43,125 nt of DNA, from positions 1 through 43,125 of the forward strand of contig CALFOZ010000091.1 of assembly GCA_937919205.1 (NCBI GenBank), given 5' to 3'. The stretch comes from an uncultured Planctomycetia bacterium. GTDB lineage: Bacteria; Planctomycetota; Phycisphaerae; Phycisphaerales; SM1A02. The notes beneath the pieces were generated by a model that worked only from the letters and a program-made list of their open reading frames with translations, was not told the DNA's origin and made no database searches. Below, piece by piece: positions 1 through 43,125 of this stretch. Within the stretch, counting starts at the first letter, position 1. The number at the start of each line of letters is the position of its first letter. Position numbers and translations under genes: made by a program.

Positions 1-48
1 AGCGCGATTATTGTGCATCACCCAGAGGCCAAGTACTTCGCCATTTAA
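1..48 (+). CDS. possible 3' end of a CDS truncated by the window (...SAIIVHHPEAKYFAI*)
   Basis: Frame 1 is open from base 1 to TAA at 46-48; too short to identify. Confidence 0.25.
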   Translation, partial: SAIIVHHPEAKYFAI

Positions 49-182
49 TTTGAAGCGGTGGTGCTTTGTCCTAGCGGCTGGGAGCAGCCAAGATCACGCA
101 TCATTTTGATTTATTGGAGGGCCAGAGGCTCAGTATTTACGCAGCGTGGTTGTCTAAGACCCTGTGGCAAACTCTTTTATTT

Positions 183-806
183 CTAGCTAGCCAACGCGCC
201 GCGCAAATGCGCCGCAATTTCCGCGCAACTCAGAACATCGGCGTATTTCTGCTGCATGTCAAACATGCTTGTTTCATGCGGTCCAAGTGCGCGATCGCCA
301 ACACCATCGCGCGCAACCACGGTTCGAAAGTTGTGGCTGATGCAATCCACCACGCTTGCGCGCACGCAACCAGAGGTCGTGCAACCCGCCACAATAACGG
401 TGTCTACATTTTTTTGGTGTAGCCAATCTGCAAGTGGTGTTTCAAAAAACGCGGATGGCTTTGTCTTGCGCACAATACATTCGCCAGGCACTGGAGCAAC
501 TTGCTCCACAATCTGACTTGCGGGCGCGGTTTCCGTGAGATCTTTCAGGCTCTTAACTTTCACGCACCACACGCTGGCATCCACGGAGTCAAACACATTG
601 CGCGAGTGGGCCACCGGAATGCCGCACTGGCGCGCCACCGCAAGCAGACTTTTGGTGTTGTTGAGCGCGGCAAGAATGTTGCCGCCGCCTAAATGTTTCG
701 GGTCAGTGAATGCCACTTGAAGATCCACAATCAACAGGGCGGGGCGCGCGCCAAAACCAGTTGAGTTACCGAAGCCTTGCTGTTTGTATGTATCAATGTC
801 GCTCAT
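183..806 (-). CDS. isochorismatase-family cysteine hydrolase (N-carbamoylsarcosine amidase-like)
   Basis: LLIVDLQVAF (Asp), RKTKPSAFFETPL (Lys) and VIVAGCTTSGCVRASVVDC (Cys) match the family triad and motifs. Confidence 0.9.
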   Translation of the reverse strand: MSDIDTYKQQGFGNSTGFGARPALLIVDLQVAFTDPKHLGGGNILAALNNTKSLLAVARQCGIPVAHSRNVFDSVDASVWCVKVKSLKDLTETAPASQIVEQVAPVPGECIVRKTKPSAFFETPLADWLHQKNVDTVIVAGCTTSGCVRASVVDCISHNFRTVVARDGVGDRALGPHETSMFDMQQKYADVLSCAEIAAHLRGALAS

Positions 807-894
807 TGGAATGTTTTCTGAGATGATTTGGTTTGTTTGGTTGGCAGTGCGTGCCGCTACTTTAGGAAGTTTGCGGCGTAAGCGCGAAGGCGAC

Positions 895-911
895 GCGCTT
901 GTGGCAAGCGC
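895..911. repeat. perfect inverted repeat GCGCTTG-TGG-CAAGCGC
   Basis: Read directly; 7-bp arms, 3-bp centre, 9 bp upstream of TATAAT at 921-926. Confidence 0.6.
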
Positions 912-920
912 AAATAAAAC

Positions 921-926
921 TATAAT
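921..926 (+). promoter_or_regulatory. -10 box TATAAT, 6 nt before the ATG of the SPFH gene (candidate leaderless promoter)
   Basis: Exact TATAAT; ATG at 933. Confidence 0.6.
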
Positions 927-932
927 GGGGGC

Positions 933-1937
933 ATGACAAGCACCACATCAACAACATCAAGTGATGGCGCCGCATCTACGCAACGATTGCTCGGCGCGTC
1001 TCTGTTTCGCGAGAATCTGTTTAAACCATTTTCGGGCTGGCTGATTGTGCCGTTGTGGATTTTCATTCTACTTTTTGCCCTCGCCATTTTCATGGACGGC
1101 GTGCGTATGCAAGAACCGCCGCCAATTATTTTGGCCGTCTTGATTTTTCTTTCACTACTTATTTGTGTCGCGGGCTTCTTTGTGGTGGGTCCCAATGAAA
1201 GTCGCGCGATGGTGCTGTTTGGCCACTATCGCGGCACGGTTCGCAAAGTTGGATTTCACTGGACCAATCCGTTCACCATGAAGAAAAAAATCACTCTGCG
1301 CGTGCGCACATTTGAAACTGGCGCGTTTGAGACCGAGGCCGTGAAAGATCAAACGGGAAAAGTGATTCGCGAGGCAACTCGTTCGCGCAACCCCGTGAAG
1401 GTGAACGATCTTGATGGCAACCCGATTGATATTGCGGCGGTAGTTGTGTGGCGCGTTGTTGACACAGCGGAGGCGCTGTTCGCCGTGCAAAATTACGAGC
1501 GCTATGTAGAAATTCAAAGCGAGTCCGCACTGCGCAATTTGGCAAGCCGCTATCACTACGACTCGCCCGATGTGAATGGCACAAGCCTGCGCGGTAGCAC
1601 GGATTTGGTTGGCGCAAAATTGAAAGAAGAACTTGATGGCCGTCTTGGTGGCGCGGGCATTGAAGTGTTGGAAAGCCGCATCTCCAGTTTGAGTTACTCG
1701 CCAGAAATTGCCGCGGCCATGTTGCAGAGGCAACAAGCGTCGGCCATGGTGGCGGCGCGATTTAAAATTGTGGAAGGCGCGGTGGGCATGGTGGAGTTGG
1801 CCATGGCGCAAATTGAGTCCAAGAAATTGGCGGTTATGAGCGCCGAGCAAAAAGCGCAAATGGTGAGCAATTTGCTTGTGGTTTTGGTCAGCGATCGCGG
1901 CGCGCAACCCGTGGTGCAAGCTGGTGGTGGGGCGTAA
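933..1937 (+). CDS. SPFH/Band 7 domain membrane protein
   Basis: Two N-terminal hydrophobic segments, VVGPNESRAMVLFGHYRGTVRKVGFHWTNPF and the SPFH-like core (VNDLDGNPIDIAAVVVWRVVDTAEA). Confidence 0.9.
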   Translation: MTSTTSTTSSDGAASTQRLLGASLFRENLFKPFSGWLIVPLWIFILLFALAIFMDGVRMQEPPPIILAVLIFLSLLICVAGFFVVGPNESRAMVLFGHYRGTVRKVGFHWTNPFTMKKKITLRVRTFETGAFETEAVKDQTGKVIREATRSRNPVKVNDLDGNPIDIAAVVVWRVVDTAEALFAVQNYERYVEIQSESALRNLASRYHYDSPDVNGTSLRGSTDLVGAKLKEELDGRLGGAGIEVLESRISSLSYSPEIAAAMLQRQQASAMVAARFKIVEGAVGMVELAMAQIESKKLAVMSAEQKAQMVSNLLVVLVSDRGAQPVVQAGGGA

Positions 1938-2122
1938 CGCGTCAATGCGCGCGTAAAAAATATGTTGTCAAGGCGCGGCTCGTCAATGAACAATTGATTT
2001 CTAATTTACAAGAAATTGACAAGGGTATTTAGCCACGCGCCGTGGCACTTTCACGCAGTAACGCAATGCGGCGCGTTTCTCGTATGATCGCCGACCCGAC
2101 ATTTCGCTCGGGTTGACCAATC

Positions 2123-3994
2123 ATGCTTATCACCGCAAAAGATCTTTCCAAGTCACACGGCCTGCGCGAATTATTCAGCGGCGTTTCATTTAGCGTGGCC
2201 GACGGCGACCGCGTTGGTTTTATTGGCCCTAACGGCGCCGGCAAGACCACGTTGTTGCGCATGCTTGCAGGAATTGAAGAACCCGATCACGGTTTGGTGC
2301 GCACACAGCGCAACGCGGTGATTGTGTTTGTAAGTCAGCGCGATGATTTTCCCGCGGGTCTTACGCCGCGCACGGCCGCAACCGCCGCGGCGTTGAAGTC
2401 CGCAAGCGTGCACGGCGACGCGCTTGAGGCCGAAGTTCTTGGCAGTGTGATTCTGGGCAAGCTTGGGTTTCCCGATTCACGCATGGACGAGCCCGTGGAA
2501 TTGCTTTCGGGTGGATGGAAAAAACGCCTTTCTATTGCCTGCGGTTTGTGCGAAGCGGGGGGCACGCCCGATTTGCTTTTGCTTGACGAGCCCACAAATC
2601 ATTTGGATGTTGAAGGTATTCGTTGGCTGGAACAATTTTTATCACGCGGAACCAATGACATTCGTGCGGGTGCGTGCGTGTTCGTGACGCATGATCGCGC
2701 GTTCTTGGAGCGCGTGGCAACGCGCGTGTTGGAATTAAGCCGCGCGTATCCGCAAGGCACGCTCATGATCGAAGGCAACTACAGCGAGTTCCTTCGTCGA
2801 CGAGATGAATTTCTAGAGGCGCAAGGCCGCGCCGAGGCCACGCTTGCCAATGAAGTCCGCATGGACGATGTGTGGTTGTCGCGCGGTCCACAAGGCCGCG
2901 GCACCAAGGCCAAGAGCCGCATTGATGAGAGCGCGGATCGGCGCGATGTGCTCAGCGCAATCGCCGCGCGCAATGAGGCCGCGGGCGCGGGTGGAGCGCG
3001 TGTGGATTTCACAGCCAGTGGTCGCCGTACGCGTCGCTTGGTTGTGGCAACTGGTATTAGCAAAGGCTTTGATGGCCGCACGCTGTTTCGCGACCTTGAT
3101 TTGGAAATTGCGCCAGGCGATCGCCTTGGCTTGATGGGCCCGAATGGCAGTGGAAAGACCACGCTTTTAGGCATTTTGTGCGGCGACATGAAACCCGACA
3201 CGGGCGACATTCGGTTTGCCGATCCAATGCCGCGCGTTGTGATTTTGCGCCAGCAACGCACCGACATTCCAGAAAATACTTTGTTGCGCGACGCTATTTG
3301 TCCGCTGGGCGAGGTTGTGGATTTTCAAGGTCGCTCCATGCACATCACCGCGTGGTCGCGAAGATTTCTTTTTAAGGACGCGCAACTTCTGCAAACTGTA
3401 AAAAATCTTTCTGGTGGCGAGCGGGCACGCGCGCACATTGCGCGCATGATGCTTGAGCCCGCCGACATTCTGGTATTGGACGAACCTACCAACGACTTGG
3501 ACATTCCAACACTTGAGGTGCTGGAGGAGTCGATCGAATCTTTTCCTGGCGCCGTATTGTTGGTCACGCATGATCGCACCATGTTGAAGCGCTTGGCAAA
3601 AAGTATCGCCGTGATTGGCGCGCCCGACGCCAGCGTGTCGGTGGTTGCAAGTCTTGATCAAGCCATGGCGTGTTTGGAGCGCGCTGAAAAAGAAGTGGCC
3701 GAGCGCGACCGCACAACGCGCATGGAAGGAAACCGCGCCGCCAAAGCCGCGGGTGCGGCAACAAGCAAGCGCACGCGATTAAGTTTCAAGGAGCAACGCG
3801 AACTAGACGCCATGGAAACCGCGGTTGAAACCGCTGAAAAAGAGCGGCTTGTTGCGGAGGCGCGCGTGGCAGATCCCGCCGTTGCCGCCGACCATGTGAA
3901 AATGGCCGCGGCGTGCAAGTCGCTTGATGAGGCGCAAGAAAAAATCCACACGTTGTATGTGCGCTGGCAAGAACTTGAGACCAAGCGGGGTTGA
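2123..3994 (+). CDS. ABC-F family ATP-binding protein (Uup/EttA-like)
   Basis: Two Walker A motifs (GPNGAGKTT, GPNGSGKTT), signature LSGGWKKR and LSGGERARA, Walker B LLLLDEPTNHLD and ILVLDEPTNDLD; no TM segments. Confidence 0.95.
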   Translation: MLITAKDLSKSHGLRELFSGVSFSVADGDRVGFIGPNGAGKTTLLRMLAGIEEPDHGLVRTQRNAVIVFVSQRDDFPAGLTPRTAATAAALKSASVHGDALEAEVLGSVILGKLGFPDSRMDEPVELLSGGWKKRLSIACGLCEAGGTPDLLLLDEPTNHLDVEGIRWLEQFLSRGTNDIRAGACVFVTHDRAFLERVATRVLELSRAYPQGTLMIEGNYSEFLRRRDEFLEAQGRAEATLANEVRMDDVWLSRGPQGRGTKAKSRIDESADRRDVLSAIAARNEAAGAGGARVDFTASGRRTRRLVVATGISKGFDGRTLFRDLDLEIAPGDRLGLMGPNGSGKTTLLGILCGDMKPDTGDIRFADPMPRVVILRQQRTDIPENTLLRDAICPLGEVVDFQGRSMHITAWSRRFLFKDAQLLQTVKNLSGGERARAHIARMMLEPADILVLDEPTNDLDIPTLEVLEESIESFPGAVLLVTHDRTMLKRLAKSIAVIGAPDASVSVVASLDQAMACLERAEKEVAERDRTTRMEGNRAAKAAGAATSKRTRLSFKEQRELDAMETAVETAEKERLVAEARVADPAVAADHVKMAAACKSLDEAQEKIHTLYVRWQELETKRG

Positions 3995-4006
3995 AAGATT
4001 CTGATT

Positions 4007-5143
4007 TTATTTTGCCGTGCCGCTGAGCGCTTTTTGGGCCGCCACCAATTGCATCATGGTGGCGTCATTCAGAGTCATTGGGTGTCCTTGCCAACGCACA
4101 ATGCCGTCGCTTGAAACCACCGCGCAACTTGGAATGCCTTTGACTTCAAAGAAGTCCTTCAGTTTGTGTTCTGGATCGAGCGCGAATGAATAATTGAATG
4201 AGGCTAATTTTAATTTGGCCTTGATCAATCCCGCGTCAAATGCGCCTTTCGTTTCATCGCTTATGCCAATACATACAGCGTTTTCAGCGAATTTTTTTGA
4301 AAGCTCGTTCATGTGGGGAATGGATGCGACACATGGACCGCACCACGTGGCCCAAAAGTCAATCACAAGAAGTTTTTTGTCCACGGCCGGTTGCGTGGTG
4401 ATCCATTCTTGCGGCGCCAAGGCGATCATGCGCTGGCCGCGTCGATCCTTCGCGGCATCAACTGGGTTTGAAAATGTTGGAAATGTAGTGGGTGCCGCGG
4501 CCGCGGTGCCTGTAGCAGAGCCGCCCGCACTTGCGCCCGCATCAGATGGCGCAATTTTTTCGGTGAGTAAAAATGCGCACGCGCGTTTCATTCCACTGGG
4601 GGTTAGCCCCGCAAAGCGAATGTTGCCGCGCTTGTCCACCACAATGTTGGTTGGTTTGGTTGGCAAGCCAAGCAGTGTGCTCCACGCACCTTCTGGATCA
4701 AGCGCGATCAGAAGCGGCGCCCTCTTCTCAAGTTGCTTTTTAGTTTTCTCCGCGTCCGCGGTCGACATAATCACCACGAATTTCACATCCGGCGGAAGAT
4801 CTTTTTTCAATTTCTCCGAAGCGTTTAAGCCAGTGGATTTGTCGAGCGCGCTTTGAATCACGGTCACGCAATTCGTAAACGAGGTTGGCGCGGCGCCACC
4901 GAACCACTCGACTTTTGGTGATGCGGGCGCAATTGGCTTTCCTAGCTTTTCAGCGAGCGATTTGCGGTCTTCGTCGTCCATTTTAGAAAGCCATTTGGCG
5001 TTGGCGCCACCATCAGCGGCGGGCAGGTCTATAGCGGGCGGCTTCTTTGTTTGCTTGGTGTCGGTGTCGCCAGCGATTTGTAGCGCGCCAAAAAGCGCGA
5101 GTATGATCAAACCAATGTGTACGCGCCGTGGTGCAATTTGCAT
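4007..5143 (-). CDS. TlpA-like thioredoxin-family protein with an additional degenerate N-terminal thioredoxin-like region
   Basis: VIDFWATWCGPCVASIPHMNELSKKF (WCGPC); N-terminal hydrophobic signal/anchor. Confidence 0.85.
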   Translation of the reverse strand: MQIAPRRVHIGLIILALFGALQIAGDTDTKQTKKPPAIDLPAADGGANAKWLSKMDDEDRKSLAEKLGKPIAPASPKVEWFGGAAPTSFTNCVTVIQSALDKSTGLNASEKLKKDLPPDVKFVVIMSTADAEKTKKQLEKRAPLLIALDPEGAWSTLLGLPTKPTNIVVDKRGNIRFAGLTPSGMKRACAFLLTEKIAPSDAGASAGGSATGTAAAAPTTFPTFSNPVDAAKDRRGQRMIALAPQEWITTQPAVDKKLLVIDFWATWCGPCVASIPHMNELSKKFAENAVCIGISDETKGAFDAGLIKAKLKLASFNYSFALDPEHKLKDFFEVKGIPSCAVVSSDGIVRWQGHPMTLNDATMMQLVAAQKALSGTAK

Positions 5144-5170
5144 ATGGGCATCGTAGCGAATGAAGTGGTG

Positions 5171-6172
5171 TTACTTGTCGAGCGAGTCGCTTTGCGCAAC
5201 GGTGGTCACTTGCGCGCGCCCCACGCTTCGGCGCGCAAGTTGAATCACCACAACTCCACCAAGAATAAAAACGGTTGCCACCGCCGTGCGCAAGCCGGGT
5301 TGTTCGTTTAGAAAAATCCATCCAAGCACAATCGCAACCAATGGGTTCACATAGGCGTACGTGGAAACCGACGCGGCGCTGACATGGTGCAACAACCAGA
5401 CGAACGCGGTGAAGCCAATCATTGAGCCGAACACGGCTAAATACAGCCACGCAATCCATGCGGAATTGTTCCACGGAATTTCACCGATGGGTTTCCATGC
5501 TTCAAAGCACGCGCTGAAGACCAGCAACAGCACGCCGCCGGCGATCATTTGAAATGCGCTTGAAGCGAGCGGATGCGGAGGTTGTGAAACGCGCCGGCCC
5601 ACAATGCCGCCCACGCTCCACAAAATACAACTGGCTAGCACCATCAAACAGCCGACCACATCAATTGGCGCGCTATCGCTGGTTGTGAAAAGTTTTCCGC
5701 TCATCAACACGCCCACGCCAAGCAAGCCAACAACAAGGCCCAGCACAATTTGTGGCGTGAACTTTCCAACGCCTGTTTGCCAGCGATCTAAAAGCAACAT
5801 CCACAGCGGAGTTGTTGCCACGATCAGCGCCGCGAGTCCTGATGGCAGACCTGGCCGCCCTAGGCTCATGCACAACAAACCGTTTGCGCCAAGCATCATG
5901 AACGCGCCTACTAGAAATGCGCCGCGCCAATATGCAGGTTTACCCAGCCAGTGAAATTTAAATTTTCCCAGCGCCGCCAAGATCAGCATCAATGTAGTGC
6001 CGGCTAGAAAAAATCGTGAGCCGCCCACAAACAGCGGGGGGATTTTTGTCACGGCGATCTTCATTCCCAGGTAGGTGCTTCCCCAAATGACATACACCAA
6101 TGCGAAACACGTGATAGTCATGGCCACGGGTGGTGATGATTTTGAATTTAAATTCAACGATGACACCAACAA
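5171..6172 (-). CDS. EamA/DMT-family transporter
   Basis: About 10 hydrophobic segments, LVYVIWGSTYLGMKIAV and AYVNPLVAIVLGWIFLNE. The ORF begins with TTG; the true start may be the internal ATG at 6121. Confidence 0.88.
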   Translation of the reverse strand: MLVSSLNLNSKSSPPVAMTITCFALVYVIWGSTYLGMKIAVTKIPPLFVGGSRFFLAGTTLMLILAALGKFKFHWLGKPAYWRGAFLVGAFMMLGANGLLCMSLGRPGLPSGLAALIVATTPLWMLLLDRWQTGVGKFTPQIVLGLVVGLLGVGVLMSGKLFTTSDSAPIDVVGCLMVLASCILWSVGGIVGRRVSQPPHPLASSAFQMIAGGVLLLVFSACFEAWKPIGEIPWNNSAWIAWLYLAVFGSMIGFTAFVWLLHHVSAASVSTYAYVNPLVAIVLGWIFLNEQPGLRTAVATVFILGGVVVIQLARRSVGRAQVTTVAQSDSLDK

Positions 6173-6338
6173 AATAAAGCGTTTTTAACGCGCGATGCGG
6201 ATGGGTCGACCGTTCTATGCGCGCGGGCTTTCATGAAGAATTGAATGGTAGCGGTGACTTCGATCTTTATACAAAATTCCCTATGATGATTGACAGCGGA
6301 TTGCCGCCTATGGTTGTATTTATGCTTGAAAGGATCCA

Positions 6339-8033
6339 ATGTCTTCACTAAAATCAAATACTTCTGATCACGCCAACACTGCCTCACAGATGCCCGAAAC
6401 TCCAGCGCGCGCTGTGAACCCAGAGGCCGTCACGCTGTCTGGTTATGAAGTTGAACAGCAATACGGTCCGAACATTTCCACCACCGACGCCAAGGATTCA
6501 ACCAAGCCTCACGCGCGCATTGGCCAGCCTGGACAATTTCCATTCACGCGCGGCGTGCATCAGACCATGTACCGCAATCGTTTGTGGACCATGCGTCAGT
6601 TCGCTGGCTTTGGTAGCGCCGAAGACACCAATAAAAGATTTAAGTATTTACTAGATAATGCCAAAGGCACCAAGGCCAACACGGGTTTATCCACTGCGTT
6701 TGATTTGCCAACGCTCATGGGCCGTGATTCAGATGATCCGTTGGCGGCTGGTGAAGTGGGTCGTTGCGGCGTGGCCATTTGCACCATTGACGACATGCAC
6801 CGTTTGTATTGCGAAATTCCTGTGGGCGAAGTCACAGTAAGCCAAACTATAAATGGTCCAGCGTGCGTGATTTGGGCCATGTATTTGGCCATGGCGAAGC
6901 AACGCGGTATTTCGTGGGATTCGCTGGGCGGAACCCTGCAAAATGACATTTTGAAGGAGTTCCACAGCCAGAACGAATTCATTTATCCGCCAGAGGCCAG
7001 CGTGAAGTTGGTTGTGGACACAATTGAATTCGCGGCGCAGAACACTCCCAAGTGGAATTCCGTTTCAATCAGCGGCTACCACATTCGCGAATCTGGTTCC
7101 ACGGCCACGCAAGAGTTGGCGTTCACGTTGCGTGACGGAATGGAATATGTGGAGGCGTGTTTAAAGCGAGGTCTTGACGTTGATTCATTCGCGCCTCGAT
7201 TAAGTTTCTTCTTCAATAGCCATAATGAGTTCTTTGAGGAGATTTGCAAACTGCGTGCCGCGCGGCGCATTTGGGCTAACGCTATGCGCTTTCGGTTTGG
7301 CGCTAAGCAAGAGCGAAGTTGGCTTATGCGCACGCACGTTCAGACCGCGGGTTGCTCGCTCACAGAGCAACAGCCCATGAACAATATTGTTCGCGTGGCT
7401 TATCAAGCGCTCGCCGGCGTGTTGGGCGGTTGCCAAAGTTTGCACACCGACAGCATGGATGAAACTCTTGGCTTGCCAACGGAAGCCGCGGTTCGCGTGG
7501 CGCTTCGAACGCAGCAAATCTTGGCGCATGAAACCGGCGTGCATCGCACGGTGGATCCACTTGGTGGAAGCTGGTTTGTGGAGGCGCTCACCGATCGCAT
7601 GGAAACCGACGCCAATGAATTCATTAAGGAAATTGATGACATGGGCGGCGTAGTTGCGGGCATTCACAAGGGCTATTTCCGCAGGCAAATCGCGGAAGCC
7701 AGCTACCGCTTTGGCCAGGAAATGGAGGCCGGCGACCGCGTGATCGTTGGCGTGAACGCGTATCCAGAAGGCAACGAGGATCGGCAAATGGAGATCCTGC
7801 AAATTCCGCATGAGGTGGAGTCCCAGCAGAATGATCGCCTTGCCAAATTCCGCAGTGAGCGCAACGCGGACTTGGCCAAGAAGGGTCTTGATGGAATTCG
7901 CACTGCGGCGCGTGCCGGCGAGAATGTCATGCCATCGCTTGTGCAAGCGTCGCTAGATTGTTGCACGCTTGGTGAAATGGTGCAGGCCATGGCTGATGTG
8001 TATGGTCGTTACGCTGGCGGCCCCGAATGGTGA
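6339..8033 (+). CDS. B12-dependent acyl-CoA mutase large subunit; active-site residues suggest isobutyryl-CoA-mutase type
   Basis: WTMRQFAGFGSAEDTNKRFKYLL, STAFDLPTLMGRDSDDP, GTLQNDILKEFHSQNEFIYPP, SISGYHIRESG; no fused C-terminal B12-binding domain. Confidence 0.9.
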   Translation: MSSLKSNTSDHANTASQMPETPARAVNPEAVTLSGYEVEQQYGPNISTTDAKDSTKPHARIGQPGQFPFTRGVHQTMYRNRLWTMRQFAGFGSAEDTNKRFKYLLDNAKGTKANTGLSTAFDLPTLMGRDSDDPLAAGEVGRCGVAICTIDDMHRLYCEIPVGEVTVSQTINGPACVIWAMYLAMAKQRGISWDSLGGTLQNDILKEFHSQNEFIYPPEASVKLVVDTIEFAAQNTPKWNSVSISGYHIRESGSTATQELAFTLRDGMEYVEACLKRGLDVDSFAPRLSFFFNSHNEFFEEICKLRAARRIWANAMRFRFGAKQERSWLMRTHVQTAGCSLTEQQPMNNIVRVAYQALAGVLGGCQSLHTDSMDETLGLPTEAAVRVALRTQQILAHETGVHRTVDPLGGSWFVEALTDRMETDANEFIKEIDDMGGVVAGIHKGYFRRQIAEASYRFGQEMEAGDRVIVGVNAYPEGNEDRQMEILQIPHEVESQQNDRLAKFRSERNADLAKKGLDGIRTAARAGENVMPSLVQASLDCCTLGEMVQAMADVYGRYAGGPEW

Positions 8034-8641
8034 TTCGATATTTATTGGCGTGCGTTGTTGGCGCAATGCTTGCGTTCACATGGGGCGGCATTGCGTGGGG
8101 AAATAATTTGTGGTCGTGGGCCATGAAGCCCGCCAGCGCGCCGGTTGAATTATTGAGCGCGGTGCAAATGAACATGAGCCAAAGCGGCGCGCTGTTGTAT
8201 CCCGGCTTTCCTGTGTTGCCCGCAACGGCAACGGCAGCAGAAAAAAAAGCTAGCGAAGATGCCACTGTTGCGGCGTACAAAAAAGGTCCGGTGTTCACGG
8301 TTCTGTTTCACAATGACGGCGCCGACATGAGCGATCCACGCGTGTTTGTGCGGGGTTTTCTCATTGAATTGTTCGCCACCGCGGCGCTAGTCGCGCTGAT
8401 TGGTTTGGGTGGATCAGGCCACGGACCGCTTCGGCGATTCATGGTTCTGCTGGCCGCAGTTGTATTTATGAACATGGGCGTGCATTTGGTGGCGTGGAAC
8501 TTTCAGTATCTGCCCACGGATTGGACGCTGGCCATGATCATGGATAGCGCGGTCACGTGGACGCTCGCTGGTTTACCCGCGGTGATATTTTTAAGATCCA
8601 TGCGTGAAGGCGACACGCCCAAGGAATTCAAGACGGCTTGA
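8027..8641 (+). CDS. hypothetical membrane protein
   Basis: Overlaps the mutase stop by 7 nt; several hydrophobic segments. Confidence 0.7.
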   Translation: MVIRYLLACVVGAMLAFTWGGIAWGNNLWSWAMKPASAPVELLSAVQMNMSQSGALLYPGFPVLPATATAAEKKASEDATVAAYKKGPVFTVLFHNDGADMSDPRVFVRGFLIELFATAALVALIGLGGSGHGPLRRFMVLLAAVVFMNMGVHLVAWNFQYLPTDWTLAMIMDSAVTWTLAGLPAVIFLRSMREGDTPKEFKTA

Positions 8642-8669
8642 ATGATCCGCGCGCGTGCGCAATTATTGT

Positions 8670-9962
8670 ATGCAACAGACTCAACACTCCAAAGAAGGTA
8701 TCGCTCGCGTCATGCTTGCGGCCACCATTGGTAATGTGCTGGAGTGGTATGACTTCGCGGTCTACGGATATTTAGCCACCACGCTTGGACCGCTTTTCTT
8801 TCCCAACGAAAGCCAGACTGCGCAAACACTTTCCGCATTCGCGGTGTTCGCGGTGGGCTATCTCATGCGGCCAGTGGGCGCCATGGTGCTTGGACCCATA
8901 GGTGATCGCCTTGGTCGGCGCGCCATGCTTGTCATTAGCGTGCTCATGATGGGGCTTTCAAGTTTGGTCATGGAATTGCTTCCAACATTCGCGCAAGTTG
9001 GTTTGGCCGCGCCCATATTGATGGTGCTGTGCCGAATGGGTCAAGGCATGAGCGTGGGTGGCGAGTACACCGGAAGTATGACGTATTCCGCTGAAATAGC
9101 GCCAATTCGCTGGCGCGGCACACTGAGTAGTTTGGCATCAGTTGGGTGTCTGACGGGCTTCTTGTTGGGTTCGGCAACGGATTGGATTTTAAAGGGGCAA
9201 CTGAGCGCCGAGGCGGTCAGCGCGTGGGGTTGGCGCATTCCATTCTTGCTTGGCCTGCCCATTTGCGCCATCGCAGTTTGGTTGCGCTCAAGTTTGCCCG
9301 AGACCCAGGATCAAAGTGCGAAAGAGGACTTGAGTTTGGGGAAGGTCTTCAACGACATCACGCGCAATTATCGCAAGACCTTTGAAATTATTTCCATTGT
9401 CACTGGCGTCAACATTGCGTTCTATTTGTTCTTTGTGTGGGCGCCAGATTTGTTACAGCAGGGCGTTGCCAAAGGCCAGCCATGGGTACAAGGTTTCAAC
9501 ACAATGTCGATGGCGTATCAAATTCCATTGATCCTGGCGGGTGGTTGGTTAAGCGATCGATTTGGTCGACGCTTGATCAGTATTATCAGTGTTGTGATGT
9601 TGTTAATTGTGTCAGTGCCCGCGATGCACTTGTGTCAATCTGGAATCAAGAGCGAGTTTGCGATTGGCCAGGCGTTGGTGGGAATTCCTATTTCAATTTT
9701 GTTTGGGTTGCAAGGCGCCATGATTGTGGAACTCACTCCCGCCGTCATTCGGTGCAGTCTTTTTAGTGTGGCGTATTCGCTTGCAATCGCCCTATTTGCA
9801 GGCACTTCGCCTCTGATTGCCACATGGTTCCTGGAGTCATTGAAGTGGCAATGGGGGCCAGTGACCTATTTAATGGTGGGTTTGTTGGTGAGCCTTTGGA
9901 CGCTCTTCACCCTGCCTGAAACACGCCACCGATCAATGGCCGAAATGAATTCCGCGCGCTGA
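8670..9962 (+). CDS. MFS transporter, metabolite:H+ symporter (MHS/ProP-like) type
   Basis: MLAATIGNVLEWYDFAVYGYLA, RPVGAMVLGPIGDRLGRRAML, GGEYTGSMTY are typical of MHS transporters. The ORF opens at 8655 (GTG). Confidence 0.9.
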   Translation: MQQTQHSKEGIARVMLAATIGNVLEWYDFAVYGYLATTLGPLFFPNESQTAQTLSAFAVFAVGYLMRPVGAMVLGPIGDRLGRRAMLVISVLMMGLSSLVMELLPTFAQVGLAAPILMVLCRMGQGMSVGGEYTGSMTYSAEIAPIRWRGTLSSLASVGCLTGFLLGSATDWILKGQLSAEAVSAWGWRIPFLLGLPICAIAVWLRSSLPETQDQSAKEDLSLGKVFNDITRNYRKTFEIISIVTGVNIAFYLFFVWAPDLLQQGVAKGQPWVQGFNTMSMAYQIPLILAGGWLSDRFGRRLISIISVVMLLIVSVPAMHLCQSGIKSEFAIGQALVGIPISILFGLQGAMIVELTPAVIRCSLFSVAYSLAIALFAGTSPLIATWFLESLKWQWGPVTYLMVGLLVSLWTLFTLPETRHRSMAEMNSAR

Positions 9963-10031
9963 GGTGTTGGCGCGGGCGCGTTGCAAAGAAGGCAACTCAC
10001 TGTTGTTGTGAATTCCCTAGTATCTCAAACT

Positions 10032-11384
10032 ATGGCAGACTTTCAAAGTCCAAAGGGAACGCGCGACTTCTATCCAGATCAAATGGCACTGCGTCGCCAT
10101 GTGGAAAATATTTGGCGCAAGGCCAGCGTGGATTGTGGATTTGATGAGATCGAAGGTCCCACCTTTGAACATTTGTCCTTGTTCACCGCCAAGAGCGGTC
10201 CTGGAATTGTCAGTGAGCTTTTTTCTTTTCGCAGAGCTGGTGGTAGCGATGATTACGCGTTGCGTCCCGAGTTCACTCCGACATTGGCGCGCATGGCCGC
10301 GGCGCGGGCTGGAACATTGTCCGTGCCCACAAAGTGGTTCGCTATTCCTTTGCACTTTCGCGCGGAGCGTCCACAGCGTGGAAGGTTGCGCGAGTTTGTG
10401 CAGTGGAATGTGGATTTGCTTGGAAGCGAAGGCGCCGCGGCTGATTGCGATGTGATTGCGTGCGCGGCGCTTGCTCTTGAACGGCTTGGTTTAAAGCCCA
10501 CGGATGTGCGTTTTCGCTTGGCGCATCGTGGCGCTTCCGCGGCTGTGTTGACCGCGGCGGGCGTGGCGGGCGAGCACATTGGGGAAGCCTTTGAATTGCT
10601 TGATCGACGCGACAAATTGTCGCCCGAGGAGTTTCAAACGCGCGCCGTGAAGTTGGGCCTTGATGATGCGGCGCAGAAAAGATTCGCCGCTATCGCGGGA
10701 ACCAAACTTCCAGTTTCGGCGAGCATGAATGATGTCGCCGCATCGCTTGGGGTGGGCGCGGATGTGCTGGCTCCGCTTGCCGAGTTGTCTGAGAAATTAA
10801 ATTCACTTGGCTTGTCGGATTGGTGCCAATGGGATTTTGGAATTGTGCGCGGACTTGCGTACTACACCGGCACTGTATTTGAAGTGCACGAATGCGCGGG
10901 CAAGGAGCGCGCCATCGCTGGTGGCGGGCGCTATGACGGACTTGTTGAATTATTTGGCGGACCAAAAATGCCTGCGATTGGTTTTGGAATGGGCGATGTT
11001 GTGCTTGGGCTTGTGTTGGCGGACAAAGGATTGTTGCCAAAGGATGGCGGGCAACTTTTGCCCCGGCCCGATGTGTTTTTAATTTCAGATGGAAGCGACG
11101 CCGCCGAGAAGACGTTGCCCAAGTTGGTGATGCAAATTCGCCGCGCTGGTTTGCATGCGCGGCATTCTTGGAAAGCCACCAAAAACGTGGGAAAATTACT
11201 GAGCGATGCTGGCAAGTGCCGCGCGCGCTCCGCTTTGATTCTGGGCGCGGAAATGGCCGAGGGCGCCGTTGCGATCAAGGACCTGGATGGTGGCGGGCAA
11301 CGCGTTGTGCCGCTTGAGGAAGTGGTGGCGACATTGTTGGCCATGACTGGCGCGAATACATCCACTGTGTCCAAGCACGATTGA
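10032..11384 (+). CDS. hisS: histidyl-tRNA synthetase
   Basis: KGTRDFYPDQM, ALRPEFTPTLARM, RGLAYYTGTVFEV, AGGGRYDGL. The ATG at 10032 is preferred over the longer 9981 ORF start. Confidence 0.95.
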   Translation: MADFQSPKGTRDFYPDQMALRRHVENIWRKASVDCGFDEIEGPTFEHLSLFTAKSGPGIVSELFSFRRAGGSDDYALRPEFTPTLARMAAARAGTLSVPTKWFAIPLHFRAERPQRGRLREFVQWNVDLLGSEGAAADCDVIACAALALERLGLKPTDVRFRLAHRGASAAVLTAAGVAGEHIGEAFELLDRRDKLSPEEFQTRAVKLGLDDAAQKRFAAIAGTKLPVSASMNDVAASLGVGADVLAPLAELSEKLNSLGLSDWCQWDFGIVRGLAYYTGTVFEVHECAGKERAIAGGGRYDGLVELFGGPKMPAIGFGMGDVVLGLVLADKGLLPKDGGQLLPRPDVFLISDGSDAAEKTLPKLVMQIRRAGLHARHSWKATKNVGKLLSDAGKCRARSALILGAEMAEGAVAIKDLDGGGQRVVPLEEVVATLLAMTGANTSTVSKHD

Positions 11385-11405
11385 TATTGCGGTGCTTGCG
11401 CTTAC

Positions 11406-13733
11406 TTAAGGATTGGCGGCTTTGGCGAAGGCGTTCGTAAATTCTTGCGAGCTGAGTGATTCATCAAGGGCTTTCAAGCGCGCCAAGCGCATGGTGGCGC
11501 GTTCATCCCAGCGATTGGCGGCGCGCAAAATTTCCAGTTGACGCAATTGACACAGCCACCACGACGGATCGCGTAACGTGGGATCGGACTCATATTCTTT
11601 GCCCGCTAAAAGTTGCTTGTAAATTGACATCGCCTCGCCAAGGGATGTTGGATCGCCTTGGGCAAACATGCATTCTGCTTTGCCCAGCAATGCTTGCTTG
11701 GAATTTGATTTCAACTGCAACGACTTCTGGTAGGCGCTCTTGGCTTGCTCAAATTCAGCAGAAAACCGCAGTAAATCTGCCAAGTCAAGCCAGGCCACGG
11801 CGTCCGTTGAGTTGCTCATGGAGAGCGTCTTAAAAAGCGACGAAGCTGATGCCGCAAGATTGGCATTGCGAGAAGGCAAGGTTGCCGGCCATCGATCGCT
11901 CGGCATCAACGCGCGCAGGCGTCGCGCGGTGAGACCCGCGATCAGTTCTGGATTTTTCTGGTTCGCGGCGATGACTTCCATATCCGTGGAGATATCTTTT
12001 GCCAACGCCGCGTTGGCGGAAATTTTCGCGGACAATCGCCGCGCCGTCGCGGTTAGACCCAAAGATGCGCCGTCGCTGAGCGCCAAGCAATCAAGCGCGG
12101 CTTGTGCGTTGCCTTTCTCAGATTCAATCCAAGCTTGCGCGGCGTTCAAGCGATCGCGCAACTCGTTCACCGCCACTGAACTTTGCGCGATCACGACTGT
12201 GGGCGCGGAAATTTCCAGCGCGCATGTTCGTTGATCAGCCAACGCCTCCGTGGCCAACACTTGGCGCTCCAATTGCCACAACCCAAATTCTGGATGATCC
12301 GCAAACGTGGTTGCACCTATATTTACAGCCATTTCCAAGCGATTTCGCGCAATCGGATCTTGACCGTCGACTCCCTTGTCCAATTCGTGACTTACCCGAA
12401 TTGCCAACGCGATAGCCGCCGGACTCGATGCGTCAGCCGCATGTTCCTTGGCCAGGCGTATGGAGCGATCCGCGGCTTCGCTCCAGTGATCGGCGGCCAG
12501 GTCCATGCGTGTCAACGTTCTCAACGCCGCGGCTTGAATTGATCCAAGCAAGCCGGGATCATTGGTCAAGGCTTCGAGGATCTTGATTTTTTCATGTATG
12601 GATTCTCCACGATCAATCGCTTGATCCGCGCTTGCAATCACGCACATCGGGTCGCTTGCGGGCAGTGGGGTGCCATCGCGCTCAATCGAAGCAAGCTTGG
12701 CCAAGACTGCGTCGCGCGTTTTTGAAATATTATTTTTCGAACTCTGTCGCAACACATCTCCAAGCGGCGCAGTCCAGGCACGCTGTGTGATTTGTACATC
12801 CACTCCCAACTCACCCAAGGCTTGCTTGCGCAAACGGCAAAGCAATTCCGCAATCGCAAGTTGGCGCTCTATGGAATTCGAACCTTCTAGAACAACTCCC
12901 GCGTCGGCGGCTTGGCTTGGCCCCCTGAGCAAGCCCGCGGCGCGCAAAGAAGCCAGATCTGCCAGAGTGAGCAAAGCCTCATCAACACCGGCTTTTTGTC
13001 TTGAAATTGAGAGATACAGGTTGGCGCGTTGTTCATCTCCTAGGCGTGCCGCGGCCAAGCCACCGTAGCGACTCACAATGCTGGCGGTGCGGTCATCCAG
13101 TTCGCTCACCAGGGAGTCAAGGCGGGCAAGCGCGGCTTCACCCATGGCCCTGCGCTTTTGCGTGTCGTACTCGTTGGTCTCCGTGTTTAAAATTTCCGCA
13201 AGCGATCGAAGCAATGGAATTCTACGCGCGCGTTCCACCTGCTCCAGTTGAGCGATCAATTGCGGCGTGGGACAGTCAGGCCCTTTGCGGGCGAGCACAT
13301 TCACCGCCGCGCTGTCGGCCTCTTCCGCCGCCAGCAACATTTCACGCGACAGCTCACGCACGCGCTTGCGCGCTTCAGGTCCAGCCAAGCCAAAAATAAC
13401 GCGGTCCACATCACCACCCGCTGGCAGGGCGATCGTGAAACAATCCTCCGCGTGATCCGCCAACCAGACTGGCCAGCGGGAATCATTTTTATTTTTGGAA
13501 AGAAGACCCCGCCGTATGGAGAGAAGCTCATCGGCGGCCGCTCGTTGCGTGGCCTCAGTTGGCGCGATCTTCACGCGCTGTTTGAGGTTGGCGATGCTTT
13601 CAAGCGCCGTCGCAGAGGAATCGCTTGCGATTTGCTCGGCGGAATCTGCCTTGGCTGGGGCAGTAGTTGGGGGCGCGGCCTGCGTGTTTATAGCTATAAA
13701 ACAAGCCAAAATCCCTGATTTCATACCTGTCAT
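11406..13733 (-). CDS. large TPR-like/alpha-helical repeat protein with signal peptide
   Basis: 775 aa; N-terminal signal-like segment; Ala/Leu-rich helical repeats including AWLDLADLLRFSAEFEQAKSAYQKSLQLKSNSKQALLGKAECMFAQGD; overlaps the upstream exbD. Confidence 0.75.
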   Translation of the reverse strand: MTGMKSGILACFIAINTQAAPPTTAPAKADSAEQIASDSSATALESIANLKQRVKIAPTEATQRAAADELLSIRRGLLSKNKNDSRWPVWLADHAEDCFTIALPAGGDVDRVIFGLAGPEARKRVRELSREMLLAAEEADSAAVNVLARKGPDCPTPQLIAQLEQVERARRIPLLRSLAEILNTETNEYDTQKRRAMGEAALARLDSLVSELDDRTASIVSRYGGLAAARLGDEQRANLYLSISRQKAGVDEALLTLADLASLRAAGLLRGPSQAADAGVVLEGSNSIERQLAIAELLCRLRKQALGELGVDVQITQRAWTAPLGDVLRQSSKNNISKTRDAVLAKLASIERDGTPLPASDPMCVIASADQAIDRGESIHEKIKILEALTNDPGLLGSIQAAALRTLTRMDLAADHWSEAADRSIRLAKEHAADASSPAAIALAIRVSHELDKGVDGQDPIARNRLEMAVNIGATTFADHPEFGLWQLERQVLATEALADQRTCALEISAPTVVIAQSSVAVNELRDRLNAAQAWIESEKGNAQAALDCLALSDGASLGLTATARRLSAKISANAALAKDISTDMEVIAANQKNPELIAGLTARRLRALMPSDRWPATLPSRNANLAASASSLFKTLSMSNSTDAVAWLDLADLLRFSAEFEQAKSAYQKSLQLKSNSKQALLGKAECMFAQGDPTSLGEAMSIYKQLLAGKEYESDPTLRDPSWWLCQLRQLEILRAANRWDERATMRLARLKALDESLSSQEFTNAFAKAANP

Positions 13734-14290
13734 TGCGGCACCGCGAAGTGAATCTGTTGATAGCCGGCGCGAACTAAGCCATTGAATGCGGCCACGGCGT
13801 CATCCCATGGAACATCCTGGGAGGGAGCGAGTTCAATCGGTTGATCAGCGGGAAAGAGTCCCGATGGATTCTCGGTTGAATACCGTTTTGAATTGAAGAT
13901 AGCGGTGAGCTGTTCAAAGGTGTCTGGCTGAGCCATCGGAGCAATAATTTTTATTTTTGTCTGTTGACCAATTCGCAATAATTCAATGCGAAGCGGGGGC
14001 TCATCCAGCGCGAGGGAATTTGGACTGACAACGGCGCCGCCGCGTTGACTTAAATCCGTGCGTAAAAATTCCTCGCGATCCAACGTTTTATTCGCGCACA
14101 CAAAAAACACCAGTAGAAAAAATGTGACATCGATCATTGGAATCACATTCAGCTTGATGCCACGATTTCCTCGGCGCGCCGCGCGCTTCTCGGCCAACTT
14201 GTCATCCAGTATCTGCAAGGGGGCTTCCATCGGCTCCGTGCCACGGGCCAATTGATCTAGCGCCGCCGCAAGAATGGTTGCTTCAGCCAC
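13730..14290 (-). CDS. exbD: ExbD/TolR-family biopolymer transport protein (second copy)
   Basis: GIKLNVIPMIDVTFFLLVFFVCANKT with conserved TM Asp; longer cytoplasmic N-terminus. Confidence 0.85.
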   Translation of the reverse strand: MAEATILAAALDQLARGTEPMEAPLQILDDKLAEKRAARRGNRGIKLNVIPMIDVTFFLLVFFVCANKTLDREEFLRTDLSQRGGAVVSPNSLALDEPPLRIELLRIGQQTKIKIIAPMAQPDTFEQLTAIFNSKRYSTENPSGLFPADQPIELAPSQDVPWDDAVAAFNGLVRAGYQQIHFAVPQ

Positions 14291-14756
14291 CGCGATGCTC
14301 CGGCTGTACAGCGAGTCTGAGCTTCACCAAATGTCCCGGAATCGCCTTGGTCGCGGCTTTGCCAACTTGATCTAAAACCGGCGAAATATAGGTGTATTTC
14401 ACATTGGAGTCGGCGCGCAAATGAACCTCCGCCGCGGGATTGGCTCGAATGGAGGCGGTGACCGCGTTGCAGAGGGATTGAATCCCAGCGGGATCCGCCA
14501 AGTAGTCTTGGTTTAAAAATCTCCAGGCGCTGACCTCGCCTTGCTCATTGGCCATGGCATTGATCACAATCCGAGGTTCGTTATGCGGAGCGACAGCGGC
14601 CGTGGGTGAGGGCTTGGGTAAATTCAGTTTCACAAAATCTGTAATTCCAATTTGCGACACAAGCGCAAAGAAAACCACCAGCAACATTGCGATGTCGATG
14701 AGGGGCGTGATCACTGCCTCTATTTTCACCGGACCTCTAGTGAGCATGCTCTTCAT
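14283..14756 (-). CDS. exbD: ExbD/TolR-family biopolymer transport protein (first copy)
   Basis: IEAVITPLIDIAMLLVVFFALVSQ with conserved TM Asp; starts in the ExbB stop region. Confidence 0.85.
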   Translation of the reverse strand: MKSMLTRGPVKIEAVITPLIDIAMLLVVFFALVSQIGITDFVKLNLPKPSPTAAVAPHNEPRIVINAMANEQGEVSAWRFLNQDYLADPAGIQSLCNAVTASIRANPAAEVHLRADSNVKYTYISPVLDQVGKAATKAIPGHLVKLRLAVQPEHRGG

Positions 14757-15526
14757 GTGGTGGCGTCCGCCATCACCCTCGATCGACCGTCCACATTCGC
14801 ACGCGCGTGACTAGGAGCAAATCGACTGATGGTTTTTTCAACTCGACGCACTGATTCCAATGTGGCGGAGTCGACCGTGTTGCGCATGGTCGCGTACGCG
14901 CTAAGGGCTGGAATGGCGATAATCAATCCCCAAAAAGTTGCGACCAACGCGGTTCCAATTCCAGCCGCCAAAGTTACGGGATCGGCGTTGCCGCCAGTTC
15001 GGGCGATGGCTTGAAAAGCCATAATAACCCCGTAAACAGTGCCTAAAAGACCAATCATTGGACTCACTTGACCGAGCACATTCAATGGCTCCAGTTTGCG
15101 GAATCGTTTCACCGTCACTTCCTCCCCTGTTTGTTCCGTGGCCCGCAGCATGCTGGCGTGTCCCGCCGGCGCTTGTTTCAAGGCCGCGCTTAAAATGGCG
15201 CTGTAGTCGCTCGCCTCCGCGGCCGCCAAATGAATCACCTCCTCAGTGCGGCCTTCTTCCAGAAGTTTGTCAATCTCATTGGCAAATTCCAGGGGCAAAA
15301 TTTTATTACTTTTGTTGCGCGTCCATAAAGTTGAAATCAAGGAGACATTGATCACGCTGAGCAAAATCAAAAGCCAAATCATGCAACTTCCAACCCATTC
15401 AATATGGCTCGTACCATCCCCAGAGCTTTCCATGGTCACAAAGAAAATATTTCCAAAGCCCTCCGCGAATGTGGCGGAGGTGGGAATGAGCGAGGCAAAG
15501 ACGAAGGCAACAGAATGTTTTTTCAT
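14753..15526 (-). CDS. exbB: MotA/TolQ/ExbB proton-channel family protein
   Basis: LNVLGQVSPMIGLLGTVYGVIMAFQAIA and LAAGIGTALVATFWGLIIAIPALSAY. Confidence 0.9.
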   Translation of the reverse strand: MKKHSVAFVFASLIPTSATFAEGFGNIFFVTMESSGDGTSHIEWVGSCMIWLLILLSVINVSLISTLWTRNKSNKILPLEFANEIDKLLEEGRTEEVIHLAAAEASDYSAILSAALKQAPAGHASMLRATEQTGEEVTVKRFRKLEPLNVLGQVSPMIGLLGTVYGVIMAFQAIARTGGNADPVTLAAGIGTALVATFWGLIIAIPALSAYATMRNTVDSATLESVRRVEKTISRFAPSHARANVDGRSRVMADATT

Positions 15527-15535
15527 AAGAAGTTC

Positions 15536-16597
15536 CTAGCGAGTATCAAGTCCAAGATCTTGTCGAGTGATGTTGATGAATCCTTCTGCGCCACCATGGT
15601 CCTTGGCAATCCGTTGCAAAGTTCCCAGTGGATCAGGATCAAGAAATTGAATGCATTGCACGCGTGTCAGACGTCTGCCCGAAGCGGAATCAATCGGATT
15701 GAGGCGTTCTAGCCCCGCAAGAAGCGCTACTTCTGACATTTCAAATTCGCCCGCGCCGGTGATGTCCGACGAGAGTAAAAATATAATTTCCGGTCGCATG
15801 GCCATGGCCGCCTCAAACGCGGCGATGGGATTTGAGCGGCCCGATGGAATCATTTTGGCTTCGATCCATTTCATGGTTTCACTCACGCGCTCGGGGGTGG
15901 CGGATTGCAAGTTGCCTCCTGGAGGAACCGTGATGGCCTCGCCGCGCTGGAAAAAAATCACGCCGAAACTTTGGCGCGGGTCCAGCCGTTGCAAACTTTT
16001 GCGAAGCTCCTCGATGATCAGCGGAAATGTTCCAACCAAGCTTCCGCTGGCATCGACCAAATACACCACGCGCCGCGCGTTGCTGGCCTTGAGGCCTGCA
16101 AAATTAATAGTGACCGATTTGTTGACCCCGCTCAACTGCCCAAACTCGTGCGCCGCGAGCGACATTGGGGCTTGCACCTGGCGCACGGCGATCAACGCCT
16201 GTTCCGCGGCGCTTTGCAAAGTTTGCGATTGAGTTAATAATGTGTCGCTCGCATCCGTGGCTCCTGGAAGGTTTGCGGCTTGACGAAAATCATTTTCGCC
16301 ACTGGAGGCGGACGCAGTGACAAGTTGCACAGTGGGGGCGTAAGCGGGCCGTTCAAAATCAAGCACCAACGTGGGCGGGGCGATTGGCTTGCGCGAAAGT
16401 CCAACCGCCGTCGCCGCGGCGGCGATGACCACCGCCGCCACGATCGCGTGCGCGCCGAGGGAGGCGATCCATGCAAAAACACCACGAAATGCTGAGTTTT
16501 CACGCGGTCGACCACCACATTCGCGGATGGCTTTCGCCAGCGCTTGAGAGTTTGTGTCTTGCGTGTTGACGACTTGATTCTCCATCGGAGTTTTCAT
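15536..16597 (-). CDS. single-TM protein with von Willebrand factor A-like domain
   Basis: TM segment AIVAAVVIAAAATAVGL, then RVVYLVDASGSLVGTFPLIIEEL (MIDAS DxSxS) and EIIFLLSSDITG. Confidence 0.8.
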   Translation of the reverse strand: MKTPMENQVVNTQDTNSQALAKAIRECGGRPRENSAFRGVFAWIASLGAHAIVAAVVIAAAATAVGLSRKPIAPPTLVLDFERPAYAPTVQLVTASASSGENDFRQAANLPGATDASDTLLTQSQTLQSAAEQALIAVRQVQAPMSLAAHEFGQLSGVNKSVTINFAGLKASNARRVVYLVDASGSLVGTFPLIIEELRKSLQRLDPRQSFGVIFFQRGEAITVPPGGNLQSATPERVSETMKWIEAKMIPSGRSNPIAAFEAAMAMRPEIIFLLSSDITGAGEFEMSEVALLAGLERLNPIDSASGRRLTRVQCIQFLDPDPLGTLQRIAKDHGGAEGFINITRQDLGLDTR

Positions 16598-16601
16598 CGG
16601 G

Positions 16602-17240
16602 TCAATCCGCGTGGTGCTTGGCGAAGATCAGTCGATCCAGAGAGAATCGTCCGGGTCCTGTCAGTAGCAGGCTGAGCGACATCAACACCGCCGTTAAGGC
16701 GCTGGCGAATAAATGCATTTTGTCTTGTTGCCATTCCCATGGCAATGCGTTGCGCACTTGTGGCCACGTTATAAGCCAGATGTGAAACACGCCACCAATA
16801 AATAGCAGTAGCGCGAACCAGCGCGTGAATAATCCCACCAGCAAAATAAATCCACCAACGAGTTCGGCGATGGCGCAGACCCATCCCACAATCAAAGGTT
16901 GCGGCACTTTGCAATCATCAAGGCGAAGCACAAAGTGATTTAGGTTGCGCATTGTGTTGGAGCCCGCGCCTGACTTTTCGGATTCATCTTTGGTTTCATT
17001 ATCTTGCTTCTCCGATTCGCCTTGGGTTTCCTCCCGCAATGCCACGGGCTTTATTTTTTCCACCGACTCCTCAATCATCTTCGCGGGACTGCCCATGGCT
17101 TCAATACGCGCCGTGTCTTGGTCGCTGAAATTGGATGTGCGAAAAATAGAGACATAGCCCGCGGGAAGCACGATGACCGCCAAAACAATTCGAGCGAACA
17201 GCGGGGCAAGTTCAAGTGATGCATTTTGGCTTAGGCTCAT
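16602..17240 (-). CDS. DoxX-family membrane protein with charged insertion
   Basis: LIVGWVCAIAELVGGFILLVGLFTRWFALLLFIGGVFHIWL is DoxX-like; start chosen at MSLSQNASLE (ORF opens at 17282). Confidence 0.8.
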   Translation of the reverse strand: MSLSQNASLELAPLFARIVLAVIVLPAGYVSIFRTSNFSDQDTARIEAMGSPAKMIEESVEKIKPVALREETQGESEKQDNETKDESEKSGAGSNTMRNLNHFVLRLDDCKVPQPLIVGWVCAIAELVGGFILLVGLFTRWFALLLFIGGVFHIWLITWPQVRNALPWEWQQDKMHLFASALTAVLMSLSLLLTGPGRFSLDRLIFAKHHAD

Positions 17241-17364
17241 GGGTGGATTCTGCCGATAAATGGTGCTGTAAATTGCTCTCAAGCAAACACAATACTCATG
17301 CTATCGACAAGATCGACCACACGTGTCTATGGGTTGCGGTGTTAACATTCCAAACTCATTCGCC

Positions 17365-17448
<84 letters not shown>

Positions 17449-17478
17449 TTGGATTGACCGATCGAGTTAGAAATATAA

Positions 17479-18852
17479 ATGGCCGCCGCCCACAACAATT
17501 CTTGGAATCCTGAAAGCTGGAAAAATTTTCCCGCCGTTCAGCAACCACGCTACCCCGATGCAATCGCGCTGGATCACGCGTTGGAGGAGTTGTCGCAGTT
17601 GCCACCGCTGGTGACCAGTTGGGAGATTGAATCGCTGAAGTCGCAACTGGCCGACGCCGCGGAGGGCAAGCGATTTTTATTGCAGGGGGGCGACTGCGCG
17701 GAAATGTTCGACGAGTGCCGCAGTCCCAGCATCGCGGCCAAGTTAAAAATTCTTTTGCAGATGAGCTTGGTGTTGACGCACGGTGGCGGACGCCCCGTGA
17801 TTCGCGTGGGGCGCTTCGCTGGTCAATACGCCAAACCGCGTAGCGATGAATTTGAAACCCGCGGCGATTTAAAATTGGATTCCTACCGTGGCGACTTGGT
17901 CAACGGTTTGGAGTTTCATGAGAACGCGCGCACGCCCGATCCGCACCGCTTGATCGACGCGTACAGCCGCTCCGCGCTCACGCTTAATTTTATCCGCTCG
18001 CTTGTGGACGGCGGATTCGCGGATTTGCACCATCCGGAATATTGGGATTTGGATTTTGTGCAACACAGTCCCTTGCGCGACGAATATCAGAAAATGACGC
18101 GGGAAATTGGGCAAAGCCTGCGATTTATGGAAACGCTGGCCGGCTCGCCCGTGCATGAAATGCGGCGCGTGGATTTTTTCACAAGCCATGAGGGCTTGGT
18201 GCTTCCATATGAGCAGGCGCAGACGCGGCGAGTGCCGCACCGGGAAGGGTGGTGGGATCTTTCCACGCACCTGCCATGGATTGGCTACCGCACCGCGGTG
18301 CCCGGCAATGCGCACATTGAATTTTTTCGTGGCATTCAAAATCCTGTCGGCGTGAAAGTTGGTTCCGGCACCAAGGAAAGCACCCTGCTTGAAATGATCC
18401 ACGCGCTCAATCCAACCAACGAGCCTGGACGCTTGACGCTGATCCACAGATTTGGCGCCCACGAAATCGCCAAGAGTTTGCCGCCACTGATTGACGCCGT
18501 GGCTAAAAGTAAGGCGCGCGTTTTGTGGGTGTGCGATCCAATGCATGGCAACACGCAGACGGTCACGCTGAACAGCGGGCCGCACGCTGGAGCCAAAGTG
18601 AAGACACGAAAGTTCGCGCACATTCTGACGGAGATTGAGCAAGCGTTTGAAATTCACAAACAGAAATCAAGCGTGCTTGGCGGCGTGCACTTTGAATTGA
18701 CCGGCGAGAATGTCACCGAGTGCACTGGTGGCGCGCGCGGTTTAAGCGACGATCAATTGATGCAGGCGTATCGCAGTCGCGTGGATCCGCGTTTGAATTA
18801 CGAGCAAGCGCTTGAAATGGCCATGTTGGTGGCGCGGCGCTTAGACCACTAA
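17479..18852 (+). CDS. class II 3-deoxy-7-phosphoheptulonate (DAHP) synthase
   Basis: FLLQGGDCAEMFDECRSPSIAAKLKILLQMSLVLTHGGGRPVIRVGRFAGQYAKPRS and WVCDPMHGNTQT are type II DAHPS motifs. Confidence 0.95.
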   Translation: MAAAHNNSWNPESWKNFPAVQQPRYPDAIALDHALEELSQLPPLVTSWEIESLKSQLADAAEGKRFLLQGGDCAEMFDECRSPSIAAKLKILLQMSLVLTHGGGRPVIRVGRFAGQYAKPRSDEFETRGDLKLDSYRGDLVNGLEFHENARTPDPHRLIDAYSRSALTLNFIRSLVDGGFADLHHPEYWDLDFVQHSPLRDEYQKMTREIGQSLRFMETLAGSPVHEMRRVDFFTSHEGLVLPYEQAQTRRVPHREGWWDLSTHLPWIGYRTAVPGNAHIEFFRGIQNPVGVKVGSGTKESTLLEMIHALNPTNEPGRLTLIHRFGAHEIAKSLPPLIDAVAKSKARVLWVCDPMHGNTQTVTLNSGPHAGAKVKTRKFAHILTEIEQAFEIHKQKSSVLGGVHFELTGENVTECTGGARGLSDDQLMQAYRSRVDPRLNYEQALEMAMLVARRLDH

Positions 18853-18920
18853 CGAGTCCACTTTCGCTTTGATTTGCCCAACATTGAACGCAAACACCAA
18901 CCATCATCGCGCAATTCGGT

Positions 18921-18926
18921 TATAAT
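18921..18926 (+). promoter_or_regulatory. -10 box TATAAT, 10 nt before the ATG of the ketosynthase-like gene
   Basis: Exact TATAAT; ATG at 18937. Confidence 0.55.
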
Positions 18927-18936
18927 CCGCTACTTC

Positions 18937-20283
18937 ATGCCCCAAAAACGCCGCGTTGTCATCACAGGAATTGGCACCACAAGCGCGGTGGGCGTTGGCA
19001 TGGAATCGCTGTGGAAAGCCCTACTTTCTGGGCAATCTGGCGCCAAATTATGCCACACATTCGACATGAGCGGATTTTCCTGCCCATTTGTGGCGCAGTT
19101 GGCCGCGGATCAGTTGGACATTAAACAATTTGTGCCAAAAAGTTACCGCAAAGCCACCAAGGTGATGGCGCGCGACATTGAACTGGCCGTGGCCGCGGCG
19201 CATGAAGCCGTGAATGACGCCGGCCTTATCACCAAGTCGCATGAAGCCGCCGATGGCAAAGTTTCTATGCCCGCTACTCAAATGGGTTGCCAGATTGGCG
19301 CGGGTTCAATCGCCGCCGAGGAAAATGAATTGACCGTGGCGTTTGCCTCCAGTCAAACCGCCGATGGTGAAATTGATTTGGGCGCCTGGGGTTCAAGCGG
19401 TATGCAAAATATCACGCCGCTGTGGATGTTGAAATATCTGCCCAACATGTTGGCCTCGCATGTTTCCATTATTCATGATTGCCAAGGACCATCCAACACC
19501 ATCACTTGCGGTGAGGCCAGCGCGTTGCTATCGATTGGCGAAAGCATGCGCGTGATTGGCCGCGCCGCCGCCGACTGCTGTTTGTCTGGTGGCGTTGAAA
19601 GCAAAGTGAACTTGATGGGTGTGTTGCGCCAATTGTATTCCAAGCGTTTGGCCACGGCTTCTCTGAGCGACGATCCATCAAGCATTATTCGTCCATTTCA
19701 TCCCAGCGCGACTGGTGGCATGGCGGGCGAGGGCGGCGCCATTTTGGTGCTTGAAGAATTGGAAAGCGCGCGCGCCCGCGGCGCCAAAATTCAGGTTGAA
19801 TTGGCTGGTTTTGGTGCCAGTCAAAGTTTTTGCCAAGACACCGTTGGCATTGGGGCGGAGGTTGACGGCGCTGGTAATGCGCAGGCCATAGAGACCGCGT
19901 TGCACGAGGCCGGCGTGCAGCCCGCCGATGTGGACGCGATTGTTCCGTTTGGTTGCGGCGTGCCAGACATTGATGCCAGCGAGGCCGCGGCTTTGAGAAA
20001 AGTTTTTGGCGAGCGTGTTTCAAAAATTCCCCTGATCACTATTTCAACGGCCACAGGAAATTGCGGCGCGGGCTTTGGCGGAGTTGCCGCCAGCGTTGCG
20101 GTGCAATGTTTGCGCGCGCAAAAATTACCGGCGCGCATTCAAGGCGGCAAGGCCGGCGAAAGTGTTGGCGGCGTTGATGGCGCCAGCATTGGCGCGCGCG
20201 ACGCGGTGTTGAACACCATTGTTGTGAGCACCACAAGTTTGGGCGGACAAAATGCCGCCATTGTTCTGCGGAGGATTTCATGA
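18937..20283 (+). CDS. beta-ketoacyl synthase-fold protein with degenerate catalytic triad (chain-length-factor-like)
   Basis: FabF-like fold motifs (RVVITGIGTTSAVGVGMESLW, GPSNTIT, GGMAGEGGAILVLEELE), but Cys->Glu, His->Phe and His->Asn at active-site positions. Confidence 0.85.
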   Translation: MPQKRRVVITGIGTTSAVGVGMESLWKALLSGQSGAKLCHTFDMSGFSCPFVAQLAADQLDIKQFVPKSYRKATKVMARDIELAVAAAHEAVNDAGLITKSHEAADGKVSMPATQMGCQIGAGSIAAEENELTVAFASSQTADGEIDLGAWGSSGMQNITPLWMLKYLPNMLASHVSIIHDCQGPSNTITCGEASALLSIGESMRVIGRAAADCCLSGGVESKVNLMGVLRQLYSKRLATASLSDDPSSIIRPFHPSATGGMAGEGGAILVLEELESARARGAKIQVELAGFGASQSFCQDTVGIGAEVDGAGNAQAIETALHEAGVQPADVDAIVPFGCGVPDIDASEAAALRKVFGERVSKIPLITISTATGNCGAGFGGVAASVAVQCLRAQKLPARIQGGKAGESVGGVDGASIGARDAVLNTIVVSTTSLGGQNAAIVLRRIS

Positions 20284-21605
20284 GCGAGCCACGCGTGGTT
20301 GTCACTGGCATGGGTTGGGTCACCAGTCTTGGCCACACGGTCGACGGTGTGTGGAAGCGCCTCATGAATTCCGAAAGCGGCATGGCGCCCATCACGCATT
20401 TCAAGGCCGCCACATTTCCAACTTCGTTCGCCGCCGAGGTGAAAGCCGACTTTGATTACCGCACATTCTTGAACGATCCAAAGGTGCACGCCACCACCGC
20501 GCTCAATGCGCAATTTGCATTGGGCGCCGCGCGGCAAGCCTGGAATCAGGCTGGATTTCACACACATCCACCCAAGGACCCGCGGCGCGTTGGCTTGTAT
20601 TTAGGCGCCGGCGAGGGCGTTCTTGATTTTGACAATTATGCCGGCGCGTTAATTTCGGCGTGGGACGCCACCACGCAAAAAGTGGACGGCGTGCGCTGGG
20701 CCAAGGCCGCGCTTGCGCGTCTTGAGGCTTTGAAAGAAATAGAGCAAGAGCCAAACATGTCGCTGGCGCACTTGGCGCGCGAGTTTGGAATTCGCGGACC
20801 CGCGTCCAATTGTTTGACTGCGTGCGCCGCTAGCACGCAGGCTATTGGCGAAGCCTTCAGCATGATCCGCCGCGGCGACGCCGACATCATGATGTCGGGT
20901 GGAACGCACACCATGATTCATCCGCTGGGCGTAACGGGTTTCAATCGACTGACCGCGCTGAGCACTTTCAAAGGTGATCCAACATTGGCAAGCCGTCCAT
21001 TCTGCATGAGCCGCGACGGCTTTGTCATGGGCGAGGGCAGTGGCATGGTGATACTGGAAAAACTTGAGCACGCGTTGGCGCGTGGCGCCACGCCGCTTGC
21101 GGAAGTGATTGGCTATGGTTCCAGCGCCGACGCATTTCGCATCACGGACATTCAGCCCGAAGGTCGCGGCGCCGCGGCCGCCATCAACGCCGCTTTGCAA
21201 CAAGCCCAAATTGATCCCGCCGCCGTTGGTCCTGACGGTCGCCCGCTCATTCATTACATCAGCGCGCATGGCACGGGCACCAAGGAAAATGATTCCATTG
21301 AAACGCGCGCCGTGAAAGTGGTGTTTGGCGAGCGCGCCAAACATATTCCAATGAGCAGTATTAAGAGCATGATGGGTCACTTGATCGCGGCCGCGGGCGC
21401 GGTGGAATTTATGACGTGCATTCTGGCCATTCAACATGGCATGTTGCCGCCCACGCGCAATCACCACGACCCAGATCCTGCGCTCGACCTTGACTATGTT
21501 CCAAATGTCGCGCGCAAATGCGCCGTGGACACATGCATCAGCAATTCATTTGGTTTCGGCGGGCAAAATGATACTCTTGTGGTGACGCGTTACAAAAACT
21601 CGTAA
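20280..21605 (+). CDS. beta-ketoacyl-ACP synthase, FabF-like, intact catalytic triad
   Basis: GPASNCLTACAASTQAIGEA (Cys), ISAHGTGTKENDSIE (His), SSIKSMMGHLIAAAGAVE (Lys/His); ATGA overlap with the upstream gene. Confidence 0.93.
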   Translation: MSEPRVVVTGMGWVTSLGHTVDGVWKRLMNSESGMAPITHFKAATFPTSFAAEVKADFDYRTFLNDPKVHATTALNAQFALGAARQAWNQAGFHTHPPKDPRRVGLYLGAGEGVLDFDNYAGALISAWDATTQKVDGVRWAKAALARLEALKEIEQEPNMSLAHLAREFGIRGPASNCLTACAASTQAIGEAFSMIRRGDADIMMSGGTHTMIHPLGVTGFNRLTALSTFKGDPTLASRPFCMSRDGFVMGEGSGMVILEKLEHALARGATPLAEVIGYGSSADAFRITDIQPEGRGAAAAINAALQQAQIDPAAVGPDGRPLIHYISAHGTGTKENDSIETRAVKVVFGERAKHIPMSSIKSMMGHLIAAAGAVEFMTCILAIQHGMLPPTRNHHDPDPALDLDYVPNVARKCAVDTCISNSFGFGGQNDTLVVTRYKNS

Positions 21606-21629
21606 GTCATTTGTTTCTGGGTGTACTTC

Positions 21630-22298
21630 ATGACAAGCACAATTGAGACTGGAACAATTCCAAAGCAAGTTCATCGCCGCAGGTTGGGGATACAAATTTC
21701 CCTGGCGCTGGTTTTCTTGGCGGTGGCATTTGTATTGTCCAAGCGATCGCCTTCGTGGTTTCAACATACTTTCACAAGCGACGCGGCTATGGAAACCCGC
21801 AGCGCGGATTTTGAGCAAGGCATAGCCGCGCAATTCACCAAGGTGCGCGGCCAGGACCGCGAGTGGGCCATCAAGATTTCAGAAACCCAGATGAATGAGT
21901 GGCTGGCCTCGCGCTTGCCCAAGTGGCTGGAGCATCAAGGTAAGAGCGCGCAAGAATTCAACCGCAAAGTGCAAGTGCGTTGTGAACAGGATCACATGGA
22001 CATTGCGGCGGAAAATTTCTGGGGAGTGGGGGCGATACAGATCGCGCCAAAGATGCAACCCGCCACGAAAGACAATGTCACTGGCGCAACATTGAATGTG
22101 TCGCCAACATCCGCGGCCATCGGGTCATTGTTTGTTCCAACATTTATGATTTCCACATTTGGCCCCACGGATATGTTTGAATCGCTCAACAATGCCGAGT
22201 TTCGCCTAGCCGATGGACGGTGCGTGCGGGTGATAGATATTGAAGTGTTGCCGGGTGAAATCCGCATGCAACTCAACACATCGCCCACCAAAGAGTAA
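21630..22298 (+). CDS. hypothetical membrane-anchored protein
   Basis: One N-terminal TM segment (ISLALVFLAVAFVLS) then a soluble domain; collinear downstream of the KS pair. Confidence 0.65.
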   Translation: MTSTIETGTIPKQVHRRRLGIQISLALVFLAVAFVLSKRSPSWFQHTFTSDAAMETRSADFEQGIAAQFTKVRGQDREWAIKISETQMNEWLASRLPKWLEHQGKSAQEFNRKVQVRCEQDHMDIAAENFWGVGAIQIAPKMQPATKDNVTGATLNVSPTSAAIGSLFVPTFMISTFGPTDMFESLNNAEFRLADGRCVRVIDIEVLPGEIRMQLNTSPTKE

Positions 22299-22584
22299 GT
22301 CTTCACAGCAACAACTTCAGCATGCGCTTTCCATGGCTGGTCGCGCTGATGTTGGCGAGGCATGCAACACCGAGCGCCGTGACAAGACCCGATATTCACA
22401 AAAGCGCGATTTTAGATGCTTTGCATGCAACCACTTACACCGTTCCAGCGGATATGTCTTTGGAAACACCAACAAGTGAATCCGACATTGAGGTGAGGGA
22501 AAAGAGAGGGCGATCGCCATGCCTGGCGCGAGCCGATTGAGGGAATTGGAAACAAATATCGCAGGGATTTGAGGGAAAAGGAAA

Positions 22585-22670
22585 GGCCAAGAGCAGGTTT
22601 GTGTTGTCCCATGGGTTGGCGCCGCGGTGGTCGCCAACAGAACAATTCAGCCTCTTTGCGGGCTTGGACC
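22585..22670 (+). ncRNA. candidate structured RNA element (nested hairpin)
   Basis: Inner stem GTTGGCG (22615-22621)/CGCCAAC (22632-22638); outer pairing GGCCAAG (22585-22591)/CTTGGACC (22663-22670); upstream of a strong terminator. Confidence 0.35.
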
Positions 22671-22701
22671 CAGAAAACTGCAACCAGTCACTCCCCCGTA
22701 G

Positions 22702-22739
22702 ACGCGTTCGTGGCTAACCCCGCGGACGCGTTTTTTTTT
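22702..22739 (+). terminator. Rho-independent terminator
   Basis: 12-bp stem ACGCGTTCGTGG / CCGCGGACGCGT (two G-U pairs), loop CTAACC, then a run of T to 22739. Confidence 0.85.
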
Positions 22740-22784
22740 GTTTACTAGACTCTCACCTCCGCAACCCATCAAGAAATTCCACAC

Positions 22785-24440
22785 ATGCCACAACTCACCA
22801 TTAACGGCAAGACATGCTCCTTTGAAAAGGGCGAAACCATTTTGCAAGCGGCGCTTCGTCACGACGAGGAGATTCCGCATTACTGCTACCACCCCGGACT
22901 TTCCATCGTGGCCAACTGCCGCATTTGTCTGGCTGAAGTGTGGAGTCCAGATCCAAAGACCGGCGCCTTGCGTGCGGGCAATAAATTATTTCCAACGTGT
23001 CAGACGCCAGCGGTTGAAGGCCAAGTGGTGTACACCGATTCTCCCAAAGCCGTCGGCAATCAAAAAGCCGTCATGGAATTTCTGCTCATCAATCATCCAG
23101 TGGATTGCCCTGTGTGCGACCAAGCGGGCGAGTGCCACTTGCAGGATTACAGCTATCAATATGGACGCGGCGAGAGTCGCTTCAAGGAAGCCAAGAACAA
23201 GCGTCCTAAAAAAGATGTCGGCCCGCATGTTCTGTTGTACAGCGATCGTTGCATCATGTGCACGCGTTGCGTTCGCTTCACGCGCGAGGTCACGGGCACC
23301 GGCGAGTTGATGGTGGATGGCCGCGGCAGTATTGAGGAGATTGATATTTTTCCAGGCATCGCGCTGAATAATGAATTAAGCGGCAATGTTGTGGACATTT
23401 GCCCCGTGGGCGCGCTTCTTGACAAAGATTTTCTGTTTCAACAACGCGTTTGGTTTTTGAAGAAAACCCCAAGCATTGATGGCTTGACCGCCAGCGGCGA
23501 CAACATCAGCGTGGAGCACAATGAAGGCGTGATTTATCGCGTGAAGCCGCGCGACAATATTGAAGTGAACAAGTGGTGGATCACCGACGAGGTGCGCTAC
23601 GGTTGGAAGTTTGTGCATAGCGAGAACCGTTTGAAGTTGCCCGCGATCAAGGGACGCGATGCATTTGTGGCCGATGACGCCGCCGCCGCATGGAGCGACG
23701 CGTTGAGCGCAACTATGAACACGTTGGAGAGCGCGGTGAAGAATGGTGGTCGCCTTGGTGTCATGGTCAGTCCAATGTTGACCAGCGAAGATGCCTTCTT
23801 GTTGGCCACAACTGTTCTTGCAATTGATGCGCAAGCCGAACTTGCCGTTGGTCCAATTCCTGTTTTAGGTCAAGACAAAACATTCCCAGGTGGCTTCACC
23901 ATGTACGCCGAGAAGGCGCCCAACGCGCGCGGAGTTCGCCGCGTATTGGAGGCGCTTGCCAAGGGACGCAAAGTGCACGATGCGGCCAGCTTTGAAAGCG
24001 CCGCAAAGTCCAAAGCGATCGCCGCCGCGGTGGTCACGGGAAATTATCCAAGTGACTGGGTCATGCCATCCCTGCACAGCGCGCTGAGCAATGTGAAGTT
24101 GATCGTGATTGACACCTTGCCAAGCACGCTTGCGGACATTGCCCAAGTTGTGTTGCCTGGCGCTACATGGGCTGAAAAAGCCGGCACATTTGAAAACGCA
24201 AAGAACCGCCTGCAAAGCTTTGATCGAGCTATTGCCACCGTTGATTTTGCCAAGGGCGAAAGCCAAATCGCGCTGGAATTGCAAGCTGTTCGCGCCGGCG
24301 TGAAGACCAAGGCCTTTGATGCAAGCGCGACCCGCGCCGAAATGGCGCGCGTTGTTGGCTTGGAGCGATTCACAACGGATCTTCATGCGCCGCCCAAACC
24401 TGCCAAGGTCGCGGGCGACATGGTGTTGATTGAAATCTAA
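22785..24440 (+). CDS. nuoG: NADH-quinone oxidoreductase subunit G-like protein
   Basis: N1b-type Cys set in CYHPGLSIVANCRICLAEVW...FPTC, N5-type HPVDCPVCDQAGEC, N4-type CIMCTRC and VDICPVGAL; 551 aa. Confidence 0.92.
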   Translation: MPQLTINGKTCSFEKGETILQAALRHDEEIPHYCYHPGLSIVANCRICLAEVWSPDPKTGALRAGNKLFPTCQTPAVEGQVVYTDSPKAVGNQKAVMEFLLINHPVDCPVCDQAGECHLQDYSYQYGRGESRFKEAKNKRPKKDVGPHVLLYSDRCIMCTRCVRFTREVTGTGELMVDGRGSIEEIDIFPGIALNNELSGNVVDICPVGALLDKDFLFQQRVWFLKKTPSIDGLTASGDNISVEHNEGVIYRVKPRDNIEVNKWWITDEVRYGWKFVHSENRLKLPAIKGRDAFVADDAAAAWSDALSATMNTLESAVKNGGRLGVMVSPMLTSEDAFLLATTVLAIDAQAELAVGPIPVLGQDKTFPGGFTMYAEKAPNARGVRRVLEALAKGRKVHDAASFESAAKSKAIAAAVVTGNYPSDWVMPSLHSALSNVKLIVIDTLPSTLADIAQVVLPGATWAEKAGTFENAKNRLQSFDRAIATVDFAKGESQIALELQAVRAGVKTKAFDASATRAEMARVVGLERFTTDLHAPPKPAKVAGDMVLIEI

Positions 24441-24475
24441 GTTGTTCCCCGTGCTGTCAAGCGGATCCAACGCGC

Positions 24476-25891
24476 GTGGTTGAGCGGCATCCAATTCGTG
24501 AAGTGTGGGCGCAGGCGTGGCCAAGCGTTCTGACCATGGTCAGTTACACCCTGATGCAATTTGTGGATTCGCTCATGGTGGCGCAAGTGGGTCCAATTGA
24601 AATGGCGGCGCAAGGCAACGGCGGTATCTGGAGTTTTGTTCCGCTGGCGTTTTTGTTTGGCGTGTTGAGCATGGTCAACACATTCACCGCGCAAAATGTT
24701 GGCGCGGGTCGGCGCGAAGAAATCGCGCGCTTCGCCTGGACTGGTTTTTGGTTCTCGCTTGTGGTGTGGGCGGTGATCATGTTGCCGTGGGCGGCGTGCT
24801 TGCCCATGGTGTTTCAATATTCCGGGCACTCGCAAAAACTGCTCACGCTTGAAACTCAATACGCGGTCACGCTGGTGTTGGGCTCCATCTTCGCGCTTGC
24901 AGGCAAGTGCATGAGCAATTTCTACTTTGGTTTACAGCGGCCAAGGGTGATCGCGGTGGCGGCGTTGGCGGGCAATATGGTGAATATTGTGCTGAATTAT
25001 GTGCTTATTTATGGGGAAAGTGGCTTGCCTTCCATGGGGTTGCCTGGCGTTGCCGGCGTCCCGGCCTTGGGCGTGTTGGGCGCGGCTATCGCCACGGTGT
25101 GCGGCACGATCGCCGAGGTCGCCATTCCGTTGGCGCTATTTTTCTCAGCGCGCTTTGCCAAGGACCACGGCGTCTGGCAATCGTGGCGGCCATCTCTGAA
25201 TGACTGCAAAAAACTTTTACGAGTTGGCTGGCCCGTTGGAATTCAATTTGGAAATGAGATTATTTGTTGGGCGATCTTTATGACGGTGCTGGTTGGAAAG
25301 TTTGGCGAGATCCATCTCACCGCGGGGTGGGCCACTTTGCGCTTCATGCATTTGTCATTCATGCCCGCGGTTGGATTTAGCGTGGCCACTACGGCTTTGG
25401 TTGGAAAATATATGGGAGCGGGGCGGCCAGATCTTGCGGCCAATCGCGCGCACTGGGCGTTGTTGTTGGCCACCATCTATATGACGCTGTGCGGATTGGC
25501 CATGGCCATCTTTCGCGCGCCACTTATTTCACTTTTTACTTCCACCACGGATGTCGCCACCACCGCGGACATTATTCGCATTGGTTCCACGCTCATGATT
25601 TGCGCGGCCGTGTTTCAAACCTTCGACGCCATTGGAATTGTCTATAACGGCGCGTTGCGCGGCGCGGGCGACACGGTTGTGCCCGGCCTGTACACCATCG
25701 CGTTCAATTGGGTTTTTATTGTGCTCGGCGGATGGCTGTTTGTTGTCTTATGGCCGGCTTTGGAGAGCCTAGGTCCTTGGATTGCCTCGGCTATTTACAT
25801 CATTGTGCTGAGCGTGTTCCTGACCAAGCGCTTTGAAGGCGGGCGTTGGCGGCGCATTCGCCTCTTGGAAACAAACCCCATTCACGGTTAG
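24476..25891 (+). CDS. MATE-family efflux transporter
   Basis: About 12 hydrophobic segments; SYTLMQFVDSLMVAQVGPIEMAAQG, VNTFTAQNVGAGRREE, GALRGAGDTVVP. Confidence 0.92.
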   Translation: MVERHPIREVWAQAWPSVLTMVSYTLMQFVDSLMVAQVGPIEMAAQGNGGIWSFVPLAFLFGVLSMVNTFTAQNVGAGRREEIARFAWTGFWFSLVVWAVIMLPWAACLPMVFQYSGHSQKLLTLETQYAVTLVLGSIFALAGKCMSNFYFGLQRPRVIAVAALAGNMVNIVLNYVLIYGESGLPSMGLPGVAGVPALGVLGAAIATVCGTIAEVAIPLALFFSARFAKDHGVWQSWRPSLNDCKKLLRVGWPVGIQFGNEIICWAIFMTVLVGKFGEIHLTAGWATLRFMHLSFMPAVGFSVATTALVGKYMGAGRPDLAANRAHWALLLATIYMTLCGLAMAIFRAPLISLFTSTTDVATTADIIRIGSTLMICAAVFQTFDAIGIVYNGALRGAGDTVVPGLYTIAFNWVFIVLGGWLFVVLWPALESLGPWIASAIYIIVLSVFLTKRFEGGRWRRIRLLETNPIHG

Positions 25892-25923
25892 ACTGCCCGA
25901 CCACCTTTTACCACTGGAGATTT

Positions 25924-26847
25924 ATGTCAAACACTGGCCTTGATACCGTACTCGCCGCAACAAGTGATCCCGCCGCTTCCCAAGTTTTTATGAAGCAAGG
26001 AAAATCTTTCGAAGCCGACGCCAAATTTTTCGAGGCGCTTGATGCCTACAAGAATGCCGCGCTCGCCAACCGCACCACCACCACGCTGTTCAACCTGGCG
26101 CGCATGCAGGATTACCTTGGCTACGACGACGACGCCATGCGAAGTTACGAGGAGTGCACCCGACTTCCAAATCCTCCCATCAACGCGTTCTTAAATCTCG
26201 CCGTTCTACTTGAGGACGCCGCGCAATTCACCCGCGCCAGCAAGTTGATTCAGAAAGTGCTTGAGGCCAATCCAAATCATCCGCGCGCAAAATTATTCAT
26301 CCGCGATGTGCAAGCCAGCAAGAACATGTTGTACGACGAGGAGCTCGCGCGCATGAAGGGCCGCGAGGAGGCCATGTTTGAATTGCCAGTGGCCGAGTTT
26401 GAACTTTCCATTCGCGCGCGTAATTGCTTGAAGAAGATGAGCATCCGCACGTTGGGTGATTTGCTTCGCATTGGCGAGGCCGAGTTGCTTTCATACAAGA
26501 ATTTTGGCGAGACCAGTTTGGTTGAGATCAAGCAAATGCTCACCGCGCGCGGCTTGCGCTTGGGTCAGCAACTTGATCGCGGCCACTACGACAAGGTTCG
26601 CAGTGAAGTGCTGGAAAAGATGAAGGGCACCGTCGCTGACGGCGTGTTGGGCATGACCGTGGGCACGTTGAACTTGGGTATTCGCAGTAGAAAAGCCCTG
26701 CAATTGCTCGGTATTCAAACGGTCGGTGATCTTGCCGCACGAACCGAAGCCGAGTTGATGGGCGTGAAGAATTTTGGCGCCACAAGTTTGGTGGAAATTC
26801 ATGAGCGTCTTGGTGAACACGGTCTCGCCTTGCGTACGCTTGAGTGA
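25924..26847 (+). CDS. TPR-like N-terminus plus two tandem RNA polymerase alpha-subunit C-terminal-like domains
   Basis: Repeat 1 LPVAEFELSIRARNCLKKMSIRTLGDLLRIGEAELLSYKNFGETSLVEIKQMLTARGLRLG and repeat 2 LNLGIRSRKALQLLGIQTVGDLAARTEAELMGVKNFGATSLVEIHERLGEHGLAL align by eye with E. coli RpoA CTD. Confidence 0.9.
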   Translation: MSNTGLDTVLAATSDPAASQVFMKQGKSFEADAKFFEALDAYKNAALANRTTTTLFNLARMQDYLGYDDDAMRSYEECTRLPNPPINAFLNLAVLLEDAAQFTRASKLIQKVLEANPNHPRAKLFIRDVQASKNMLYDEELARMKGREEAMFELPVAEFELSIRARNCLKKMSIRTLGDLLRIGEAELLSYKNFGETSLVEIKQMLTARGLRLGQQLDRGHYDKVRSEVLEKMKGTVADGVLGMTVGTLNLGIRSRKALQLLGIQTVGDLAARTEAELMGVKNFGATSLVEIHERLGEHGLALRTLE

Positions 26848-26853
26848 GGACAA

Positions 26854-26868
26854 GCCGCCTGAGGCGGC
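26854..26868 (+). repeat. perfect hairpin GCCGCC-TGA-GGCGGC abutting the Shine-Dalgarno of the SpoIID-like gene
   Basis: Read directly; followed by GAAGGAG and ATG at 26881. Confidence 0.6.
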
Positions 26869-26880
26869 GAAGGAGCCTCG

Positions 26881-28389
26881 ATGGCGGTGAACTATGGATG
26901 GCAACCTCCCTCGCAAGCCGGACGATTTATCGCCACGCTTGCGGCAATTGTGATTGTCGCTTGGGGCTACATGACCATTCCAAGTGGATGTGAAACGGAG
27001 GCTGCGGTTAGGTCGCGGACCGCGTTGCCAGGCAGTCCTTTGGAAAAAAATTCCACTGGTTCATCCACGGCCGCGCCAATCGTAAGCGTTGACGGCGCCA
27101 AGGATGTTGTTGAAAGGCCAAAGACTCCGCCTCCACTGCAGCGGCCATTTCCGCCAACGTCGCAGCCGAACATTCGTGTGCGAGTTGCGGCTGTGCGCGA
27201 CGAACCTGTGCAGTTGACGCACTCCTCTGGTTGGCTTTGGCTCAAGGGTGAGAACGCGCAATCGGGTCGAACATTTCGCGCGCCCGTTGCGGTGTATCCA
27301 GTGGTTGATGGCTGGCGAATTGTCGAGGCCTTTGGAACCACGCAAGCGGTCAGCTTTCGGTTGAAGGAGATTGGATCGCTACACGCCAAAGCGCCGCAAA
27401 ATTCCAGCGGCGCGATTCAGTTCAACGGCAACATGTATTTGGGCAACGCCACAATGGTGCGCCGTGCGGATATCAATGAAAATGCCTCGGATTTGGTGTT
27501 TACCGTACCTCTGGAGGAGTATTTGCCTGGAGTGTTGGCCAAGGAATTATTCAAGGGTTGGCAAGCCAATACGTATCAAGCGCAAGCCATTGCCGCGCGC
27601 AGTTACGCCGCGTGTGAAATGGAGTGGTGGAGAAATCGCCGCCACTACGACGTGGTCGCCGGTCAGGCAAGCCAAGCGTGGGTGGGCGCAACCAGCGACG
27701 CAAAAAGTTTGGACGCGGTCGCCAATACGCGCGGACAATATCTTGTGTTTGATGGACGGGTTGTGCCAACGTACTACTCCAGTTGTTGCGGTGGATTGCC
27801 TTCGTCCGCGGTGGATTCCATCCGCGATGGAACATGGACGCAGATCGCGCCGCTTGCGATCACCGAGAAGGGGCGCCGTACAATGTGTTGCGAGAAGGCG
27901 CCAGTGGCAAAGTGGCAGGCGTCATTTTCAATTTCAGAAACGGTCGATCGCATGAATGAATGGTCCAAGCAAGCTGGGCGCAAAGATTTGGGTCCAATGA
28001 ATGGCATGAAAAGTTTTGTTGTGGGTGAAAAAAATTCCGTCGGGCGTTCTATGACATTTCTGATCACCGATCGAAATGGAAAGCGATTCACGTGGGACGC
28101 CTCGGACTTTCGCGTGGCCATGAATGCCTCAGCCAATAGATCGAGTGATAGTTTGAAATCTTCAGCGCTTGAACCGCGCATTCAAAATGGGCGCATCATT
28201 TTGGATGGCCGCGGCTACGGTCACGGCGCGGGAATGTGCCAATATGGGGCGGAATTCATGGCAAAATCAGGAAAATCTCCGCGGGCGATTTTGGAGCGCT
28301 ACTACCCCGGAGCCACCGTTGTCACCATGCCAGAAACTTCCAGCGCCAGCACCACCACTTCGGCGTTGGTGAGTTCCCCCAAACCTTAA
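26881..28389 (+). CDS. SpoIID/LytB-domain protein (peptidoglycan-acting)
   Basis: VPLEEYLPGVLAKELFKGWQANTYQAQAIAARSYAAC...VPTYYSSCCGG...GRGYGHGAGMCQYGAEFMAKSGKSPRAILERYYPG. Confidence 0.9.
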   Translation: MAVNYGWQPPSQAGRFIATLAAIVIVAWGYMTIPSGCETEAAVRSRTALPGSPLEKNSTGSSTAAPIVSVDGAKDVVERPKTPPPLQRPFPPTSQPNIRVRVAAVRDEPVQLTHSSGWLWLKGENAQSGRTFRAPVAVYPVVDGWRIVEAFGTTQAVSFRLKEIGSLHAKAPQNSSGAIQFNGNMYLGNATMVRRADINENASDLVFTVPLEEYLPGVLAKELFKGWQANTYQAQAIAARSYAACEMEWWRNRRHYDVVAGQASQAWVGATSDAKSLDAVANTRGQYLVFDGRVVPTYYSSCCGGLPSSAVDSIRDGTWTQIAPLAITEKGRRTMCCEKAPVAKWQASFSISETVDRMNEWSKQAGRKDLGPMNGMKSFVVGEKNSVGRSMTFLITDRNGKRFTWDASDFRVAMNASANRSSDSLKSSALEPRIQNGRIILDGRGYGHGAGMCQYGAEFMAKSGKSPRAILERYYPGATVVTMPETSSASTTTSALVSSPKP

Positions 28390-28408
28390 TCGTCGCAAGG
28401 ATTCAACA

Positions 28409-29026
28409 GTGTTCACAGGAATTATTCAACATATGGTGGCGGTGGAATCACTCGATGTCACGCCGTATGGCAAGAAATTGGTTTTAAATTGCGGCGAGTG
28501 GCCGGGCAATCCCACCATTGGAGAAAGTATCTGCGTGGATGGATGTTGCTTAACGGTGAAGGAGATTCCGCACGGCTCGCTGGCCTTTGATGTTGTTCAG
28601 CAGACATTGCAACACACCACGATTGGCAATTTGCGGTGCGGCGACATGGTGAATGTTGAACGCGCTTTGCGGGCGGATTCATTGTTGGGTGGCCACATGG
28701 TTCAAGGACATGTGGACACCACGGCGTTGGTTCTAGAGGTGGATCGCGCCAACGGTCAATGGCGCGCGCGCATCGAGTCGCCAGCCTCCATTGAGCATGT
28801 GTTGCAAGAGCGTGGCAGTGTGGCGGTTGACGGCGTGAGCTTGACCATCGCCACCAAAGGCCAAGGTTGGTTTGAAGTGGCGCTGATTCCAGAGACGCTT
28901 GCCAAGACAGCATTGCGGTTACGACTTCAAGGCGCGCGCGTGAATATTGAGGCTGATTCCATGGCAAAAATCATCGCCGCTGAAGTGGCTCGACAAATGC
29001 AACTATTGCGAATGCCAGGCGTTTGA
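28409..29026 (+). CDS. ribE: riboflavin synthase alpha chain (GTG start)
   Basis: MFTGIIQ, GESICVDGCCLTV, GGHMVQGHVD, VAVDGVSLTI; two lumazine-binding repeats. Confidence 0.95.
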   Translation: MFTGIIQHMVAVESLDVTPYGKKLVLNCGEWPGNPTIGESICVDGCCLTVKEIPHGSLAFDVVQQTLQHTTIGNLRCGDMVNVERALRADSLLGGHMVQGHVDTTALVLEVDRANGQWRARIESPASIEHVLQERGSVAVDGVSLTIATKGQGWFEVALIPETLAKTALRLRLQGARVNIEADSMAKIIAAEVARQMQLLRMPGV

Positions 29027-29028
29027 AC

Positions 29029-29047
29029 TACAAAAATTATTTTTGTA
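29029..29047. repeat. AT-rich hairpin TACAAAAA-TTA-TTTTTGTA between convergent genes
   Basis: Perfect 8-bp stem between the ends of ribE and the SpoIIE-type phosphatase; possible weak bidirectional terminator. Confidence 0.4.
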
Positions 29048-29082
29048 TCCACACGATCGCCGCCCAAATTTGGTTGGCGCAT

Positions 29083-30372
29083 CTAAAGAACTTTGAACGC
29101 GATCAAGGTCAAGTCGTCCGTGAATTTTTCCTGCGGGTTCGCGCTAAGCAGTTGTTGATCCAGCCTGCGCTCCATGGCGGCAATCATGTCCGCGGGTTCG
29201 GTGATCGAAAGCAGTGCGTGAAGTTCATTCACATAGCGGGGCGAACCTTTGTGTGGTGAACTTTGACTTTCTGGAGGATCCAGAAATGCAAATTCAAATC
29301 CATCCGAATACAGAAGTATTCTGTCACCGGGGTACAGTTGAATTTCTTTCTCCGACCACTGCACGCCATCAAACACGCCAACCAAGCTACCGGGACAACT
29401 GACCATCTCGATGGATTGTGTGCCACGCATCACCATGGCGGCGGGATGTCCCGCGATGGACATGCGCATGACGCGCGTTCGTAAATCAATAATCGCGTAG
29501 ATGGCCGTGGCAAATCGCGTGGTGTTGCTCTGGCGCGCCAACAACTCCCGATTGACGCACGCCAACGCCTCGCTGGGCTGAATGATTCGATATGTGTTTC
29601 CATTGATTTCCTTGGTTGGAAGGCCACGCGCGATCACCATGGTCAGCAACGCCGCGGGCACGCCGTGGCCAACCGCGTCGGCAATAAACAAACCAACGTG
29701 ATGCTCATCCAAGCGCCGCACATCGTAGATGTCGCCACTGACATAGTTCATGGGACGCCACAGAGCGGCCACGGCGCCACCGGAAAAAGTCGGCAGTGTT
29801 TTGGGAAGAAACTCGCGTTGCACTTGCCCCGCCAAATGCAACTCATCCTGCATCTGGGTGACTTCGCCAAGCAATCGATCGGTTTGAATTTCCGCTCCAT
29901 GGTTGGCTTTTCGAAGCGCGTCAATTTCCAATTGCCGTGAAAAAAAACCGCGCAACATTGCGGCCATCACATGCGGGGATTCATCCATCGCCAAGGAGTT
30001 CCATGACAAGTCCATTGACGTCTCGGTGGATGGAGCGTCGGATAAAATTAAAATGGGAATGTTTCGCATTTCAACGCCATCCAGCACATCGGCCAAGCCG
30101 CTGGAATTGTCATTGCGGCTTAGGCAAATCATGACGGCGTGAACGTTGGCGTTTACATGTTCACCCGCGGCGTGTATGGACACGCACTCGAAGTGGACTC
30201 GGTTGTTTAAAATAGTCGCCAGCGTTTCGGGCAAAGCGCCCAGCCTGGACTTGGCGGATTCTCCGGTCACAAATAGAACCCGAATTGTCGGTTGGGGCTG
30301 GGGGATATCGTCTTGTGCCAACATGGTTGGCGATTCTATCGGCGATTCATTTTGGCTTGTTTCAAGCAACAT
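29083..30372 (-). CDS. SpoIIE/RsbU-type PP2C serine phosphatase with N-terminal receiver-like region
   Basis: LAGQVQREFLPKTLP, YVSGDIYDVRRLDEHHVGLFIADAVGHGVPAALLTM, GDRILLYSDGFEFA. Confidence 0.9.
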   Translation of the reverse strand: MLLETSQNESPIESPTMLAQDDIPQPQPTIRVLFVTGESAKSRLGALPETLATILNNRVHFECVSIHAAGEHVNANVHAVMICLSRNDNSSGLADVLDGVEMRNIPILILSDAPSTETSMDLSWNSLAMDESPHVMAAMLRGFFSRQLEIDALRKANHGAEIQTDRLLGEVTQMQDELHLAGQVQREFLPKTLPTFSGGAVAALWRPMNYVSGDIYDVRRLDEHHVGLFIADAVGHGVPAALLTMVIARGLPTKEINGNTYRIIQPSEALACVNRELLARQSNTTRFATAIYAIIDLRTRVMRMSIAGHPAAMVMRGTQSIEMVSCPGSLVGVFDGVQWSEKEIQLYPGDRILLYSDGFEFAFLDPPESQSSPHKGSPRYVNELHALLSITEPADMIAAMERRLDQQLLSANPQEKFTDDLTLIAFKVL

Positions 30373-30406
30373 TTCAAACTCAGGAACGGTTAAAATAATC
30401 GCCTGT

Positions 30407-30700
30407 ATGAAAAAACTTTCTCAACGCCAAGTGGATTCCCGCCTGGCCAAACTCCCACACTGGAGTCAAAATGGCGACGCTATTCAGCGCACCTTTCAAT
30501 TTGAAAATTTTGTGGGAAGCATGCGTTTTTTAAATAGCGTGGCGGAAGCGGCTGAACGCGTCCAACACCATCCGGACATTTTGGTGCGATGGAACAAAGT
30601 CACGCTGACATTGTCCACGCATGATGTGGGTGGAATCAGCGAGAAGGACATGGCGTTCGCGGCCAATGCCGATCAGATTTCTGGATTGCCTTCGGCGTAA
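30407..30700 (+). CDS. pterin-4a-carbinolamine dehydratase
   Basis: About 97 aa; FVGSMRFLNSVAEAAERVQHHPDILVRWNKVTLTLSTHDVGGISEKD. Internal ATG of the 30146-30700 ORF. Confidence 0.9.
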   Translation: MKKLSQRQVDSRLAKLPHWSQNGDAIQRTFQFENFVGSMRFLNSVAEAAERVQHHPDILVRWNKVTLTLSTHDVGGISEKDMAFAANADQISGLPSA

Positions 30701-31731
30701 TCGCCCAGCGCCCGTCGCACCAAGATCGCGCGGCTTAAGCGCCCCTTTTCCTCCTCGGCCGCGAATGGATCCATCTGCGCCAGATGCGCTGGTTGCACTT
30801 GTAGCAAGAGTTGCTCCACCGTTTCAATACTGAGATTGTGCAGAAGCCCGCTGGAAATTCCAAAGCGCAACGTGGACAGCAATTTAGTGGCCTCTTCGGC
30901 GCCAAGCAAGCGCGCGACTTTCAGCGTGGCGCGGGCGCGGTACACCTTGTCTTCAATCAGCGGGCGATTTTTTTCCAGCAACATTTGCCGCGCCGTGCGC
31001 TCATAGTCGATCAACTTTGGAATCACCTCGTCACGGAAATGTTGAAGCAATTCCTCCTCGGTCGCGCCCAACGTCACTTGATTGCTCACTTGATAAAAGT
31101 TGCCGATCGCGTCGGTGCCTTCGCCGTAATAACCGCGCACGGCCAAGTGCAGATCTTTCGCGGCGCGCTTGACGCGCTCAATTTCGCCCGAATAGCGCAA
31201 CGCAGGTAAATGCAACATGGTGCCTAGGCGTATGCCGCAACCAACATTGGTTGGACACGCGGTGAGGTAGCCCCAACGTTGGTGAAACGCAAAGTCAATT
31301 GTTTCTTCCAGCGCTTGATCAAATGATCGCGCCAGATCAAACGCCTCGTTTAAACGAAATCCAGGCAAAATACTTTGAATGCGCAGATGATCCTCCTCAT
31401 TCACCATCACTCCAAGTTGCTCGCTGTGTCCCAAGCCAAGCGCGCGGGGAAGCGTGCTTTGAGCAAAATGTTTGGAGACCAGGTGGCGCTCCACAAGAAG
31501 TTGCCGCTCTTGCGCCGAGGCCTGGATCATGTTCACCCACGCCAAGCCGTCGGGAAATTCCGCGCCCAGTGGAGCATGCGTGACCATCTGCAAAACTTCC
31601 TGCCGCTGTGAATCAGAGGCGCGCCCCGTGAATGGAAATCCAGCCAAATTGCGGGCTACGCGAATTCGAACGCTAACCACAACATCGTTGTCATTATTTA
31701 AATTGAAATCGTTTTGGTCGTTCATGCTCAA
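30673..31731 (-). CDS. mcsB: protein arginine kinase McsB-like
   Basis: VVSVRIRVARNLAGFPF, LGVMVNEEDHLRIQ, WGYLTACPTNVGCGIR, LLEKNRPLIEDKVYRA. Confidence 0.93.
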   Translation of the reverse strand: MSMNDQNDFNLNNDNDVVVSVRIRVARNLAGFPFTGRASDSQRQEVLQMVTHAPLGAEFPDGLAWVNMIQASAQERQLLVERHLVSKHFAQSTLPRALGLGHSEQLGVMVNEEDHLRIQSILPGFRLNEAFDLARSFDQALEETIDFAFHQRWGYLTACPTNVGCGIRLGTMLHLPALRYSGEIERVKRAAKDLHLAVRGYYGEGTDAIGNFYQVSNQVTLGATEEELLQHFRDEVIPKLIDYERTARQMLLEKNRPLIEDKVYRARATLKVARLLGAEEATKLLSTLRFGISSGLLHNLSIETVEQLLLQVQPAHLAQMDPFAAEEEKGRLSRAILVRRALGDYAEGNPEI

Positions 31732-32240
31732 GCGGTCGGTTCGGTTGGAGGATTTTTTGTGCCACCCAATTGATGCAGGCGTCCTTGCAACGAGGCGGCG
31801 CGCTCATATTGCTCCGCGGCAACGGCGGCCTCGATTTCCTTGATCAATTGACGGCGCACGGCCGCGCGATCGGCTTGGCCTTCGATGCGCTTGGGCGTCC
31901 GTCCGCGATGACTTACGGCGCCGGATTGCGCGCGTTCAATAATGGCGGCCACCGATGGCATGAACGCGTCGTAGCAGGCGGCGCATCCAAATCGACCAGT
32001 CTGGCGAAACTCGGCGAAGGTGAGTCCGCATGCTTCGCAACAACGCGCGGCGGCTTTCTGCGCCTTGAGCGATTTTCCAGTGGCCACGAATTGTTTTAGA
32101 ATTTGCGTCACCGGAACCGTGGGCAAAATATATCCCTTGGCCGCCGCGTGCTCGGCGCACAAATGCAACTCCATCTTGTTTCCATTTTTGATGACAACTT
32201 CATGCACCATTGCCGGTTTGTCGCACAGATCGCATTTCAT
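31728..32240 (-). CDS. mcsA: McsA-like protein (CxxC zinc motifs plus UVR motif)
   Basis: MKCDLC...HLCAEH, CCEACGLTF...FGCAACYDAF, C-terminal UVR-like IKEIEAAVAAEQYERAASLQGRLHQL; overlaps the start of mcsB. Confidence 0.9.
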   Translation of the reverse strand: MKCDLCDKPAMVHEVVIKNGNKMELHLCAEHAAAKGYILPTVPVTQILKQFVATGKSLKAQKAAARCCEACGLTFAEFRQTGRFGCAACYDAFMPSVAAIIERAQSGAVSHRGRTPKRIEGQADRAAVRRQLIKEIEAAVAAEQYERAASLQGRLHQLGGTKNPPTEPTA

Positions 32241-32303
32241 GATGGTGCCATCATAGGCGACAGTGGCGGCGCATCAGATTGAGCGCGCGGCAATTTTTAC
32301 AAA

Positions 32304-33131
32304 TCATGTACTGGTGGCGGCGCGGCGGATAGCCTCGAGTGTCCTACACAATCCAGGCACACTGCTTAAAGGCAACATGGTGCTGGCGTCGCTGAGGGCC
32401 TTGGCGGGTTCCGGGTGGCATTCAATAAATACAGCGGAAACTCCCGCGGCAACTGCCGCTTTGGCCAGTAGCGGCGCGCGTTCTGGTCGACCGCCCGTGC
32501 GTTCACCCTCGGCGCCGGGAAGTTGCGTGCTATGCGTCGCGTCAAAACAAATTGGAACTTCCAGCTCCATCAAATCACCAATGCCCATGAAGTCGTTCAC
32601 CAATCGGTTGTAGCCAAAGGTTGTCCCGCGTTCGGTCAGCATGATCATGCGGCAACCGCCTTCGCGAATTTTCGCCACCACATGACCCATTTCCGCTGGG
32701 CTCATGAATTGACCTTTCTTCACATTCACCGGCTTGCCCGTGTCCGCGGCGGCCAAAAGTAAATCCGTTTGCCGACATAAAAATGCTGGCACCTGCAACA
32801 TGTCAACTGTTTGCGCAACCAACTGGCATTGACTGGCCTCATGGACATCCGTTGTCACTGGAACACCCAGCGACTCGCGCAATTTCGCCAAGCGCTCCAG
32901 GCCCGACTTGATTCCTGGCCCGCGCGGACTTTTTACGCTGGATCGATTGGCTTTGTCAAAGCTGGCTTTGAAGACAAAGTCCAATCCCAATTCCGCGCAG
33001 GTGTCGCGCAGTGTTTCCCCAATGTGCTGATTGATTGCGTCCGACTCCAATACGCACGGGCCACCTATGACCAACAAGCGTTTGTGCGGATGGGCGAAAA
33101 ATGATTCAAGAACATGGTTTTGGTGGGGCAT
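32304..33131 (-). CDS. kdsA: 3-deoxy-8-phosphooctulonate synthase
   Basis: LLVIGGPCVLES, FKASFDKANRSS, VPAFLCRQTDLL, NVKKGQFMSP, CFDATHSTQLPGA. Second ATG (33131) preferred over 33137 from promoter spacing. Confidence 0.94.
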   Translation of the reverse strand: MPHQNHVLESFFAHPHKRLLVIGGPCVLESDAINQHIGETLRDTCAELGLDFVFKASFDKANRSSVKSPRGPGIKSGLERLAKLRESLGVPVTTDVHEASQCQLVAQTVDMLQVPAFLCRQTDLLLAAADTGKPVNVKKGQFMSPAEMGHVVAKIREGGCRMIMLTERGTTFGYNRLVNDFMGIGDLMELEVPICFDATHSTQLPGAEGERTGGRPERAPLLAKAAVAAGVSAVFIECHPEPAKALSDASTMLPLSSVPGLCRTLEAIRRAATST

Positions 33132-33258
33132 GGTCATTAATTTTACGGTTTTTTAGGAATTTCACCCGACAGTATAAAAGCTGTAATACACCGTATGTGA
33201 TATGTGAGCCGAGCGTATCGGACGCGAGCAATGGTGGAGCGTTTGAGGAGGTCAAAGC

Positions 33259-34056
33259 ATGGAAGCATTTCCGAAGAATCCCGAGGATTTTACTGGCTTT
33301 GTGAGGAAAATTTTTCTTCGCCAGTGGTCCAGCCACAAGTTTGAAATCGCCGGTCCAATGGATTTGGTGATTGATGGCCGGCATCTTGGGCTGGAAAATC
33401 TTTGGCGCATCGCCAAGCAGGATCCAGCGCGCGCCGAAACGATTGTGGAAAGTTATATCGACAAATTAATGGAGGGGGATTCCATCGGCGGGTTGCCCAT
33501 GCCGTTTTCCCTGGTGCGCAATCGCATCATGCCGCGCATTCAGCCAGAAAGTATTTTCTCGCATTTGGACCGTGAGCAAGTGGCGCATATTCCGTTTGTG
33601 AATGAAACCGTTGTTGTGTTTGTGATCGATATGCCGCATGTCACCGTCAGCGTGACGGTGGAGCAGATGGTGCGTTGGGGAGTTCAATTGGATGATCTGG
33701 AAATTTTAGCCAGGGAAAATTTGGCCCGCTACGCGCCGGAGTTGAAGGTGCGCATTGTCGAAGGTGAGGATGGCGGTAAGGCCGCGATTGTCGCCTTGCA
33801 AGATGGGTATGACGCCGCGCGGCTTTTGCTTGATTCACTGCATGTCAAACTTGCGCCGCAACTTGGCGGCGACTTTTTTGTGGCCACGCCGGCGCGCGAT
33901 ATGTTCGTGGCCATGACATGCAATCCGCCCAGGTTTGTGGAGCGTATTTCACAGCGCATTGGCCGCGATTATCAACGACTTCCGTATCCAATCACCAGCT
34001 CGCTGTTTCTTGTCACCCGCGATGGAGTGGCGGGCACCGCCGAAGAAGCCGCCTGA
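33259..34056 (+). CDS. DUF1444-like (YtpQ-type) protein
   Basis: FVRKIFLRQW, NRIMPRIQPESIF, overall layout; strong SD GGAGG before the ATG. Confidence 0.7.
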   Translation: MEAFPKNPEDFTGFVRKIFLRQWSSHKFEIAGPMDLVIDGRHLGLENLWRIAKQDPARAETIVESYIDKLMEGDSIGGLPMPFSLVRNRIMPRIQPESIFSHLDREQVAHIPFVNETVVVFVIDMPHVTVSVTVEQMVRWGVQLDDLEILARENLARYAPELKVRIVEGEDGGKAAIVALQDGYDAARLLLDSLHVKLAPQLGGDFFVATPARDMFVAMTCNPPRFVERISQRIGRDYQRLPYPITSSLFLVTRDGVAGTAEEAA

Positions 34057-34087
34057 AGCGCGCGTTTGGCTTCGCTAGCATCGTGGC

Positions 34088-34684
34088 GTGGTTCTGCTGA
34101 TCGATAATTATGATTCATTCACTTGGAACTTGGCGCACCGCATGCAAGAGGCGCGCCCTGGCCTACGCGTGGACGTTGTTCGCAATGACGCCATTGATTG
34201 CGCGCGCGCGGCGGCCATGAATCCAACGCATCTTGTGATTTCACCGGGTCCATGCACCCCCAAAGAAGCCGGGGTGAGCGCGGAGTTGATTCGATATTTT
34301 CGCGGGCGCATTCCAATTCTTGGCGTGTGTCTTGGGCATCAAACGATTGGTGATTGCCACGGCATGACGGTTCGCCGCGCCGACAAACCCATGCATGGCA
34401 AGACCAGTGAAATTCATCACGATGGTCGTGGAGTATTTCTAGGTTTGCCCCAGCCATTTCAAGCCACGCGCTACCACTCGTTGGTGATTGATCCCGCAAC
34501 TCTTTCAAGCGAGTTTGAAGTGAGCGCTAAAACCGATGATGGAATCATCATGGGAATTCGCCTGCGAATAAAGCCAGGCGAGGCTCCGTTGGAGGGTGTG
34601 CAATTTCACCCCGAAAGTTTTTTAACTCCCGATGGACCAAAGTTATTGTCAAATTTTTTAGCCATGTCCGCGCAGGTTCGCTAA
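34088..34684 (+). CDS. glutamine amidotransferase, anthranilate/aminodeoxychorismate synthase component II
   Basis: LLIDNYDSFTWNLAH, VISPGPCTPKEAG, ILGVCLGHQTIGD, GVQFHPES; GTG start. TrpG and PabA cannot be separated by eye. Confidence 0.93.
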   Translation: MVLLIDNYDSFTWNLAHRMQEARPGLRVDVVRNDAIDCARAAAMNPTHLVISPGPCTPKEAGVSAELIRYFRGRIPILGVCLGHQTIGDCHGMTVRRADKPMHGKTSEIHHDGRGVFLGLPQPFQATRYHSLVIDPATLSSEFEVSAKTDDGIIMGIRLRIKPGEAPLEGVQFHPESFLTPDGPKLLSNFLAMSAQVR

Positions 34685-34694
34685 ACTTATTCCT

Positions 34695-35099
34695 ATGCAA
34701 AGCACCGCCAGTGACATCACCCGCGCCGTCCTTCAACACATGGATGGCGACACAATCATCTTGGCGATTCCGTCTACCGATTATCAAATTCACTTGATGT
34801 GCTCCGGCAACACCGCAACGCAAGTGGGCAAGAGAATCCAAGGCGTGATCAACATTAAGGCATTGCGCATGCACAAGGCGAGCGCCGGCGGATCCTTCAT
34901 CGAGCCAATTTATGGGCACCCCAGGGTTGTGCAGGGGCGCGTGTTGGCGATTGATCTTGCAAAAAATCGTTTGCTGTGCGAGGTGGTTGTGCCCATGTGG
35001 ATTGAACCGTTTGACGGTCAAAGCGCCGCGGATTTCAACGCTGGCGACATGGTGAATTTTTACGCGCAATCCGGCGCGACATTCACGCCCATCGCTTGA
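34695..35099 (+). CDS. conserved-looking hypothetical protein
   Basis: Clean ORF with a -10-like TAAACT 7 nt before the ATG. Confidence 0.7.
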   Translation: MQSTASDITRAVLQHMDGDTIILAIPSTDYQIHLMCSGNTATQVGKRIQGVINIKALRMHKASAGGSFIEPIYGHPRVVQGRVLAIDLAKNRLLCEVVVPMWIEPFDGQSAADFNAGDMVNFYAQSGATFTPIA

Positions 35100-35171
35100 A
35101 CGCAAAATCCATCTTTGACAGGCGGATAAATTGAAGCCAACTTATTTGCGCGCGCTCAAGCCTGCGCAATT

Positions 35172-36401
35172 TCAAGGCGAGGATAAAATACGTTTGCGCG
35201 TGCCATCATTGGAATAACTGGCCACTTCGCCGTTGGGTTGCGCGGCGGCACGCACGGTTTGTTGGCCATCGCTATTGCGCAAACTGAGCAGGCCGCCATC
35301 GGCGTCCACTGCGACGCCGGCAACAACAACTGCTTTGCCCTTCATATTGAACAGATTTAAAAGTCCGCCAGTGGGTCCGCCACTCAGCGCGGCCATGCGG
35401 GTGGCTCCCGCGAAAATTTGTACTGTGCCGCTTTCTTCTTTGCCTTGATCCATCAACGCGGCGATTTGTCCGGTGGCGGTGCGCACCGTGGCTCGGCCGC
35501 CAAAATTCTCCTGCACTTCAAATGACAGCGCGGCCTTGCCATCATGATTTCTAATTTCGCTATAGCCACCGCGCATGGCTGTGTTGCCCAAAATGCATCC
35601 ACCCGCTCCGTTGGTTTCTCGAACCGCAAGTTCACCACCACCATCCCGCACGGTGCATTCAACAGCGGTGCTTCCGTTTATGTCCGCGATGCGAAATTCT
35701 CCACCGACATTGTTCACGCCGCATTCAACGGCGGTCTTTCCATTGGCTCCCGCGATGCGAAACATGCCGGCATTTTTTGAGTCGCAACCCAAATAGGCGA
35801 CCTCTTTTTCCGCAGAGTCAAGCACGCTGAAGGCCGCGCCATTTTCGCTGGAGCCAAATCGAACCGCCGGCTTGCCCGTGGAGTTTTGCACGGTGCCCAC
35901 GGTTCGTTCAGCGTTCACGCTCAGTTGCAATGCATTGTCCTCGCTGTCGCTATGCGTCAACACAAAGTCCGATCCATCTTTGGTGGCCTCTAAAAATCCT
36001 GCCAGTTGACCGTTGCCACGGGTCACTTCCAAGCGACCGCCCGTGCTGTTGGCAAAAAGTCCGGCCACGGGCTTTCCCGCGGAATTCCAAACCGTTAGAT
36101 CGCCACCGGATTCACTGGATGAAAGACGCGCCACGTTGGAGCCGCCACTGCCCCACACATCAAGTTGCCCACCGGTTGGCGAGTTTGAAAGCAGGCAGGT
36201 GATTTTTCCATTGGCGTCTAAAATTTCCAGACGGCTGGCTTGAATCACTTGCGGCTCGGGCGCGCGGGTGAACCCCACAAGAGCCGCGGCGCCAAGCAAT
36301 GTGGCGCAGATCAAACCTACGCATCGCTCACGGCGGTGTTTCTGCTTGATCAGTTGAAGTTGTAGTTCGATGTGTTCAAGACGGGTTTCGATTGATGTCA
36401 T
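35172..36401 (-). CDS. membrane-anchored repeat protein (about 15 repeats of 22-24 aa), probable beta-solenoid
   Basis: N-terminal coiled-coil-like segment and TM segment, then GGxLxVxNxxGKxVAxLxxxxx repeats; SD AAGGAG upstream. Confidence 0.8.
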   Translation of the reverse strand: MTSIETRLEHIELQLQLIKQKHRRERCVGLICATLLGAAALVGFTRAPEPQVIQASRLEILDANGKITCLLSNSPTGGQLDVWGSGGSNVARLSSSESGGDLTVWNSAGKPVAGLFANSTGGRLEVTRGNGQLAGFLEATKDGSDFVLTHSDSEDNALQLSVNAERTVGTVQNSTGKPAVRFGSSENGAAFSVLDSAEKEVAYLGCDSKNAGMFRIAGANGKTAVECGVNNVGGEFRIADINGSTAVECTVRDGGGELAVRETNGAGGCILGNTAMRGGYSEIRNHDGKAALSFEVQENFGGRATVRTATGQIAALMDQGKEESGTVQIFAGATRMAALSGGPTGGLLNLFNMKGKAVVVAGVAVDADGGLLSLRNSDGQQTVRAAAQPNGEVASYSNDGTRKRILSSP

Positions 36402-36498
36402 GGAAGCTCCTTAAGTTGAGCCGTTAGCATACGGCGGGCATGAGTCGCGGTGTGCGAATTCATGGCTCGGCGATTTAACGTAAAGACAAAGTGACGCT

Positions 36499-37728
36499 AT
36501 GAAAAAAACAAAATCTAAACGAGGGTTGAAAACCAAGTCCATGCGAGAAGTTGGAATTGGTCTTGTGGGAGCGGGATTCATGGGACGTATTCACGCCAAC
36601 GCGTGGCGGCAGGCGCCTCTTTTTTTTAACCTGAAGTGCGGGCCAAAGTTGACCGCGGTTGCCGGGGGTCATGCCCGTGAATCAAATGAATTTGCCTCAA
36701 AATGGGGCATTCTACGGGCCGCCCAAAGTTGGCAGAGTTTGATCAAGGATCCACGTGTTGGGTTGGTGGATGTGTGCGTTCCGAATTATTTGCACGCCGA
36801 GGTTTCTATCGCGGCGTTGCAGGCGGGCAAGCATGTGGCGTGTGAAAAACCATTGGGCACCAACATCACCGAGGCGCGCGAAATGGCTCTGGCCGCCCTT
36901 GGCGCCAAGAATGGCGCGCGCACATTTGTGTGGTTTAACTATCGACGATGTCCCGCGGTCGCCCTGATGCGCGATTTAATTCTGCAAGGGCGCCTGGGTC
37001 GCATCCGCCATATTCGTGCGCAGTATTTGCAAGATTGGGGCAGGGCGAGCATGCCATTTTCATGGCGCTTTGATTCAAAGCTTGCGGGCAGTGGCGCGCA
37101 TGGTGATTTAAACGCGCACATGGTGGATATGGCGCGCTTTGTCACGGGCGATGAAATTATTCAAGTGTGCGGCGCCATGGAGGCGCAATTTGTTCATGAG
37201 CGCGCAGGTGTGGATGGACATTCAAAACTTTTGGGTTTGGGCGCGCAAAAAAGTAAGCGTGGCGCCAAGCGGCAAGCATGCACGGTGGATGATGCTTTTT
37301 TGTTTCTTGCGCGCATGCACAACGGCGCGGTGGCCAGCTTTGAGGCCAGTCGAATGGCCACGGGAAATAAAAATGCAAATCGCATGGAGATCAATGGGGA
37401 ATTAGGCAGTGTGAAATTTGATTTTGAGCGCATGAATGAATTGCAATGGTGGGACGACACGCTTCCCGCGCGTGAGCAAGGTTGGAGCAAGATTTTGTGC
37501 ACCGACCCATCGCATCCGTATGCCGGACACTATTGGCCACCAGGGCACGTGCTTGGGTATGAGCATCAATTTGTAAGCATGGCCGCTGATATTTGCGCGG
37601 TGTTGGCGGGTGGCGAGCCCGCGCAACCAATGGCTGATTTTGTGGACGCGTATAGAACCCAGCAAGTTCTAGAGGCCGCAATCATTAGTGCCCGCGAACG
37701 ATGCTGGATGCGGACCGACGCACTGTAA
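36499..37728 (+). CDS. Gfo/Idh/MocA-family oxidoreductase
   Basis: GIGLVGAGFMGRIHANAW, VDVCVPNYLHAEVSIAALQAGKHVACEKPLGTN, GDLNAHMVDMARFVTG. Confidence 0.93.
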   Translation: MKKTKSKRGLKTKSMREVGIGLVGAGFMGRIHANAWRQAPLFFNLKCGPKLTAVAGGHARESNEFASKWGILRAAQSWQSLIKDPRVGLVDVCVPNYLHAEVSIAALQAGKHVACEKPLGTNITEAREMALAALGAKNGARTFVWFNYRRCPAVALMRDLILQGRLGRIRHIRAQYLQDWGRASMPFSWRFDSKLAGSGAHGDLNAHMVDMARFVTGDEIIQVCGAMEAQFVHERAGVDGHSKLLGLGAQKSKRGAKRQACTVDDAFLFLARMHNGAVASFEASRMATGNKNANRMEINGELGSVKFDFERMNELQWWDDTLPAREQGWSKILCTDPSHPYAGHYWPPGHVLGYEHQFVSMAADICAVLAGGEPAQPMADFVDAYRTQQVLEAAIISARERCWMRTDAL

Positions 37729-37755
37729 AAAGTTGGAGCGACCCGTGTCGCTGGG

Positions 37756-37761
37756 TATACT
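37756..37761 (+). promoter_or_regulatory. -10-like TATACT, 10 nt before the ATG of shc; TTGGAG at 37733 with 17-bp spacer
   Basis: Read directly. Confidence 0.55.
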
Positions 37762-37771
37762 TTTTATCCGT

Positions 37772-39832
37772 ATGAATATGCAAGTAGCAACAACGCCAAC
37801 AACAAGCGCCGATTCCGCGGCCATGCGAGCGTTGCGCGCCTGCGCCACCGCGGCCAACAACGCGCTTCGCGTGTTGCAAAAAACTGACGGTCATTGGTGC
37901 GCCGAGTTGCAAGGCGATTCCATTTTGCAAAGCGAATATCTACTTATGAAATGGATTTTGTCGCAAGAGAACGCGCCCATGGGGGACGGCCGCCCCGCCG
38001 ATACGTTGCTGAAATTGGTTCGCCAACTTCGCAATCAACAGCGGCCCGATGGTGGTTGGGGGCAATATCCTGGTTCGGATGCGGATGTCAGCGCCACGGT
38101 GAAGGGTTACTTTTGCCTGAAATTGCATGGAGATTCGCCCGACGCCCCGCACATGAAGAAGGCACGGGATTTGGTGCGATCCATGGGAGGCGCGGAGCAC
38201 TGCAATAGTTTCTCCAACTTTTATTTGGCCTGTCTGGGTCAGATTTCGTGGAATGCGGTGCCGGCGATTCCGCCAGAATTAGTGTGGGCGCCAAAGTGGT
38301 TTTATTTTCACCTCAGCAATATGAGCGCGTGGAGCCGAACCATGTTGTTGCCATTGGCCATCGTGGCCACCCTGCGGCCAACGCGCACGTTGGCCGCCAG
38401 CCAAGGCATTGACGAACTTTTTGTGGATGAAGGCGCGCGGCACCGATTGAAGATGCGCCACGATGTGCCACGTGGCTGGAGGATTTTTTTCCACGCCACC
38501 GATCGCGCCCTGAAATTGACGCACACTATTTTTGGAACCAACTGGCGCAAGCGCGCCATCGCAACGGCGTTTCGTTGGAGCGCAATTCGGTGCGGTCAAG
38601 ATCTACCCGCGCCCACCAGCGGCCTTGGCGCAATCTTTCCGCCAATGGTGTACATACAGATTGTGTTGCACGCATTGGGTGTGCGCCGCGGCGACGCCAT
38701 GGTGGCTCGCGCGGAAAAAGAGCTGGATGAATTTTTTATTGAACAAGGTGATTGCATTCGTATTCAACCCTGCTTTAGTCCAGTGTGGGACACCGGTATT
38801 GCGTTGTATGCCTTGGCCGATTGTGGCTTCACCGTTTCCGACGCCGCGGTTGAAAGCGCCGGCGATTGGTTGCGGGAAAAAGAGTGCAGATTTCGCGGCG
38901 ATTGGGCTGAAAATACAAAGTCTGGCACCGCGCCCGCGGGCTGGTTTTTTGAATACGCCAACGCGTGGTATCCGGATGTGGATGACACCGCGATGGTGGC
39001 CATGGCCCTGAAGCGCATTGGTGGACCAGCCAACGAAGCGGCGGCCATGCGCGGTGTGCAGTGGATGTTGGCCATGCAAAATAATGATGGAGGATGGGCG
39101 GCGTTTGATCGCACGCAAGATCGCAAAATTTATGAGTATGTTCCGTTCGCGGATCACAACGCAATTCAAGATCCAAGTTGCCCCGATATCACCGGGCGCG
39201 TGCTTGAATGTTTGAGTTGGCATGGAATTAAATGCGATCATCCCGCGGTGCGAAGCGCACTGGAGTACATCAAGTCAAAGCAGGAGCCCGAGGGTTGTTT
39301 TTTTGGACGATGGGGCGTGAATTATATTTACGGAACATGGCAAGCGGTGATCGGTCCGATTCGATGTGGCGTGTCGCGCGATGAAGCGTGGATCGCCAAG
39401 GCCGGCCAGTGGATCAAGTCTGTGCAAAAGCCGGATGGCAGTTTTGGCGAGAGCGCCAATAGCTATATTGATCCAGCACTCAAGGGCCAAGGCGTTAGCA
39501 CGGCCAGTCAAACCGCGTGGGCCGCGATGATCTTGCAGGAAATTTATGGCGCGCATGACGCCGATCTGGCGCGCGCGCTGGCGTGGTTGGCGCACACGCA
39601 ATTAAGTGAAATAGACGCGCAAAATCCGCTACAAAACCCCGATGGGGACCCCGCCGGATCCTGGCGCGAGACTGAATTCACGGGCACGGGATTTCCCAAG
39701 GTCTTTTATTTGCGTTACCACTTGTATCGACTTTATTTTCCGCTGATGGCTTTGGGCAGATATCTACAAGCCCATGCAAAGAGTGAAGCCGTGGGCCGCA
39801 ACGCGCCACATGGTGTTGCGCCGTCTCATTGA
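37772..39832 (+). CDS. shc: squalene-hopene cyclase
   Basis: DVDDTAM catalytic motif, QW-type repeats (QRPDGGWGQY, QNNDGGWAAF, KPDGSFGES), GRWGVNYIYGTW. Confidence 0.95.
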   Translation: MNMQVATTPTTSADSAAMRALRACATAANNALRVLQKTDGHWCAELQGDSILQSEYLLMKWILSQENAPMGDGRPADTLLKLVRQLRNQQRPDGGWGQYPGSDADVSATVKGYFCLKLHGDSPDAPHMKKARDLVRSMGGAEHCNSFSNFYLACLGQISWNAVPAIPPELVWAPKWFYFHLSNMSAWSRTMLLPLAIVATLRPTRTLAASQGIDELFVDEGARHRLKMRHDVPRGWRIFFHATDRALKLTHTIFGTNWRKRAIATAFRWSAIRCGQDLPAPTSGLGAIFPPMVYIQIVLHALGVRRGDAMVARAEKELDEFFIEQGDCIRIQPCFSPVWDTGIALYALADCGFTVSDAAVESAGDWLREKECRFRGDWAENTKSGTAPAGWFFEYANAWYPDVDDTAMVAMALKRIGGPANEAAAMRGVQWMLAMQNNDGGWAAFDRTQDRKIYEYVPFADHNAIQDPSCPDITGRVLECLSWHGIKCDHPAVRSALEYIKSKQEPEGCFFGRWGVNYIYGTWQAVIGPIRCGVSRDEAWIAKAGQWIKSVQKPDGSFGESANSYIDPALKGQGVSTASQTAWAAMILQEIYGAHDADLARALAWLAHTQLSEIDAQNPLQNPDGDPAGSWRETEFTGTGFPKVFYLRYHLYRLYFPLMALGRYLQAHAKSEAVGRNAPHGVAPSH

Positions 39833-39850
39833 AAGAAATGATTATTGTTC

Positions 39851-40585
39851 TTATTGAAACGGATGCGCCGCGGTGAACGCGTAGTTGTCCCACGACAATT
39901 CGCTGGCGTGCAAACATAATCGCGTCGCCATGTGTTTCACGTTGTCTGGCGCGTACAAGTCATCGCAAAGAATGGGATATCCAAGCGCCAACAAATGCAC
40001 GCGCAATTGATGGCTACGACCAGTCATAGGTTCTAAACGAAATCGCGCGCAGTGGCACGTTTCGCGCGAGGTGGCCACGGAAGATGGAACGCGCTCAAGC
40101 AATGCTTCAACTGTCCATCGCGTCACGCTTGCCTTGCCTTGCGCATGGCACACAATTTGGCGCGCGCTACCCAGGGCATCTTTACGCAGTGGCAAGTTAA
40201 TTTCGCCGGCGGTTTGCGCGGGGTGTCCAAACGCGATGGCGTGGTAAGCCTTGGTCACGCGCCGCGCTTCAAACAACATGCTGAGCGCGCGATGGCTTTG
40301 GGTGTTGAGCGCCATCACGATCAACCCACTGGTGTGTTGATCAAGGCGATGCACGTTTCGCGCGCCAGGAAATACAAGCGCGACGCGAGTCGCCAAGCAA
40401 TCGGCGTTGTGCGCGCCAATGCCAGGCACCGAAAGCAATCCCGAAGCTTTTTCAAGCACGACAAAATCGTCCTGCGCATGCACCACGCGAAATCCGTCGA
40501 GTGAAAGGCTGGGTTCTTTCATGGTGTTGAGCGTGATGGGCGCACAAAGAGCGGGCGGGATGAATATAAATCCAAAGTACAACAT
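39851..40585 (-). CDS. RluA-family pseudouridine synthase (start uncertain, possibly 40522)
   Basis: RNVHRLDQHTSGLIVMALN, TKAYHAIAFGHP, RFRLEPMTGRSHQLRVHLLALGYPILCDDLY. Confidence 0.93.
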   Translation of the reverse strand: MLYFGFIFIPPALCAPITLNTMKEPSLSLDGFRVVHAQDDFVVLEKASGLLSVPGIGAHNADCLATRVALVFPGARNVHRLDQHTSGLIVMALNTQSHRALSMLFEARRVTKAYHAIAFGHPAQTAGEINLPLRKDALGSARQIVCHAQGKASVTRWTVEALLERVPSSVATSRETCHCARFRLEPMTGRSHQLRVHLLALGYPILCDDLYAPDNVKHMATRLCLHASELSWDNYAFTAAHPFQ

Positions 40586-40614
40586 AGAAGAGGCAAGGCG
40601 TACACTTTGGGATT

Positions 40615-41919
40615 ATGACATTGATACTGATTTTCATCTGCGCCTTGGCGCAATCTTCCGCGCCAACCAAGGACAAGGTTGAAGCCGTCGCGCCCGCCAC
40701 CCAAAGCGCCAACAGCGATACGACACGCGCCCAGAAAGATCCCGTGGATTGGCGCAAGGCGGAGGGTGTGTTGTCGCATCAAATGCAACTCACTCTTTCC
40801 GAGCGATTTGTGAAAGCTGGCGAGGCTTATTTTAATTCAGACGCCACGCAAATTGTTTTTCAAGCCATTGAACATGACGCGCAGGGCAATCCAGAGAGCG
40901 AGTATTACAGCATGTATGTGGCGCAATTGCGCGACGAGGGCAAGGGACAATCGTTCGGGCCAGATCTGCGGCGCTATCGCTTGAAGCACATTCGTCGGGT
41001 GAGTCCAATTGGTAGCGCCAACACGTGCGGCTGGTTTCATCCCACCAATCCCAATACGTTGATATTCGCCAGCACCATCAGCGCGCCCATCAAGCAAGAG
41101 ACGCCGGGCTATCAGCGAGGCACCAGAAATTATCGCTGGAGTTTTCCGCCCGAGATGCGCGTGGTGGAATTGGATTTGGGCGCGAAGGAAATCACCACGG
41201 AAAGTTTGAAGACGATTGTGGGCGACGGCAAGGCGTACACCGCCGAATGCTCCACAAGTCCCGATGGTCGCACGTTGCTGTATACAAGTCTTGAAAGTGG
41301 CGATGGCGATTTGTACGCCATGGATATGGCCAGCAAAAAAATAACGCGACTGACCGCGCTGACTGGCTACGACGGTGGCGGATTTTTTAGCCCAGACGGC
41401 AAGAAGATTGTGTGGCGGGCCGACAGAAATGCCGATAATGTATTGCAAATTTTCGTCGCGGACGTGGTGTTTGATTCCACGGGCGCGGTGGTTGGCATTG
41501 GCGAACCCATCGCCGTGACAAATGATGGAGCTGTGAATTGGGCGCCGTATTTTTCGCCCAATGGCAAGGTGATTGTCTACGCATCAAGCCGTGTGGGTCA
41601 CGACAATTATGAACTTCTGGCCGTGCCTGTTCCCGCGGATCGCGCGGCGCCACTCGGGCAACCAAGGCGCGTGACGCATGCGGGGGGCGCGGATCTTTTG
41701 CCTGCGATCAGTCCGGATGGAAAATTATTGATGTGGACAAGCCAGCGTGGACCTGGACGCTCCAGCCAACTTTGGTTGGCGAACATGTCGCAGAATGATT
41801 TGCTGATGGGCGAACTTGTCGCGCCCGTGACAGACACATCCTCCACACCAGTCACAACCACTCCGTCAGTAACCACTTCAAACAATTCCACAAACGCTCC
41901 AGCCGAGAAACCCAAATGA
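40615..41919 (+). CDS. TolB-like PD40 beta-propeller protein with signal peptide
   Basis: Repeated propeller strands such as SPDGRTLLYTS, SPDGKKIVWRA, SPNGKVIVYASSR, SPDGKLLMWTSQR. Confidence 0.9.
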   Translation: MTLILIFICALAQSSAPTKDKVEAVAPATQSANSDTTRAQKDPVDWRKAEGVLSHQMQLTLSERFVKAGEAYFNSDATQIVFQAIEHDAQGNPESEYYSMYVAQLRDEGKGQSFGPDLRRYRLKHIRRVSPIGSANTCGWFHPTNPNTLIFASTISAPIKQETPGYQRGTRNYRWSFPPEMRVVELDLGAKEITTESLKTIVGDGKAYTAECSTSPDGRTLLYTSLESGDGDLYAMDMASKKITRLTALTGYDGGGFFSPDGKKIVWRADRNADNVLQIFVADVVFDSTGAVVGIGEPIAVTNDGAVNWAPYFSPNGKVIVYASSRVGHDNYELLAVPVPADRAAPLGQPRRVTHAGGADLLPAISPDGKLLMWTSQRGPGRSSQLWLANMSQNDLLMGELVAPVTDTSSTPVTTTPSVTTSNNSTNAPAEKPK

Positions 41920-43125
41920 ATTCGTATCATGAACGAGAAATGTTGATTCCATTTCGCTCGGCGTTACTGCCGCAAATTTTTACCGATGTTGTGATCGTGG
42001 GCACTGGCGTGGCTGGATTGCGCGCCGCCATCGAAGCTTCGCAACGCCACGATGTGATTGTGTTGGCCAAGGAGTCGATTGATCTTTCAAACACCTCGTG
42101 GGCACAAGGCGGAATTGCCGCCGTGATGAATGCAAAAGATAGCGTAAACGCCCATATTCATGACACTTTGGAGGCCGGGGTCGACTTGTGCGAACCGAAC
42201 GCTGTGAGCGCATTGGTGCAAGAGGGACCCGATGAAATCAAGCAACTGCTTGCATGGGGAATGCGCGTGGACCGTGATCAAAATGGCGAGCCCGCGCTGG
42301 GCCTTGAAGGCGGACACCATTGCCACAGAATTATTCATAGCGATGGTGACGCAACGGGTGTTGAACTGGCGCGATGTCTTGTGGAGAAAGTTCGTCTGCA
42401 ACGACGTGTGCGCGTGTTTGATCGCTGTTTCGCAATTGACATTTTGGTGGATCAACGCAAGGGCGCGCGCCGCGCGGCGGGTGTGTTGACATGGCATCCC
42501 AAGCATGGCTTGCAAATTATTTGGGCTAAGGCCACGGTGTTGGCCAGTGGTGGTTGCGGACAAATTTTCCGTGAAACCAGCAATCCAAAAGTTGCCACGG
42601 GTGATGGCGTATCCATGGCGTGGCGTGCGGGCGCCAACCTGACTGATTTGGAGTTCATGCAATTTCATCCCACCACGCTGTATGTTGCGGGCGCGCCGCG
42701 ACACTTGATCAGCGAAGCTGTGCGCGGCGAGGGAGCGAAACTGGTGGATCGCGAAGGCGAGTCGATCATGCGTCATTTGCATGAGCTTGCTGATCTTGCG
42801 CCGCGTGACGTGGTCAGCCGCGCCATCGTGCGGCATTTGGCCAAGAGCGGTCAATCGCACGTGTGGTTGGACGCGCGGGCAATGGGTTCTGCAGGGTTTT
42901 CCAAGCGTTTTCCAGGGCTTTCGCGCATGTTGCAGGGATTTGGCCTGGACGCGGGTCGAAATTTAATTCCGGTTCATCCAGCCGCGCATTATTCGATTGG
43001 CGGCGTGCACACCGATTTGTTTGGACGATCAAATGTCACCGGGTTGTACGCGTGTGGTGAATGCGCGGCCACGGGCGTTCATGGCGCCAATCGATTGGCC
43101 AGCAATAGTTTGTTGGAGGGCTTGG
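41916..43125 (+). CDS. nadB: L-aspartate oxidase, truncated by the window end
   Basis: Hand translation: VVIVGTGVAGLRAAIEA, NTSWAQGGIAAVM, HRIIHSDGDATG, LEFMQFHPTTLY, HYSIGGVHTDLFGRSNVTGLYACGECAATGVHGANRLASNSLLEGL; ATGA overlap with the upstream gene. Confidence 0.95.
   Translation, partial: MNSYHEREMLIPFRSALLPQIFTDVVIVGTGVAGLRAAIEASQRHDVIVLAKESIDLSNTSWAQGGIAAVMNAKDSVNAHIHDTLEAGVDLCEPNAVSALVQEGPDEIKQLLAWGMRVDRDQNGEPALGLEGGHHCHRIIHSDGDATGVELARCLVEKVRLQRRVRVFDRCFAIDILVDQRKGARRAAGVLTWHPKHGLQIIWAKATVLASGGCGQIFRETSNPKVATGDGVSMAWRAGANLTDLEFMQFHPTTLYVAGAPRHLISEAVRGEGAKLVDREGESIMRHLHELADLAPRDVVSRAIVRHLAKSGQSHVWLDARAMGSAGFSKRFPGLSRMLQGFGLDAGRNLIPVHPAAHYSIGGVHTDLFGRSNVTGLYACGECAATGVHGANRLASNSLLEGL

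Follow-up and report, generated by a model that had tools for sequence, protein, structure and literature searches.

A TPR protein with two alpha-CTDs outside RNA polymerase in nearly all sampled Planctomycetota

Textbooks describe the alpha-CTD as a part of RNA polymerase, and positions 259 and 261 of the E. coli alpha subunit are contacts of sigma region 4. Here we describe a gene from a stretch of 43,125 nucleotides, analysed as a whole (the window), whose product P0001 combines a TPR region with two alpha-CTDs, CTD1 and CTD2 (Table 1). The domains themselves are known, while their core, phylum-wide architecture outside RNA polymerase, with a more slowly evolving CTD1, appears to be undescribed in the literature searched. 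Our literature search found no description of this kind of protein, and the passages retrieved from a PVC signature paper do not mention it. The initial annotation of this locus knew of no function for such a protein and left it to a search whether the architecture was catalogued; we likewise found no described function, and no curated full-length family among the NCBIfam and Pfam models fits P0001.

Table 1. Positions of the features of the locus in the window
Feature	Position	Strand	Basis
TPR + double alpha-CTD protein gene (P0001), 307 aa	25924..26847	+	ORF/translation, Pfam, phylum-wide homologues
TPR region, about 3.5 repeats, helices aa 16-135	25969..26328	+	Pfam over cut-off, AlphaFold2, Foldseek, longer homologues
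CTD1, alpha-CTD, aa ~148-215	26365..26568	+	Pfam, profile search, alignment residues
Inter-domain helical linker, aa 219-233	26578..26622	+	AlphaFold2 secondary structure; weakly conserved
CTD2, alpha-CTD, aa ~243-306	26650..26841	+	Pfam, profile search, alignment residues
NADH-quinone oxidoreductase subunit G-like protein, upstream	22785..24440	+	Pfam, synteny; conserved neighbour in part of order
MATE-family transporter, ends 32 nt 5' of P0001 gene	24476..25891	+	Pfam PF01554
SpoIID-domain protein, starts 33 nt 3' of P0001 gene	26881..28389	+	Pfam PF08486
Riboflavin synthase alpha chain (lumazine-binding), closes same-strand run	28409..29026	+	Pfam PF00677
SpoIIE-type phosphatase, just past gene cluster	29083-30372	-	Pfam
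ATP:guanido phosphotransferase-domain protein (McsB-like by reading), near SpoIIE-type phosphatase	30673-31731	-	Pfam

The open reading frame starts with ATG, with GGAG about 7 nt 5' of the start. The stand-alone composition proposed in the initial annotation was confirmed by Pfam: models for both RNA_pol_A_CTD and TPR (TPR_7, TPR_2, TPR_8 and TPR_14) scored above their cut-offs, and there were zero matches to the alpha-NTD. RNA_pol_A_CTD (PF03118) reached 122.7 bits against a cut-off of 23.8 (whole-protein E 5e-36) over aa 148-207 and about 242-302. A whole-genome profile search placed the CTD matches at 26365-26544 and 26650-26814, each above the cut-off alone; in the coordinates of the initial annotation the first domain starts at about 26383. 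The possibility that these are generic HhH domains was rejected, since HHH_5 scored 21.8 bits, below its own cut-off. When the PDB was searched by sequence, CTD1 matched alpha subunits of E. coli and others, and CTD2 matched Bacillus-type alpha. NCBIfam rpoA models matched the CTD part alone and far below their cut-offs.

A rearranged rpoA fragment unique to this assembly, raised at the outset as something that would undo the proposal, is excluded. Comparison with the genome's own rpoA showed that gene to be intact on a separate contig (C155), encoding 338 aa with one CTD, and copies of P0001 that are 97-98% identical occur in independent assemblies. Relatives across the phylum and the pure clades described below also argue against a fragment or an assembly artefact. 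The gene beside rpoA on C155 was read as that of ribosomal protein L17. Phage or plasmid origin was also rejected: none of the places matched in 50,697 phage or 72,556 plasmid records reached 80% coverage of the query, and RNA polymerase alpha genes were what the annotation named beneath the matches listed. No relatives were found in a scan of viral contigs.

The residues first assigned to the two domains are present. CTD1 has R164, N167, C168, N193, G195, S198 and E201, a DNA-contact set (265 determinant) complete but for K298, which is replaced by T. We do not take this replacement as loss of DNA binding, since T is also found in 25 of 25 planctomycete RpoA. CTD2 keeps R254, R256, N283, G285, S288 and E291, with the changes noted earlier, K257 at N268 and A258 at C269. 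E. coli position 267 is R in both domains (R166 and R256). The two units, estimated by eye at 55-60% identity, are in fact 48% identical (29/60 residues; mean 49% across 25 genomes). The acidic sigma-contact face, equivalent to D259/E261, is represented in CTD1 by E158/E160 in P0001 and by D158/E160 in most homologues; the same face of CTD2 is not conserved. The residues make it likely that both CTDs bind DNA in the minor groove, and a protein contact via the 257-261 face of CTD1 is suggested. The partner in this contact, and any involvement of RNA polymerase, are a matter of inference.

An AlphaFold2 model of P0001 based on 72 homologues has a mean pLDDT of 83 but a pTM of 0.45, so the domains are credible and their mutual arrangement is not. 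The TPR part has pLDDT mostly >90, and the CTD helices come in the expected alpha-CTD order. In Foldseek comparisons with this model TPRs rank first and RNA polymerase entries (9msh_G, 8y5l) lower, where the displayed alignments have a high rmsd. Phycisphaerales proteins are about 310 aa long, while homologues beyond this order mostly have 430-500 aa and additional N-terminal TPRs.

Judging from sequence matches, a full-length relative of P0001 is present in nearly all sampled Planctomycetota. Our genome survey covered Planctomycetota genomes only and gave matches in 292 of 294 of them, including 155 of 155 good-quality ones, a tally that rpoA alone can meet and that was therefore read together with row-level matches. 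The best matches listed cover most of the query, with E from 1e-91 to about 1e-57. Of 59 genomes searched with an rpoA model, nearly all have one rpoA plus, in another reading frame, two more CTDs. A scan of genome contigs gave 259 loci, the best 80 of which are titled as planctomycetes or as uncultured or unnamed bacteria, save one. This locus (L041, "Bacteroidia bacterium") has a 58%-identical homologue together with spoIID, ribE and a SpoIIE-type gene; since this is the Phycisphaerales gene order, its title or binning is probably wrong. Three genera of the source organism's own family seem to have lost the gene: in their genomes (G314, G317 and G318, 88-96% complete) only the rpoA CTD was found and no P0001 gene. 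G314 and G317 retain the customary MATE neighbour but not the gene next to it, which makes local gene loss likely. Any role of the protein is dispensable in these three, where its gene is apparently missing, and this counts against the interpretation preferred below.

Conservation was evaluated on an alignment of 148 sequences covering both CTDs. The R265 equivalent is arginine in 100% of them, in CTD1 and in CTD2. CTD1 further has N268 in 86%, C269 in 95%, G296 in 100%, S299 in 99% and E302 in 100%; the values for CTD2 are 91% for K/R at 268, 78% for A at 269, 98% for G296, 97% for S299 and 99% for E302. Position 267 is R in 96% of CTD1 and 94% of CTD2 sequences and mostly S, A or other in the phylum's RpoA. 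A DNA face kept in both CTDs, the extra basic residues R166/R256 (position 267) and K/R257 (position 268), and near-universal occurrence in Planctomycetota would all suit a nucleoid-associated protein that bridges DNA by two minor-groove CTDs, oligomerises or docks via its TPR and makes no contact with RNA polymerase. We regard this main rival as rather unlikely. Two-point bridging is not universal: three sequences of family f48 (L116, L129 and L169) have a broken CTD2 DNA face, the G296/S299 motif KNFGxTS being absent (e.g. KGIKENHIAE), with CTD1 intact. A pure DNA binder also leaves unexplained why the 257-261 face is more constrained in CTD1 (entropy 0.57) than in RpoA (1.38) or CTD2 (1.99). 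Separately, one locus (G220:C65:6112-6279) scored 38 bits for CTD1 and 78 for CTD2, the opposite of the usual pattern.

Mean pairwise identity across 26 genomes is 70% for CTD1, 57% each for RpoA-CTD and RpoA-NTD, 48% for CTD2 and 38% for the TPR region; in 91% of the genome pairs, which are not independent, the value for CTD1 is higher than that for RpoA-CTD. CTD1 and RpoA differ little in how well the DNA face is conserved, and the largest excess constraint of CTD1 lies at position 259. In a tree, the sequences of CTD1, CTD2 and RpoA-CTD separate into three clades or splits, each of them pure (support 0.97, 0.80 and 0.70, respectively), and the architecture is therefore older than the radiation of the phylum. 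Because the sigma-contact face of CTD1 is conserved, we favor a role at promoters with RNA polymerase. CTD1 also keeps the acidic residues of the 287 face (E286 99%, E288 93%). With the DNA and 261 faces, these could make P0001 a decoy whose CTDs sequester alpha-CTD-contacting activators, or sigma, and lower output. This we consider very improbable: a pure protein decoy has no need of strictly conserved DNA contacts, and near-universality and conservation above that of its model would be unusual for one. Against a role at promoters, the conserved acidic residues by the DNA helix could serve another partner or folding.

Gene order offers a further line of comparison. The arrangement in the organism's own order is nuoG-MATE-gene-spoIID-ribE. 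Of 80 related loci, 58 gave a MATE match, nearly always immediately 5' of the gene, and 59 a SpoIID match; SpoIID is a neighbor in further families and classes too. Beyond the organism's class, it is common for the gene to lie just upstream of ruvA. Coordinates were compared for the 93 genomes that had both matches among the hits listed, a sample that favors strong RuvA hits and under-represents the Phycisphaerae, which are not ruvA-linked; in 64 of these genomes ruvA follows the gene on the same strand within 400 nt. The median gap from the end of the gene match to the start of the RuvA domain is 43 nt. This proximity, and a TPR-CTD-ruvA-ruvB run confirmed by Pfam, raise the possibility of a partner of RuvAB in DNA recombination or repair that places HhH-type CTDs on branched DNA. 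Several observations make this improbable. The string in L116 (by Pfam) and L129 (by clustering) is gene-ruvA-ruvB-queH-spoIID-tgt, followed by apparent yajC and secD, and may simply be old. In the window, L117, L120 and L132 no ruvA adjoins the gene, the order in L120 and L132 being gene-spoIID-tgt. The organism's own genome has the gene even though RuvC gave no match up to E = 0.001 and RuvA_N only a marginal one (7.8e-4), although RuvB is clear; RuvC was also not found in several genomes of family f15, and ruvC is located away from the P0001-type gene. Furthermore, the CTDs match alpha-CTD best and not generic HhH models. Our reading is that of an old gene string with the P0001-type gene at its 5' end, which does not decide function. 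The neighbors ruvAB, spoIID and tgt give no pointer to transcription, and this counts against a transcription cofactor as well.

The interpretation we prefer, with a confidence just short of even, is that P0001 binds DNA and serves as a cofactor of transcription by providing alpha-CTDs in trans. Both CTDs would insert the R265-equivalent arginine into the minor groove of A+T-rich, UP-element-like DNA. CTD1 may reach region 4 of sigma, or a factor that targets the alpha-CTD, via positions 158 and 160, CTD2 may chiefly provide additional DNA grip via K/R257 and R256, and the TPR region may dock a partner. Alpha-CTD contacts would thereby be added or positioned in trans at promoters where the two CTDs of RNA polymerase itself are insufficient. 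Of the roles listed in the initial annotation, a decoy, a bridging co-activator and a nucleoid protein each retain some probability. Beyond the initial annotation, the gene proved to be ancient and near-universal, its CTD1 to be conserved above RpoA-CTD, and ruvA linkage to extend over much of the phylum. Planctomycetes probably have in the P0001-type protein a core element, so far unrecognised, of their gene-control or chromosome machinery. Somewhat more tentatively, transcription initiation or chromosome organisation in Planctomycetota may use an extra ancient core component, a trans scaffold with two alpha-CTDs; with similar caution, this scaffold may reach DNA without relying on the alpha dimer of RNA polymerase and be under greater constraint than the polymerase's own alpha-CTD. 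A near-universal protein with two alpha-CTDs outside RNA polymerase suggests a general component of gene expression or the chromosome that is missing from the picture based on Proteobacteria and Firmicutes. The hypothesis is open to test in Planctopirus limnophila, a tractable planctomycete with genome-wide transposon data; passages from the main text of that study do not mention such a gene (PMC10632474).

Among known systems, the RuvA helix-hairpin-helix domain shares with P0001 the HhH type of DNA-binding domain and often the gene neighborhood, but in P0001 the alpha-CTD model scores far above HHH_5. BREX PglW and PRK07758 (NCBIfam) likewise have an alpha-CTD-like stretch outside RNA polymerase, but P0001 stays far below their cut-offs, with 31.6 bits against 990 and 42.5 against 115, respectively, and does not share their overall architecture. 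The helices of the TPR region resemble those of TPR proteins (PF13176, PF07719, PF13428 and others), with designed TPRs and TPR co-chaperone domains as the best structural matches, yet no specific TPR subfamily was found for them and they are fused to alpha-CTDs. P0001 is not an RpoA, as the alpha-NTD for dimerisation and beta/beta' assembly is absent. It is nevertheless closest to the RpoA alpha-CTD in domain family and predicted helix order, with equivalents of R265/N268/C269/N294/G296/S299/E302 in CTD1 and most of them in CTD2. It differs from the E. coli domain in E at K297 of CTD1, R at 267, and, in CTD2, K/R for N268 and A for C269, and from RpoA as a whole in carrying its CTDs as a tandem pair behind a TPR region.
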